Position numbers and translations under genes: made by a program. Shown here one piece after another: positions 1 through 64,000 of a DNA stretch of 64,000 nt. This DNA comes from an uncultured Pelagibacteraceae bacterium (lineage in GTDB: Bacteria; Pseudomonadota; Alphaproteobacteria; Pelagibacterales; Pelagibacteraceae): assembly GCA_902613545.1 (NCBI GenBank), contig CACMHW010000001.1, positions 1-64,000 on the forward strand, in the 5' to 3' direction. The notes below the pieces were generated by a model. The model saw nothing but the letters and a program-made list of their open reading frames with translations, did no database searches and was not told where the DNA came from. Each line of letters starts with the position of its first letter. The stretch's first letter is position 1.

Positions 1-429
1 AGATTATATGGAATTTCTAATCTTGACGAGAGAATTAATGAAATTTCGAAAGATTTAGATATAAAAAATTTTTTTGGAAGGAAAACTGGTGAGTTATCAT
101 CTGGTCAAAAAAATAGGGTATCGTTGGCTAAATCCTTAATTAATAAACCAGAAATTTTACTTCTAGATGAACCAACCGCTAGTCTTGATCCTGATATTGG
201 TGATTTTATAAGAAGCTATATACAAGAATATAAAATAAAAAATAAAGTTACAATTTTATTAGCGTCTCATAATATGAGTGAAGTGGAAAGACTATGTGAT
301 AGCGTGATAATGATGCGTAAAGGAAAAATAATAGACAAAGGAACATGTGAAGAACTAATAAAAAAACATGGGCGAGATAACCTTGAAGAAACATTTTTAA
401 AATTAGCAAGGAGTAAAGATGAATTTTAA
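1..429 (+). CDS. ABC transporter ATP-binding protein (5' truncated by window edge)
   Basis: Frame is open from base 1; contains LSSGQKNR signature and EILLLDEPTASLDP Walker B. Confidence 0.9.
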   Translation, partial: RLYGISNLDERINEISKDLDIKNFFGRKTGELSSGQKNRVSLAKSLINKPEILLLDEPTASLDPDIGDFIRSYIQEYKIKNKVTILLASHNMSEVERLCDSVIMMRKGKIIDKGTCEELIKKHGRDNLEETFLKLARSKDEF

Positions 430-1210
430 TAAAATTTATGCTTTGGGTTTAAGACATCTATATCTTATAATGAATTCATTTCCGAGGGTATTAGATTTAA
501 TTTATTGGCCAACTGTGCAAATTTTTTTATGGGGATTTATATCGAAATTTTTTACTTTAAGTTCTGACTATTACAGTAATACTGTAGGTATAATTTTAAC
601 TGCAGCTATACTTTATGATTTTTTATTTAGAGCTAGTATTAGTTTTAATATGATGTTTTTAGAGGAAATCTGGAGCAGAAATTTTACAAATCTATTTATC
701 GCCCCTATCAAAATAAGAGAAATTATTGCAGCCCTAACGATTACTGCTGTTATTAGAACCTTAATCGGTTTAGTGCCTGCTGTTTTGATTGCAATTCCAT
801 TATTCGGTGTTTCTGTTCTTAAACTTGGTTTACCTTTAATTTTTTTATTGATTTCTTTATATTTGTTTGGAATTACCTTAGGTTTGCTAGTAACATCTGG
901 CTTACTGAGATATGGACCTTCTTTTGAAAACATTGCTTGGGCTAGTTTATTTTTTTTAGCTCCGTTAGGATGTATTTATTACCCAATTGAAATACTCCCT
1001 GGGTTTTTACAAATAATCGCAAAAATACTTCCGTTAGTTCATATTTTTGAGGAAATGAGAAGCATTTTAATGACAGAGACTGTGAATTTCCTGAATATTT
1101 TTAAGTCAATTATAATCTCAATGATCTACTTTGGTTTTGGGGTTTTAGTTTTTTATATTTCATATTTTGGGGCAAAAAAAAGAGGTACACTAATAAATAT
1201 GGGTGAGTGA
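419..1210 (+). CDS. ABC-2 type transporter permease
   Basis: Multi-TM protein overlapping the ATPase gene; ABC-2 permease-like. Confidence 0.8.
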   Translation: MNFNKIYALGLRHLYLIMNSFPRVLDLIYWPTVQIFLWGFISKFFTLSSDYYSNTVGIILTAAILYDFLFRASISFNMMFLEEIWSRNFTNLFIAPIKIREIIAALTITAVIRTLIGLVPAVLIAIPLFGVSVLKLGLPLIFLLISLYLFGITLGLLVTSGLLRYGPSFENIAWASLFFLAPLGCIYYPIEILPGFLQIIAKILPLVHIFEEMRSILMTETVNFLNIFKSIIISMIYFGFGVLVFYISYFGAKKRGTLINMGE

Positions 1211-1908
1211 TGCATAAATTTTTAGAAAAAATAAAAAGCTCTGAACAAAAACCCTATGTGATAAAAAATTTTATCAGCTTAGATGAAGTAAAATTATTTC
1301 AAAAACTTTATAATGAATTACCTGTTGAAATTAATAACAGGAGACAAAAAATTATTAAAAAAAAATGGTCTGTAGATTTTGATTTAAATTTACAAAAGAT
1401 TTATCTAGATAAATTAAGGTTAAATCTTGATAATTTCAAAATGGATAACCCAAAGACTAAAGATGGAAAAGATAGTTTAGGACTTTTTCAAGAAAGTTTT
1501 ATGCCAGTTTCTTTGCACGTAGACTCTGGGTTTGACTTCAGTAAGGTAATATTTAAACAAACTTTATTACCTTTATCTGATATGGGGGAGACAGTAATTT
1601 TTAAAAATAGATTTTATGGATGTGCTACAACTTTCTCAATAAGCCCAGAGGAATTAAAGGCAAATGGATATAATAAAAGATCTTCCGAGCATATTGATCT
1701 TTATGGAGGAAAAAGTTTTGATGAAAATACGCATAAAAATTATTTAAATCATGAGGATATAAATAATCTTAAGGGTCTTGAGGTTGATCTAATTTATAAA
1801 TGGAAGTTAGGAGATTTACTAATTTTTGATAGAACAAGTTTACATTGTGCCTCAAGTAATTTAATAAATAAGAAATTAGGTTTAACATCACTCACAATAA
1901 AATTATGA
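1207..1908 (+). CDS. Putative 2OG-Fe(II) oxygenase-like protein (GTG start possible)
   Basis: HVDSGFD (HxD) and distal DRTSLHCAS...LGLT typical of a 2OG-Fe fold; family assignment by eye. Confidence 0.5.
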   Translation: MMHKFLEKIKSSEQKPYVIKNFISLDEVKLFQKLYNELPVEINNRRQKIIKKKWSVDFDLNLQKIYLDKLRLNLDNFKMDNPKTKDGKDSLGLFQESFMPVSLHVDSGFDFSKVIFKQTLLPLSDMGETVIFKNRFYGCATTFSISPEELKANGYNKRSSEHIDLYGGKSFDENTHKNYLNHEDINNLKGLEVDLIYKWKLGDLLIFDRTSLHCASSNLINKKLGLTSLTIKL

Positions 1909-2717
1909 AACTAATTGATTGTTTTATGTATTTTGATGAAGATTTGGTGTTGGATATTAGGCTTAATACTTTAAATGAAAAAGTTGATAAATTTATAATT
2001 GCAGAGGCCACAAAAAACCATGCGGGAGAACCAAAAAAACTTAATTTTGATATAAATAAATTTCCAAAATTTAAAGATAAAATAAATTATCTAATTATTG
2101 ACGATTTGCCTTTAGATGTGAAGTCTTTTAAAAAAGGATGGCATGAGAACCACGCTAGAGATCAATTCCAAAGGAACTCACTTGAAAGAGGATACAAAGA
2201 GTTTTCCGATCAAGATATTATTATGATATCAGATATAGATGAAATACCAGATCCCGAAAAATTAAAAGAATTTAAAATAGAAAAAAAATACGCATGTTTC
2301 TTGCAAAAAAATTTTCAATCTAAATTAAATTTATTAAATATAAGCGATGGTGATTGGGCAGGAACTAGAATTTGTCAAAAAAAATATTTAAGATCTCCTC
2401 AATGGTTAAGAAACTTTAAATTAAAAAGAAAATCTTTTTGGAGTATTTTCGGAAATAAAATGCAAATAATCAATAATGGAGGATGGCATTTTAGTTTTTT
2501 AAAAGATCCTCAATCAATTAAACACAAGATTATGTCATATTCTCACCAAGAGTATAATACTGATGAGTTTACTAATACAGATTTAATTAAAGAAAAAATT
2601 TCCAAAGGGAAGGATTTATTTAATAGAGATATCAAATATGAAAAGATAAGTATTAACGATAATTTCCCAAAATATATAATAAATAATAAGGAAAAATTTA
2701 AAGATTGGATTTTATAG
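1905..2717 (+). CDS. Glycosyltransferase family 17-like protein
   Basis: MKLIDCFMYFDEDLVLDIRLNTLNEKVDKFIIAEATKNHAGEPK; DIDEIPDP motif; GGWHFSFL. Confidence 0.75.
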   Translation: MKLIDCFMYFDEDLVLDIRLNTLNEKVDKFIIAEATKNHAGEPKKLNFDINKFPKFKDKINYLIIDDLPLDVKSFKKGWHENHARDQFQRNSLERGYKEFSDQDIIMISDIDEIPDPEKLKEFKIEKKYACFLQKNFQSKLNLLNISDGDWAGTRICQKKYLRSPQWLRNFKLKRKSFWSIFGNKMQIINNGGWHFSFLKDPQSIKHKIMSYSHQEYNTDEFTNTDLIKEKISKGKDLFNRDIKYEKISINDNFPKYIINNKEKFKDWIL

Positions 2718-2719
2718 TT

Positions 2720-2797
2720 TGGTGCGCCGGATAGGAGTCGAACCCATAACCTCCGGAGCCGAAATCCGGCGCTCTATCCAGTTGAAGCTACCGGCGC
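2720..2797 (-). tRNA. tRNA-Arg (anticodon TCG), CCA encoded
   Basis: Minus strand GCGCCGG...CCGGCGC acceptor; anticodon arm CCGGA-TTTCGGC-TCCGG; TTCGACT T-loop. Confidence 0.92.
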
Positions 2798-2822
2798 AAT
2801 ATATGATAATCTAAATTAATTT

Positions 2823-3803
2823 ATGAATAAAACAATGAAATTCTCCGTTGATAAAAGAGACGCTGGGACTAGAATTGATATCTATTTAACTAAAAAGATA
2901 AGTAAATTTACCAGGTCATTTTTAAAGAAAATAATACTCACAAAAAATCTTAAGATTAACAATACAGTCGTCTCTTCTCCGTCTACAAAGATAAAAACAG
3001 AGGATATAATTTTAATTAATATTCTATCTAGTGGTGAAAATAGATTAATTCCAAAAAAAATTAAAATTGATATTGTTTATGAAGATAATGACATTCTTAT
3101 TATTAATAAACCAAAAGGTATGGTGGTCCATCCTGGGGCCGGAAATGTTGAAAACACTCTAGCTAATGCTCTCGCTTATAAATATAAGAAAAATTTATCT
3201 AATTTAAATGGTGAATTAAGACCTGGTATTGTTCACAGAATTGATAAAGAGACTAGCGGATTATTAGTCGTTGCTAAGAATAATTTAGCCCATTCAAATT
3301 TAGGAAAACAGTTTAGCTATCACACTATTAAAAGAAAATATTTATGTTTAGCTTGGGGAGTTATAAGGCCATTAAATGGTCGTATCAAAACATTAATTTC
3401 AAGAGATAATAAAAATAGACAACTTATGACAGTTAGTGAAACAAAGGGAAAAATTGCAATTACAAATTACAAAACTTTACGAGTTTATAGTATCAAAGAT
3501 ATACCAAAAATTAGCTTTCTAGAATGTGAACTAGAAACAGGTAGAACTCATCAAATCAGAGTTCATTTAAAATCAAAAGGAATTTCGCTTGTTGGAGATA
3601 ACCAATACGGAAAGAAAAATCTTAAATTTAAAAGGATTAATAAAATATTTTTAGAAAAATTGATCAATATCAAAGGACAAGCTTTGCATGCCCAAACACT
3701 GGAATTTGATCATCCTACCAAAAAAAAATGGGTTAGTTTTAAAACAAATGTTCCAGATGACTTTAAAAAAATGTTAGATTTACTTAATAAACTACATAGT
3801 TGA
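2823..3803 (+). CDS. rluD: 23S rRNA pseudouridine synthase, RluD family
   Basis: S4-like N-terminus; IVHRIDKETSGLLVVAKN motif; GRTHQIRVHL. Confidence 0.9.
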   Translation: MNKTMKFSVDKRDAGTRIDIYLTKKISKFTRSFLKKIILTKNLKINNTVVSSPSTKIKTEDIILINILSSGENRLIPKKIKIDIVYEDNDILIINKPKGMVVHPGAGNVENTLANALAYKYKKNLSNLNGELRPGIVHRIDKETSGLLVVAKNNLAHSNLGKQFSYHTIKRKYLCLAWGVIRPLNGRIKTLISRDNKNRQLMTVSETKGKIAITNYKTLRVYSIKDIPKISFLECELETGRTHQIRVHLKSKGISLVGDNQYGKKNLKFKRINKIFLEKLINIKGQALHAQTLEFDHPTKKKWVSFKTNVPDDFKKMLDLLNKLHS

Positions 3804-3833
3804 AAAGTGAATAATAATATATAAGTCTATGAT

Positions 3834-4730
3834 ATGAAAAATAATAAAGAAATGATCAATTTACCTAGCCCAGCCATTGGAGGTTTATCAGTTTATCTTT
3901 CTCAAATAAAAAAATTTCCAATGCTAGACGCTGAAGAAGAATATATGTTGGCTAAAAATTGGAGAGAGAGAGGAAATTTACAGTCCGCACATAAATTGGT
4001 AACAAGCCATTTAAGATTAGTCGCTAAAATTGCAATGGGCTATCGTGGTTATGGTTTACCTGTTAATGAATTAATATCTGAAGGAAACTTAGGTCTTATG
4101 CAAGCAGTAAAAAAATTTGATCCTGATAAAGGATTTAGATTAGCTACTTATGCGATGTGGTGGATAAAAGCAGCAATTCAAGAATATGTTTTAAGATCTT
4201 GGAGTTTAGTAAAAATGGGAACAACAACAGCACAAAAAAAGCTTTTTTTTAATTTAAGGAAACTTAAAAATCAAATCGCTCCAGGTCAAGAAGGTGATTT
4301 AAAAGATGAGCAAGTAAAAGAGATTTCTAAAAGGCTTGATGTTGACTCAAATGAAGTAATAAATATGAATAGAAGGATGATGGGTCAAGAAAAATCTCTC
4401 AATGATCCTATTAAAAGTGGAGAGTCTGACGAATGGCAAGATTGGCTCGTTGATGATAGCCTGGATCAAGAATTAATAATTTCACAAAAACAAGAGTATG
4501 AAGATAAAAAACAATTATTAAAAAATGCTATGAATGTTTTAAATGAAAGAGAAAAAGAAATTATTAATGCAAGAAGATTAGTCGAAACTCCACTGACATT
4601 GGAAGAATTAAGTAAAAAATATAAAATTAGCAGAGAAAGAATTAGACAAATAGAAACTAAAGCTTTTGAAAAATTACAGAAATCAATGATTAATGCTAGT
4701 CAATCAAAAAATTTACTTCCTCAAAACTAA
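3834..4730 (+). CDS. rpoH: RNA polymerase sigma-32 factor RpoH
   Basis: [58 protein letters not shown] (RpoH box) and region 4 HTH. Confidence 0.95.
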
Positions 4731-6019
4731 ACTTTAAAAGGGTCCTCAATTAAGATTGTGTCATCTCTCTCAGGGCTTGTTGAAATACTTGAAACTTTTG
4801 CACCTATAAAATCTTCTAAAAAGTAAATATATTTTTTTGCATTTTCTGGTAAATCTTTCATGTTTCTTATACCTTGAGTAGTTGTTTTCCAGCCAGGAAA
4901 AGTTTTGTAAATTGGTTTGATTTTAAATTGATCTTCTGAGGCTGCTGGCAGGTAATCAATTTTTTTTCCATTTAATTTATATTCAATACACATTTTTATT
5001 TCATCTAATTCATCCAATACATCTAATTTTGTTAACGCTATTCCATTAATTCCTGAAATTTTTATAGTTTGTCTTACCAAAACCCCGTCAAACCAACCGC
5101 ATCTTCTTTTTCTCGCTGTCACAGTTCCAAATTCCTTTCCTCTTTTTCCTAACATTTCACCAATCTTATTTTTTAACTCTGTAGGAAATGGTCCGCTTCC
5201 TACTCTTGTTGTATATGCTTTTGTAATTCCCAAAATGTAACCAATTTTATCTGGACCCGAACCTGATCCTGTAGCTGCCATAGCTGGAACTGTGTTTGAT
5301 GAAGTCACAAATGGATAGGTTCCATGATCAACATCTAAAAGAATTCCCTGTGCTCCCTCAAACAATATTTTTTTTCTGTCTTTCTTAAATTCATCTAATT
5401 TCAGCCAAACTGGTTTCGCAAACTTTAAAATTTCTGGAGCAACTTTGAGTAATTTTTTTTTTAATTCATTTTTTCTATAAATCTTTTTTTTTAATCCTTT
5501 TCTTATTGCATTGTGGTGTAATAGAACATTTTCTAACCTAGCATCCAAATTGCTTTCTGATCTTAAATCCATTACTCGTATTGATCTTCTTCCAACTTTA
5601 TCTTCATAACATGGTCCTATACCTCGTCTGGTAGTGCCAATTTTTCCTTTACCTGCTGTATCCTCTCTAATCTCATCCATTTCCTTATGGAAAGGAAGTA
5701 TTAATGATGCTGATTCTGAAATCATGAAATTTTTAGGAGTTACGTTTATTCCTTGTTTCTTAATATCTTTTATTTCCTCTATTAAAGCCCAAGGATCTAT
5801 CACTACGCCATTCCCTAGAACAGAAATTTTATTATCCCTGACTATTCCCGACGGTAGTAGTCTCAATTTGAATACTTTTTTATCGATTACTAGTGTGTGT
5901 CCAGCATTATGACCCCCTTGAAAACGAACTACAATATCTGCTTCACTAGATAGCCAGTCGACTATTTTTCCCTTACCTTCATCTCCCCACTGTGAACCAA
6001 CAACTACAACGTTTCTCAT
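4727..6019 (-). CDS. purA: Adenylosuccinate synthase
   Basis: [45 protein letters not shown]. Confidence 0.97.
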
Positions 6020-6831
6020 TATTTAAATTTTCTTTTCATTCTGATTGAGTTCAAATGATTAATTGGACCATGTCCTTTACCATAATTAAGATTAGATTTA
6101 ATTGCTTGGTTAACATATTTAATTCCTAAGTCACAAGAAATCTTTAAAGGTTTTCCACATGATAAAAAGGTTGTTATAGCGCTTGATAGCGTGCAACCTG
6201 TTCCATGAGTATTTCTAGTTTTTATTCTTTTATTCTTAAAAACTTTCATTTCTCTTCTATTTAAGTAAACATCTTTCACCAGTTTTGAGTTCTGATGTCC
6301 TCCTTTTATTAAAACATTTTTTGCACCAAGTTTTAATAAAATATTACCAGCAATCTTTACATCATTTAAAGTATTAATCTTTATTCCACTCAAGATTTCT
6401 GCCTCTGGTATATTCGGTGTTATTAAAAAAGCTTTTTTTATTAATTTTGATTTTAGGGTTTTTATTGCAGAACTATTAATTAAATTTGCTCCACCTTTTG
6501 CAACCATTACAGGATCTAAAATAATCTTTTTTAATTTTAATTTTTTTAGAGATTTTATAATTGAAAGTATTACCTTAGAGGAATGAATCATTCCAATCTT
6601 TACAGCATCTGGTTTTATATCAATACATGAAAATTCAATTTGTTTTTCTATTTCTTTAGGTTTAATTGGAACAACTGATTTTACACCTGTTGTATTTTGA
6701 GAAGTAACTGCTGTAATAGCAGTCATAGCATAGCTACCTAATGCAGTAACCGTTTTAACATCAGCTTGTATACCCGCTCCACCTGAAGAGTCAGAGCCAG
6801 CTATTATTAATATTTTTGATTGAGGTTTCAA
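6019..6831 (-). CDS. thiD: Hydroxymethylpyrimidine/phosphomethylpyrimidine kinase
   Basis: [31 protein letters not shown]. Confidence 0.95.
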
Positions 6832-6833
6832 TT

Positions 6834-8165
6834 TTAGTTAATTGATCTTTTAATGATTTTAATACATTTATAAATTAACGACTTATCATTAGACTCTGCC
6901 ATAATTCTGATCTTTGGTTCTGTTCCAGATTTTCTTACTAAAATTCTACCTTTATTTCCCATTAAAACATTAGCTTTACGAATAGCATTTTTACAATTTG
7001 AATTATTAATTATTTCTTTATCTCTTACAATTACATTTTCTAAAATTTGAGGTAAAGGTTTAAATACATTTAGCAGCTTACTAGCTTTTTTTCCTTTTCT
7101 AAGAGAAAACAAAACCTCTAGGGCAACTAAAAGTCCATCTCCAGTTGTAGCAAATTTCCCCAAAATAATATGACCAGATTGCTCGCCGCCAAGATTAAAG
7201 TTCAATTTTTTCATTTTTTCTTTTACATATCTATCACCAACTTTGGATCTCAGAAATTTTATTTTTTCCTTACTTAAAAAATTTTCTAAACCATAATTTG
7301 ACATTAGGGTGCCTACTACACCACCTTTTAAAATTTTCTTAGCTTTCCATCTTCTCGCCAACATCGCAATTATTTGATCTCCGTCTATTATTCTTCCATT
7401 TTCATCACACATAATTATTCTATCTGCATCTCCATCAAATGAGATACCGATGTGTGCTTTGAATTTTTTAACAGCAGATCTTATTTTAGATGGATAAGTC
7501 GATCCACATTTATCATTAATATTTAAACCATTTGGTTTTACTCCGATAGGAATTACTTTAGCACCAAGTTCTTTTAGTAGTTTTGGAGCTGATTTATATC
7601 CTGCGCCATTAGCACAATCTAATACTATTTTTGTCCCTTTAAGATGAAAGTTTTTTGGAAAATTATTTTTGAGTATCTTTATGTATTTATCATTGCCATC
7701 TTCGAGTCTTTTAACTCTTCCGAGTTGTTTTGGATTAGTTAGCTGTTTTGTATTTTTAGCATCAATTAATTTTTCAATTTTTTTTTCTATTCTATCTGAC
7801 AACTTCATACCATCAGGCCCAAATAGTTTTAAACCATTATCGTAATAAGGATTATGAGAAGCAGTAATCATAATACCCATGTTTGCTTTCATTGATTTAG
7901 TAAGCATAGCTAATCCGTTAGTAGGCAAAGGACCTAGAGTAAAAACGTGCATACCGCCTGATACCAAACCTGAAACGAGTGCTGGCTCTAAAGTATAGCC
8001 TGACAATCTTGTATCTTTTGCAATCACAGCAATTTGTTTAGTTTTTTTTTGATTTTTAAAAAATGTCCCAGATGCTAAGCCAAATTTAAAAAATTTTTCT
8101 CCAGTAATATTTCCTTTATTAACAGTTCCTCTGATACCATCTGTTCCAAAATATTTATTTTTCAT
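6834..8165 (-). CDS. glmM: Phosphoglucosamine mutase
   Basis: YFGTDGIRG; MITASHNPYYDNGLK; FDGDADR; RKSGTEPKIRIM. Confidence 0.96.
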   Translation of the reverse strand: MKNKYFGTDGIRGTVNKGNITGEKFFKFGLASGTFFKNQKKTKQIAVIAKDTRLSGYTLEPALVSGLVSGGMHVFTLGPLPTNGLAMLTKSMKANMGIMITASHNPYYDNGLKLFGPDGMKLSDRIEKKIEKLIDAKNTKQLTNPKQLGRVKRLEDGNDKYIKILKNNFPKNFHLKGTKIVLDCANGAGYKSAPKLLKELGAKVIPIGVKPNGLNINDKCGSTYPSKIRSAVKKFKAHIGISFDGDADRIIMCDENGRIIDGDQIIAMLARRWKAKKILKGGVVGTLMSNYGLENFLSKEKIKFLRSKVGDRYVKEKMKKLNFNLGGEQSGHIILGKFATTGDGLLVALEVLFSLRKGKKASKLLNVFKPLPQILENVIVRDKEIINNSNCKNAIRKANVLMGNKGRILVRKSGTEPKIRIMAESNDKSLIYKCIKIIKRSIN

Positions 8166-9226
8166 TTATTCATTAATATTTTTTCAAATACCAAAATACC
8201 TTGTTTAACCTCATTAACATTATGAACTCGAAAAATTTGAATGCCTTGAGATAACAAAAACAAAATTGAAGCTAGTGAACCACCTATTCTCTCTACACTG
8301 TCATTTTTACCTGATATCTGACCTATAAATCTCTTTCTTGATGTTCCAATCATAATAGGTAAGCCTAAACTATGAAACAAGGATATATTTGAGATCAAAG
8401 TCAAATTATGTTTCAAAGTTTTACCAAAACCGATACCGGGGTCTAAAATAATTTTTTTATCTTTAAACTTGGTGTTAATTCCATTTTCAAAATAATCATA
8501 AATATCAAGTAAAACGTTTTGATATTTAGGATTATTTTGCATGGTGTTTGGTGTTCCTTGCATGTGATGCAAAACTTTTGAAATATTTTTATTGTTTACT
8601 TTTAAAAGTGAGTTGGAGTCATAATTAAATCCAGAAACATCGTTAATTAAATCCGCACCAAGTTTTATACTTTTAATCATTATTATAGATTTTCTAGTAT
8701 CAATTGAAAGACAAGTTTGCTTATATTTTTTTTTGAATATTTTTAAGACCTTTTCTAATCTTCTCCATTCAGTCTTTGGGTCTATTGTTTTTGAACCAGG
8801 TCTTGTAGACTCTCCACCTAAATCTATAATATTTGCCCCAGACTCAATCATTCGTGATATCTGCGCTATTGATTTATTAAATTTATTAAATTTTCCTCCA
8901 TCAGAAAAACTATCAGGGGTAAGATTCAGAATTCCCATGATTGATGGATTGCTAAAATTTACATTTCTAAGAAAGTTTTTTCTTTTTGCAGAAATCTTTT
9001 TTATATCTTTTGAAACTTTTTTTTTCTCAATTTTATTAAGTTTTTTAATTTTTTTAATGTCTAAAAATTTTTTTTTAATTTTATTGTTTTTTCTTTCAAA
9101 TACTTCGATACTTGAAAAGGCAATATACTTATTTCCGCATAAAGGTAGAGCCCGTTTTTTATTTATTAATTGATTTGCCCGATGCCCATATATAAAATTA
9201 CACGCTCTTGTGTAATATTTTATCAT
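8162..9226 (-). CDS. folP: Dihydropteroate synthase
   Basis: IMGILNLTPDSFSDGGKF; GANIIDLGGESTRPG; DPGIGFGK. Confidence 0.95.
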   Translation of the reverse strand: MIKYYTRACNFIYGHRANQLINKKRALPLCGNKYIAFSSIEVFERKNNKIKKKFLDIKKIKKLNKIEKKKVSKDIKKISAKRKNFLRNVNFSNPSIMGILNLTPDSFSDGGKFNKFNKSIAQISRMIESGANIIDLGGESTRPGSKTIDPKTEWRRLEKVLKIFKKKYKQTCLSIDTRKSIIMIKSIKLGADLINDVSGFNYDSNSLLKVNNKNISKVLHHMQGTPNTMQNNPKYQNVLLDIYDYFENGINTKFKDKKIILDPGIGFGKTLKHNLTLISNISLFHSLGLPIMIGTSRKRFIGQISGKNDSVERIGGSLASILFLLSQGIQIFRVHNVNEVKQGILVFEKILMNK

Positions 9227-9230
9227 ACTG

Positions 9231-11126
9231 CTAAATTGCAGGTTTTGGCTTCAATCCTAGCGATCCAAGCGCGGAGGATGATTTTCCATCATCGTTCTCG
9301 TCTTCTTTAAAAGATCTAGTAGGTTTAATATCTCTCAAAATTAAATCTCTTATCTCGTCTCCGGACAAAGTTTCATATATCAAAAGAGCTTTTGCAATTT
9401 TATGTAAATCATCTATCTTTTCATTTAAAATTTTCTTAGCTCTTTCATATCCTTTATCAACAATCTTTTTAACCTCCGCATCAATTTTTTTTGCAGTTTC
9501 CTCAGACATATTTTGTTGTCTCGTTACGGATCTACCCAAAAAAACCTCCTCTTCATTTTCTCCATAAGCAATAGTTCCTAATTCTGTGCTCATTCCATAT
9601 TTAGTAACCATGTTTTTTGCCATTTTTGTTACCATATCTATATCTGAAGATGCACCAGATGTGACTTTGTCGTGACCAAAAATTATTTCCTCTGCTATTC
9701 TGCCTCCCATTGCTACTGAGATATCTGCATACATTTTTTCTCTTGTAACTGATAACTGATCTCTCTCAGGCAATCTCATTACCATTCCTAAGGCTCTGCC
9801 TCTTGGAATTATAGTTGCTTTATGAATAGGGTCTGATGCTTTCTCATTTAAAGCAACAATTGCATGACCGCCCTCATGATAAGCAGTTAATTTTTTTTCA
9901 TCCTCAGACATCACCATTGATCTTCTTTCAGCCCCCATCATCACTTTGTCTTTGGCTTCCTCAACATCTGACATGGTCACAACTCTTTTATTTTTTCTTG
10001 CAGCAAGTAAAGCGGACTCATTTATTAGATTAGCTAAATCGGCACCAGAAAACCCAGGTGTTCCTCTTGCAATTGTTCTTAATTTAACATCAGGACCAAT
10101 GTTAATTTTTTTAACATGTACTTTTAATATAGCTTCTCGTCCAATTATATCTGGATTCCCGACTACTACTTGTCTATCGAATCTTCCCGGTCTTAATAAA
10201 GCTGGATCTAATACGTCAGGTCTATTTGTAGCTGCAATCAAAATTATTCCTTCGTTTGTATCAAAACCATCCATTTCTACCAAAAGCTGATTTAAAGTTT
10301 GCTCTCTTTCATCGTTACCTCCACCTAAGCCAGCTCCCCTACTTCTACCAACCGCATCAATCTCATCTATAAAAATAATACAAGGTGAGTGTTTTTTTCC
10401 TTGTTCAAACATATCTCTAACTCTAGAGGCTCCAACGCCAACAAACATCTCTACAAAGTCAGATCCTGAAATTGAAAAGAAAGGAACATTTGCTTCTCCT
10501 GCAATAGCTTTGGCCAGTAAAGTTTTTCCTGTACCAGGAGGACCTATTAATAAAGCTCCTTTAGGAATTTTTCCTCCTAATCTACTAAATTTTTTTGGGT
10601 CTTTTAAAAATTCAACAATTTCTTCTACTTCCTCTTTAGCTTCCTCAACTCCAGCAACATCGTTAAAAGTTACCTTGCCTTGAGCTTCATTTAACAATTT
10701 TGCTTTTGATCTACCAAAGCCCATTGCACCACCTTTACCGCCTTGCATTTGTCTCATAAAAAATATCCAAACACCTATTAATAAAAGCATAGGGAACCAT
10801 GAGAGCAATATTCCTAAAAGAGAGGGCATTTTATCTTCTTGAGGTGTAGCGTTAATACTTACTCCACTAGAGGAAAGTTTATCAACTAATTCCGGATAGT
10901 TTGGAGAGAAAGTTTTGAATGTTTTTCCATCAGCTAAAACTCCAGTTATATTGTTTCCTTGAATTTGTACTTCAACAACTCTACCTGCGTCTACCTCACT
11001 CAAAAAACTTGAGAAAGGCAAAGAGTTTTTCTCCGAGTTAATTTTATTTGGATCTTGAAACATGTTGAATAGGCCTACTGAGAGTAAGACTATTATGACC
11101 CACATGATTAAATTTTTTAAATTCAT
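9231..11126 (-). CDS. ftsH: ATP-dependent zinc metalloprotease FtsH
   Basis: [27 protein letters not shown] zinc site. Confidence 0.98.
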
Positions 11127-11227
11127 TACATTTAAATAAGCATTAATTGCTTTTAAACAAGTATATTTTAAAATTAATTAAGTTGTAAATAAGACAAAAT
11201 ATAACAAATTTCAAAAAAGTTATATTT

Positions 11228-12241
11228 TTACTCCTTTTTTAGGCATAATTTGTCTTTTTTAACAAAAAAAATGCAGCCTCCTAAGGTTGCATTTCTAAAA
11301 TTTCTATTCTCTAATTTTTTAATCAAATTTAATACTTTTTTGGATCTAACAGGATAATAGTTTCTTTTTAAGGTCTTGATAGATTTGTTTAATATATTTA
11401 ACTTTATCTCATTATTAAATTTTTTATATTTTTCCAAGTCCACATAAACAACATTTTTAGATCTATTTATGGTATCCTTAAAAATCTTGTTTAAATAATC
11501 ATCAAGTGTTTTTCTGCTTGAAGCAAGATTTTTAATTGATTTAATAATTTGATCATATTTAATTCCACTCTCAGCTAGGTGTTTTTGCAGTTTTCTAATT
11601 TTTGTTCTAAGATATTTACTATTTGTATTAGAGGGATCATTAAAAAATTTTCCAAATACATATTTACTTAATTTAATCAAAAGCTCTTTTTTTATATCTA
11701 ACAAAGGTCTTGATATTTTAATATCATTATTTAGCTTGCTTACATTTTTCATCGCTGATAAACCTTTTAAACCGCTACCTCTAGATAGTCTTATAAAAAA
11801 AGTCTCAACTTGATCTTCCAAATTATGGCCGGTCAATATAGTTTTGATTTTTTTTTGATTACAGAATTTTTTAAGTAATTCATATCTAATTTGCCTTGCT
11901 TTACTTTGAATATTATTAGTAATTTCTTTTTTATTATTTAATATTTTTAGATTAATTTTATATTTTTTTAATAAACCCTTTACCATCAGAGCTTCTTTTA
12001 AAGAATTTTTTCTAATATTATGATTTACTAACACAAATTGTAGTTTCATTTTTTTTTCGTAGTTGTAAGCTTTGATTAATGCTGCAAGAGCTAAACTGTC
12101 AGGACCGCCAGAGATCGCAACTAGAAATGAGTTAGTTTTAAATCTTCTGAGTTTTTTTTTAAAATCTTGATAAATATTAGAAAATCTCTCAGTACCTTCT
12201 AAACACTTTTTAAGATTTACACTTGAATTTTTTTTGCTCAT
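11228..12241 (-). CDS. tilS: tRNA(Ile)-lysidine synthase (start may be internal; overlaps cpoB)
   Basis: AISGGPDSLALAAL PP-loop; GHNLEDQVETFFIRLSRGSGLKGL. Confidence 0.93.
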   Translation of the reverse strand: MSKKNSSVNLKKCLEGTERFSNIYQDFKKKLRRFKTNSFLVAISGGPDSLALAALIKAYNYEKKMKLQFVLVNHNIRKNSLKEALMVKGLLKKYKINLKILNNKKEITNNIQSKARQIRYELLKKFCNQKKIKTILTGHNLEDQVETFFIRLSRGSGLKGLSAMKNVSKLNNDIKISRPLLDIKKELLIKLSKYVFGKFFNDPSNTNSKYLRTKIRKLQKHLAESGIKYDQIIKSIKNLASSRKTLDDYLNKIFKDTINRSKNVVYVDLEKYKKFNNEIKLNILNKSIKTLKRNYYPVRSKKVLNLIKKLENRNFRNATLGGCIFFVKKDKLCLKKE

Positions 12242-13178
12242 ATTGAGCTTTTTGTAGCACAGACTTGCTTGCTTTTGGGTATTCTTTTTTTAGTCCTAAT
12301 ATCATTTTACATCCCTGATCTTTTTCTCCAAGTTGAACCATAGTAATTCCTAATTTTAAAAGATTATCTGGTGCCTTTTTGCTTTTAGGATAATTTTGAT
12401 AACCATCTAAATAAGCGGTAGCAGCATCTGAATAAAGTTGTCTTATTCTAAATGTTTCTCCATACCAGTATTGTGCACTACCGGCTAGATCATGGTCTTT
12501 ATTTTTATCGATAAATTCTCTTAATGCGAATTCAGCTGTTTCATAATCACCGATTTTCATAAAGCTTACAGCAAACTCATATTGCTCTGGTGTTGATTTT
12601 TCTGGAAGTAAAGATTCTTTTTTTTCTGGTCTTTCAGTAATTACAGTTTGAGCACTCTCTACAGAATTTATACTTTGTTGAGTTGGTAAATTTGAAGTTT
12701 GATAACCGGGATTTGCCCCAAAATCTTGTGGTTTACTAGTACCTGGAAGAACGGTTTGTTGATTTTTAATTTTTTTATCAGGATTGAGGTTACCGCTTTC
12801 TAAATCCGAAAATCTTAACTGGTTATCTGATTGAATTTTAGTTACACGTGATGACAATTTATCTAATTTAAAATTTACTTCCTCAAATTTATTTGTTAAT
12901 TCCCTAAATTGATCTTCAATTTCATTTAATTTTAAAAGATGTTTTGTTAAAATATCTTCATTTAGACCATCAGTATTTTTTAAAGTAGTGCTTGATACAG
13001 CAACGTCTGATTTCTGATAAACAGCTTTTTCTAAAGTTTTTAGATCTTTAGTTATTACCTGAATTTGATCAGAAATAGCTTTTAAATAAATTTCTTCCTC
13101 TTCTGCATAAATACTTGTAAAAACAAATGCAGGTAAAATAATAAATAAAATTTTAAAAAAATTTTTATACTTTTGCAT
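12210..13178 (-). CDS. cpoB: Tol-Pal system coordination protein CpoB/YbgF
   Basis: Signal peptide, coiled coil, C-terminal TPR (YWYGETFRIRQLYSDAATAYLDGYQNYPKSKKAPDNLLKLG); position after pal. Confidence 0.9.
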   Translation of the reverse strand: MQKYKNFFKILFIILPAFVFTSIYAEEEEIYLKAISDQIQVITKDLKTLEKAVYQKSDVAVSSTTLKNTDGLNEDILTKHLLKLNEIEDQFRELTNKFEEVNFKLDKLSSRVTKIQSDNQLRFSDLESGNLNPDKKIKNQQTVLPGTSKPQDFGANPGYQTSNLPTQQSINSVESAQTVITERPEKKESLLPEKSTPEQYEFAVSFMKIGDYETAEFALREFIDKNKDHDLAGSAQYWYGETFRIRQLYSDAATAYLDGYQNYPKSKKAPDNLLKLGITMVQLGEKDQGCKMILGLKKEYPKASKSVLQKAQYEQKKFKCKS

Positions 13179-13204
13179 GATTCTTTTCTAATCAGATAAA
13201 ATGG

Positions 13205-13246
13205 CAAAAAAAAGACCCTTCGATACTTAGTAAAGAAGGGTCTTTT
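13205..13246 (-). terminator. Rho-independent terminator between pal and cpoB
   Basis: Inverted repeat AAAAGACCCTTC / GAAGGGTCTTTT (13210-13221 and 13235-13246) followed on the minus strand by a T-run. Confidence 0.8.
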
Positions 13247-13263
13247 AATTTGATAAACTTAAA

Positions 13264-13758
13264 TTAGTTTACTTTTACTGTAACTGATCTTCTGTTTTGA
13301 GACCAAGCTAATGGCGATGATTTTGGATTAACTGGCTTCTCTTTTCCATAACTTATTACAGAAATTCTCTTTCCAGAAATACCATAAGTCATCAAATAAT
13401 CTCTAGCAGCATTAGCTCTACGCTCACCTAATGCTAAGTTATATTCTCTCGTACCTCTCTCATCAGCGTGACCTTCAATAGTTACATTAAGATTTTTATT
13501 TTTTCTTAAAAATGTAGCTTGTTTTCTTAGTGTAGCTCTAGATGCAGTAGTTAGTGATGATTTGTTTGTAGCAAAAAATACTCTATCAGGAACACCAGCA
13601 GCTAAATACTCAACTGTTTCTTTTCCAGTATAAACGTCTCCATCAATATCTCCTGTTTTCTTAGCTGTAGAACATGCGCTAAGTATTAAAGTTGCGAAGA
13701 TTACAAGTAATATATTTTTTAAATTCGATTTTAGTGTCATTTTTTCCCCTAGGTTCAT
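13264..13758 (-). CDS. pal: Peptidoglycan-associated lipoprotein Pal
   Basis: LILSACS lipobox; OmpA-like NVTIEGHADERGTREYNLALGERRANA. Confidence 0.95.
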   Translation of the reverse strand: MNLGEKMTLKSNLKNILLVIFATLILSACSTAKKTGDIDGDVYTGKETVEYLAAGVPDRVFFATNKSSLTTASRATLRKQATFLRKNKNLNVTIEGHADERGTREYNLALGERRANAARDYLMTYGISGKRISVISYGKEKPVNPKSSPLAWSQNRRSVTVKVN

Positions 13759-13815
13759 TGTGGTTATTTCAAATTATTGCAATTTATTCAAGTATATTTT
13801 ACATAAAATTCAACC

Positions 13816-15153
13816 TCACTTAGATAATAATGAGGACCAAGATGGGTCTGAAGCATCAGTTTTAGTGGAAAGTTTTCTCTCATTATATCCAGTTATATCT
13901 ATAGACCATAATTTAGCTGTAAATCCCTCTCCTTTATCACCTGCTTTAGTTTCTCTATAAAAAACTAGAACTCTACCATTTGGTGACCAGGAGGGAGCCT
14001 CTTGATAATAGTTTTCTGTTAATAGTCTTTCTCCAGTTCCATCAGTTCTCATCACTCCAATATAAAATCGCCCTTTATGCATTTTAGTAAAGGCAATTAA
14101 GTCACCTCTTGGTGACCAAACAGGTGTTCCATAAATACCTTTGCCAAAAGTTACTCTCTTTACGTTACTACCATCGCTTCTCATCACATAAATTTGTTGT
14201 AATCCACTTCTGTCAGAATTGAATGCAATAAATTTTCCATCAGGTGAAAAAGATGGTGAAGTATCAATTGAAGAATGCTCAGTAATTCTCTCAACAACTC
14301 TTGACTCTAAATCCATTGTATAGATATCTGAATTACCATCTTTAGCAAAACTCATAATTATTTTTGTTCCATCAGGTGAAAATCTTGGTGCAAAAGTCAT
14401 TCCAGGAAAATTCCCTACAACCTCTTGAGTACCTGTTTCAATATCAAGCAAGTACACTCTTGGCATATTTCTAAAATAGGACATGTAAGTTACCATTTGA
14501 TTTGTTGGATTAAATCTAGGTGTTAAAACTAACTCGTTGCCTAAAGTTAAGTATTTTGTATTAGATCCATCCTGATCCATTATTGCTAATTTTTTAATTC
14601 TTTGGCTCTTCGGACCACTTTCTGCAACATAAATAATTCTTGTATCAAAATACCCTTCCTCTCCAGTCAATCTCTCGTAAATCTTATCAGATATAATATG
14701 CGCTACTCTCCTCCAGTTAGAGGGTGTCGTGGTAAAAGCTAAAGCTGTCATTTCTTGTGCTGCTGTCAAATCCCAAAGCCTGAATTCAACTTTTAATTTT
14801 TCATCCTTAATTAATAATTTCCCTGTCACTAGTGCTTGAGCTTTTATAAGTCGCCAGTCTTCAAATCTTGGTTTTAGGTGAGCAATATCTGGTTTTTGAA
14901 CAAATGCATCTTTCTTTAATGGATTAAATAGACCGGTATTTTTAAAATTCTTTTCTATAATCTCAGAAATATTTTCTCCTAATTCTTTTACTTTTAAATC
15001 TTTATAATTATCTGATTTAACATCTACATGTAATGGAGATACAGCTATAGGTAGTGGATCTAAATTACCTCTAGTGATGTCTACCTCAATTAATGCAAAA
15101 GACTTAATCAAAAATAGAAAGTAAAATAAAAAAGTAAATATAATTTTTTTCAT
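13816..15153 (-). CDS. tolB: Tol-Pal system beta-propeller protein TolB
   Basis: WD40-like repeats ([25 protein letters not shown]); operon context. Confidence 0.95.
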
Positions 15154-15154
15154 A

Positions 15155-15961
15155 TCATCCTTTTAACATTTCTGTTGGATTGAAATTTAATTGTAAATCT
15201 TTCCACTTATCGTAGCCAGTAGGAGGAACTTTCAATGGTTGACAAAGTCTTACCGCTCTTAGTGCGCTCTCAGCTAGTACTTTATAAAATTTTTGACCTG
15301 GTCTATTCATTCTTTCATGATCCAAAATTTCAGATTTCATTATAGTTCCATCTTTTTTAAGTTCTAATTTTATTCTGACCAATAAATTTTGATCATATGG
15401 TAAACCCAATGGAATACTCCAACATCCAAATATTTGAGCTCTAAGAGCATCTTCTTCTGACAAAGTAAGGCCTGATGCAAATGAATTTTTTTGAGAACTT
15501 TGAGTCACTTTATTACTTTTTTTTTCCTTAACCGCCTCAACTTCTTTAGCTTTATCTATTAACGCAGCAATTTGATTTGTATCTATTATTTCTTTCTTTT
15601 CAAACTCTGAAGATTGTCTTATTTCTGGTTTTATTTCCTCAGGATTTTGCTTTTTTTTTATTATTTCTTTTTCTTCCTTTTTCTCATTAGGCATTGGAAT
15701 TCTATCAGGTTTTTCTTTTGCTTTAGCTGCAGGAGGTGCTTGTTCAGAAACCATTCTCTCCTCTTCTATTTTTTTTTCCTTAATCAATTTTCTTGCTTTT
15801 GGAGCATAAGGAATTTTTGTTTTATCTGAAATTTGTATTAATTCTACAGAAACTATTGGAGGCAAATCTACTGGCTCTCTAAGCATAAATGGTAAACTCA
15901 ATACTGTTAGGATTATCATTAATGAGTGAAAAGAGATTGAGTAAATTAAGCTTTTTATCAT
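15155..15961 (-). CDS. tolA: TolA-like energy transduction protein
   Basis: N-terminal TM, charged K/E-rich middle, TonB_C-like C-terminus; between tolR and tolB. Confidence 0.85.
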
Positions 15962-15969
15962 ACATCATC

Positions 15970-16383
15970 CTAATTTTTGTAAGGTTCAGAAATAAGTGCA
16001 ACTTTTGAAAAACCAGCACCTGATAAAGTTCCCATTATTTCTAACACTCTTCCATAATTAATATTCTTATCTCCTCTTACATAAATCCTTGTATCAGTTC
16101 TATTTTTTGCAATAGCTAATAGCTTGGGAACCATTTTTTGATATGTCACTTGATGTTCTTGAATATAAATCTCCCCTTTTGAATTGATGCTAATTGTTAG
16201 TGGTTCTTGATCGTCTGGAAGTGAATCAGCTGCAGATTCAGGTAAATCAACTTGAACACCTACTGTTAGTAGTGGTGCGGTTACCATAAAAATAATTAAT
16301 AAAACAAGCATTACATCAACAAATGGTGTTACGTTAATTTCACTCATTGGTTCATTTCTTGAGCGATTGAATTTAAATGCCAT
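15970..16383 (-). CDS. tolR: Biopolymer transport protein TolR (ExbD family)
   Basis: MSEINVTPFVDVMLVLLIIFMVTAPLLTVGVQVDLP. Confidence 0.95.
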   Translation of the reverse strand: MAFKFNRSRNEPMSEINVTPFVDVMLVLLIIFMVTAPLLTVGVQVDLPESAADSLPDDQEPLTISINSKGEIYIQEHQVTYQKMVPKLLAIAKNRTDTRIYVRGDKNINYGRVLEIMGTLSGAGFSKVALISEPYKN

Positions 16384-16387
16384 TATT

Positions 16388-17068
16388 TTAAATTATTGAT
16401 AAAAATCTTTTAGAAAAATTATCTATTTTTGAAAAGTACCTTCGAGAGTCACTATTGAATTTATTATATGCTACTACTGCTGGAATAGCTGCTAACAAAC
16501 CTAACGCTGTTGCAAAGAGAGCTTCGGCAATACCTGGAGCAACTATGGCAAGACTTGTGTTTCTAGAAATAGCTATTGATTGAAATGAATTCATTATCCC
16601 CCATACTGTACCAAATAATCCTATAAACGGGGCTGTTGAACCAATCGTCGCAAGATATGTAAAATTTTTTTCAACTTTTTTCAATTCGTTATCAGTAGCA
16701 ATTTCTAAAATTCTCTCAACTCTCGCAGCTTGAATTGCAGATGATTGTCTTTTGGTTTTTAAAAGTTCTGCCATTGCTGCTTTAAATATTAAAGTTGCTG
16801 GATCGCTTGAATTTACAGGAAGGTTATTATTAAAATTTTCAGCGGATTTCGCTTTCCAGAATTTTTTTTCAAAGTCCTGGGTAGACTTATTTATATTTTT
16901 AAACAACTTAAATTTATCAAATATTAGTGCCCATGAAAAAATTGAGCTCGCTATCAATAGAATAATTACAAACTTAACTACAAAGTCGGCCCTCATAAAA
17001 AGGCTCCATAATGTGAAGTCTGTTGCACCTCCTAATCCTACTACTTGTGCAGCAATATCTTGTTCCAT
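16388..17068 (-). CDS. tolQ: Proton channel protein TolQ
   Basis: MotA/ExbB-type; TIGSTAPFIGLFGTVWGIMNSFQ; operon position. Confidence 0.95.
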   Translation of the reverse strand: MEQDIAAQVVGLGGATDFTLWSLFMRADFVVKFVIILLIASSIFSWALIFDKFKLFKNINKSTQDFEKKFWKAKSAENFNNNLPVNSSDPATLIFKAAMAELLKTKRQSSAIQAARVERILEIATDNELKKVEKNFTYLATIGSTAPFIGLFGTVWGIMNSFQSIAISRNTSLAIVAPGIAEALFATALGLLAAIPAVVAYNKFNSDSRRYFSKIDNFSKRFLSII

Positions 17069-17126
17069 TAAACTTAATTACTTTTAGAATGTGTCATGAA
17101 TTTGGCGCTTTCTTAAGAAAATAATA

Positions 17127-17618
17127 TTATTTGCTAACTTTTAATCTTGTCTCAGTGTAGAATCTGGCGATCAAAATAGCGTCTGATTTATTGACGTCTT
17201 TTTTTTTAGCTAATTGACTCGATAAAGATGGGTACATTTCTATTACTTTAGTTCTGCTAGAGTCTTTTGAAGAATTAATCAATTCAAAATGCTTTTTCCA
17301 TTTAGATGGTCTTACAAAAAAAATTGGAAGTTCTAAAGCTGCACAAACTCCTTTGATTGCACCAAAAGTTTGACCAAAATTGAACATACTGGTTACGCCT
17401 TGTCCTGGCATTGCATTTACTTGCTCAACTACGACTGCTATTTCAGCATCAGGTTTGGTGCTGTCTTTAATAATACTTACTAGTTGAGCGCTATTTAATT
17501 GTCTTTTGTTCTTTTTTCCTTCTGCCATTACTGGCATATCAAAAATATTTAATACTTTATTATCCTCTAAAATTGCTATCGCGCCGCTTAAACCAGGATC
17601 TATACCAACGACTATCAT
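17127..17618 (-). CDS. Divergent RuvC-like Holliday junction endonuclease
   Basis: GIDPGLSGAIAIL, VVVEQV, KSDAILIARF acidic motifs of the RuvC/RNase H fold; non-canonical middle MPGQGVTSMFNFGQTFGAIKG. Confidence 0.8.
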   Translation of the reverse strand: MIVVGIDPGLSGAIAILEDNKVLNIFDMPVMAEGKKNKRQLNSAQLVSIIKDSTKPDAEIAVVVEQVNAMPGQGVTSMFNFGQTFGAIKGVCAALELPIFFVRPSKWKKHFELINSSKDSSRTKVIEMYPSLSSQLAKKKDVNKSDAILIARFYTETRLKVSK

Positions 17619-17619
17619 T

Positions 17620-18345
17620 TTATTTATTTTCTAAATTTGCATTAGTAAATATATTTTGAACATCATCAAGCTCCTCAAGTGCATTTAGAACCTCTATCAT
17701 TTTTTTACTCTGATCTTTATCTAAATTTAAGTTATTTTGAGGTCTCCACTCTATGGCTGAATAAGCAAAACTGTCTATTTTCTTTTCAAGTTCAGTTTTA
17801 ATCTTATAAAAATCATCTTTTTGCGTAACTATCTCATGAAATCCATTTACAATGGAACAATCTTTTGCTCCAGAATTGATTGCTATATTAAATACTTCCT
17901 CCTCGCTAATTTTATTTTTCTCTATATGTATAACTCCATAATTATGAAACATATGCTTAGTCGAACCGGTCTCTCCCAATCTACCTCCGCTTTTTTGTAA
18001 AACAGTTCTTATACTTGATGCAGATCTATTTTTATTGTCAGTGAGAGTTTCAATAATTAAAGCTGTATTAAACGGACCAAAACCTTCGTATCTTAAATTT
18101 TCATAATTTTTATTTTGATCACTTTCGGACTTACTAATTGCTCTAGAAATATTATCTTTTGGCATGTTTGCCTGTTTAGCTGCCTGTATTGCAGTTCTTA
18201 ACCTGGGATTCATGTCTGGATCTTTATCACCTAATTTTGCTGCAACTGTTAATTCCCTAGACAGTTTTGAAAATATTTTCGATCTTTCTTTGTCAGCTCT
18301 ACCTTTTTTATGTTTTATACCTGCCCAGTGAGAATGTCCTGCCAT
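17620..18345 (-). CDS. yebC: YebC/PmpR family protein
   Basis: MAGHSHWAGIKHKKGRADKERSKIFSKL; GETGSTKHMF. Confidence 0.96.
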   Translation of the reverse strand: MAGHSHWAGIKHKKGRADKERSKIFSKLSRELTVAAKLGDKDPDMNPRLRTAIQAAKQANMPKDNISRAISKSESDQNKNYENLRYEGFGPFNTALIIETLTDNKNRSASSIRTVLQKSGGRLGETGSTKHMFHNYGVIHIEKNKISEEEVFNIAINSGAKDCSIVNGFHEIVTQKDDFYKIKTELEKKIDSFAYSAIEWRPQNNLNLDKDQSKKMIEVLNALEELDDVQNIFTNANLENK

Positions 18346-18347
18346 AA

Positions 18348-19154
18348 CTATTTATTTAATACTCCCCCAATAATTAATCTAGAAATTTTTTTTGCTAAAC
18401 CAGTTTCTGAATTTGCTTCTACAATTATACCGGACAAAGTACCCTCGCCCTCTGATGGGTAGTGTTTTACCGCATCTTTATCTTTAAAAAATTTTTTTAT
18501 TGAGTTTTCTTTGTTCATACCAATTACCGAGTTATAATCACCACACATTCCAATATCAGTTTGATATGCAGTACCTTTCTCTAATATCCTTGTATCAGCA
18601 GTAGGAACATGGGTATGGGTTCCAACAACACAAGTAGAGATACCATCAAAAAAATGCCCTATAGCCATTTTTTCACTTGTAATTTCTCCATGAAAATCGA
18701 CAACAGAAAAATCAACACTATTTTTTAATTTAATTTTTTTAGTAATTTCTTTTGCAATTTTAAAAACATCATCCGTTTTTCTCATAAAAACATTTCCCAT
18801 TAAATTTATAACCCCCACTTTATATTTTTGGTCTTTAGAAAAAAAGATTCCATAACCCTTACCAGGAGATCCTTCTGCTAAATTAGCGGGTCTTAAAAGT
18901 CTTTTTTCTTTATCAATAAATTTAGCTGTCTCTTCTTTATCCCATATGTGATTTCCGGAAGTAATTACATCTATTCCTAAAGAAAAAAATTCGTCAGCTA
19001 TTTCTTTGGTTATACCTTTGCCATCATCTGCTGCATTTTCACCGTTAATAACAGAAAAGTCTATATGATTTTTTTCAATAATTCTTTTAAGATTTTCTCT
19101 TAGTGCTTTTCTGCCTGATTGACCCATAACATCTCCCAAAATCAAAATTTTCAT
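18348..19154 (-). CDS. YmdB-family metallophosphoesterase
   Basis: MKILILGDVMGQSGR; NGENAADDGKGI; DFHGEITSEKMA; GTHTHVPTAD. Confidence 0.9.
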   Translation of the reverse strand: MKILILGDVMGQSGRKALRENLKRIIEKNHIDFSVINGENAADDGKGITKEIADEFFSLGIDVITSGNHIWDKEETAKFIDKEKRLLRPANLAEGSPGKGYGIFFSKDQKYKVGVINLMGNVFMRKTDDVFKIAKEITKKIKLKNSVDFSVVDFHGEITSEKMAIGHFFDGISTCVVGTHTHVPTADTRILEKGTAYQTDIGMCGDYNSVIGMNKENSIKKFFKDKDAVKHYPSEGEGTLSGIIVEANSETGLAKKISRLIIGGVLNK

Positions 19155-19705
19155 TTAATTATTCCTTTTTCAGTAATTATGAAGTTTAATTTGAAATCTT
19201 TTTTATTCACCGGCAGTTTATTGTATTTTTGAAAAGAAAAAGCAACACCGACTGTTAAAATATTTTTATGAGTATTAATATACTTAAAAAGATATTTATC
19301 ATAATAACCTTTGCCGTATCCCAATCTATTTTTATCTTTATCGAAGGCTAAAAGAGGAATTAACATAATCGAAGGTATTATTTTAATCGTTTTTGTCGGT
19401 TCAGGTATTCCATATTTATTTACGTATAATATTTCATTATGTTTCCATTTATAAAATTCCATCGAATTATTTTTTTGTATAATTGGCAAAAGAAAATTAA
19501 ATTTTTTAAAATATTCAATTTTAAGAATTTTCAATACATCAACCTCAAAAGAACTTGGATAATAAAGAGAAATAAAGGACTTTTTGCTTATACCTCTTTT
19601 TTTAATTAAGTTAATTAGAGGTAAAAAAAATTTATCGCTTATTTCAAAAAAATTTTTTTTTCTTTTAAGAAAATATTTTTCTCTAATTATGCTTTTTTTA
19701 TCCAT
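19151..19705 (-). CDS. 5-formyltetrahydrofolate cyclo-ligase
   Basis: LIPLLAFDKDKNRLGYGKGYYDKYL motif; next to zapA. Confidence 0.9.
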   Translation of the reverse strand: MDKKSIIREKYFLKRKKNFFEISDKFFLPLINLIKKRGISKKSFISLYYPSSFEVDVLKILKIEYFKKFNFLLPIIQKNNSMEFYKWKHNEILYVNKYGIPEPTKTIKIIPSIMLIPLLAFDKDKNRLGYGKGYYDKYLFKYINTHKNILTVGVAFSFQKYNKLPVNKKDFKLNFIITEKGIIK

Positions 19706-20152
19706 CTATTGTATTTTAGATAGGGACTCGGTGTTAGAAATTATCTTCTCTAACGATTGTGTAGTTTTATCTAACAAGGATTCGTAAAGTATATTACTTT
19801 CTTCAATTGTTTTTTTGAAAATCTCTAATTCATCTTTAAGTTTTTGAATTTCAATATCTTTATCATCTTTATACTTTATGGCTAAAGTTTTTATTTCTTT
19901 GAATTTGTTTGATATTTCATCAAGTTTAGTTTTTTGAAGCGTTACTTTCTGTTTTAAGTCGAAATATTCATCGATTAATTGTATTGTAGTAATTAATAAT
20001 AACTTATTTTCTCCAATATTGCCTAATTTATCTTTTAGTTCTGCATATTTATTATCAAGAAATTTCGTCAATTTTTTTAAAGACTCTTCTTGCCCATCGT
20101 CACAAGAAAGAAGGTAGTCTTTGTTATTAAACTTAATATTTACATTTGCCAT
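19706..20152 (-). CDS. zapA: Cell division protein ZapA
   Basis: [37 protein letters not shown]; coiled-coil tail. Confidence 0.85.
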   Translation of the reverse strand: MANVNIKFNNKDYLLSCDDGQEESLKKLTKFLDNKYAELKDKLGNIGENKLLLITTIQLIDEYFDLKQKVTLQKTKLDEISNKFKEIKTLAIKYKDDKDIEIQKLKDELEIFKKTIEESNILYESLLDKTTQSLEKIISNTESLSKIQ

Positions 20153-20463
20153 TTTTCAATTTCTGAAACCAAATTTTCAGTTTCCTCGCTCAACTCATCA
20201 ATTTCTTGATTAAAATTTTCTTCAAATTCTACTTTTTTTTTAACTTCTAATTGTAAGTTTTTTATTTTCTCTTTTAAATATTTGTGTTCCCTGAGTAATT
20301 CTTGATTTTTTTTTTCAATTTCAATTTTTTGTCTTAAAATTTCGTTTTTTTCAGTTTTTATTTTTTCTACTTCGTATGTGGGTTGTGAATAAGTTAAAGT
20401 CAACGAATTAAGTTTGCTAATTAATTGATTTAAATTTTTTTCTTTCTGCTCAATTGTACTCAT
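20140..20463 (-). CDS. Small coiled-coil protein, unknown function
   Basis: Heptad-rich K/E protein overlapping zapA. Confidence 0.6.
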
Positions 20464-20520
20464 AAAATATTATATCATATTATTGATATACTTAGTTTAA
20501 GTCTATATAGGTTATTAAAA

Positions 20521-22503
20521 GTGAGAGTAAATTTTAATCAATTATCAAATGCAGTAAGATTTTTATCAATCGATGCTGTGCAAAAAGCCAATTCTGGCCA
20601 TCCTGGAATGCCAATGGGTATGGCAGATGTTGCAACAGTTTTATTTAAATACCACCTGAGGTTTAACCCAAAAAATCCTAATTGGATAAACAGGGATCGA
20701 TTTATTTTATCAGCAGGACATGGGTCTATGTTGCTTTACTCGCTTTTGTATCTTTGTGGTTACAAAAGTATTTCAATTGAGGATATAAAAAATTTCCGAC
20801 AACTTAATTCTATCTGTGCTGGACATCCCGAGTACAAAAAAGGCTCTGGAATTGAGACGACTACCGGACCTTTAGGACAAGGGTTAGGAAACGCTGTAGG
20901 TATGGCAATAGCAGAAGAAATATTTAGAAAAAAATTTAGTTCTTCTGTCATTAATAACAAAACCTATGTGATTGCGAGTGACGGAGACTTAATGGAGGGA
21001 ATTAGTCATGAAGCAATGAGTCTAGCTGGCCATCTAAAATTAAAGAATTTAATAGTTTTTTTCGACAATAATAAAATTTCAATTGATGGTTCAACCTCGC
21101 TTAGTGTTTCAGATAATTACAAAAAAAGATTTGAGTCGTACGGTTGGAGTTTTTTAGAGGTAAACGGTCACAATGAAAAACAAATTTCAAAAGCGATCAC
21201 AAAAGCATCAAAATCAAAAAAACCTACAATAATTTCTTGTAAAACTATAATAGGATTTGGATCACCTAATAAATCTGGTAAAGCTTCCTCCCACGGCTCT
21301 CCTTTAGGAGATGAGGAAATAGCTTTAGTGAGAAAAAAACTAAAATGGAACAACCAGCCATTTGAAGTACCTCAAGAAATACTAGATGAATGGAGAAATA
21401 TAGGTAACAAAGGCGAACAACTAGAAAATGAATGGCTCGATACAGTCAATAAAAAAAATCCTAAAATTAAAAGTGAACTTAACGGCGCTAATGAAAAATT
21501 AGATTTGAACGGTTTAGAAAATTTAATTCGTCAAGAAAAAGATAAAAATTTTGAATCTAAGCCAAGTTTAGCTACACGACAATGTTCGATGGCTGCTATA
21601 GAAAAAATTTCTGCTTTTCTTCCTGAATTAATAGGTGGTTCTGCAGATTTAAGTGGTTCTAATAATACAAAAACAAATAATTCTAAAATTATAAACTCTA
21701 AAAATTTTAATGGAAATTATATTCATTACGGAGTTAGAGAACATGGTATGGCAGCAATTATGAATGGTTTAGCGCTTTATGGAGGTATAATCCCTTATGG
21801 TGGAACATTTTTAATATTCTCAGATTATTGTAAACCCTCTATAAGACTCTCTGCTTTAATGGGTCTTAAAGTAATTTATATTTTTTCACATGACTCAATT
21901 GGTCTTGGTGAAGATGGTCCTACTCACCAACCTATAGAACAACTTACTGGGTTGAGAGCAATTCCGAATTTAAATGTCTTCAGGCCAGCAGATATTAATG
22001 AAACATTTGAATGTTGGGAAATAGCTTTAAAAACTGAAAATACCCCAAGTGCTATTGCTTTATCGAGACAAAAAGTTCCTTACATCAATCCGAGCAATTT
22101 AAAAGAGAATAAATGTGAAAAAGGAGCCTATGTAGTTAATTTAACTTCGCATGAGAGTAATGTAACATTGGTTGCTTCAGGTACTGAAGTAGAACTTGCC
22201 TTAAAAGTTCAAAACAAACTTAAAGAAAACAATATCCACTCAAAAGTAGTTTCAATGCCATGTATGGAGCTTTTTGATAAACAATCTGAAGATTACCGGA
22301 AAGATATTTTAGAAGAAAACTCATTGATCTTCACATTAGAAGCTGGAAGTGTAATGTCTTGGCAAAAATATATTAAAAATAAAGGTGCCAATTTAGGTAT
22401 AGATAAATTTGGTGAAAGTGCTCCTTATAAAGAAGTTTACAAACATTTGAAATTATCAGAAGAAGATATAACAAATTTTATTCAAAAAAAATTAAGAGAG
22501 TAA
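20521..22503 (+). CDS. tkt: Transketolase (GTG start)
   Basis: [44 protein letters not shown]. Confidence 0.97.
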
Positions 22504-22512
22504 TGGAAGTCG

Positions 22513-23703
22513 ATGGGCGAAATAAATTTCTTTCCTGACGATTTAGAAATCAAAGATCAAAAGATAATTCTTAGATTAGATTTAAATGTTCCAATTAAAG
22601 ATAAAGTTATTAAAGATGATACAAGAATAACTTTATGTTTACCTTTTATAAATAAACTAATTGAAAAAAAGGCAAAAATTATAATTATTAGTCATTTAGG
22701 TCGACCAAAAGGAATTAATGTCCCTGACCTGTCTTTAATACCCATCTACAAATATCTCAAAGATGCGCTTAAAACTAATGTTTATTTTTTTAGAGGAACT
22801 TTTGATGGTGAAACTAAAGAAAAATTTTCTCACCTAAAAGGGGGTGAGGTAATATTAATTGAGAATATAAGATTTTTTAAAGAAGAAACCGAAGATGGCC
22901 AAGATTTTTCAAAAAAGTTAGGTGAACTTGGTGACATTTATATTAATGATGCATTTTCATGCTCCCATAGGAAACAAGCTTCTGTGCATGGTATAACCAA
23001 ATTCGTAAAAAAAAGTTATGCTGGTCCATTATTAAAAAAAGAAATAAAGGCAATAAATCTTGTTATAAAAAATAAAAAAGATCCGGTCACTTGCATTATC
23101 GGAGGATCAAAAATTTCTACAAAGATTAATGTTATTACTAATCTTTTAAAAAAAGTAAACAATATAGTAATTGTTGGGGCAATGGCTAATAATTTCTTCG
23201 TTCATAAGAATTTAAAAGTTGGTAAATCTTTAATTGAAAAAAATACAAAAGAGATAATTGCAAATATTTATAAAAAAGCAGAGGAACATAATTGTAAAAT
23301 ATTAATTCCTGAAGACTGCATGGTAGGAACAGACTTTGAAGGAACTGGTAAAAATAAAAATCTTGATGAAATTCAAGAAAATGAAATAATTTTAGATATT
23401 GGCTTCAATACAATCAAAAAAATTAAAAAAAAGATTGATGAGTCAAATACTGTTCTGTGGAATGGACCAGCCGGGTATTTTGAAAATAAGAATTTCTTAA
23501 AAGGCACTTTATCGATTGCAGAAAATATCTCTAAAAATACAATTGAAAAATCTCTAATATCTATTCTTGGAGGTGGAGACACTCTTGCAGCAATAAATAA
23601 AAGTGATGATAAACTTACTTTCTCTCACTTATCAACAGCAGGAGGAGCGTTTTTAGAGTACTTAGAAGGAAAAGACTTGCCTGGTATAAGTGTTTTAAAA
23701 TAA
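22513..23703 (+). CDS. pgk: Phosphoglycerate kinase
   Basis: LRLDLNVPIKD; SHLGRPKG; WNGPAGYFE; STAGGAFLEYLEGKDLPGI. Confidence 0.97.
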   Translation: MGEINFFPDDLEIKDQKIILRLDLNVPIKDKVIKDDTRITLCLPFINKLIEKKAKIIIISHLGRPKGINVPDLSLIPIYKYLKDALKTNVYFFRGTFDGETKEKFSHLKGGEVILIENIRFFKEETEDGQDFSKKLGELGDIYINDAFSCSHRKQASVHGITKFVKKSYAGPLLKKEIKAINLVIKNKKDPVTCIIGGSKISTKINVITNLLKKVNNIVIVGAMANNFFVHKNLKVGKSLIEKNTKEIIANIYKKAEEHNCKILIPEDCMVGTDFEGTGKNKNLDEIQENEIILDIGFNTIKKIKKKIDESNTVLWNGPAGYFENKNFLKGTLSIAENISKNTIEKSLISILGGGDTLAAINKSDDKLTFSHLSTAGGAFLEYLEGKDLPGISVLK

Positions 23704-23712
23704 ATAATCGCT

Positions 23713-24729
23713 ATGACATTAAATGAAATAGCTAAAAAAATGTGTGCTAAAGGAAAAGGTATTCTTGCAGCAGATGAAAGCACTGGAACAATAGCTAAAA
23801 GATTTAAAAGTATAAATGTTGAAAACATTGAAAAAAATAGACTAAATTTTAGACAAACTCTTTTTAATTCAAGTGCTATGAAAGATTTTATTGGGGGAGT
23901 AATTTTGTTTGATGAAACAATAAGACAAAAAACTACCTTGGGTCCATCAATTCCAGAATTAATATCTAAACATGGAGCTGTACCAGGAATTAAAGTTGAT
24001 AAAGGTGCAAAACCTCTTGCTGGATCAAGTGATGAAACTGTAACAGAGGGTTTAGATGGTTTACGTGAAAGATTAATGGAGTATTATGATTTAGGTGCGA
24101 GATTTACGAAATGGAGAGCTGTCTATAAAATTTCAGATAAATTTCCATCTGCCCAATCTATTAAGTCTAACGCCCACGCATTAGCAAGATACGCTGCTTT
24201 AGTTCAAGAAGCTAAAATGGTACCGATAATCGAACCAGAAGTTTTGATGGATGGTTCACATAACATTGATAAATGTTATCAAGTTACAACGAATGTACTC
24301 AATGAGTGTTATAACGAACTAGAAATACATAAAGTTGATTTGAAAGGAACTGTTCTTAAGCCTAATATGGTTATACCTGGGTCGGAGTGCAAAGATAAAT
24401 CTAATGCAGAAGAAATTGCAAAAAAAACTTTAGACTGTTTAAAGAAAAATGTTCCAAGTGATGTTCCTGGAATAGCCTTTTTATCAGGCGGTCAGTCTGA
24501 AATTGAGTCTAGTAAAAATCTTAATGAAATAAACAAAATAAATGATAGTAATTTTTTAATTACTTTCTCTTATGGAAGAGGGTTGCAAGCAAGTGCATTA
24601 AAGGAATTTGGAAAAAATCAAGAAAATACAGAAAATATTCAAAAAGCCTTTAACCATAGAGCTAAAATGAATGGTCTGTCATCTAAAGGGGAGTGGTCTG
24701 AAGAATTAGAGAAAGAATTTGCGGCCTAA
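23713..24729 (+). CDS. Class I fructose-bisphosphate aldolase
   Basis: GKGILAADESTGTIAKRF; VPIIEPEVLMDGSH; FSYGRGLQASALKEF. Confidence 0.95.
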   Translation: MTLNEIAKKMCAKGKGILAADESTGTIAKRFKSINVENIEKNRLNFRQTLFNSSAMKDFIGGVILFDETIRQKTTLGPSIPELISKHGAVPGIKVDKGAKPLAGSSDETVTEGLDGLRERLMEYYDLGARFTKWRAVYKISDKFPSAQSIKSNAHALARYAALVQEAKMVPIIEPEVLMDGSHNIDKCYQVTTNVLNECYNELEIHKVDLKGTVLKPNMVIPGSECKDKSNAEEIAKKTLDCLKKNVPSDVPGIAFLSGGQSEIESSKNLNEINKINDSNFLITFSYGRGLQASALKEFGKNQENTENIQKAFNHRAKMNGLSSKGEWSEELEKEFAA

Positions 24730-24734
24730 AACAT

Positions 24735-25337
24735 TTGAAGAAATTAGTATACTTAATTTCACCTAATAAAATTGATCAGAATTTTTTCACTAGTTTAGAC
24801 AAAGTATTGTCATTTAAGAATGTGAAGTTTTTTCAATTAAGATTAAAAAATTTGAGCCGAAAAAAACTTCTTAATTTCTCTAAAAGAATTATAAAAATTA
24901 CTACTAAGCATAAAGTTAAGTTTATCATTAATGATAATTTTATTTTAGCATCGAAAATAAACGCTGATGGATGTCATATGGGTCAACATGATGGATCGTT
25001 TTTAAAAGCAAGAAAAAAACTCAAAAATAAAATATTTGGTGTCACATGTCATAACTCAAAAAAACTTGCAGTTAAAGCAATTAAAAATAATGCAAGTTAT
25101 ATTGCTTTTGGATCTTTTTTTAAATCCAAACTTAAGCAAAATACAATAAAGGCCAATCTAAATATTTTGAGATGGGCAAAAAAGAACATAAAAAAACCTA
25201 TTGTGGCAATAGGTGGAATAAATAATAAAAATTACAAAAAATTAATAAAAGCAGGAGCAAAATATATTGCAATATCAAGTTTTATTTGGGATAACCCCAA
25301 ATTAAAGCCAGAACTTGCGATTAGAAAATTTAAATGA
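24735..25337 (+). CDS. thiE: Thiamine-phosphate synthase-like protein (TTG start)
   Basis: FFQLRLK; IINDNFILASKINADGCHMGQHD; GVTCH; YIAFGSFF; PIVAIGGI. Confidence 0.8.
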   Translation: MKKLVYLISPNKIDQNFFTSLDKVLSFKNVKFFQLRLKNLSRKKLLNFSKRIIKITTKHKVKFIINDNFILASKINADGCHMGQHDGSFLKARKKLKNKIFGVTCHNSKKLAVKAIKNNASYIAFGSFFKSKLKQNTIKANLNILRWAKKNIKKPIVAIGGINNKNYKKLIKAGAKYIAISSFIWDNPKLKPELAIRKFK

Positions 25338-25897
25338 AAATAACTGCTATTGAAATAAAACCTGGAATGATAATTGAACATAAAAATGATTATTGGAATG
25401 TTCTTAAAACTCAACATGTTAAACCTGGGAAAGGTGGGGCTTTTAATCAGGTAGAATTAAAAAGTGTTATCAAAGGTACAAAGCTGAATGAAAGGTTTAG
25501 ATCAAGCGAAACAATAGAAAAAGCTGAAGTTGATGAAAGAAAATTTAACTTTTTGTACTTAGATGGAGATAGTTGCCATTTTATGGATAACAATACTTAT
25601 GAGCAAGTAGAAATATCGAAGTCTATAGCTGGAGAACAGTATAAACTATTAAAAGAAAATTTAGAAGTTACAATTTCTTTTATGGAAGATAAGCCGATAT
25701 CAATTGAGTTACCAAACAACATTGAATGCACAATTGAAACAACAGATGCTGCTATTAAAAATCAAACAGCTTCATCATCTTATAAACCTGCTCTGCTTGA
25801 TTGTGGTATTAAAATTAATGTCCCTCCATTTATAGAAAGTGGAGAAAAAATAATTATTGATACTCGAACACTTGAATATGTAAAAAGAGTAAATTAA
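25334..25897 (+). CDS. efp: Translation elongation factor P
   Basis: TAIEIKPGMII; HVKPGKGGAFNQVELKSVIKGTKLNERFRS. Confidence 0.97.
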   Translation: MKITAIEIKPGMIIEHKNDYWNVLKTQHVKPGKGGAFNQVELKSVIKGTKLNERFRSSETIEKAEVDERKFNFLYLDGDSCHFMDNNTYEQVEISKSIAGEQYKLLKENLEVTISFMEDKPISIELPNNIECTIETTDAAIKNQTASSSYKPALLDCGIKINVPPFIESGEKIIIDTRTLEYVKRVN

Positions 25898-26697
25898 TGA
25901 GATTAAATTCTCCTCAAATTAATTTAATAACAAGGGCATGTATGAAGGCTTCAAGATCGCTTATAAGAGATTTTGGAGAAATAGAAAATTTACAAGTTTC
26001 AACTAAAGGTCCTGGAGATTTCGTAACATCAGCAGATAAAAGAACTGAAAAAATTATAATAGACGAATTACAAAAGGCTCACCCAGATTACGGGATAGTA
26101 ACTGAAGAAACGGGAATAATAAATAAATCTAATTTAGATAATAGATGGATAATTGATCCAATAGATGGAACAATGAACTTTTTAAATGGCATACCTCAAT
26201 TTGCAATATCAATAGCTTATGAGGAAAATAGTGAAATTAAATGTGGTGTTATATTTAACCCAATTATGAATGAAATGTTTTGTGCTGAAAAAGGTAATGG
26301 ATCTTACCTCAATAATTCAAGAATAAGAGTTTCCAATAAAAAGAAAATCAATGATGCTCTTATAGTAACTGGCGGCCCTAAAGGAGCTAGCAAAATTAAA
26401 GATAAAATTTTTTCTGAATATATTAATGTCTCAAAAAATGTTTCTAATGTAAGAAAGTTTGGAAGCGCTGCCTTGGACATTGCTTATGTGGCTTGTGGTA
26501 GATTTGATGGTTATTGGCAAAGAGAACTAAACTATTGGGATATTGCAGCTGGAATTATTATTTTAAAAGAAGCTGGAGGATTTATTGATTTTTTTGAGGA
26601 AGATGCCAACGTACCTTTAAAAAAGAATATTTTAGCATCAAATTCCAATATTCATGAAGAATTGAGAGGTCTTATAATTAAAAAAGATATTGAGTAA
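25897..26697 (+). CDS. suhB: Inositol monophosphatase family protein (SuhB-like)
   Basis: GDFVTSADKRTE; EETG; WIIDPIDGTMNFLNGIPQFAISIA; WDIAAGIIILKEAGG. Confidence 0.93.
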   Translation: MRLNSPQINLITRACMKASRSLIRDFGEIENLQVSTKGPGDFVTSADKRTEKIIIDELQKAHPDYGIVTEETGIINKSNLDNRWIIDPIDGTMNFLNGIPQFAISIAYEENSEIKCGVIFNPIMNEMFCAEKGNGSYLNNSRIRVSNKKKINDALIVTGGPKGASKIKDKIFSEYINVSKNVSNVRKFGSAALDIAYVACGRFDGYWQRELNYWDIAAGIIILKEAGGFIDFFEEDANVPLKKNILASNSNIHEELRGLIIKKDIE

Positions 26698-26725
26698 AAA
26701 CAATTATTAATATAGATATTTGCAA

Positions 26726-26950
26726 ATGAAAAAAAACTTGCATCCAAAATATCACAAAATTAAAGTTGTCATGACTGATGGATCTGAATTTGAAACAAGG
26801 TCTACTTGGGGAAAAGAAAATGATACTCTGAAGTTAGACATTGATCCAAAATCTCACTTCGCTTGGACTGGAGGTGCTCAAAAAATTTTGGATAAAGGAA
26901 GAGTGAGTAAATATAATAAAAAATTTAGTAATCTTCGGAACAAAAAATAA
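26726..26950 (+). CDS. rpmE: 50S ribosomal protein L31
   Basis: [31 protein letters not shown]...[24 protein letters not shown]; second Met used as start. Confidence 0.93.
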
Positions 26951-26953
26951 TTT

Positions 26954-27538
26954 ATGCCTGAAACACCATTTATGCCGAAAGCAACTGCTGTTTGGCTAGT
27001 TGAAAACACAACACTTACTTTTAAGCAAATCGCTGAATTCTGCAACTTACATGAGTTAGAAATAAAAGGTATAGCTGATGGAGATGTTGCGAAAGGCATT
27101 AAAGCTTACAATCCAATATTAGCAGGTCAACTTTCTAGAGAAGAAATAGAAATTTGCTCAAAAGATCCAAATAAAAAATTAAGTTTACTTAAAAAATTAG
27201 ATGAAGTCGAAGTTAAAGAGAGAAAAAAACCAAAATATACTCCATTATCAAAAAGACAAGATAGACCAGACGCAATATTATGGTTATGTAAAAATGCCTC
27301 GGAACTTACTGACGGTCAAATCTCAAAACTAGTTGGCAGTACTAAAGGTACGGTATCTTTGATCAGAAAAAGAAGTTATTGGAATTTTTCTAATTTAAAA
27401 CCTAGAGACCCCGTAATTCTTGCTTTATGCACGCAAGAGGCTTTTCAAAAAAGTTTGGATAAAGCGAAAAGAAGAGTTGAAAGAGAGCGAAAAGCTAAAA
27501 TTAGAGAGGAAAAAAAGGCTCAAGCAGCTTCAGCCTAG
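26954..27538 (+). CDS. DUF1013 / TrcR-like cell cycle regulator
   Basis: FMPKATAVWLVENTTLTFKQIAEFCNLHELEIKGIADGDVAKGIKAYNPILAGQLSREEI. Confidence 0.85.
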   Translation: MPETPFMPKATAVWLVENTTLTFKQIAEFCNLHELEIKGIADGDVAKGIKAYNPILAGQLSREEIEICSKDPNKKLSLLKKLDEVEVKERKKPKYTPLSKRQDRPDAILWLCKNASELTDGQISKLVGSTKGTVSLIRKRSYWNFSNLKPRDPVILALCTQEAFQKSLDKAKRRVERERKAKIREEKKAQAASA

Positions 27539-27589
27539 ACAAACTAGGCGTCTAATGATAACAACCATAAAAATTAACCGGAGGTTTTT

Positions 27590-27784
27590 ATTAAAATAGA
27601 CGTAAAAGATAATAACGTAGAACAAGCTATTAGAGTGCTAAAAAGAAAACTTCAAAAAGAGGGTTTCTTCAAAGTTATGAAAATGAAAAGCACTTATGAA
27701 AAGCCATCTGAACGAAAAAAAAGAGTTCAAACTGAAAATCTTAAAAGAATTAAAAAGCTCCAAAAACTAAGAAATAGATATTAA
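27590..27784 (+). CDS. rpsU: 30S ribosomal protein S21, apparent ATT start (not in supplied ORF track)
   Basis: Translation (I/M)KIDVKDNNVEQAIRVLKRKLQKEGFFKVMKMKSTYEKPSERKKRVQTENLKRIKKLQKLRNRY*; GGAGG SD 5 nt upstream of ATT. Confidence 0.9.
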   Translation: MKIDVKDNNVEQAIRVLKRKLQKEGFFKVMKMKSTYEKPSERKKRVQTENLKRIKKLQKLRNRY

Positions 27785-27810
27785 CTTGAATTAAAATGAA
27801 GGGATTAGAA

Positions 27811-28014
27811 ATGCCATCAGGTAAAGTAAAGTGGTTTAACGCCAAAAAAGGCTATGGGTTTATAACAGATGATGAAACTAAAAAAGATATTTTTCTACAT
27901 GTATCAGCACTTGAAGAGTCAAAACTTAGAGTGCTTAAAGAAGAGCAAACAATTGTTTACGATATAAAAGAAGAAAAAGATAAACTCCAAGCAATTAATA
28001 TTAAAAAGAAATAA
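27811..28014 (+). CDS. Cold shock domain protein
   Basis: MPSGKVKWFNAKKGYGFITDDETKKDIFLHVSALE. Confidence 0.95.
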   Translation: MPSGKVKWFNAKKGYGFITDDETKKDIFLHVSALEESKLRVLKEEQTIVYDIKEEKDKLQAINIKKK

Positions 28015-28019
28015 TTTAA

Positions 28020-28096
<77 letters not shown>

Positions 28097-28097
28097 A

Positions 28098-29924
28098 ATG
28101 ACAAACGAAATTAGAAATATCACAATCATTGCTCATGTCGATCACGGTAAAACAACATTAATTGACAGTTTAATGAAGCAAAGTGGATCGTTTAGAGAAA
28201 ATGAAAATGTTGAAGAACGAATAATGGATTCTGGAGAGTTAGAAAAGGAACGTGGTATAACAATTCTGGCTAAACCAACTTCGATAAATTGGAAAAATTC
28301 AAGAATTAATATTATCGATACACCAGGTCATAGAGATTTTGCTGCTGAAGTAGAGAGAGTATTGCATATGGCTGATGGGGCATTATTATTAATAGACTCT
28401 GCTGAGGGTGTTATGCCTCAAACAAAGTTTGTTCTCTCAAAAGCTTTAAAACAAGGTTTAAAGCCAATAGTAATTATAAATAAATTAGATAAAGCTGATC
28501 AAAGAGCTAATGAAGTCTTAGACGAAACATTTGATCTTTTTGTTAATTTAGATGCTAATGAAGAGCAGTTAGATTTTCCAGTTTTGTACGCAAGTGGTAG
28601 GTCTGGATGGGCAACAAAAGATATAGATGGGCCAAGAGAAAATTTAAAGCCTCTTTTAGATTTAATTCTAAAGCACGTAAAACCAACTGTTACAGAAAAA
28701 ACTAAACCTTTCGCAATGCTATCTACTTTATTATATGCAGACAGTTTTTTAGGAAGAAGTTTAGTAGGAAGAATAGCTCAAGGCACAGCAAAAGCTAATC
28801 AACAGATTAAGGCAATAAACTTAGAAGGTAAAAAAGTAGATGAGGGACGATTGACAAAAATTTTCAGATATGAAGGAACTAAGAAAGTTCCAATTGAAGT
28901 AGGAGAAGCAGGAGATATTGTCATTATAGCCGGACTAGAAAAAGCTAACGTCGCGGATACGATTTGTGATCTGAAATTGAATGAGCCAATAAGTGCTACT
29001 CCTATAGATCCTCCGACTATGTCAATTACAATTACAGTTAATAGTTCTCCATTAGCAGGCACTGAAGGGAACAAATTGACAAGCACGCAAATACGTGAAC
29101 GATTAATATTAGAAGCTGAAAATAATGTTGGTATCAATTTTGCAGAAAACGAAAATAAAGACTCTTTTTCAATCAGCGGACGTGGTGAATTAATGTTAGA
29201 AATTCTTTTAACTCAGATGAGACGTGAAGGATTTGAAATGACTGTGAGCCCTCCCAAAGTTTTAATAAAAGAAAATAATGGAAAAAAACAAGAGCCTATG
29301 GAAGAGATCACAATGGATCTAGATGAGGAATACTCCTCAAGAATCATTGACTCAATGAATAAAAGAAAAGGTAAATTAATTGAATTAAAAGATACTGGAA
29401 AAAATAAGAAAAGATTAATTTTTCATGCACCTACAAGAGGTTTAATGGGTTATACAAGTAGATTTTTAACTTTAACTAAAGGAACTGGAGTAATAAATAG
29501 AATCTTTCACTCTTACGGAGACTTCACTGGTGAGATGGAAGGTAGAAGGAATGGTGCTCTGATATCTATGGAAACTGGAAAAGCGGTAGCGTTTGCTATT
29601 TTTAATTTACAAGCAAGAGGTGAAATGCTTGTAACTCACAATGACCCAATTTACGAAGGTATGATTGTTGGTATTTCATCTAAAGCTGGTGATCTTGAGA
29701 TTAATGTTATGAAGGGAAAAAAGTTAACAAATATGAGAACACAAAATACAGATGAAAATATAGTTTTAACTCCGGTAAGAAAAATGGCTATTGCTGAACA
29801 ATTAAGTTTATTAAATACCGATGAAGCTTTAGAAATCACACCACAATCATGTAGACTTAGAAAATTAATTTTAGATCCAAATGAAAGAAAAAGACTATCA
29901 AGGGCAAAAGCCAAGGCTTCTTAA
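28098..29924 (+). CDS. typA: Translational GTPase TypA/BipA
   Basis: IRNITIIAHVDHGKTTLIDSLMKQSG; ERGITILAKPTSI; BipA C-terminal region. Confidence 0.97.
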   Translation: MTNEIRNITIIAHVDHGKTTLIDSLMKQSGSFRENENVEERIMDSGELEKERGITILAKPTSINWKNSRINIIDTPGHRDFAAEVERVLHMADGALLLIDSAEGVMPQTKFVLSKALKQGLKPIVIINKLDKADQRANEVLDETFDLFVNLDANEEQLDFPVLYASGRSGWATKDIDGPRENLKPLLDLILKHVKPTVTEKTKPFAMLSTLLYADSFLGRSLVGRIAQGTAKANQQIKAINLEGKKVDEGRLTKIFRYEGTKKVPIEVGEAGDIVIIAGLEKANVADTICDLKLNEPISATPIDPPTMSITITVNSSPLAGTEGNKLTSTQIRERLILEAENNVGINFAENENKDSFSISGRGELMLEILLTQMRREGFEMTVSPPKVLIKENNGKKQEPMEEITMDLDEEYSSRIIDSMNKRKGKLIELKDTGKNKKRLIFHAPTRGLMGYTSRFLTLTKGTGVINRIFHSYGDFTGEMEGRRNGALISMETGKAVAFAIFNLQARGEMLVTHNDPIYEGMIVGISSKAGDLEINVMKGKKLTNMRTQNTDENIVLTPVRKMAIAEQLSLLNTDEALEITPQSCRLRKLILDPNERKRLSRAKAKAS

Positions 29925-30619
29925 AATCTAAATCTTGATTTTTTACTATCATTTAAAAAACCTTTAACAGTATCAAGTGTCATAGAGTTAAAGCTTTTTC
30001 CAAATCCATTTATTTGATTTATGACTTTAGGTGGCATAGTAATTATATTGCAATTAATTTGTTTGGCTTGGGTGTAATTGTAAGCTTCCCTAGTGCTGGC
30101 CCAAAGAATTTCAATATTTTTGTTCCTTTTAGTTAAAGAAATACTTTTTTTGAATATCGGAAGTGGATCTTTGCCTTTATCTGCCATTCTTCCAGCAAAT
30201 ATGGAGATAATAGATTTAGTTTTTTTACATAATTTTTTATAAATTTTTTTAGTTTGCTCATACGTGTAGACAGCAGTTATATTTAGTTTGACTCCTTTAT
30301 AGCTTAATTCCTCAATTACAGAACCAGTAAACTTTCCTTTTGAGTTAACGACTGGGATTTTTACATAAACATTTTTACCCCAAGAGTTAATTTCATAAGC
30401 TTGTTCAAGCATATCATTTGAATTATCTGCGAATACTTCAAAAGAAATTGGTTTTTTTTTACAAACCTTTAAAATTTTTAAAGAATAGTCTTTATAATTT
30501 TTTGCACCAGCTGACCTCATTAAACTTGGATTAGTTGTAAAGCCATCAACCAAAGTTTTATTATTAAAAAATTTAATGGTTTCATAATCGGCGATATCAC
30601 AGAATATTTTTGTTCTCAT
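29921..30619 (-). CDS. Transaldolase-family protein
   Basis: IFCDIADYETIKFF...VDGFTTNPSLM; VYVKIPVV; NITAVYTYEQ; SIFAGRMAD. Confidence 0.88.
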   Translation of the reverse strand: MRTKIFCDIADYETIKFFNNKTLVDGFTTNPSLMRSAGAKNYKDYSLKILKVCKKKPISFEVFADNSNDMLEQAYEINSWGKNVYVKIPVVNSKGKFTGSVIEELSYKGVKLNITAVYTYEQTKKIYKKLCKKTKSIISIFAGRMADKGKDPLPIFKKSISLTKRNKNIEILWASTREAYNYTQAKQINCNIITMPPKVINQINGFGKSFNSMTLDTVKGFLNDSKKSRFRF

Positions 30620-32022
30620 TAATCTAAATTTTTAACAATATCCTCTGTCATTTTTTTTGCATCTGCAAACAACATTAATGTATTATCTTTATAAAATAAT
30701 TCATTATCTATTCCAGCATACCCAGGTGATAAACTTCGCTTAACAAATAAAACAGATTTACATTTTTCAACATCAAGCACTGGCATTCCAAATATTGGGC
30801 TTTTAGGGTCTGTTTTAGCTACGGGATTTGTTACATCGTTTGCTCCAATTACAAATGCGACATCGGAATTGGCAAAATCATTATTTATATCTTCTAACTC
30901 AAAGACTTCATCATATGGAACATTTGCCTCAGCTAAAAGAACGTTCATGTGTCCAGGCATCCTACCAGCAACAGGGTGTATGGCATACGTAACTTTAATA
31001 TCGTTTTTTTTTAATTTATCTACCATCTCTCTTAAAGCATGTTGAGCTTGCGCTACTGCCATTCCATAACCTGGAACTATGATTACTGATGAAGCATTTT
31101 TCATTAAAAAAGCTGCGTCTTCTGCATTACCACTCTTAACAGGTTTTTGGTCTTTCTTCTGCTTTGTATTATCGGAAGAACTATCTGCTCCAAAACCTCC
31201 AAGTATAACACTTACGAAGGATCTATTCATAGCTTTACACATTATATAAGATAGTATTGCTCCTGAAGATCCTACTAGCGCACCTGTGATAATTAAAGCG
31301 GTATTTTCTAAAGTAAAACCTATTCCTGCTGCAGCCCAACCTGAGTAAGAGTTTAACATTGAAATTACTACTGGCATATCGGCACCACCTATAGGTATAA
31401 TTAATAAAATACCCACTAGAAAAGAAATCATTATTACTGTCCAAAAAATATTTGCTGACTGCGATATGCATAAATAATAAATTAAGACAAAAATTCCGAT
31501 ACCTAGTATTAAATTTAAAAAATGTTGCCCACTAAAAGTTATTGGAGAACCAGACATTATCCCTCTTAATTTTAAGAAAGCTATTATAGATCCAGAAAAA
31601 GTTATTGCTCCTACTGCTGCACCAATAGACATTTCTATTAAACTCGCTAGTTTAATTTTCCCAACAACTCCTAAGTTAAAAGCTTCAGGATTTAGGAAAG
31701 CTGCTATAGCAACAAAAACTGCTGCTAATCCAACTAAACTATGAAAACCTGCAACTAATTCTGGCATTGCGGTCATTGGGATTCTAAAGGCAATAAAAGC
31801 TCCGATTAATCCACCAATTAAAAGAAACATTATTACATAGGTTAATGAAGTAGAAAAATTACCTACTGATAAAAATGTTACTACAATTGCAATTATCATA
31901 CCTGCAATTCCGAAATAATTTCCTTGTCTAGATGTATCCGGAGATGATAATCCTCTTAAGGCAAGAATAAATAGTATTCCAGAAATTAAATAAAAAATTG
32001 CTGATAAATTTGCGGATATCAT
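30619..32022 (-). CDS. pntB: NAD(P) transhydrogenase subunit beta
   Basis: SAIFYLISGILFILALRGLSSPDTSRQGN; VIIVPGYGMAVAQAQHAL; VAFVIGANDVTNPVAK. Confidence 0.97.
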   Translation of the reverse strand: MISANLSAIFYLISGILFILALRGLSSPDTSRQGNYFGIAGMIIAIVVTFLSVGNFSTSLTYVIMFLLIGGLIGAFIAFRIPMTAMPELVAGFHSLVGLAAVFVAIAAFLNPEAFNLGVVGKIKLASLIEMSIGAAVGAITFSGSIIAFLKLRGIMSGSPITFSGQHFLNLILGIGIFVLIYYLCISQSANIFWTVIMISFLVGILLIIPIGGADMPVVISMLNSYSGWAAAGIGFTLENTALIITGALVGSSGAILSYIMCKAMNRSFVSVILGGFGADSSSDNTKQKKDQKPVKSGNAEDAAFLMKNASSVIIVPGYGMAVAQAQHALREMVDKLKKNDIKVTYAIHPVAGRMPGHMNVLLAEANVPYDEVFELEDINNDFANSDVAFVIGANDVTNPVAKTDPKSPIFGMPVLDVEKCKSVLFVKRSLSPGYAGIDNELFYKDNTLMLFADAKKMTEDIVKNLD

Positions 32023-32330
32023 TTCTTTTTATCTTTTTTTTTTTTATACATTTGAAGCATTCTTTGAGTTACCAGAAATCCCCCAAAAATATTTATTGCA
32101 GCCAGCACAATGGCTAAAAATCCAAAAATGCTTGATATACCAAATATGTTCTCAGACGACCCAGCTAGTGCTGCTATTATTGCACCAACAATTATGACAG
32201 ATGAAATAGCGTTTGTAACAGACATTAAAGGTGTATGTAGAGATGGTGTAACACTCCAAACAACATAATAGCCGATAAAAATTGATAAAATAAAAATACT
32301 TAATCTAAATATAAATGGATCTATTTCCAT
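32019..32330 (-). CDS. pntA: NAD(P) transhydrogenase subunit alpha, TM part
   Basis: VVWSVTPSLHTPLMSVTNAISSVIIVGA; GGFLVTQRMLQMYK. Confidence 0.95.
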   Translation of the reverse strand: MEIDPFIFRLSIFILSIFIGYYVVWSVTPSLHTPLMSVTNAISSVIIVGAIIAALAGSSENIFGISSIFGFLAIVLAAINIFGGFLVTQRMLQMYKKKKDKKK

Positions 32331-32332
32331 AA

Positions 32333-33427
32333 TTAAACATCCTCTAGTAATGATTTTGTGATTATCTCGTCCTCTAAATTAATATTAAAATTTTTTTTTT
32401 CTCTACTATATAAGTTTCTTATAAAGCTAAATAAGTTTTTGGCATATAAACTTGAAGCAGTTAGTGGTAAACTATTCATTAGACTTTTTACACCAATCAC
32501 TTTTATTCCCTTAACTGTATTTATTTTCCCGGCCTCTGAGTATGCAGAGTTACCTCCTTGTTCTGCTGCCAAATCATAGACTATAGAGCCAGGTTTCATC
32601 AATTTTACTAAATCTTCGGTTAATATTCTTGGTGCAGGTTTACCAGGGATTAGTGCAGTACAAATAACTATATCATTTTTTTTAAGTGCTTCTTTCATCA
32701 TTTCAGCCTGTTTTTGTTTATAATCATCTGAGGCTTCTTTTGCATATCCACCTGCTGTTTCCATATCTTCTGCTTGATCAACAGTTAAAAATTTTCCACC
32801 TAAGCTTTCAACTTGCTCTTTTGATGCCGCTCTAACATCAGTCGCTGAAACTATTGCACCTAATCTTTTTGCAGTGGCAATCGCTTGTAAACCTGCCACA
32901 CCTGCTCCGATAACCAAAACTTTAGCGGCTGGTACAGTCCCAGCAGCTGTCATCATCATCGGTACAGCTTTTTCAAATTCAGCGACACAATCTACTACCG
33001 CTCTGTATCCAGCTAAATTTGATTGAGATGATAGTACATCCATTGATTGAGCGCGCGTAATACGAGGTAATAATTCAAGTGAAAAAGTTTTAATCTTTTT
33101 TTTTAAAATTTTATCTATTTGAATTTTATTAATTGACGGATTGAGCATTCCAATTAAAATTGTATTGTCTTTTAATAAACTTATTTCATTTTCAGAAGGA
33201 CAATTCACTTTAATTATTAAATCACTTGAGTTTAAAACTTCACTAGAAGAGTCTTTAATTTCTGCGCCAGTTTTTTCATATTCGTTATCCTCGATACCTA
33301 AGTGGGTTGCGTAATTTTTTTCAATTAATACTTTTAGACCTAGTCCTTTAATATTTTTTGCAGTTTCAGGAGTTATGGAAACTCTTTTTTCTAATGCTAA
33401 ATCTTCTTTAATTGAACCTACTATCAT
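32333..33427 (-). CDS. pntA: NAD(P) transhydrogenase subunit alpha, NAD-binding part
   Basis: AlaDH/PNT N-terminus; AAGTVPAAKVLVIGAGVAGLQAIATAKRLGAIVSATDVR. Confidence 0.95.
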   Translation of the reverse strand: MIVGSIKEDLALEKRVSITPETAKNIKGLGLKVLIEKNYATHLGIEDNEYEKTGAEIKDSSSEVLNSSDLIIKVNCPSENEISLLKDNTILIGMLNPSINKIQIDKILKKKIKTFSLELLPRITRAQSMDVLSSQSNLAGYRAVVDCVAEFEKAVPMMMTAAGTVPAAKVLVIGAGVAGLQAIATAKRLGAIVSATDVRAASKEQVESLGGKFLTVDQAEDMETAGGYAKEASDDYKQKQAEMMKEALKKNDIVICTALIPGKPAPRILTEDLVKLMKPGSIVYDLAAEQGGNSAYSEAGKINTVKGIKVIGVKSLMNSLPLTASSLYAKNLFSFIRNLYSREKKNFNINLEDEIITKSLLEDV

Positions 33428-33445
33428 TTTTAAATTTCTTTGATT

Positions 33446-33556
33446 TTAAAGTAAAGTAACTGCTAAAATTACTAATACAGCAATTACTGCTAGTGTTCCC
33501 CATAACACAAACTTGGTGAAGCCACTATAGGTTTTTTTGAAGTCGTTTTCGCTCAT
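33446..33556 (-). CDS. aa3-type cytochrome c oxidase subunit IV-like small membrane protein (36 aa, not in ORF track)
   Basis: MSENDFKKTYSGFTKFVLWGTLAVIAVLVILAVTLL*; upstream of pntA. Confidence 0.75.
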   Translation of the reverse strand: MSENDFKKTYSGFTKFVLWGTLAVIAVLVILAVTLL

Positions 33557-33558
33557 TT

Positions 33559-33684
33559 CTAGCCTTGACGAGCTTTAAATTTTGGATTTTTTTTATTTAT
33601 AACGTAAAGTTTTCCTCTACGCTTCACAAGTTTAGAGTTTAAATCTCTTTTTTTTAGTGATTTTAATGAGCTAGCTACTTTCAT
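33559..33684 (-). CDS. rpmJ: 50S ribosomal protein L36 (41 aa, not in ORF track)
   Basis: [41 protein letters not shown]. Confidence 0.9.
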
Positions 33685-33693
33685 AAATTACAA

Positions 33694-33809
33694 GCCTGGC
33701 AACGTCCTACTCTCCCATATCTTAAGACAAAGTACCATCGGCGCTGAAGGGCTTAACTTCCGAGTTCGGAATGGGATCGGGTGTGACCCCTTCGCAATAA
33801 TTACCAGGC
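33694..33809 (-). rRNA. rrf: 5S ribosomal RNA
   Basis: Minus strand GCCTGG...CACACCCGATCCCATTCCGAACTCGGAAGTTAAGCCC...GGGAGAGTAGG...CCAGGC. Confidence 0.95.
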
Positions 33810-33871
33810 AAAATCTTATAATATTTAAGTCTTATAAAGTAAAGGTTTATTATTTGCTGAAAATATAGGAT

Positions 33872-33946
33872 TGGTGGGCGTGATAAGAATTGAACTTATG
33901 ACCTCTACGATGTCAACGTAGCGTTCTACCACTGAACTACACGCCC
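33872..33946 (-). tRNA. tRNA-Val (anticodon GAC), CCA encoded
   Basis: GGGCGTG...CACGCCC acceptor; CTACG-TTGACAT-CGTAG anticodon arm; GTTCAATTC T-loop. Confidence 0.93.
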
Positions 33947-34716
33947 ATTCTGAAACCATATTTCTTTATTGAATTTATTGATATTGAAAATATCGATAGC
34001 AAATTATCAATAAAAGAAAATTTGTTAAACACATTGTTATATTTCCATAAATAATAAATACTTTTTAATTTATTTCTTGATCTAGAATTTTTTAAAATCC
34101 TATAATAAGCGTGTGTTTTGTTAAATTTTTTTGCAAATAAATTCTTATTTTTTTTAAAAACTTCACACTTAAAAATATAATCCTCATGTTTTTGAATATT
34201 TCTAAATTTAATTTTTTTTATAATATTCCTTCTTAAAATCATTGTAGAGGTATTTATTGATGAATTTCTACTAAAAGATTTTAAATTCAATATACTAGGG
34301 ACATTTGTGCGTTTTAAGAAATTTTTATTATCTTTATGGAAAGATATATAATCAGTATAACTAAATTTGACATTATTGGCATTCATAAAATTTATTTGGG
34401 AAGATAATTTATTTTTTGGCCAGTAATCATCTGAGTCTAAAAAAGATAAGTAATAAGATTTTGATAATGACATACCTATATTTCTACAAATAGCAGGTCC
34501 TTTATTTTTTTTTAGAAAAATTATTTTAATCTTTTTCTTTTTTCTGAATTTTTTTAAAATTTTTTTAGATTTGTCTCTAGAATTATCGTCAATTATATAT
34601 AATTTCCAATACTTATAAGATTGTTTTAAAACTGATTTAATTGCTTCCTCAATAAATTCTTCTTTATTATAATTGGGCATAATAATATCAACAAAAATCT
34701 TTTTTCTTTTCATCAT
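33937..34716 (-). CDS. Glycosyltransferase family 2; 3' end overlaps tRNA-Val
   Basis: VDIIMPNYNKEEFIEEAIKSVLKQSYKYWKLYIIDDNSRDKS; FLDSDDYW. Confidence 0.9.
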   Translation of the reverse strand: MMKRKKIFVDIIMPNYNKEEFIEEAIKSVLKQSYKYWKLYIIDDNSRDKSKKILKKFRKKKKIKIIFLKKNKGPAICRNIGMSLSKSYYLSFLDSDDYWPKNKLSSQINFMNANNVKFSYTDYISFHKDNKNFLKRTNVPSILNLKSFSRNSSINTSTMILRRNIIKKIKFRNIQKHEDYIFKCEVFKKNKNLFAKKFNKTHAYYRILKNSRSRNKLKSIYYLWKYNNVFNKFSFIDNLLSIFSISINSIKKYGFRMGV

Positions 34717-34718
34717 TT

Positions 34719-35627
34719 TTATGTCTCGCCGACTATCCTCCTAGAAACAAAATCTGGAAAGAAAAATATAATTAGCAATTTTAATTTATTTAAATTATTT
34801 GGGTACATAAAAATTTTAAATAAAACTTTCCAATTTCTTTTTTCTTTTACCAATGTGAGGCTAGAGTGAAATCTTTCCCATTCAGTTAATAGCTTTAAAT
34901 CCTCAACGGGTCCAAATATTTCTTTTGATCTAATTTCATTATACCATTTACTAAACTGTATAGATTTTGTTTTAAAGTTTTTTTTTTGCATTTGATTATT
35001 ATGTTGTCTATAAATCCCAATACATTCTTGTACAGCAGCAAATTTATATTTTAATGAAAACCTAAGTACAAAGTCTAAATCTCCTAAATAATTATACTTA
35101 ACTTTAAATATTTCCTTTTCTTTTTGAATGAATTTTTTTCTAATCATAATTGTTAGTAAACCAACAGGATAACTTTTAAGTAAGTTTTTAGTTATGTATC
35201 CCTCAGGTAAGTTTTGCTTTGTAATAAATTGTTTTTTTCTGAATAAACTATCTTTATTATATTTTAAAAATTTTCCATAAACCAACCCAACTTTTTTGTC
35301 TTTAAATTTTTCTAACTGTAATTTTAATTTATTTGGTAACCAAGTGTCGTCAACGTCTAAAAAAGCAACAAAATTACCCTTTGTTTTTTTTATAGCAGCA
35401 TTTCTAGAAACATATAGACTCACCTTTTTTGAAGTATAAAAATATCTTAACCTTTTATCTTTAAAAGATTTGAATATTTTTTCACTTTGATCTGATGAGC
35501 TGTTATTCCAGAAGATTAACTCCCAGTTTTTGTAAGTTTGGTTTAATACGCTGTTTATTGCCTCAACTAAAAATTTTTCTCCATTATGACAATTCATAAT
35601 GATTGATATTTCTGGTTTTTTAACCAT
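34719..35627 (-). CDS. Glycosyltransferase family 2
   Basis: ISIIMNCHNGEKFLVEAINSVLNQTYKNWELIFWNN; FLDVDDTWLPNKL. Confidence 0.9.
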   Translation of the reverse strand: MVKKPEISIIMNCHNGEKFLVEAINSVLNQTYKNWELIFWNNSSSDQSEKIFKSFKDKRLRYFYTSKKVSLYVSRNAAIKKTKGNFVAFLDVDDTWLPNKLKLQLEKFKDKKVGLVYGKFLKYNKDSLFRKKQFITKQNLPEGYITKNLLKSYPVGLLTIMIRKKFIQKEKEIFKVKYNYLGDLDFVLRFSLKYKFAAVQECIGIYRQHNNQMQKKNFKTKSIQFSKWYNEIRSKEIFGPVEDLKLLTEWERFHSSLTLVKEKRNWKVLFKIFMYPNNLNKLKLLIIFFFPDFVSRRIVGET

Positions 35628-35640
35628 TATAAATTAATTT

Positions 35641-36210
35641 TCAATTAGGAGGGTACTCACTTTTTCCAATTATAAGATCTACTAAAGATAATAATAAAGC
35701 TTGGTGCGCGTTTTCAATTAAGTTATATGCCTTACTATCAATCCAAAAATTAATATCTCCCAGTTTTGCAAGTTTGTTTTCTTTATCATTACCTGTAAAG
35801 GTTATTATTTTACTGAATTTTTTCTCTTTAGCCTTTTTTGCACCATTTAACATATTTTGAGAATTCCCACCTGCTGAAATTAAGATGACTGCATCATCTT
35901 GGTCACCATAATATTCAATACATTTTTCAACCCATTTATCATATCCAAAGTCATTTGAAAAACATGTAAGCAAATCTGATTCATTATAGTTTACGCATCT
36001 TACTCTTGCATTTTTTGTTAAATCTACACTAAAATGACTTGCGATTGCTGCACTACCTCCATTGCCAAATATCATCGTTTTTTTTCCTAAGTTATTAGCT
36101 TTTAAAAGAATATCGCTTACAGCTATAAGGTTTTTAATTTTTTCACTATCAAAATTTATTATATTTCTTAAATCATTAAAATATTTTTCAAGATACTTTT
36201 GCTTATCCAT
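35641..36210 (-). CDS. SIS-domain phosphosugar isomerase (GmhA-like)
   Basis: MIFGNGGSAAIASHFSVDLTKNARVRC; AVILISAGGNSQNML. Confidence 0.85.
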   Translation of the reverse strand: MDKQKYLEKYFNDLRNIINFDSEKIKNLIAVSDILLKANNLGKKTMIFGNGGSAAIASHFSVDLTKNARVRCVNYNESDLLTCFSNDFGYDKWVEKCIEYYGDQDDAVILISAGGNSQNMLNGAKKAKEKKFSKIITFTGNDKENKLAKLGDINFWIDSKAYNLIENAHQALLLSLVDLIIGKSEYPPN

Positions 36211-36232
36211 AACTTTAATAAAATTTGAATAG

Positions 36233-36718
36233 TTATTGTCTTACCATTTTAAATTGATAAATTTTATAAAAAATTTCAATTAAAAATGAGAATAATATTG
36301 TTGATATTGCGCTATAGGCAAAAAATGGAATAGCAGCGGTATAGCAGGAAATTATTCCATTTAATGAATATTCGTACATTCCAGAAATCCAAACACCAAA
36401 ATTTGTCACTATGAAAAAAATAATAGCTCCTACAAGTGCACCTGATAATCTTTTGATTAATGTCTTCCCAAAAAAATTAGAAATCAAACCAATTAAAAGT
36501 ACACTTCCCCATGTAAAAAAAGTGCCATAATGATATCCAATCACTAGATCAGTTATTGCGAAACTTAAAATAACAGCTGGTATATATTGCCTGCCAAAAA
36601 TAGCCGGTACGTAAAAACTCAATGCAATAAGACTAGTAAAATTTGGAGGATGAGGAACAAATCTACTAACCGCGAGCGCCAAGAAAATTCCTAAACAGAT
36701 GCTTATTTTTTCCATCAT
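36233..36718 (-). CDS. Small integral membrane protein, putative transporter S-component-like (DUF6580-like)
   Basis: Multi-TM; SRFVPHPPNFTSLIALSFYVPAIFG; immediately downstream of btuB-like gene. Confidence 0.6.
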   Translation of the reverse strand: MMEKISICLGIFLALAVSRFVPHPPNFTSLIALSFYVPAIFGRQYIPAVILSFAITDLVIGYHYGTFFTWGSVLLIGLISNFFGKTLIKRLSGALVGAIIFFIVTNFGVWISGMYEYSLNGIISCYTAAIPFFAYSAISTILFSFLIEIFYKIYQFKMVRQ

Positions 36719-36724
36719 AAATGT

Positions 36725-38659
36725 TTAGTATACGCTTTTTAATCCTATATTAAAAGAACGATCTAACTGAGAATAGTCTCGAACCGTTTCATATTTTTCG
36801 TCAAATATATTGGTTATATTGAAAAATAAATTATAACTGTTCCACAATTTATAATTAATTGATAAATCATTTACAAAATAATCGTCGATTCTCTCATCTT
36901 GAAAAGTCCTATTCCCATTTCCGTAATCTCTCGCCATATCTGACCACTTGGAATTCAAAATATAGCTTAAATTTTCATTTTTTGCCGGCTTATAACTTGT
37001 TTGAAGATTAATTATATTTCTTGGAACTCTTACCATCTGAGCATTAGTATAATTCTGATTTTTGTTGGGATCATCTTGTTCTGCGCCATCATATGTCGAG
37101 GTATAAGTATAATTCAAATTAAAATTTAAATAATCAGAAGCCCGCCATCCTGACATAATTTCTAAACCTTGAGATTTTACTATACCATCAGCGTTTTGAG
37201 TTGTATAAGCTGCCCCAGAGCTATTATTATTTTTCCATCCCTCCAACACATTGTCATATTGTATGTCAAAATATGTTAAGTCTAATTTTATACCATATTC
37301 TAAGAAACTTTTTTCAAATCCAATATCAAAACTTTTACTATTTTCTGCTTTAACAAAAGGTAATGAATTTGAGTTTGCAGCATAAACATAATACATTTCA
37401 TACAATGAAGGAAATCTAAATCCTGTTCCGTATGAAGATTTTATTTTTGTAGATTTATCGTCAAATAAATATGCAAAAGTAGCTCTATGTGCTTCCTCAT
37501 CGCCTGCAACGGAATTATCATCAAACCTAGAACCAAATGTAGCAAAAATATTTTTTGTAAATCTTTTTTGATAGTCAAAATATTTAGAAGTGGTGTAAAA
37601 AGACTCAACTTTTTTGCCTGTTAAATTTTGATTGTAACCAATCTGATCATCTTCTCTTTCAATGCCAAATAGTAAACTATTATCTAAATCGAAATTATAA
37701 TTACCTTTGTAACCATAATTATATCTATCTCCATAATAATTATCTTTTACAGTATTTCCACTTCCGGGAGCAGCATTATATATTCTTTTTATATACGTCT
37801 TAGCTAAAGAAACTTCATTAATAAAATTTTTATTATATTTATACTCTAAAGATATGTTGGCAGAGGACTGTAAACTATCCTCCGACTCATTGTGTGCAGC
37901 TGTTGCAGTATCAACTTCTTTATCATATTGTTTATATGTATCTGAAAATCTTAAATTACTCTTTAGATTAAGGTAATCAGATAATTTTTGGTTATAATTT
38001 GCTACAATAGAATTATTTTTATAACCATCTTCTTCATCATTATGAGTCATTGCTGACATACCACTTGTTTGAAATCTCTCAAAGCCTATATAAAAATCCT
38101 TATCTTCATCTGCACCTGAATAATTAGCTGAATAATTATTAGTTCCATAAGAGCCTGTGTTAAACATATAATTTTTTTGTCTTCCTGGTTGACCTTTTTT
38201 TGTAGTAATATTTATTGTTCCTCCTATAGCTCCGCTACCATAAACTGAGCTTTGATTGCCTTTTAAAATTTCAACTCTTGAAATTTGACTTGTTAAAATA
38301 TGATTAAAATCAAAGTCTCCTGAAACACTTGACGGGTCAGACATTTTTACGCCATCAATATAAACAGTCGAATATCTTTTTGGCAAACCTCTCAATTGTA
38401 TAGCTGAAGTAGATCCGTGCCCACCATTTTGAAAGAAGTTTACGCTTGTTGTATTTCCTGATAATACGTCACCTAAAAAATACTCATTGGTATTTTTTAA
38501 GAATTCTTCATCTAGAACTACGACTGAGGTACCCACAGTAGACACTGACTGAGGTTTTTTGCTCGGTGCTATCACAATAACTGGAATGTCTTGTGAAAAT
38601 GAGACGCTATTGAATAAAAATGTTAAAAATAAAAAATTTACTAAAATTTTTTTTAGCAT
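36725..38659 (-). CDS. btuB: TonB-dependent outer membrane receptor, BtuB-like
   Basis: Signal peptide; plug (GHGSTSAIQLRGLPKRYSTVYIDGVKMSDPSS, VEILKGNQSSVYGSGAIGGTINITTKKG); beta-barrel ending FNIGLKSVY; downstream of cobalamin riboswitch; start moved to the internal Met after the signal-peptide boundary. Confidence 0.85.
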   Translation of the reverse strand: MLKKILVNFLFLTFLFNSVSFSQDIPVIVIAPSKKPQSVSTVGTSVVVLDEEFLKNTNEYFLGDVLSGNTTSVNFFQNGGHGSTSAIQLRGLPKRYSTVYIDGVKMSDPSSVSGDFDFNHILTSQISRVEILKGNQSSVYGSGAIGGTINITTKKGQPGRQKNYMFNTGSYGTNNYSANYSGADEDKDFYIGFERFQTSGMSAMTHNDEEDGYKNNSIVANYNQKLSDYLNLKSNLRFSDTYKQYDKEVDTATAAHNESEDSLQSSANISLEYKYNKNFINEVSLAKTYIKRIYNAAPGSGNTVKDNYYGDRYNYGYKGNYNFDLDNSLLFGIEREDDQIGYNQNLTGKKVESFYTTSKYFDYQKRFTKNIFATFGSRFDDNSVAGDEEAHRATFAYLFDDKSTKIKSSYGTGFRFPSLYEMYYVYAANSNSLPFVKAENSKSFDIGFEKSFLEYGIKLDLTYFDIQYDNVLEGWKNNNSSGAAYTTQNADGIVKSQGLEIMSGWRASDYLNFNLNYTYTSTYDGAEQDDPNKNQNYTNAQMVRVPRNIINLQTSYKPAKNENLSYILNSKWSDMARDYGNGNRTFQDERIDDYFVNDLSINYKLWNSYNLFFNITNIFDEKYETVRDYSQLDRSFNIGLKSVY

Positions 38660-38714
38660 TGGCTTTCCTTTGGTTCGTTGGAATGTTAGTTCCAATTTAT
38701 TTTTTAGCCACTGC

Positions 38715-38850
38715 TAAATTTAATTGTAGAACTAGACTTTTCCTGGCCATTGTTCAACAGCGGACTATACTGGGTGGCGCTCCGACTTTACGGTTGCAGG
38801 AACAGCAAATGAATTACACACTTATTTCCCACCATGCATTTCAGTAATAT
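38715..38850 (-). promoter_or_regulatory. Cobalamin riboswitch
   Basis: Minus strand GGTGGGAA...GTGTGTAATTC...GCTGTTCCTGCAACCGTAAAGTCGGAGCGCCACCC...TGGCCAGGAAAAG (B12-box-like), upstream of btuB-like gene. Confidence 0.85.
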
Positions 38851-38861
38851 AATGAGAATAC

Positions 38862-38892
38862 AAAAAAACTCTAATTAGTCAAGAGTTTTTTA
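38862..38892 (-). terminator. A/T-rich terminator-like hairpin at the end of the 38871-40214 gene
   Basis: Inverted repeat AAAAAACTC / GAGTTTTTT (38863-38871 and 38883-38891). Confidence 0.5.
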
Positions 38893-40214
38893 AATTGAAA
38901 ATTCTTATTGATCATTTTATTAATCTTAATAATTTTATCTTTTTCTTTTAATCTATATTCAAAAATATTTTTATCTAGTTTCAAAATATTAAGCCTCTTC
39001 CAAAAATAATTATCAAATTTTTCTAAATCAGGATCGCTACAAATATGGAAAGCTCTGCTCCCTCGCTCTAAACACTCTATTACTGATGCAGTAGATCCAA
39101 AAAACAAAGAGAGATTCCTATTGCTATGTCTATTTTTAAATAATTTTTTGTTTTGAATTAAGTATTTTTCTATCTTATTTTTTAAATTCTTGTGTTTATA
39201 TGACCCTTCCATACTGGGATGATTTTTAACTTTTAATTTAGGGAAAAATAAATTTTTTTTAAGATTGATTAATTTTTTAAAAAAATAAAACATTTTATTT
39301 TCATCTTCTATAAAATAAGGAAGAAAAATATTTCCTTTAAAATTTATTTTATCAATTATATTATATCGTAAGGATACGATATTTCTGACCTCTTTTTCTT
39401 TCCATCCAAGTTTTTTACACAAAATATTTTTTTGATCAATTCCATTCACTAATAAGAGATCTGGATGTCCTTCCCTTTTTATATAATCCAAAGGAACTGG
39501 TGGTATCACTGTATGCATATATCCAATAATTTTTAATTTATTATTATTTCTTTTAAGTTCTTTAGTAATAAAATGTTGATGAGGTTGAGCTTCATAAGGA
39601 AACAAAAAATTTCTAATATTTTTTTCTTTTACTAATTTTACTAATATATTTGATAAATCTTTTGAAAAGTTTGTATTATTAAAATCAATCATTTCTAGAT
39701 TTCTAAAAAAAAAACTTCTAATAAAGTTTTTTAGGAAATAAAATAAAGATATAAGAATATTTTTATAAAAATTTTTAAAATCACGATTAATAATTAAAAT
39801 ATTTTGATCATTTTTAATATATGTTTTATTTTCACTTATAGGTATTAAGACCCATAAAGTGCTCTTAGTATCGAATTTAGTATTCAATGAAAAATACTTA
39901 TCAAAATAACTACCATCTTTTTTTAAATTTTTTGGAAAATAGTATGTTAGAATTAAATTTTCATAATTCCTATCATTACCATTATAATTTATTTTTAATT
40001 CATCTCTATTAATTGAAAAAAATTCTTTGAAAATAATTTTATATTTTTCAAAAATTGAAATATTTTTTTTATTAAACTTTTTAATGTTTAGATAGCCAAT
40101 AGTATTTGACCAACTAGTAAGAAAATAATTAGGATTAAAGGAGATTTCATTTCTTAATAATTGACCTTTTTTAATAAAAGTTTTACTTTTTTTTAAAGTT
40201 GAAGCTAAACTCAT
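38871..40214 (-). CDS. Putative surface polysaccharide biosynthesis protein
   Basis: FPYEAQPHQHFITKEL, GYMHTVIPPVPLDYIKREGHPDLLLVNG, FGSTASVIECLERG: GT-B-like capsule synthesis features. Confidence 0.45.
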   Translation of the reverse strand: MSLASTLKKSKTFIKKGQLLRNEISFNPNYFLTSWSNTIGYLNIKKFNKKNISIFEKYKIIFKEFFSINRDELKINYNGNDRNYENLILTYYFPKNLKKDGSYFDKYFSLNTKFDTKSTLWVLIPISENKTYIKNDQNILIINRDFKNFYKNILISLFYFLKNFIRSFFFRNLEMIDFNNTNFSKDLSNILVKLVKEKNIRNFLFPYEAQPHQHFITKELKRNNNKLKIIGYMHTVIPPVPLDYIKREGHPDLLLVNGIDQKNILCKKLGWKEKEVRNIVSLRYNIIDKINFKGNIFLPYFIEDENKMFYFFKKLINLKKNLFFPKLKVKNHPSMEGSYKHKNLKNKIEKYLIQNKKLFKNRHSNRNLSLFFGSTASVIECLERGSRAFHICSDPDLEKFDNYFWKRLNILKLDKNIFEYRLKEKDKIIKINKMINKNFQFKKLLTN

Positions 40215-40219
40215 AAAAT

Positions 40220-41140
40220 TTAGAATCTTTTATTCTTAATAATTTTTATCAGTTCTATTATGCCTTTTTTGAAGTTCAGCACGTCTGGTCTAAAATAATT
40301 TATAGTTTTAGATTTTTTAAAAGGTCTGGGTTTTCTATCGTAATGACCTTTTTGTGTTTTATTTAAAAAAACTGGAAAAGATTTTATTTTTGTGATTTGC
40401 CTTAAATCGTTAAGTAATTTTTTAATTTTTACCGACTTTCTCCCCTTAATTAAAACTACTTTTTTATTAAATTTTTTATTTAAAATATCTGAGCTTGCTT
40501 TTGCAGCATCTATTACATGTATGTACGATCTAACAGCTTTGCTGGTCCCCCTATAAATAATTTTTTTCTTTTTTATTGCGTCATATACTATTTTCAACAA
40601 ACCATTTTTCAAATTAGATCTAGGTCCGTATATTGAGCCGTACCTTAAAATTGTAAAATTTAGATCAAATACTTTGCCGTACTCCTCTGTCATTAACTCA
40701 CAAGATTGTTTACTTACTCTATAAAAACCTCCTTGGCTGCTGTCAGCATAAATAGAACTAGCCAAAACATATTTTTTAACTTTATTAACTACACATGATT
40801 TAAGAATATATGCTGAGCCTAAAATATTAATCTTAAAAGTTTTAATCGGATCATTGTACGACTCTTGAATATCTGCAATGGCAGCAAAATTATAGACTAC
40901 ATCTATATTTTTTGTAAGATTAAGAATTTTCTGCTCATTTTTTATGTCGACTTTTTTAAATTTTATACTCTTTGTTATATTTGCGGGTTTTTTTATATCT
41001 GCAATAATTACTTGATGTCCCTGAGCATGGAGCACCTCGGCAACATGTGAGCCAAGAAATCCAGAACCACCAAATATGATTACTTTTAATTTCTTTTTAG
41101 ATATTTTTTTAGCCACCATTTTGTTGCTTCTATTTGCCAT
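40220..41140 (-). CDS. NAD-dependent epimerase/dehydratase (true start probably 41119 or downstream)
   Basis: VIIFGGSGFLGSHVAEVL Rossmann motif; YRVSKQSCE. Confidence 0.85.
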   Translation of the reverse strand: MANRSNKMVAKKISKKKLKVIIFGGSGFLGSHVAEVLHAQGHQVIIADIKKPANITKSIKFKKVDIKNEQKILNLTKNIDVVYNFAAIADIQESYNDPIKTFKINILGSAYILKSCVVNKVKKYVLASSIYADSSQGGFYRVSKQSCELMTEEYGKVFDLNFTILRYGSIYGPRSNLKNGLLKIVYDAIKKKKIIYRGTSKAVRSYIHVIDAAKASSDILNKKFNKKVVLIKGRKSVKIKKLLNDLRQITKIKSFPVFLNKTQKGHYDRKPRPFKKSKTINYFRPDVLNFKKGIIELIKIIKNKRF

Positions 41141-41817
41141 GGAAAATCGATATCTCCAACACAGCTATCTTGAAATATGAAGGATGTATTTTTAGACATC
41201 CAATTGAATGGAAATGGATTTTTTTTCATGTTTTTTAAAGTTTTTGCTCTAGATATTGTAAATGATTGCGTACAATAATAAGAATGTACACTTTTATCCC
41301 TATCACACGATAACGGTGTAAATCTTTTTAACTCTTTATTTGGAATATAATTTAATAACTTTTTCCCTTTAATTTTTTTTGCTCTCACTGGAGAAAAGTT
41401 ATTAAACTTAGAGACAGTAGTTACTGTGTCAATTTTATTAGAACTATTTAAAATTTTAAATCCTTTTTCAATATCTTTTGTTCTTACACAAATTGAGTTG
41501 CATAAAAGTATTACAAAATTTTTTATTTTATTTTGATTCAAGTTTTGACAATAGTTAACTGCGTGTTGAATGGCTTCCTCAAGAAGAGCCTTATCATTAC
41601 ACAAATATTTTGGTCTTTTAATTGGTATACATCCTTTTTGCTTTGAATGATTTAGAATGTAATCTGAGTCTGAGGATACATATATTTTAGTAATATGTTT
41701 AACTTTTTTTACTGCATCGATAGGATACATAAACATTTCTTTTGAAAGTATTTTTATTATATTTTTATTTTTAATACTTTTGCTATTTTTTCTTCCAAAT
41801 AGTATGGCAACGTTCAT
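41086..41817 (-). CDS. Acylneuraminate cytidylyltransferase-like protein
   Basis: AILFGRKNSKSIKNKN; IYVSSDSDYIL; DTVTTVSKF. Confidence 0.75.
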   Translation of the reverse strand: MNVAILFGRKNSKSIKNKNIIKILSKEMFMYPIDAVKKVKHITKIYVSSDSDYILNHSKQKGCIPIKRPKYLCNDKALLEEAIQHAVNYCQNLNQNKIKNFVILLCNSICVRTKDIEKGFKILNSSNKIDTVTTVSKFNNFSPVRAKKIKGKKLLNYIPNKELKRFTPLSCDRDKSVHSYYCTQSFTISRAKTLKNMKKNPFPFNWMSKNTSFIFQDSCVGDIDFPWQIEATKWWLKKYLKRN

Positions 41818-42824
41818 GCAAAATTAATGTTAATGTTATGAAATTTTCTCTTTAGAGGAAGAGAAATAATTTCATTATTTTTACTTGATATATGTGTAGC
41901 AAATATACAGCTCATGACAATAACTGCATTATCTAAATTTTTATATGAAAATTTTTTTTTGAATATTTCTTTTATTGTAAAACATGTCATCTTATAAACA
42001 TTAAATTTGTGCTTTACTTTTAATTTTGTAATTTTTGGTTTGAAAAGGTAGAAGTATAAAGGTTTTTTTTCCATTTTTTTTGGTCTTTGTTTAAGAGTAA
42101 CGTTATTATTAATTTCATCAAATGTTACTTCAAGATTTTTGCTTCTTATTGTAATCGTATAAGGTAACCCTGTATTTTCACTTAAATCAAAAAAAAGTTT
42201 TCTTTTATTATTGAATATAATTGTACCGTACCCCCCCGGATCGTAAAACTCTTTTCCTCTTGGATTTATAGTCCCTGTTTTATCTATAATCCCAAAAATT
42301 TTTTTTGGTTTTTCGTTAAAAAAAAGTAACCCTAAATCAAAAAAAGTAGAGCCCATATTACCAAGTCCAGCCGAGGGAGAATTTATAAAAATTTTAGTTG
42401 GCTTTTCTTGATGTTTATTAAATATATTTTTTAAAAATAAAAAATTTGGCGAATAAGATCTGTGAGTATTTATCAATAGTCTTATTTTATGTCTTTTTGC
42501 TATTTTTTGAATTTTTAAGCAATTTTTGTAAGACGTAGAAAGAGGTTTTTCGGTAATTATTTTTTTAATTTTTCCATTTTTACAAAATAGATTTAAAATA
42601 TCTAATCTTGATTTAGTATTGGCAGCTACACACAACAAGTCAGCATCAAAATTGATTAATTTATGATAATTTTTTTCTAATAAAATATTTTTTGGTAATT
42701 CTCCTGATAACATATTAATATTTTTGTCACAGATAGCTTTTACTTTAAATTTTAGATTTTTTAAGGCTTGGAAGTATCTCTTACCCATACCTCCGTAGCC
42801 TATTAATATTGCAGTTTTAGACAT
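41814..42824 (-). CDS. Gfo/Idh/MocA family oxidoreductase
   Basis: ILIGYGGMGKRYFQALKNLKF; TEKPLSTS. Confidence 0.8.
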   Translation of the reverse strand: MSKTAILIGYGGMGKRYFQALKNLKFKVKAICDKNINMLSGELPKNILLEKNYHKLINFDADLLCVAANTKSRLDILNLFCKNGKIKKIITEKPLSTSYKNCLKIQKIAKRHKIRLLINTHRSYSPNFLFLKNIFNKHQEKPTKIFINSPSAGLGNMGSTFFDLGLLFFNEKPKKIFGIIDKTGTINPRGKEFYDPGGYGTIIFNNKRKLFFDLSENTGLPYTITIRSKNLEVTFDEINNNVTLKQRPKKMEKKPLYFYLFKPKITKLKVKHKFNVYKMTCFTIKEIFKKKFSYKNLDNAVIVMSCIFATHISSKNNEIISLPLKRKFHNININFA

Positions 42825-43577
42825 TTAAAAATATTTATAGAATAGTCTTTTAACATCATTGTCTTTAGTCAAAATTTTAAAATTAGAATTTTGTTTATTT
42901 ACTTTCTTCTCACACATAAAAGTTAAAAAAGAGATTTTTTTATTGATCTTAAGATATTTTTTTTTATAGGGGAGATTATCGTGAAAAAAAACAGCTTTAT
43001 TAATATTGTTCTTTTTAAAAAGTTTTTTTAAAAATAAAAAATAATCTAGAATATTAATAGTATAATTATTAACAATATTATTTACCTTTACATCTGAAGG
43101 AAATCTATTTGACAGGTTAAGTTTTCCAATAAAACTTTTACCAGTATGTACTCTTGGAGAGTCAATGAAAATATATTTGGAAGAAACTCTGATTAATTCA
43201 CTAATTATAATTTTGTAATCACTACTATGGTTTAAAACGCCGGTGCTAAAACTTAGAGAATATTTATCTTTTTTTTCTTTTAATTTCCCCGATTTTATAT
43301 GAGAAAATTTTACTCGCTTATTTTTAAAAAATTTTTTTCTAGCTTCAAATATAGCGTTCTTCTCTATATCTAAACCGTGATAATTAATTTTATAATCAAA
43401 ATAAATTCTAAATATCTTGTAAAAACCACCAACTGCACATCCGTAATCTAAAATAGATTTAATTTGTTTTTTTTTTATAAAAGATAGAGGTTTTTTTTCA
43501 GAGTCGTATAGATCGCTTATTTTATCTCTATTATTTGCATAAAAGTTGATAACATTCTTTTTTCCCCACTGTGTCAT
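42825..43577 (-). CDS. Class I SAM-dependent methyltransferase
   Basis: SILDYGCAVGGFYKIFR...YHGLDIEKNAI; SFSTGVLNHSSDY. Confidence 0.75.
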   Translation of the reverse strand: MTQWGKKNVINFYANNRDKISDLYDSEKKPLSFIKKKQIKSILDYGCAVGGFYKIFRIYFDYKINYHGLDIEKNAIFEARKKFFKNKRVKFSHIKSGKLKEKKDKYSLSFSTGVLNHSSDYKIIISELIRVSSKYIFIDSPRVHTGKSFIGKLNLSNRFPSDVKVNNIVNNYTINILDYFLFLKKLFKKNNINKAVFFHDNLPYKKKYLKINKKISFLTFMCEKKVNKQNSNFKILTKDNDVKRLFYKYF

Positions 43578-43578
43578 T

Positions 43579-44652
43579 TTAGTTTAGATTTAGTGCAAGT
43601 TTCAATTTATTTATAAATTTTTTCATAATTTTTGTACCGCCAATAGTAGCTCTTATATATCTATCGTCATTTTCGATCACCATTGGGCGTACAATAAACT
43701 TATTTTTAAAAAGATATTTTATTACTTTGTCCACCTTTTTTTTATTATTGAGCTTAAATAAAACTGTATTTGAATACTTTCCTATCATTTCAATTTTTTT
43801 TGTTGCTAAAAATTTCTTAAGTAATAACCTTCCTTTCGAAACTTCTTTTACATAGTTATTCATTACGTTTATATTTTTAATCAATATTCTTACCAGCTTC
43901 ATATTAAATGCATTTATTTCATAGATCGGTTTAATTGAAAGCATATAACCGATAATTTTTTTATTTGAAATAGTATAGCCAACCCTCATGCCTGCCACTC
44001 CAAAAGCTTTTGAAAATGTCCTCACAACTATTAAATTTTTACATTGTTTTATTAAAGGTTGAGCCGTGATGTTATTAAAATGATAATAAGCTTCATCTAT
44101 AATAACTAAAGAACCAAATTTTTCTGCTAATTTACAGATGTGTTTAATTTGTTTTATATTAAGCATCACCTCTATTGGTTGATTGGGATTTGCAATTGCT
44201 ACCAACTTTGGTTTAATTTTTTTTATTTTATCAGTGAGATGTTTGAAATAATCATAGTTTTTTACTTTTAAATTTAAAGGGAAATGCTTGGCACCAAACA
44301 TTTGGCAGTAAACCGGATACATTGCGAAGCTAGGATTGCAAGTAATCACTTTATCACCACCACTTATAAAAACATCAAAAACTCTTAACAGTCCTCCATC
44401 CGCACCCTCATGTATAACAATTTGATCGCTTTTTACTTTTAACCATTTTGCTACTTCCTCATATATCAGATGTGTGTCTGGATAAGTTCTTAGATCAAAT
44501 GATTGAATTTCTTTTTTGATTTTATTCATGAAAAATTTCGGAAAGTCGTCGACTCTCTCGTTTCTTTCCATGGTGAAATAACCTTGACGATTACTCAACC
44601 AATGAGGCTTTCTTTCTACGTAATACACAAATTTTTTTGGTTTTATTTGCAT
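43579..44652 (-). CDS. PLP aminotransferase class I/II (HisC-like)
   Basis: IHEGADGGLLRVFDVFISGGDKVI; ANPNQPIEVM; VVRTFSKAFGVAGMRVGY. Confidence 0.88.
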   Translation of the reverse strand: MQIKPKKFVYYVERKPHWLSNRQGYFTMERNERVDDFPKFFMNKIKKEIQSFDLRTYPDTHLIYEEVAKWLKVKSDQIVIHEGADGGLLRVFDVFISGGDKVITCNPSFAMYPVYCQMFGAKHFPLNLKVKNYDYFKHLTDKIKKIKPKLVAIANPNQPIEVMLNIKQIKHICKLAEKFGSLVIIDEAYYHFNNITAQPLIKQCKNLIVVRTFSKAFGVAGMRVGYTISNKKIIGYMLSIKPIYEINAFNMKLVRILIKNINVMNNYVKEVSKGRLLLKKFLATKKIEMIGKYSNTVLFKLNNKKKVDKVIKYLFKNKFIVRPMVIENDDRYIRATIGGTKIMKKFINKLKLALNLN

Positions 44653-44716
44653 TTTAATATTGAGATAAATTGAAATCTTTCATTTTAAATATAAGGCTAT
44701 ATTTGCTTAGTTATAA

Positions 44717-45694
44717 TTATTTTAATATTGAGCTAATTTTCTTAGAAACGATCTTATATCCTAAATCTGTTAAATGTAAAGCATCAGCAAATAACCATTT
44801 ATTATCCTCGCTAAAACTTTTAAGTGTTTTATTAAGATCTAAGTAAGAAATATTATTTTTTTTGCAAATATCTGAAAAAAAAAAGTCTATTTTTTTATAG
44901 TCGTCTTGATTAAAGTTTTTTAAAACCTCGTACGTTTTAATTTTTTTATTCTCAATTTCATGAAATATTTCTTTTTCTTCACTTGAAAAAATCTGTTTTG
45001 ACCATTTGTAATATGGTTGTAATGCAAATATAATATTGAAGTTAAATTCTTTTGAGAGTGATTTCCATATTTTTAAATTTTTTTCAAAATTTTTCTTCCA
45101 ATTAAATGATTTATCTTCAAACGTTTTTGATTTTTTTTTGAGGAAATTTTTTAGAAATAATTTATGCCAAAATGAATTTGTAAAATCTATAGCGAAATTA
45201 TCGATCTTGTTTTGATAAAAAAGAGGAGGTGAAACTATAGATTTTTGAGTGACATATCTATCTATCAATATATCGTTAAATCCAGATACGATAATAACAG
45301 TTTTCAAATTTTTAAATTTATCTAATACCTGTAAAAATAAAATTAATTCTTGGAAGCTATTACAAGTTCTTAAAGAAAGATTATAAACCTTTCTTCTAAG
45401 AAGATTAGATAAATTAGATGAAATAGTTTTTTTATCAGAAGAGGAACCAATTCCAAAAGCAGTTGAGTTACCAGTAATTACTAATTGTTCATCATTTTCA
45501 TAAGAAGGTGTGTCATCAACTATTGTATATTTCCCATTGCTATCGGTATATCTAAAACCGAATTTATCCGTGTTTAAAGTCTCGTTATTAATATTTGGTT
45601 GTTGTTTTAAAACTATATATGGAGACCAAACATTCTCAACTTCATCATAATATTTCATGTAAGGTAAATATTTGTTTATTGCATTGAATGACAT
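44717..45694 (-). CDS. SGNH/GDSL-like hydrolase
   Basis: ITGNSTAFGIGSSS; VIIVSGFNDI; ADALHLTDLGYKI. Confidence 0.7.
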   Translation of the reverse strand: MSFNAINKYLPYMKYYDEVENVWSPYIVLKQQPNINNETLNTDKFGFRYTDSNGKYTIVDDTPSYENDEQLVITGNSTAFGIGSSSDKKTISSNLSNLLRRKVYNLSLRTCNSFQELILFLQVLDKFKNLKTVIIVSGFNDILIDRYVTQKSIVSPPLFYQNKIDNFAIDFTNSFWHKLFLKNFLKKKSKTFEDKSFNWKKNFEKNLKIWKSLSKEFNFNIIFALQPYYKWSKQIFSSEEKEIFHEIENKKIKTYEVLKNFNQDDYKKIDFFFSDICKKNNISYLDLNKTLKSFSEDNKWLFADALHLTDLGYKIVSKKISSILK

Positions 45695-47410
45695 TTATGC
45701 CTCTAGTTTTTTAAACAAATTCTTAATATTAAAGGAAATATTATTTCCATTTAATAATTTTTCAAAATCTAATTTTGAATAATTGCTTCTAATAAAATCA
45801 ATTTTATTAGATAGGTTGGTCAAATCATTTACATAAAAAATAGGAAAAAAATTTTCTCCGCTATTTACTTCGCAATGCTTATATCTTTTCCATTTATCAA
45901 GTAATATTACAGGAACTTTTGAGTTAATGGAGTCTTCAATTACTGATGATGAGTGACTTATGGTGATCATTGAATTGTTTAAGATCTTATCAATTTTTTT
46001 GCATTCAAAAGTAATTTTAGGAAACATTTTTTTTAAATTATAAATACAATCTTTATGAGAACCATGAATATTAGTTACTACTTTAACATTCTTATTGATT
46101 GCAAGTTTATGAAGATCTTTTAAATTTTCAAGAAATTCATAATACATTTCTACGCCTAAAAGTTGTGTGCCATGAAGAGGTTTAAGAGTGGTAGCAAATA
46201 AAATTGAATTATTTAATCTTCCCTTTGCGTTAGAAAAAATCAAATTTCCGGTTTCAAGAGAATTTTTTTTAATTTCCTTGTTTGTATTTTTTAATGAATT
46301 TTTACAAATATTTGATTGTATAGCAAAATAATTGCTTGGACCTGAAAAGACTGCTTCAGAAATTGTTTTTTTATAAATACTGTCAAATTTATCAAAAGAC
46401 TCGGCTATAGTTCCATGACTAATACATACAGTTTTAGTTCCAGTTGAGTTTAGTATTTCTGTCACAGCGCCATCGAAACCTCTAACAACATTTGTAAAAT
46501 AATAATTAAAATTGTTTTCCTCTAGGAATTTTTTAAATGCATTGGATTTGTTTAAGATATCTGTTAATTCATACTCCAATTCAGAAATTCTAAAATTTAC
46601 TATTTCAGTGATATCATAAAATTTATAATTAATACTTTTTTTTGTAATATTTACCTTTTTTAACTCACTTTTAATTTTTGAGACTTTAATAATTTTTAAA
46701 CCTAAAATTTTATAAATTAATCTTTTAATGAAATTTAATTCAAATCTTTGATATTCAACAGTAAATGTTTTGATACCTAAAACTCTACATTGTAATATAA
46801 TTCTAAAAAAATTGTAATAAACACTATTAACTAATAATTTTTTTTTATTTGAATTTATATTAAATTTTTCCAACTTATATTCATATAAATTGTTTTTTTT
46901 GTTATCAAAGTTTTTTTCCAAAATTGTGACATTTTTTTTTAAATTCAAACTTTTTATAACTCTAGAAATAACAAATACGTTATTTGACTTGTATTTTGAA
47001 AAATTTACTGAGTCCCAACCTGAAACAATTATTTCATCGATATTATTTTTTTTTAATATTGTCTCTAAAAAATCTATTATAAAGATAGTATAGTTTAAAA
47101 CAAATCTTATATGACCTTTATATTCAATATTCATGCCATGGTAATCAAAATTTTGATCTGGTAATTTTTTCAATTCGTTGTCTACATACGCTATTGCTTT
47201 CTGTTGAAAGTCAGGCGGTATAAATTCTTTAGGATTTATGAAACTTAAACCATTTAATATTAAATATGTTTGTGACTCTAAATTAAAAGGTACAAATTTG
47301 ATTTCTCCAGATAATTTTCTCTTAATAAATTTTGTTTCTTCTTCCGATTGTACTAAAGCAATTTTCATTTTTATATTGTTGATTGATAAAATTTTTTTAT
47401 TTGTGAACAA
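45695..47410 (-). CDS. Putative surface carbohydrate biosynthesis protein
   Basis: VCISHGTIAESFDKFDSIYKK; ISHSSSVIEDSINSKVPVILLDKW (capsule synthesis GT-B-like C-terminus). Confidence 0.45.
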   Translation of the reverse strand: MFTNKKILSINNIKMKIALVQSEEETKFIKRKLSGEIKFVPFNLESQTYLILNGLSFINPKEFIPPDFQQKAIAYVDNELKKLPDQNFDYHGMNIEYKGHIRFVLNYTIFIIDFLETILKKNNIDEIIVSGWDSVNFSKYKSNNVFVISRVIKSLNLKKNVTILEKNFDNKKNNLYEYKLEKFNINSNKKKLLVNSVYYNFFRIILQCRVLGIKTFTVEYQRFELNFIKRLIYKILGLKIIKVSKIKSELKKVNITKKSINYKFYDITEIVNFRISELEYELTDILNKSNAFKKFLEENNFNYYFTNVVRGFDGAVTEILNSTGTKTVCISHGTIAESFDKFDSIYKKTISEAVFSGPSNYFAIQSNICKNSLKNTNKEIKKNSLETGNLIFSNAKGRLNNSILFATTLKPLHGTQLLGVEMYYEFLENLKDLHKLAINKNVKVVTNIHGSHKDCIYNLKKMFPKITFECKKIDKILNNSMITISHSSSVIEDSINSKVPVILLDKWKRYKHCEVNSGENFFPIFYVNDLTNLSNKIDFIRSNYSKLDFEKLLNGNNISFNIKNLFKKLEA

Positions 47411-48465
47411 ATTCTTTTAAGTTCTTTACTAGTTAAGTCTAAGCTTGAGGGTAACCATAAAACTTTATTGCTTATGAAATAGCTTTTTCGCATTTTATAA
47501 TTATTTTGAACATGTTTAAAAGACGATAGAGGCCGCCAAATTTTTCTGCACTTTATGTTTTTTTTTAATAAAAAATTAAATAGATGATCTCTTCTTTTGC
47601 ATATTATTTCTGTCCAAATACAAACTTCGTTCTCAAATTTTTTGTAAAATTTGATTTCTTTAATATTTTTTAAATTTTCTCTATAAAAATTATTATTTTT
47701 TTTTGCTTTTAAAATTAATTTCTCTAATGAATAAATTTGAGGTAAGAGTATTGATGCAAGAATGTCATTGTACTTGAAATTTCCTCCAAATAAATCATGT
47801 GTATCATCTCCTCCAATTTTTTTTTTTGTTCTTCCTTGATCTTTTATACTTCTGATAATTTTGGCTATAGCTCTACTTCTTGTTACAACTGCGCCTCCTT
47901 GAGCAGAAGTAATAATCTTAGTTGGAGTAAATGAAAAGCAACCTATGTCACCCAAAGTTCCAAGTTTTCTTTTACTATCAAATTTTGATCCTAAAGCCTC
48001 TGCTGCATCCTCAATGACTTTAATTTTTTTTTGTTTTGCAAAAGAAAGTACATTTTTAAAGTTTCCTGAACGACCACTTATATGAACAAAAATTATTGCT
48101 TTAGTTTTTTTATTAATCTTTTTTTTTAAATCATCCAATTCAACGGTAGATGTTAGTGTGTTTACTTCCACAATTTTAGGTTTAGCGCCTGTAAGTTTGA
48201 CCGCATTTAACGTTGCTACATAGGTAATATTTGGGACAATTACCTCATCATTTGCCTTAATACCTAAAGATCTTAGTGCTAAATAGATCGCTGATGTGCC
48301 ACTTGAGGTCATAATTACATTTTTAGCGCCTAAAAATTTACTCAATGCTTTCTCACATCTTGAGGTCATTTTTCCTTCACTGATAAAATTTGTTTTTATA
48401 AGCTCATTTAAATAATTGTTATTATAATTATTTATTTTTGGAACATACCAATTGATTTTTTTCAT
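47371..48465 (-). CDS. DegT/DnrJ/EryC1/StrS aminotransferase (LegC-like)
   Basis: VIMTSSGTSAIYLALRSLGIKANDEVIVPNITYVATLNAV; VIEDAAEALGSKF; FSFTPTKIITSAQGGAV. Confidence 0.9.
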   Translation of the reverse strand: MKKINWYVPKINNYNNNYLNELIKTNFISEGKMTSRCEKALSKFLGAKNVIMTSSGTSAIYLALRSLGIKANDEVIVPNITYVATLNAVKLTGAKPKIVEVNTLTSTVELDDLKKKINKKTKAIIFVHISGRSGNFKNVLSFAKQKKIKVIEDAAEALGSKFDSKRKLGTLGDIGCFSFTPTKIITSAQGGAVVTRSRAIAKIIRSIKDQGRTKKKIGGDDTHDLFGGNFKYNDILASILLPQIYSLEKLILKAKKNNNFYRENLKNIKEIKFYKKFENEVCIWTEIICKRRDHLFNFLLKKNIKCRKIWRPLSSFKHVQNNYKMRKSYFISNKVLWLPSSLDLTSKELKRICSQIKKFYQSTI

Positions 48466-48466
48466 T

Positions 48467-49375
48467 TTAAGACTCTTGAATTTTTTGAATTAACTTTTGA
48501 GTTAAAAGAGCTGAATTATAATTTGTAAGATTTTGATTTTTATTCATTAATAAATCCTTAAGTTCTTTAAAATAGCTTTCTTGAATATCCTTTTTATTAA
48601 ATTTTTTTATAATTTTTTTATTCTTTTTTAAAATTGTAATTCTTGAATTTAATAAATCTGCTTTTAAGTTAAAATTATAACCATTAATAAAAATTACTCT
48701 TTTTTTAAAAAAGGAATAATAATTTAAGTCTATAATGATACTTGATCTCTTATTTTTTGCAAAAATTTTACAATTGTCTTCTGTATCTATATTCAAATTT
48801 GATTTTTTTGACTTTAAAACGTTTATTATTTTTACGTCACCTATCATCCATCTAACTAAATCTATTTCATGGCTACAGTCTAAAATTACTCCTCCTCCAA
48901 ATTTTTTTTTTGCACTAGAGGACTTCTGATAATCTATATTTTTTCTCCAATTTGGAAGGTAAGAGTGATTTAAAAAATAAACATCATATATCTTATTTTT
49001 ATTTTTTCTAATAAAAGATTTTACAAATTTTATAATCTTAAGAGTTCTTAAGTTGAAACCAACAAATACCTTGTTATTAATTTTATTAATTTTTTTAAAT
49101 TTATCAAATAAAGGTTTTTCAATTAAAATTCTTCTATTTCTAAATAACGAATTAATTTTTTTTAATTGATCAAAATGTAATTTTGTAGGCGAGCAAATAA
49201 TAATAAAATTGGGGTTAACACTTTTAATATCTGAAATTTTCTTAATGGTATTAAATCTAATTTTTTTTTGTTGACTTAAAATAAAAATTTCTATTCCGCT
49301 AAATTTTTTTTTTGCTATATTTGCAAATCTTCTACCTGAAGAACCATATCCTATAATAAGCAATTTTTTTTTCAT
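48467..49375 (-). CDS. Gfo/Idh/MocA family oxidoreductase
   Basis: LLIIGYGSSGRRFANIA; RILIEKPLF; GGGVILDCSHEIDLVRWMIG. Confidence 0.82.
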   Translation of the reverse strand: MKKKLLIIGYGSSGRRFANIAKKKFSGIEIFILSQQKKIRFNTIKKISDIKSVNPNFIIICSPTKLHFDQLKKINSLFRNRRILIEKPLFDKFKKINKINNKVFVGFNLRTLKIIKFVKSFIRKNKNKIYDVYFLNHSYLPNWRKNIDYQKSSSAKKKFGGGVILDCSHEIDLVRWMIGDVKIINVLKSKKSNLNIDTEDNCKIFAKNKRSSIIIDLNYYSFFKKRVIFINGYNFNLKADLLNSRITILKKNKKIIKKFNKKDIQESYFKELKDLLMNKNQNLTNYNSALLTQKLIQKIQES

Positions 49376-49383
49376 CTAGTAAT

Positions 49384-50187
49384 TTAAATAATAGTGACGC
49401 CACCATCAATTACTAAAGTTTGTCCTGTCATATGTCGTGAGGATTCTGACGAAAGAAATAAAACTGCACTAGCTACATCTGATGCTTCAGCCATAGTTCC
49501 TAACGGACTTTTATTTTTGTATCGTTGCAAAAATTTTTTTGATTTTAAATTTTTATCTTTTTTATTTAAAACTCCACCTGGACAAATATTATTAATTCTA
49601 ATTTTATTTTTTCCATAGTATGATGCCATTTGTCTTGTAAAGTTTATAATACCTCCTTTTATAATTGAATAACTAACATTTTCTCTTAAACTAGTTCCCT
49701 TATACAAACTCATATCTTGACCCAACAATCCATAAATAGATCCTATTTGAATTATTGATCCAATTTTTTTTTTCTTTCTCATCTGATCTGCTATTAGCTT
49801 AGCAAACCAACAAAAGAAAATTAGATGTAGATTAATATTTTCTTTTAACTCTTTAAAAGTAATTTTATCAAAATTGTTGTTTTTCCAATTTTTAGTTTTC
49901 GGATATGCGCAATTTATAAATATATCTGGTATAGAATATTTTTTTATAATTTTATAAAAATCTTTCTTGAAAAATTTATCATCGTTTTTATAAATTATTC
50001 TTTCAAAATTAATTTTTTTTTGTTTAAGTAAATTTTTTGTATTTATATTTGGCTTTTGAATATCAATTATTACTACTTTAGCACCAGAATCAGAAAGAGC
50101 TTTTGCTGCCTCCAGCCCTATTATTCCCAAGCCTCCTATAACAAAGGCTGTTTTATTAATATTATAACTCTTTTCTATGTAATTCAT
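49384..50187 (-). CDS. Short-chain dehydrogenase/reductase (PtmA-like)
   Basis: AFVIGGLGIIGLEAAKALSDSGAKVVIID; YSIIKGGIINFTRQMASYYG; FLSSESSRHMTGQTLVIDGG. Confidence 0.88.
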   Translation of the reverse strand: MNYIEKSYNINKTAFVIGGLGIIGLEAAKALSDSGAKVVIIDIQKPNINTKNLLKQKKINFERIIYKNDDKFFKKDFYKIIKKYSIPDIFINCAYPKTKNWKNNNFDKITFKELKENINLHLIFFCWFAKLIADQMRKKKKIGSIIQIGSIYGLLGQDMSLYKGTSLRENVSYSIIKGGIINFTRQMASYYGKNKIRINNICPGGVLNKKDKNLKSKKFLQRYKNKSPLGTMAEASDVASAVLFLSSESSRHMTGQTLVIDGGVTII

Positions 50188-50861
50188 TTAAGTAAAAATT
50201 TTACCAATTTAAAGTCAAGGTTATTATCTATATCAATAGATCTCTCTGGTGGCATTACGTAAACAGATGTTTTTTTATTAAACAGATTATACGATTTAAA
50301 TAAATAATCTTTTTTCCAAATGTATATAGATGCATTCAAATCATATGTTTTTGGAGCTTTTTGACGATTAAATATTTTGTTTGAATTTTTAACTAATTTA
50401 ACTCTCTTATTTTTAATTTCAATTAAGTTGAAGTACGGATTTTTTTTTGATTTTGTGACAGAAATAAGGTTTAAAGACTTTTCTCTTTTAAATTTTTTAA
50501 AGGACTCGTGTATGTCTCGCAGTTTCCTCAAAGGAGATGTTACATCTAAGTCAAAAATGTATTTATATTTAATTTTATTCTTTTTTTCACAAGTTTTTAC
50601 AGCATGTCTAATTACATCTAATTTTTTTGCATCATCACTTGCTAGATTTTTTGGTCTTTTTATAAAAATAATTTTTTTTTTATTTTTACCTAAATCAATT
50701 TTATTTTTATCAACTGTTACAGCAATTTGATTAAAAATTTTTGTCTTAATAGCCAAATCTAATGTATGCCTTAACAAACTTTTTCCTTTAATCTTTAAAA
50801 AATTTTTATTTTTTAATCCTTTAGAATTCGCTCTAGCACAAATAGTGCATAAAATAGTCAT
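50184..50861 (-). CDS. Acylneuraminate cytidylyltransferase (LegF/NeuA-like)
   Basis: ILCTICARANSKGLKNKNFLKIKGKSLLRHTLDLA; DVTSPLRKLRDI; SIDIDNNLDFKLV. Confidence 0.88.
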   Translation of the reverse strand: MTILCTICARANSKGLKNKNFLKIKGKSLLRHTLDLAIKTKIFNQIAVTVDKNKIDLGKNKKKIIFIKRPKNLASDDAKKLDVIRHAVKTCEKKNKIKYKYIFDLDVTSPLRKLRDIHESFKKFKREKSLNLISVTKSKKNPYFNLIEIKNKRVKLVKNSNKIFNRQKAPKTYDLNASIYIWKKDYLFKSYNLFNKKTSVYVMPPERSIDIDNNLDFKLVKFLLK

Positions 50862-50862
50862 A

Positions 50863-51846
50863 TTAAATTATGTATTGATTGTTATTTGAACTTTTATTTT
50901 TCTTAAACCATTCTATTGTTTTTTTTAGTCCATCTGATAATTCTGTCTTAGGTTTCCAATTAATTAATCTTTTGATTTTTCTATTGTCGCATTGAAGTCT
51001 GCTTACTTCACTTAATTTTGGTCTTTTTCTCAAACTGTTAACTTTTATTGATTTTTTATATTTTGATAATTTTAAAATTTCATTACAAAGAGTTTTTATT
51101 GATATCTTTTTATTTGTTCCTACATTTACTACATCTCCAAAAATTTTTTTACTTTTCATTATTTTAATAAACGCATCAACCGTATCCTCTACATAATTAA
51201 AATCTCTACAAGGATCTAAATTACCTAGAGAAATTATTTTATTTTTATTAATTACTTGATTTATGATAGTAGGAATTATCGCTCTCTCAGATTGCCTTGG
51301 ACCATAAACATTAAAAGGTCTAATTATTTTTACAGGAGTGTTAAAGCTTTTAAAATAACTAAAAGCTAATTGATCTGCAGCAGCTTTAGACGCTGCATAC
51401 GGAGATTGACTATTAATTGGATGTTCTTCATCAATAGGTAAATATTGTGCAGATCCATAAACTTCACTCGTGGAAGTTATAATAATATTTTTACATTTTG
51501 TTTGCCTAGAGGCTTCTAAAATATTATATGTGCCCTCTAAATTTGTTTTAATATAAGCCTGTGGAGAGTAATATGAATAAGGTATTCCTATTAAAGCAGC
51601 TAAGTGAAAAACGGTACTACAACCTCTCATTGCAAACAAAACAGAGTCAAAATCTCTTATGTCACCTAACAAAAATCTACAATTATTTTTTTTAGTTTTT
51701 CTCAATTCATTTAACCAAAAAAAATCATTATTAGAATTGTATCTATCGAAAGCAACTACATGATATCCTTGATTTAATAATTTTTCTGTTAAATGAGAGC
51801 CAATAAATCCAGCAGCGCCTGTAACTAAAATCTTATTTTTTGTCAT
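50863..51846 (-). CDS. NAD-dependent 4,6-dehydratase (LegB-like)
   Basis: ILVTGAAGFIGSHLTEKLLNQGYHVVAFDRYNS; TSTSEVYGSAQYLPIDEEHPINSQSPYAASK; RPFNVYGPRQSERAIIPT. Confidence 0.88.
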   Translation of the reverse strand: MTKNKILVTGAAGFIGSHLTEKLLNQGYHVVAFDRYNSNNDFFWLNELRKTKKNNCRFLLGDIRDFDSVLFAMRGCSTVFHLAALIGIPYSYYSPQAYIKTNLEGTYNILEASRQTKCKNIIITSTSEVYGSAQYLPIDEEHPINSQSPYAASKAAADQLAFSYFKSFNTPVKIIRPFNVYGPRQSERAIIPTIINQVINKNKIISLGNLDPCRDFNYVEDTVDAFIKIMKSKKIFGDVVNVGTNKKISIKTLCNEILKLSKYKKSIKVNSLRKRPKLSEVSRLQCDNRKIKRLINWKPKTELSDGLKKTIEWFKKNKSSNNNQYII

Positions 51847-53623
51847 AAATTTTATCTTTGTTATAATTATAAATATAATTATTAATAGTCTTTTCTATTA
51901 CAACATTTGTGCTAAATCCTTCATCATAAAAACTAATTAGGTTACTTACAAAATTTCCTACTCTTTTGCCGCCCTCTCCATCCATGAATGGATCATGTTT
52001 TTCAGGTTCGTTCCATTTACCTAATTCTGGTTCATTTTTATAATTAGTTTTAAAATTTCTAATTTTTTTTATCATCAGACCAAGATCTCTAAAAACAAGC
52101 TTATTTTCACCTACATAGTATAAATCTTTTTCTATATGTTTTAGATTACTATCGTCATATATTACACCTCTGAAGTTTTTATTATTAATCAAACAATGAA
52201 ATAAAGCACCTTGTATATGAGGTGAAATAGAGACAGTAATATTTGCAAAAGATGAATAATGTGATGGCAGCTCATTTCTTTCATTTAGAAAAATACATTG
52301 ATTATTTTTTTCAAGATTTTTTATTTTTTCATACACTTCAGATAAGGGTTTTAAATTATCCTTTTTTTTTGATTTAAATATAAACCCTATTTCGGGATCT
52401 ATTTTGTTTAAACTTAATAACTCTTTAAAAAATTTGTCCATTTTTTCTTTATATATTAATTGCCAAGTATAATTTTTGTTTTCACTAAAAGAGCTATCTA
52501 AAACTAGAATTAAAAATTTAATATTATTTCTTTTTAATTTTGAAATTTTTTCTTTAATTTTTTTTTCTTTCTCTAAATCTATTTTAGGATAGTGGTCGCC
52601 TGTTATAACTATTTTTTTAATCAAGTTTTCTGTTTTAGAAATTCGTCTTGCAGACTCCTCTCCCCATGCAAAAAAAATATCATTAGGATGAAAACCTAAA
52701 AAATCTCCTTCTATTTGAGTAGGATAAGATCTTGTTCCTCCAAAGGAGCAACCATCATTAAGTTGAATAGCTATTTGTCTTAAAATATTTGAGTCTCCAG
52801 ACTCTTCAAAATTAAGATGGACTTTAATATTATTTATTTTAAAAAAATTGTACATGTATTGAATTTTAGACAAAAAAATTAGTGCGTTTTTTTTAAAATA
52901 TTTTTCCTCTCTATTGACTGGTAAATCAGTTAGTTTTTTTCTTATTTCGTCAAATTTTTTATTTTTTTTAAAATTTTTTAAATTATATAAGTTTAAAAAG
53001 TTTATCCCCATATCTTCCAATTTATTGAAGAATTTTTTTTTATTTTTAATTCTTTTTTTTAACCTATAAGAATTTTCTGAGTATATAATTATTTTTTCTG
53101 AAAATTTTTTTTTGTCGTACCAAAAAAAATTACTTCTCTTTTTAAGATCGATATCCTCCAAAAAATTCACTGCAATTTTGTTACCATTTTTTTTGATTTT
53201 ATCTTTGTCTAAACAAAATATATTAGAAAGCAAAGTCAAAAAGTTGTAATTTTTCCATAAAAAATTTGATAAATATTTTCTCAAAATTTTGTAATTTAAC
53301 TTCTCTTTTTTAATGAATGTAAAATTACTAAAATTCTTATTATTTTTTAAAATATTTATTAATTCAAAATTAGTCTCTATAATTTTAATTTTAGATTTTT
53401 CATGTTTTCTTATAAGTAATTTACTTGAAGTTGTAAAAACTTCTTCAAATATCAATTTTTTAAATAGCAATAAAGTGAGTTCTTTAGGAAGTAATTCAGT
53501 TAAAATATGAAATACTTTTGACTTTGAAAAAATTCTAACACCATCCTCAGCAATCTCTAAACTTGTTGGGAATGCTAAAAAACTTAAAAACTGTCCGTTA
53601 TTATCTCTTTTGTCTAAGTACAT
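51833..53623 (-). CDS. Large putative surface polysaccharide biosynthesis protein
   Basis: Single long ORF inside the glycan cluster; IFFAWGEESARRI and PSHYSSFANITVSISPHIQGALFH GT-B-like features. Confidence 0.4.
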   Translation of the reverse strand: MYLDKRDNNGQFLSFLAFPTSLEIAEDGVRIFSKSKVFHILTELLPKELTLLLFKKLIFEEVFTTSSKLLIRKHEKSKIKIIETNFELINILKNNKNFSNFTFIKKEKLNYKILRKYLSNFLWKNYNFLTLLSNIFCLDKDKIKKNGNKIAVNFLEDIDLKKRSNFFWYDKKKFSEKIIIYSENSYRLKKRIKNKKKFFNKLEDMGINFLNLYNLKNFKKNKKFDEIRKKLTDLPVNREEKYFKKNALIFLSKIQYMYNFFKINNIKVHLNFEESGDSNILRQIAIQLNDGCSFGGTRSYPTQIEGDFLGFHPNDIFFAWGEESARRISKTENLIKKIVITGDHYPKIDLEKEKKIKEKISKLKRNNIKFLILVLDSSFSENKNYTWQLIYKEKMDKFFKELLSLNKIDPEIGFIFKSKKKDNLKPLSEVYEKIKNLEKNNQCIFLNERNELPSHYSSFANITVSISPHIQGALFHCLINNKNFRGVIYDDSNLKHIEKDLYYVGENKLVFRDLGLMIKKIRNFKTNYKNEPELGKWNEPEKHDPFMDGEGGKRVGNFVSNLISFYDEGFSTNVVIEKTINNYIYNYNKDKIYDKK

Positions 53624-54271
53624 TTAGTAAATTTTAAAAAAATTTTTTAAAATTTTTAATCCAGTTTCACCACTTTTTTCTGGATGAAATTGGCACGCAG
53701 ATACATTTTCATCTTGAACAACTGCTGTAACTTTATGACCAAAATAATTGATAAATGCTGTTTCAATTTTTAAGTTAACCAGTTCAGCACGATAAGAGTG
53801 AATAAAATAAACATTCGAAAAATTTTCTATATCTTTTAAAAGATTAAGACTTGAGTTTTCTTGCTTTATATTCAATGAGTGCCAACCAATATTTGGTATA
53901 TCGATTTTTTTATTACTCTCAGCTTTATCAAAATTAGGGATAGGCTTTATCTCTCCTTTAAAAACTGACAAACCCTGGGTCTCATCATGCTCAAAGCTTT
54001 TTTCAAAAAGTAGTTGCATTCCAACACAAACTCCTAAAAAATTTTTATTTGTTTTTTTTATATTTTTTAAGAATTCAAAAAGTTTTTTTTCTTTTATCTT
54101 TTTCATAGAGTAAGGAAAAGATCCGTCACCTGGTAAAATTATATTTTGCGCATTTTCAATTTCATTAATATCTGATGATATAGTTGTATCTATTCCACAA
54201 AATTTTAGGGCACTTCTTAAACTAAAAATGTTACCTATCTCTAAATCTATTATCGTAGCTTTTTTATTCAT
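53624..54271 (-). CDS. Glutamine amidotransferase HisH-like (glycan cluster paralogue)
   Basis: LPGDGSFPYSMK; GVCVGMQLLFEKSFE; CQFHPEKSG. Confidence 0.92.
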   Translation of the reverse strand: MNKKATIIDLEIGNIFSLRSALKFCGIDTTISSDINEIENAQNIILPGDGSFPYSMKKIKEKKLFEFLKNIKKTNKNFLGVCVGMQLLFEKSFEHDETQGLSVFKGEIKPIPNFDKAESNKKIDIPNIGWHSLNIKQENSSLNLLKDIENFSNVYFIHSYRAELVNLKIETAFINYFGHKVTAVVQDENVSACQFHPEKSGETGLKILKNFFKIY

Positions 54272-55062
54272 GGTCTATTAATTTGAAATTTATTTTTTTT
54301 TAAAAAATTTTTAATCTCTTTAATTTTCAAATAATTTTTATGTAAGGCTGCGCCTATTGCAAAGCTATAATTATTTGTGTGGAAAAATAATTCATCAATA
54401 TGTTGTATTTTACTTATCCCTCCGCTTACTATTAAAGGAACATTAATTACTTTTTTAATATTTTTAACTAAGTCTATATCTGCTCCTTTTAGAGTTCCAT
54501 CCTTATCTATCGAGGTAAGTAAGATTTCACCAATTCCATGTTTACATGCCTCTCTAGCCCATTCTATAGCGTCCTTTCCAGTTTTTTCTCTTCCATTTTC
54601 TGTGAATACTTCCCATTTTTTTTTTCCAACTTTTTTTGCATCAATAATTAAAACCAAACATTGATTACCAAATCTTAATGAGATTTCTTTTAATATTTTT
54701 GGGTTATTTACAGCCGCGGTATTAATCCCTACTTTATCAGCGCCAGCATTTAAAAAATTTCTTGCATCCTCTACAGTTCTTATTCCTCCGCCAACTGTTA
54801 TTGGTATAAAAACTTTTTCTCCAACTTTTTTAACTAAATCTAATAAATTGTTTCTTCCGTATAATGTTGCTACAGTATCAATGTAAATTAATTCATCTAT
54901 ACCTTCAAAATAATATTTTTCAGCAAACTCAATCGGAGAACCAAGAACTCTTAATCCTTCAAAACTAATACCCTTTATTAAATTAGGGCCTTTAATATCA
55001 AGTCTTGCTATAGTTCTATTTCTTTTAAGATTTTTTATTTTAACTGTTTTCGGAGGTACCAT
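54268..55062 (-). CDS. HisF-like cyclase (glycan cluster paralogue)
   Basis: RTIARLDIKGPNLIKGI; ITVGGGIRTVEDARNFLNAGADKVGINTAAV; LIVSGGISK. Confidence 0.92.
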   Translation of the reverse strand: MVPPKTVKIKNLKRNRTIARLDIKGPNLIKGISFEGLRVLGSPIEFAEKYYFEGIDELIYIDTVATLYGRNNLLDLVKKVGEKVFIPITVGGGIRTVEDARNFLNAGADKVGINTAAVNNPKILKEISLRFGNQCLVLIIDAKKVGKKKWEVFTENGREKTGKDAIEWAREACKHGIGEILLTSIDKDGTLKGADIDLVKNIKKVINVPLIVSGGISKIQHIDELFFHTNNYSFAIGAALHKNYLKIKEIKNFLKKNKFQINRP

Positions 55063-56345
55063 TTGTTATTTTCAAAAAACCATAGATGAGGTGATCTAAA
55101 AGTGTTACAAAGATTATTAAAATAGGTTTCATCTAAAATAGGCTCTTCAAACATTTTACTTGCTTGGGGAAATTCTTTTTTATTGATACTTAAATATTCT
55201 AATAATTCATTTAAAAATCTTTTTGGATATTCTCCATCAAATTTTTTAACAAGCGCTACTCCCTCTTCTCTATTTATATCTCCTGATCTAATTTCTTGTG
55301 AGGCATCATATGTTGCTCTTCCAACTCCAAACTTCATAAATGTTGTGTAATAATGCAGATCATCGACTTTATCATCGATACTATTATACTTCGAGTAAGT
55401 CCCAGAAGTTCTTTCAGGAGATGCCTCAAAATCTGCATGTTCAACAGAATAATAATAACAGCTTTGAGGATGCCATTTTAGATAGTATCCAAGATAGTGA
55501 AAATCGACTTTAAAATTTTTTAATATATTTTTGTTTTCAGGTACATAAGATCTTAAATCGCTTTTATTGACGCCAAAAAAATCAATTAAATCTTTTATCT
55601 TCACTCCGCCAAGCACCAGATTTAAATATTCCTCGTCAGTAGAAAATAAACTTTCATTAACTTTTGATGTCGACGCTTCAGCAATTGGATTTCCATATTC
55701 AACCTCGGACTCACCATAAAAAATAAGTGGTATTTGATACATTTTTGCTATTTTCACTGCTAACGTTTTTTGTCCCAAAATAAATGGTTGAAATGGATGC
55801 AATAAATTTTCTAGTGCTAATCTAGTCAATAATCTATGTGTTTTTCCATTTGGGGTAAATAAAATGTTATCAGATCCAGTCTTAATCCAATTTTGAAAAT
55901 TTTTATATCCCCAATTTGTATATAAACTAGGTGACCAAGTAATTGTAAGTGGATTCATATTATACTTGTTTTTTAAAATATGAGATGCGTAAATACTATC
56001 TTTACCTCCAGACCCTGGGACGACACAATCATATGAACCATCATTTTTTCTAAATCTATCGCATAACTCTTTTAATTTTTTTTCTCGTTCAATCCATTTG
56101 ATTTCTTTTTTTTTATCAGCAAATAAACATGCATCACATATCCCATCTTTGTTAAAGTGAAGTGTTTTTTTTTGTTCATGAATTGAGTTTTTGAATTCTA
56201 CTGTAGAAGTTGGACGCTGATTACTCTGAACGCATTTTTTGCAATAAATAACCTCTTTTGGTAAGCCGTATTTTACCATGGGATTATTAATTCCATTTTT
56301 GAAAATTGAATAGTCAATTTTTTTTGGTTTTTTAATAATTTCCAT
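55035..56345 (-). CDS. N-acetyl sugar amidotransferase (WbpG/PseA-type)
   Basis: YCKKCVQSNQRPTSTVEF; DGICDACLFADKKKEIKWIERE; CVVPGSGGKDSIYASHILKNKY PP-loop. Confidence 0.9.
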   Translation of the reverse strand: MEIIKKPKKIDYSIFKNGINNPMVKYGLPKEVIYCKKCVQSNQRPTSTVEFKNSIHEQKKTLHFNKDGICDACLFADKKKEIKWIEREKKLKELCDRFRKNDGSYDCVVPGSGGKDSIYASHILKNKYNMNPLTITWSPSLYTNWGYKNFQNWIKTGSDNILFTPNGKTHRLLTRLALENLLHPFQPFILGQKTLAVKIAKMYQIPLIFYGESEVEYGNPIAEASTSKVNESLFSTDEEYLNLVLGGVKIKDLIDFFGVNKSDLRSYVPENKNILKNFKVDFHYLGYYLKWHPQSCYYYSVEHADFEASPERTSGTYSKYNSIDDKVDDLHYYTTFMKFGVGRATYDASQEIRSGDINREEGVALVKKFDGEYPKRFLNELLEYLSINKKEFPQASKMFEEPILDETYFNNLCNTFRSPHLWFFENNKWYLRKQLK

Positions 56346-56378
56346 TAATGTCTAGATCTTTGAAATGAGGTTTTTCTA

Positions 56379-58118
56379 CTAGTGTATTTGATCAGTCGAT
56401 TGTAGATTTTTATCTAAACTTTTCTTTGCCTCGGCTTTTTTTAGTTTAGCTAAATTTTTCTCTAATTTTCGTTTTTCTTTTTTCTTTAAATACTCATCAA
56501 AACAAGCTAAACCCTTTAACTCTGAATTATTTACTTTACTAGTTTTAGAGTTAAATCTGTCTCCATCAGAACTTGTAGCTTCCCAGTTAACCATGCCGTC
56601 CATTATTTCGTTGCCTTGATGAATATTTTGTTTTTGTTTTTTTATATCGCTTGCTGATAACCCTGCCTTACCAAGTGCTCCGTCACCGTGCCTGAATCCT
56701 CTAAAGTTTACGTCTTTATCTTCGTACAATTGAGAGATTTGTTTTAAGGTTCTGTCTCTCTGTTTATTATAATAATTTTTCATAAGTTCTGTATTTGCCC
56801 ATTTTAAGCAATCGTAAAACTCGTCATCCGTTAACTCTGTAAAATTAGTACATATTAAATCTGAGTTTAAATGTTTTCTTTCGTAAAAGTCCTCAGCAGG
56901 GTTATCTTTATCTAAACTACCCATTTCTATTGCATCGTAGTATAAAGGTGAACCTGGGTAAGGAGTTACTGGTCTTATTGTTCTTTTTTGGGCAAAGTCA
57001 TCGTATTCAATTAAAAAATTTACAGCTTTCTTTATTGTCTCTTTATTATCTCCTTTATTGCCAAATATAAAATTCAATCCAGGGCTAATTCCAACTTTTA
57101 AAGTATCTTTAATACCTTGTTCGATTATATCTGGTCTTAGTCCTTTTTTCATATTATTTAGAACTTTTTGGTCCATACTTTCTATTCCGTAATTTATAAA
57201 TACGCACCCTGCATCTTTCATAAGTTGTAAAAGCTCCTCGCTGCAATAGTTAAGTCTACCATTACAAGCCCATTTAACAGGTACGCCTCTTTTAAGAAAT
57301 TCTTTACAAACATTTTCAGTATGTTCAACAGATGACATTAATAAATCATCTTGAAATGCAACATATGTAATACCCCATTTTTTATTTAACATTTCAACTT
57401 CATCCAAAAGATTTTCTGGTGACCGAACCCTGTACCCAGGATCCATTCTGTAACAAAATGTGCATTTAAAAGAGCACCCTCTTGCTGACATCAAAGGAAA
57501 AACAAAATCAGTTGGATTTGAATTCGGCATCCTTTGCATTCTGTAATACTCCATTGGAAAAAGTTCGTACGGTATCGGTGGTAAAGAGTCCAAATCATGA
57601 ATTAGAGGAGCTCTTAGGGTCTTTTTTAATTTACCGTCATTATCAAGCCATGCAGTTCCGGGAACCTCCTCAAGCCAATCGCCAGGCTTGTAACTTCCTG
57701 TTTTTTTCTTTTGAACTTCTAATTCTTCCATCAATTTGCAAACTGTTATTTCACCTTCACCCATACAAACTACATCTGCCCCTGTTTTTTTTATAAAAAA
57801 CTCAGGTTCTGGTGTAGGTCCATAGCCGCCCATCATGAAAAAAGGTCTCTGCTTAGACTGATTAATTGCATTTGATAAAGATAAAACTTTTTTGTATTGA
57901 TAATAACCTGCGATAACACTTAAAACTACTACATCAAATTTGTTTTCGTCTAGATAAGTCCTTAAATGATCATCTGGCCAGTGATGCTTATCCTGACTCC
58001 ATACAGTGATTTCATGACCATCTCTTTTTAAAACAGCTGCGAGAGCGCCAAACCCCATAGGGAAGATATGGTCATATGAACCGTTATCGTAAACTACGAA
58101 TAAAATTTTTTGTGACAT
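56379..58118 (-). CDS. B12-binding-domain radical SAM protein
   Basis: SARGCSFKCTFCYRMDPGYRVRSPENLLDE (CxxxCxxC); N-terminal Rossmann/B12-type domain ending MMGGYGPTPEPEFFIKKTGADVVCMGEGE. Confidence 0.88.
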   Translation of the reverse strand: MSQKILFVVYDNGSYDHIFPMGFGALAAVLKRDGHEITVWSQDKHHWPDDHLRTYLDENKFDVVVLSVIAGYYQYKKVLSLSNAINQSKQRPFFMMGGYGPTPEPEFFIKKTGADVVCMGEGEITVCKLMEELEVQKKKTGSYKPGDWLEEVPGTAWLDNDGKLKKTLRAPLIHDLDSLPPIPYELFPMEYYRMQRMPNSNPTDFVFPLMSARGCSFKCTFCYRMDPGYRVRSPENLLDEVEMLNKKWGITYVAFQDDLLMSSVEHTENVCKEFLKRGVPVKWACNGRLNYCSEELLQLMKDAGCVFINYGIESMDQKVLNNMKKGLRPDIIEQGIKDTLKVGISPGLNFIFGNKGDNKETIKKAVNFLIEYDDFAQKRTIRPVTPYPGSPLYYDAIEMGSLDKDNPAEDFYERKHLNSDLICTNFTELTDDEFYDCLKWANTELMKNYYNKQRDRTLKQISQLYEDKDVNFRGFRHGDGALGKAGLSASDIKKQKQNIHQGNEIMDGMVNWEATSSDGDRFNSKTSKVNNSELKGLACFDEYLKKKEKRKLEKNLAKLKKAEAKKSLDKNLQSTDQIH

Positions 58119-58120
58119 CT

Positions 58121-59164
58121 TTATTTATTCATTAATCTATAGGTAGATGGCTCCCCAATGTCAACCCAATCTTTGTCTCTTATAGGGTAAACTGAGACTG
58201 AATATTTTTTCTTAATTGCCAGCTCTATTAGTTGATTCATATGAAAAAGTCGGTTTTTAGGAATTAAATTTAAAATTTTAGGTTTCATTATGTAAAGACC
58301 TGTATTAACAAAATATTTAGATTTTGGCTTTTCTACAATCTTTTTCAATTTCCCATTTTTAGTAATATTACAAATGCCGTAGGGAATTTCATAATTTTTT
58401 GTTGAAACTATTACAGTTAAATCGCTTTTGTTTTTTTGATGAAAATTATACATTTCTGCGAAATTTGCATTTATTAAAATGTCACAATTGCTCAAAAAAA
58501 TATCATTTTTCATTAATTTTTTTTTATGTAAATGTAGTCCACCGACTGTTCCTAATGGTTCTGTTTCTTTTAAAAGTTTTAATTTATAAGTTGGACTCAA
58601 TTCATTAAAAAAAGATTTTAAAAGTAAACTTTTATAATTTACTGAAATAAAAAATTGTTTTGCGCCATAATTTAAAAATCTTTCAATAATATGTTGAATT
58701 ACTGGTTTATCATTAATAGGTAATAACGGTTTAGGAAGAACTTTAGTAAAGGGAGCAAGTCTAGTGCCTTTACCACCTGCCATTATTACAAAATTGAGGT
58801 TTTTAAGAGAATTATTTTGTTTTTCATCTCCAAAAATATTATTCCAAGTTAAATAATTTATTACTAATTTTTTACTATTAAGAACTGGTATTATAGGTAA
58901 AAGACTTTTTCTCATTAAACTCTTTGCTAAATTTAAAGAGAAATTCTTCTCAAACATTACAACTGGTTTTCTTTGATATAAGTTTTTAATTGGGGATTTG
59001 CTAGACATTCCTTTTAAAATTCCACGTCTTATGTCTCCATCATTTAAAGTTCCAAGAAAATATCTTTTCTTGCCAACCACAATTAAACATCTTGAACTTG
59101 TAATTGCTAAAAGTTTCATTGCATCAATTATTTTAGCAGATGAATTTATAAAAATATTTTTCAT
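58121..59164 (-). CDS. CBS-domain nucleotidyltransferase (PtmE-like)
   Basis: Paired CBS-like N-terminus; FVIMAGGKGTRLAPFTKVLPKPLLPINDKPVIQHIIERF. Confidence 0.88.
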   Translation of the reverse strand: MKNIFINSSAKIIDAMKLLAITSSRCLIVVGKKRYFLGTLNDGDIRRGILKGMSSKSPIKNLYQRKPVVMFEKNFSLNLAKSLMRKSLLPIIPVLNSKKLVINYLTWNNIFGDEKQNNSLKNLNFVIMAGGKGTRLAPFTKVLPKPLLPINDKPVIQHIIERFLNYGAKQFFISVNYKSLLLKSFFNELSPTYKLKLLKETEPLGTVGGLHLHKKKLMKNDIFLSNCDILINANFAEMYNFHQKNKSDLTVIVSTKNYEIPYGICNITKNGKLKKIVEKPKSKYFVNTGLYIMKPKILNLIPKNRLFHMNQLIELAIKKKYSVSVYPIRDKDWVDIGEPSTYRLMNK

Positions 59165-60321
59165 GTTTTAATAATATCGTAAAAACTTTTTTTTATTAAA
59201 TTTTTAAAATTTAATTTTTCTAAACACCTTATTATTAACTTAGAAGTATTTTTTTTAAAATACGGATTAAAAAATAATTTCTTGTCATTTATTTGTAAAT
59301 TTAATAATTTTTTAATAGCTTTTTTCATTTGGAAGACTTCTATTTTACAATTAAATACTGATTTGGATTGAATTCTTCCTTTTTGTCTATTTCCAAGATT
59401 AATCGTTAATGTTTTTAAACTTGGTGCCTCAATGATGCCACTTGATGAGTTTCCAATAACAATCTTACATAATCTTAAACAGGATAAATAATCTTCTTTA
59501 CCAAAGGATTTTATATAATAAGCGTTTTTATTTTTTTTAACAAAACTTTTGATTGCTTTAATTATATTTTTGTAACCATGGTCAGCATTTGGTGAAGTGA
59601 AAACTAAATTAACATTACTTAAAAATTCAAGAGATTTTAATATTGATTGTATATATTTTTTTTCAGTTCTAGGTTCCAAAGTTACTGGGTGAAAACATAT
59701 CATAATAGTATCTTTTCTTAAGTTAATATTATATTTATCTTTAAAATATTTTTCTTTTTTAAATCTCAAGTTATGAATTTTTTCAATACCAATGGACCCT
59801 ACGTAAAATACGTTTTTTGGATCTTCTCCCATTTGAATAATTCTATTTCGATATTTTTTAGTTGCTGCAAAATGAATATGAGATAATTTTGTTATACTGT
59901 GCCTTATTGCATCATCTATAGCGCCCTCTGTAATCTCACCTCCGTGAATATGAGCGATAGGAAGTCTGTTCAAAGTTGCTGCTATCACAGAAGAAAGAAT
60001 TTCAAACTTATCACCTAAAACTAAAATTAATTCTGGCTTAATTTTTTTGAAAAGACGAGAAAATTTTAAAACTCCATTTGAAAACGTTTTAGCTATATCA
60101 TCTTCAGTGTCCCCTTTTTCTAATATTTTAATTTTTGAATTTACTTTTACTCTATCTGCTATAATCTCTTTAATTGTTTCACCGTGTAAATTACTTAAAT
60201 GAGTTCCAGTCACAGATAAATGACAAGAGAATTTTTTTGATTTACCAATTATCTTGATTAGATTTTTAATAAGACCGTATTCAGAGCGATTGCTAGTTAT
60301 TATGCAAATTTTCTTTTTCAT
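59161..60321 (-). CDS. UDP-N-acetylglucosamine 2-epimerase, hydrolysing (NeuC/LegG-like)
   Basis: ICIITSNRSEYGLIKNLIK; LVLGDKFEILSSVIAATLNRLPIAHIHGGEITEGAIDDAIRHSITKLSHIHFAAT; GNSSSGIIEAPSL. Confidence 0.93.
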   Translation of the reverse strand: MKKKICIITSNRSEYGLIKNLIKIIGKSKKFSCHLSVTGTHLSNLHGETIKEIIADRVKVNSKIKILEKGDTEDDIAKTFSNGVLKFSRLFKKIKPELILVLGDKFEILSSVIAATLNRLPIAHIHGGEITEGAIDDAIRHSITKLSHIHFAATKKYRNRIIQMGEDPKNVFYVGSIGIEKIHNLRFKKEKYFKDKYNINLRKDTIMICFHPVTLEPRTEKKYIQSILKSLEFLSNVNLVFTSPNADHGYKNIIKAIKSFVKKNKNAYYIKSFGKEDYLSCLRLCKIVIGNSSSGIIEAPSLKTLTINLGNRQKGRIQSKSVFNCKIEVFQMKKAIKKLLNLQINDKKLFFNPYFKKNTSKLIIRCLEKLNFKNLIKKSFYDIIKT

Positions 60322-60330
60322 TTTTAATTG

Positions 60331-62109
60331 TTATATTAAAAGACTCTCAAGACTTTTGTTGATAAGATTTTTATTTATGGTTTTTACATTTTTGTCTTTC
60401 ACAAAGTATATATTGTCGAACTCCTCAATTGTTTTAAGACGATGAGTAATTACTATTAAAGAAAGTTCTTTTTTAAGTTTTAATAAATCATTAAGAAGTT
60501 CTTTTTCTGTTTCTATATCAAGTGAACTTGTGGCTTCATCAAAAATTATTACTCCTCTCTTCCTGTAAAGAGCTCTGGCAATTGCAACTCTTTGTTTTTG
60601 GCCCCCAGAAAGTTTTACGCCTTGGTTTCCAACTATAGTATTTTCTTTTTCAGGAAGATTATTAATCAGCTTATCTATTTTTGATTTTTTAATAACTTTT
60701 TCCAAGTGATGTTTGTCAATTATTTTATCATTAACGCCGAAGGTAATGTTATTCAAAATAGTGTCATCTAAAAGATAAATATCTTGAGGAACTATACTAA
60801 TATTTTCATGCCAATTTTTTAGAGAATTTTTAAGAGGCTTCTCATCAATAAAAATCTCTCCCTCAGAAGGGCTTAAAAGTCCAAGAATTAAATTAATTAG
60901 CGTAGTTTTACCTGACCCAGTTTTACCTACAATGGCGTTTGTTTTTTTTAAATCTATATCTAAATTTAAATCTTTAAAAATTAAGTCCTTATTTCCTTCA
61001 TAATTAAAATTTATATTTTTAAAAATTATGGAATTACAACGACTAAATTTTTGAAAATTATTTTGGTTTTTCAAGTTATTTTTCTCTAAAATATCATCTT
61101 GTCTTATTGTTGAGTAGATTTTTAAATCATTAACTACTAAATTAAACGATACAAGAGTTTTCCTTAAAGCATTAAGAAGAATAATTATTGTACTAAAAGA
61201 TGGTATCATTCTGATAAGAGCCACACCTAAAAAAGTAAGAGTCGGAACTAAACTATCTATATTATTATTAGAAGAGATATAAAAAAATATAGTTATTAGT
61301 ACTATAAAGATAAATATTACCTCTATAAGTAATCGTGGAATTTTGTTAATTACTTGTACAAAAAAATTTATCTTTTCTACCCCATCTGTTGAAAATTTGA
61401 ACAATTCTTTTAATTTCTTTTCTTTGGAGTAAATCTTTATTTCTTTGATAGACCCAAAAATTTGATTTACAAGTTTGATTTGCTGTGCCCTTAATTTTTG
61501 ACTTAAAACTGATAAATTTGTTATTTTGTTTCTAAAAAGAAAATAAAAAATTAAAGAGAAAGTTATTAAAGAAGTAAAAATTAATGATGATGAAAAAAAA
61601 TCTACTACAACCAATAAAATTAGCATCACAATAATAATTAAAATTTCCCTTATAAAATTGATAAGTGAAACTACATATTGATTAGCATTTATTACATCTA
61701 CAGAAATATTTCTTGTAATGATACTTGGATTTTTTTCTAAAAATTTTGAAAAGGGTAAGTCAAGATATAAATTAAATAATTTAGTAGAATTTTCTACATT
61801 TAAATCTTTAGCTAATCTTGACTGGTAAAAATTTACAAAAAATATAAAAAGATTTTTAAAAATAAAAAATAAAATTAAAATTATCCCAGAATAAAATAAT
61901 ATAATATCTTTTTCAAAGTTATCAAAAAACTTGTAATTTGTTAGAAAATCAAAAATTTTATCTGAGTCTAATAAAAAACCTAAAAATACTGGAATTGAAC
62001 CAACACCTATCATTTCTAATACTGAAGCGAAAAAAATTAGCGCTAATAAAATATAAAGTTTGTTTTTTTGTTTTTTACTTATAAGTGTATTCAATTTATC
62101 TAACATCAT
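60331..62109 (-). CDS. ABC transporter, fused permease/ATPase (PglK/MsbA-like flippase)
   Basis: N-terminal 6-TM; VGKTGSGKTTLINLILGLL; VKLSGGQKQRVAIARALYRKRGVIIFDEATSSLD. Confidence 0.92.
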   Translation of the reverse strand: MMLDKLNTLISKKQKNKLYILLALIFFASVLEMIGVGSIPVFLGFLLDSDKIFDFLTNYKFFDNFEKDIILFYSGIILILFFIFKNLFIFFVNFYQSRLAKDLNVENSTKLFNLYLDLPFSKFLEKNPSIITRNISVDVINANQYVVSLINFIREILIIIVMLILLVVVDFFSSSLIFTSLITFSLIFYFLFRNKITNLSVLSQKLRAQQIKLVNQIFGSIKEIKIYSKEKKLKELFKFSTDGVEKINFFVQVINKIPRLLIEVIFIFIVLITIFFYISSNNNIDSLVPTLTFLGVALIRMIPSFSTIIILLNALRKTLVSFNLVVNDLKIYSTIRQDDILEKNNLKNQNNFQKFSRCNSIIFKNINFNYEGNKDLIFKDLNLDIDLKKTNAIVGKTGSGKTTLINLILGLLSPSEGEIFIDEKPLKNSLKNWHENISIVPQDIYLLDDTILNNITFGVNDKIIDKHHLEKVIKKSKIDKLINNLPEKENTIVGNQGVKLSGGQKQRVAIARALYRKRGVIIFDEATSSLDIETEKELLNDLLKLKKELSLIVITHRLKTIEEFDNIYFVKDKNVKTINKNLINKSLESLLI

Positions 62110-63448
62110 AATTTAGCCAGTATTGATTTTTCCTTAAAAAGGATGGTGAGAAATAAGATTTAATTTCTTTATGCATTTCATCGCTTTTATTCTTTGATGT
62201 TCTTAAATGTTTAAATTTTGAGTGATTTTTTAAAAAAGTTTCTTTAAATTTTTTTTGGAGGTGCTGTTCTTCTTCTGAAAGTTTATAATTATTTTGAAAT
62301 ATGTTTACTGCCTCCAATGCAAAATCTCTGATATCCTCGTTTTTTAATTCAATAATTTCAATTTCATTTTTCTTAAATTGAATACTTGAATAACAATAAG
62401 CCATACCACTTGAAAAAATTTCATTTAAACTTAATTTTTTTTTACTTTTTTTGTCCAAATGCTCCCTAGTAGTAACAATTATTTTTTCCGAATATAATCT
62501 CAAGTCTCCTACTGGCATATTTATCAAAGCTAAAGGAACTCCAAACACATAAGGAACCTGATCAAATCCAAGGCCAGTAGAAATACAAAGTGAACATTTG
62601 GCACCTAAATAAACGTCTAAAAAATTATTTCTTATATTCGAATTAGCGTAATCAATTATTTTTGGATTGTTTGATATAAAAGGTTTTGATGCTTTTACCC
62701 CCATTCTGATCACGTAATATCCCATTTTTGTAAGCTCCTCAGCTGTTAAAATAAATTTGTCAATGTTGTAATTTCTGTAACTATGATAACTCCAATCATG
62801 ATTTTTGTTTTTGCTTTTTAATTTTTGATACTCTTCATCTCGAACTGCTAAGCAAATAAATTTATCAGACTTATTTATACCAATCTTTTTTAAGAGATTT
62901 TGGCCAAGTTGCTCCTCTTCATTAGTAAATTTTAATATTTCTGAGCCATTTTTTCTAAAACGCCCAACTAAATCTGAAATATCTCTGTAAAAATTTTCTT
63001 CTAAACTGATTATCTTAAATTTTAATTTATCCGGAAAAATATTATTAATCTCATAGATTGGGTGTAGGAAAAATTTTGGAAGTACATTTAACTCTCTTTT
63101 CCACATTTTGATTAATTGAGTATTTGGAGTAAAATCTCCCTCGAAGAAATAAAATAAATCTATTTTTTTTTTATCTATTGCTTCTAAATTTAACTTTTTT
63201 TTACATAAATATCTCGCTGGATCCTCGGCTAAGTTTCCAAAGTTTACAGCAGATATTCTTCCTACTCTTATAATTAAAAAAACACTTAAAATTCTCATCA
63301 ATAAACAGAAAATAAAAGCTGTTATATAAAATGGAAAAATCACAATTAGATAAAGAAAAGTTTTTACTTTTAATAAAACAAAAGTCCTAAATTCCATGAG
63401 TTGAAAATCTCGCGCTTGTCTCTTTAAAAAGGACTTGTATCGATACAT
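62096..63448 (-). CDS. Putative glycosyltransferase, TIGR04372-like
   Basis: FICLAVRDEEYQK...HSYRNYNIDKFILTAEELTKMGYYVIRMG; PYVFGVPLALINMPVGDLRLYSEKIIVTTREHL. Confidence 0.6.
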   Translation of the reverse strand: MYRYKSFLKRQARDFQLMEFRTFVLLKVKTFLYLIVIFPFYITAFIFCLLMRILSVFLIIRVGRISAVNFGNLAEDPARYLCKKKLNLEAIDKKKIDLFYFFEGDFTPNTQLIKMWKRELNVLPKFFLHPIYEINNIFPDKLKFKIISLEENFYRDISDLVGRFRKNGSEILKFTNEEEQLGQNLLKKIGINKSDKFICLAVRDEEYQKLKSKNKNHDWSYHSYRNYNIDKFILTAEELTKMGYYVIRMGVKASKPFISNNPKIIDYANSNIRNNFLDVYLGAKCSLCISTGLGFDQVPYVFGVPLALINMPVGDLRLYSEKIIVTTREHLDKKSKKKLSLNEIFSSGMAYCYSSIQFKKNEIEIIELKNEDIRDFALEAVNIFQNNYKLSEEEQHLQKKFKETFLKNHSKFKHLRTSKNKSDEMHKEIKSYFSPSFLRKNQYWLNYDVR

Positions 63449-63481
63449 ATTTCTAAATTTTATTTATTAATTTTAGTGAAT

Positions 63482-64000
63482 TTAATTATTAAATATTGCT
63501 TTTTCTATTTTTTTGAGGATGAATTTATGTTTTTGAATTCCTACTAATTTTCCAGATATTTTAAAACGAGGATTTTTAGATAAAACACTTGCATAATAAA
63601 GTTGAAATAGACCGGTCTCAAAATGATTTTTGCTCCTTTTATCCAATTCATAATTGTACATATTTTTTAGAAAATTAAAAAAACCCATATTTTTTACAGA
63701 GCTTCTAAAATAATAATCCCAGCCATAAATATTAATTTTTTTTGCAATAAAAGATAAAGCTCCTATTGTAGTCAAAAAAGAACCAAATTGTACGCCTTTG
63801 TAGTAGTTGTCAGGATGTTTATCTTTTAAATAATTTTGCCCAACGCAGATAGTAGAAAAATTTTTTTTTTTTAAAATTTTTTGAAAATTCTTTTTTTTTA
63901 AGAAATTACTTTCAGATTTATAAAGATTTTTTGAAATTTTTATGTAAGGATCAATAAATAAAACATTATGCCCCTTATTAGAAAATTTTATCAAAGTTTT
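63482..64000 (-). CDS. Hypothetical protein of the glycan island (5' end truncated by window edge)
   Basis: Frame stays open from 63994 to 64000 with only a TTG as nominal start. Confidence 0.5.
   Translation of the reverse strand, partial: KTLIKFSNKGHNVLFIDPYIKISKNLYKSESNFLKKKNFQKILKKKNFSTICVGQNYLKDKHPDNYYKGVQFGSFLTTIGALSFIAKKINIYGWDYYFRSSVKNMGFFNFLKNMYNYELDKRSKNHFETGLFQLYYASVLSKNPRFKISGKLVGIQKHKFILKKIEKAIFNN

Follow-up and report, generated by a model that had tools for sequence, protein, structure and literature searches.

A conserved non-AUG start codon behind a strong Shine-Dalgarno sequence in the rpsU gene of Pelagibacteraceae, a possible translation switch

The rpsU Locus and Its Neighbors

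The window considered here, namely the whole stretch of 64,000 nucleotides that was analyzed, is part of contig 1 of a 0.99 Mb genome of Pelagibacteraceae (SAR11). It contains rpsU, the gene for ribosomal protein bS21, with a TrcR-family regulator upstream and a cold-shock protein downstream (table 1). The rpsU frame matches PF01165 of Pfam (3.2e-15, 56 bits with a cut-off of 27) as well as TIGR00030 S21p of NCBIfam, an equivalog model (3.7e-15, 55.5 bits with a cut-off of 28.95), nearly the whole protein being covered in both cases. Its translation, (I)KIDVKDNNVEQAIRVLKRK..., is ended by the TAA at 27782-27784, while the letters of 27580-27604 are GGAGG TTTTT ATT AAA ATA GAC GTA AAA. An in-frame TAA lies five codons 5' of the ATT, and the interval between the two holds no canonical start. 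These features bear out a sequence-only reading of the locus, which had described a full-length S21 with an ATT start, GGAGG placed 5 nt before this codon and no ATG, GTG, or TTG at the expected N-terminus. It had also stated that the ORF track misses the gene, and indeed the ORF list contains just a fragment of 49 residues starting from the GTG at 27635. The same reading referred to the first in-frame ATG, which is codon 30; the earliest canonical start within the gene is the GTG just mentioned (codon 16).

Table 1. Coordinates of rpsU, its Putative Expression Signals, and Adjacent Genes in the Window
Feature	Position	Strand	Description	Basis
TrcR-family cell-cycle regulator	26954..27538	+	Upstream gene, ATG start	PF06242, 4.5e-56
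Probable -35 element	27536..27541	+	TAGACA, overlapping the TrcR stop codon TAG	Conserved spacing
Probable extended -10 element	27556..27564	+	TGATAACAA (TGn + TAACAA)	Column conservation
Shine-Dalgarno sequence	27580..27584	+	GGAGG, 5 nt 5' of the start codon	Pairing with 16S tail, conserved with AUH
rpsU initiation codon	27590..27592	+	ATT (AUU)	AUH in 136/139 relatives, closed frame upstream
rpsU, ribosomal protein bS21	27590..27784	+	64 residues plus stop	PF01165 and TIGR00030 matches
Cold-shock protein (CSD)	27796..28014	+	Downstream gene	PF00313, 6.1e-23
tRNA-Met(CAT)	28020..28096	+		ARAGORN

Except for the overlap with the probable -35 element, the TrcR gene is a neighbor lying outside the rpsU element. 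The tRNA-Met further downstream has sequence features (CGCGGGG...CTCATAA) from which we take it to be the initiator tRNA. Its anticodon stem, TCAGG CTCATAA CCTGA, carries an A-U pair at the first of the three G-C pairs that are present in the anticodon stem of the E. coli initiator tRNA.

Position and Conservation of the Start Codon

We collected 139 distinct rpsU loci of Pelagibacteraceae from at least 11 genera, comprising 131 loci that were examined first and further loci added thereafter, with the omission of two of the three hits in the contaminated assembly G210 and of a frameshifted locus in G309. The start codon is ATT in 130 of these loci, ATA in three, ATC in three, and ATG in the remaining three, whereas in another family of their order (hereafter the sister family) it is ATA in 22/22 loci, behind AAGGAGG. 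Given this turnover among AUU, AUA, and AUC (collectively AUH), the conserved property is that the codon is not AUG. The frame is closed by a stop 1-18 codons 5' of the AUH codon in 131/131 distinct loci; a TTG or GTG lies between this stop and the AUH codon in 11 of the 131, nearly always a TTG that overlaps the Shine-Dalgarno (SD) sequence itself. Across the same 131 relatives, codons 2-20 vary mostly synonymously, which indicates that the N-terminus is translated. The closed frame upstream, the N-terminus conserved as protein and the ATG found in three relatives together place the start at 27590, and the AUU in this position is well supported as the real initiation codon of rpsU.

The presence of ATG in close relatives had been put forward as an observation that would speak against the AUU start. 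AUU, AUA, or AUC occur in 136/139 loci and the three exceptions form one clade devoid of SD; having their ATG at the same codon, they confirm the start position and do not refute AUU. Since both the start position and the codon class are maintained in relatives, neither chance nor sequencing error explains the ATT. An error of sequencing or assembly in the window's genome is in fact refuted by independent assemblies of many genera, from single cells as well as metagenomes, in which the codon belongs to the same class, and we regard it as exceedingly improbable.

Alternatively, translation might begin at an in-frame codon farther upstream or at a GTG or ATG within the gene, or ribosomes might enter the frame by frameshift or reinitiation after a short upstream ORF or TrcR. 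ATT, ATA, or ATC would likewise be expected at an Ile codon inside a protein, and a short out-of-frame ORF with its ATG at 27555 does overlap the start region of rpsU. Yet the frame of this ORF differs from one relative to another and the probable -10 element contains its ATG, while the in-frame stop upstream in 131/131 loci, the conservation of codons 2-16 as protein and the ATG located exactly at the AUH site in three relatives all argue against such alternatives, which we consider very unlikely.

Two assemblies deserve a separate mention. In L410 (G309:C1:103714-104470) the rpsU frame is broken by a frameshift and a stop, probably an assembly error, and G210, reported to be 8% contaminated, has three differing S21 hits (L401-L403).

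The Ribosome-Binding Site and Its Upstream Region

All the rpsU genes of Pelagibacteraceae that start with AUH have a strong SD, with a median dG of pairing with the 16S tail of -11.0 and a range from -17.1 to -9.1 kcal/mol; this tail, GGATTACCTCCTTTC, is intact in the window's genome. The gene stands out when compared with the rest of the same genome, for which we sampled 269 kb in comparison with another genus, obtaining 110 non-overlapping conserved genes. Among these, rpsU is the sole convincing case of a conserved N-terminus without a canonical start. None of the 103 sampled genes with an assigned start has GGAGG within 20 nt of it, and their SD pairing has a median near zero and a strongest value of -8.5, versus -10.2 for rpsU. 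The SD of rpsU is therefore exceptionally strong for its genome, which is SD-poor and in which most mRNAs have an AUG start and little SD pairing. Outside the set of 103, one gene (C1 near 247 kb) combines GAGGAGG with ATG. The scan of the 269 kb had returned 21 AUH candidates, of which all but rpsU were discarded as antisense or RNA-gene shadow frames, or as overlaps with neighboring genes.

Upstream of the SD, the combination of TAGACA or TTGACA with TGnTA at a distance of exactly 17 bp is found in 111/139 distinct loci, and TGnTA by itself in 138/139, with its T, G, T, and A columns being invariant in an alignment of 18 sequences. From the conserved spacing of these probable -35 and -10 elements, the transcript is predicted to carry a leader of about 20 nt ahead of the start codon. 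A generic scan for promoter consensus found nothing and did not score the TAGACA / TGnTA element, so that the promoter assignment rests on conservation. RNAalifold found no conserved structure in 18 leaders (-0.77 kcal/mol, no meaningful covariation). We also considered, and rejected, a GCCTAG/CTAGGC hairpin in the leader of the window, which is not conserved, and a coupling of rpsU via the short upstream ORF, the frame of which is not conserved.

A Clade with ATG and without SD

The three genomes in which rpsU starts with ATG, at exactly the AUH position (G226, G235, and G270), form one clade (support 96/98) within a genus in which the other 15 sampled members have ATT (14) or ATC (1); the tree, in which the outgroup rows are very long, is unreliable in its deeper branches. 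Their loci have lost the SD, with pairing to the 16S tail of -1.5 to 0 kcal/mol versus -9.1 or stronger in AUH loci, but the TAGACA / TGnTA element is retained, which restricts the change to the ribosome-binding site. The 16S tail is intact in G270, whereas a pattern search did not find it in G226 and G235. In Pelagibacteraceae, therefore, rpsU occurs in two alternative states, SD with AUH or AUG without SD, its start codon and SD being coupled, even if the passage from one to the other is a single evolutionary event in three genomes and does not form a statistical series.

Starts of rpsU and infC among Alphaproteobacteria

To place these results in context, rpsU starts were surveyed in 89 other Alphaproteobacteria, nearly all of different families, which were chosen for intact contigs and hence not at random; assigned by rule from the alignment rather than singly, the starts are GTG in 42, ATG in 20, TTG in 10, ATC in 6, ATA in 5, CTG in 4, and ATT in 2. 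The AUH and CUG starts (17/89) are spread over about 16 families, although for L168, counted under ATC, an upstream ATG is probable. As a control, rpsO starts with ATG in 30/30 Alphaproteobacteria as compared with 20/89 for rpsU (Fisher p about 4e-15), and rpsU itself has ATG in 23/24 Pseudomonadota outside the class (Fisher p about 3e-11), both tests treating genomes as independent. rpsU thus avoids AUG across Alphaproteobacteria. Because ATC, ATA, and CTG starts occur in many families of the class (L112-L201), public annotations of rpsU are likely to be often truncated or missing. Among these other members of the class, genes with AUH/CUG starts and those with different starts show no significant difference in SD strength (p = 0.13 and 0.82), and we rejected the idea that a stronger SD generally offsets a weak start in the class.

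The gene classically known for such starts is infC, encoding IF3, which has AUU in E. coli and ATC in Streptomyces; AUH start codons are IF3-sensitive. In many Alphaproteobacteria infC starts with AUA, and in the sister family (L202, L205-L224) with AUA or AUC behind AAGGAG. Most Pelagibacteraceae checked (L225-L230) have instead an infC starting with GTG directly after a stop codon and without SD, whence SAR11 seem to have lost the classic AUH start of infC and no IF3 feedback loop is visible.

These data bear on a reading in which the level of IF3 is what is sensed: the AUU would make rpsU an IF3-repressed gene, like infC of E. coli or sigR of Streptomyces, without bS21 being the signal. AUH and GTC starts are known targets of IF3 (PMC5472188), and infC shares with rpsU the signature of SD plus AUH in the sister family and in many Alphaproteobacteria. 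The infC of Pelagibacteraceae, however, has GTG without SD wherever it could be read, while rpsU keeps its AUU, so that the starts of the two genes are not tied; moreover, a sensor of IF3 alone leaves unexplained the joint loss of strong SD and AUU in the ATG clade. We therefore hold this reading to be unlikely.

A Possible SD-Dependent Switch for bS21 Supply

How could a poor start codon serve a gene whose product is a ribosomal protein? bS21 sits beside the anti-SD on the platform of the 30S subunit, and a start that cannot work alone, set behind a strong SD, suggests that translation of rpsU is meant to be SD-dependent. In the scheme that we propose, the initiator fMet-tRNA would read the AUU of rpsU, and a strong SD together with a deliberately poor AUH start would constitute a conserved, two-part switch. 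The AUU would remove SD-independent initiation, such that rpsU would be translated only in proportion to the pairing between SD and anti-SD, and would render initiation sensitive to codon-checking by IF3. If 30S subunits without bS21 are more efficient than complete subunits at initiating on rpsU mRNA, then bS21 would be made when it is short. We infer that the AUU lowers rpsU translation in SAR11 and makes it conditional on SD; IF3 would be the checker of this codon, the IF3 sensitivity of an AUH start in rpsU being likely, while ribosomes deficient in bS21 would be the sensor by analogy with Flavobacterium johnsoniae. Taken as a whole, a real AUU start acting with the SD as a translation switch, most likely in feedback on bS21 supply, is the account toward which we lean, if only slightly. 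Against regulation stand the non-significant link between SD strength and start weakness in the class and the derivation of the ATG switch from one event.

Indeed, the weak start could be a fixed expression setting rather than a regulated one: for a gene that is small and highly transcribed, little protein would be made from each mRNA, with the SD offsetting the codon. SD and start weakness alternate as compensation would have it, and the commonest rpsU start of the class is GTG, a mildly weak codon. Conversely, AUH has been kept in no fewer than 11 genera, and in the sister family as well, even if one substitution yields AUG, and a severe cut would be an odd setting for a protein needed at about one copy per ribosome. 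Such static tuning consequently seems doubtful to us.

The preferred switch on bS21 supply may be compared with several known systems. The infC of E. coli is also a translation gene with an AUH start behind an SD and an expected check by IF3, but its product is IF3 itself, forming a direct loop, whereas the product in SAR11 is bS21. The parallel with infC drawn in the sequence-only reading is apt, while IF3-dependent autoregulation is not directly transferable, IF3 not being the product of rpsU and infC of Pelagibacteraceae itself having GTG without SD where its start could be read. In Streptomyces, the noncanonical GTC start of sigR is repressed by IF3 and, like that of SAR11 rpsU, is conserved and was overlooked by annotation; it differs in belonging to a sigma factor, in having a codon with two mismatches and in the experimental testing of its regulation, which for SAR11 is deduced (PMC5472188). 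The closest case is Flavobacterium johnsoniae, in which bS21 keeps the anti-SD sequestered and ribosomes deficient in this protein favor rpsU mRNA: the gene is the same, with an exceptional SD in an SD-scarce genome, but the available part of that report describes an extended SD below -13 kcal/mol and mentions no noncanonical start (PMC9976891). The SD of SAR11 is of 5-8 bp and coupled to AUH, its median energy of -11.0 having been computed differently from the -13 kcal/mol of that paper (PMC9976891). Conserved non-AUG starts are described also for chloroplast genes, which are organellar (PMC9845219).

Our finding would extend two known kinds of control, by noncanonical starts and by rpsU autoregulation. 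To our knowledge, sequestration of the anti-SD by bS21 has been shown only in Bacteroidia and is not known in SAR11, and controlled noncanonical start codons are known in bacteria from very few genes; a search limited to open-access literature found no description of a non-AUG rpsU. A broader proposal is tentative and, in our view, has somewhat less than even prospects: that Alphaproteobacteria, with SAR11 as the extreme, possess an undescribed start-codon switch in rpsU, whereby AUH would impose SD dependence and ribosomes lacking bS21 would make bS21 selectively. If true, this would be a second solution to bS21 feedback, besides the extended SD of Bacteroidota. No other heterotrophic bacteria of the surface ocean are as abundant as SAR11, and in this group a noncanonical start is fixed in an essential ribosomal gene, with weak rpsU starts throughout the class; standard gene callers drop or shorten rpsU when it starts with AUH. 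The clade with AUG and no SD offers a natural comparison by which the relation of bS21 supply to start codon and SD can be tested directly, and laboratory Alphaproteobacteria whose rpsU has an AUH or CUG start can serve the same purpose.

Phages also carry S21 genes, which escape control by the host, and their starts are in keeping with the proposed switch: in 50 distinct loci they are ATG (34) or TTG (10), the other six having no assigned start and none being AUH. Several of the TTG starts (among L445-L526 from IMG/VR, L231, and L232) lie behind a very strong SD, AGGAGGT.
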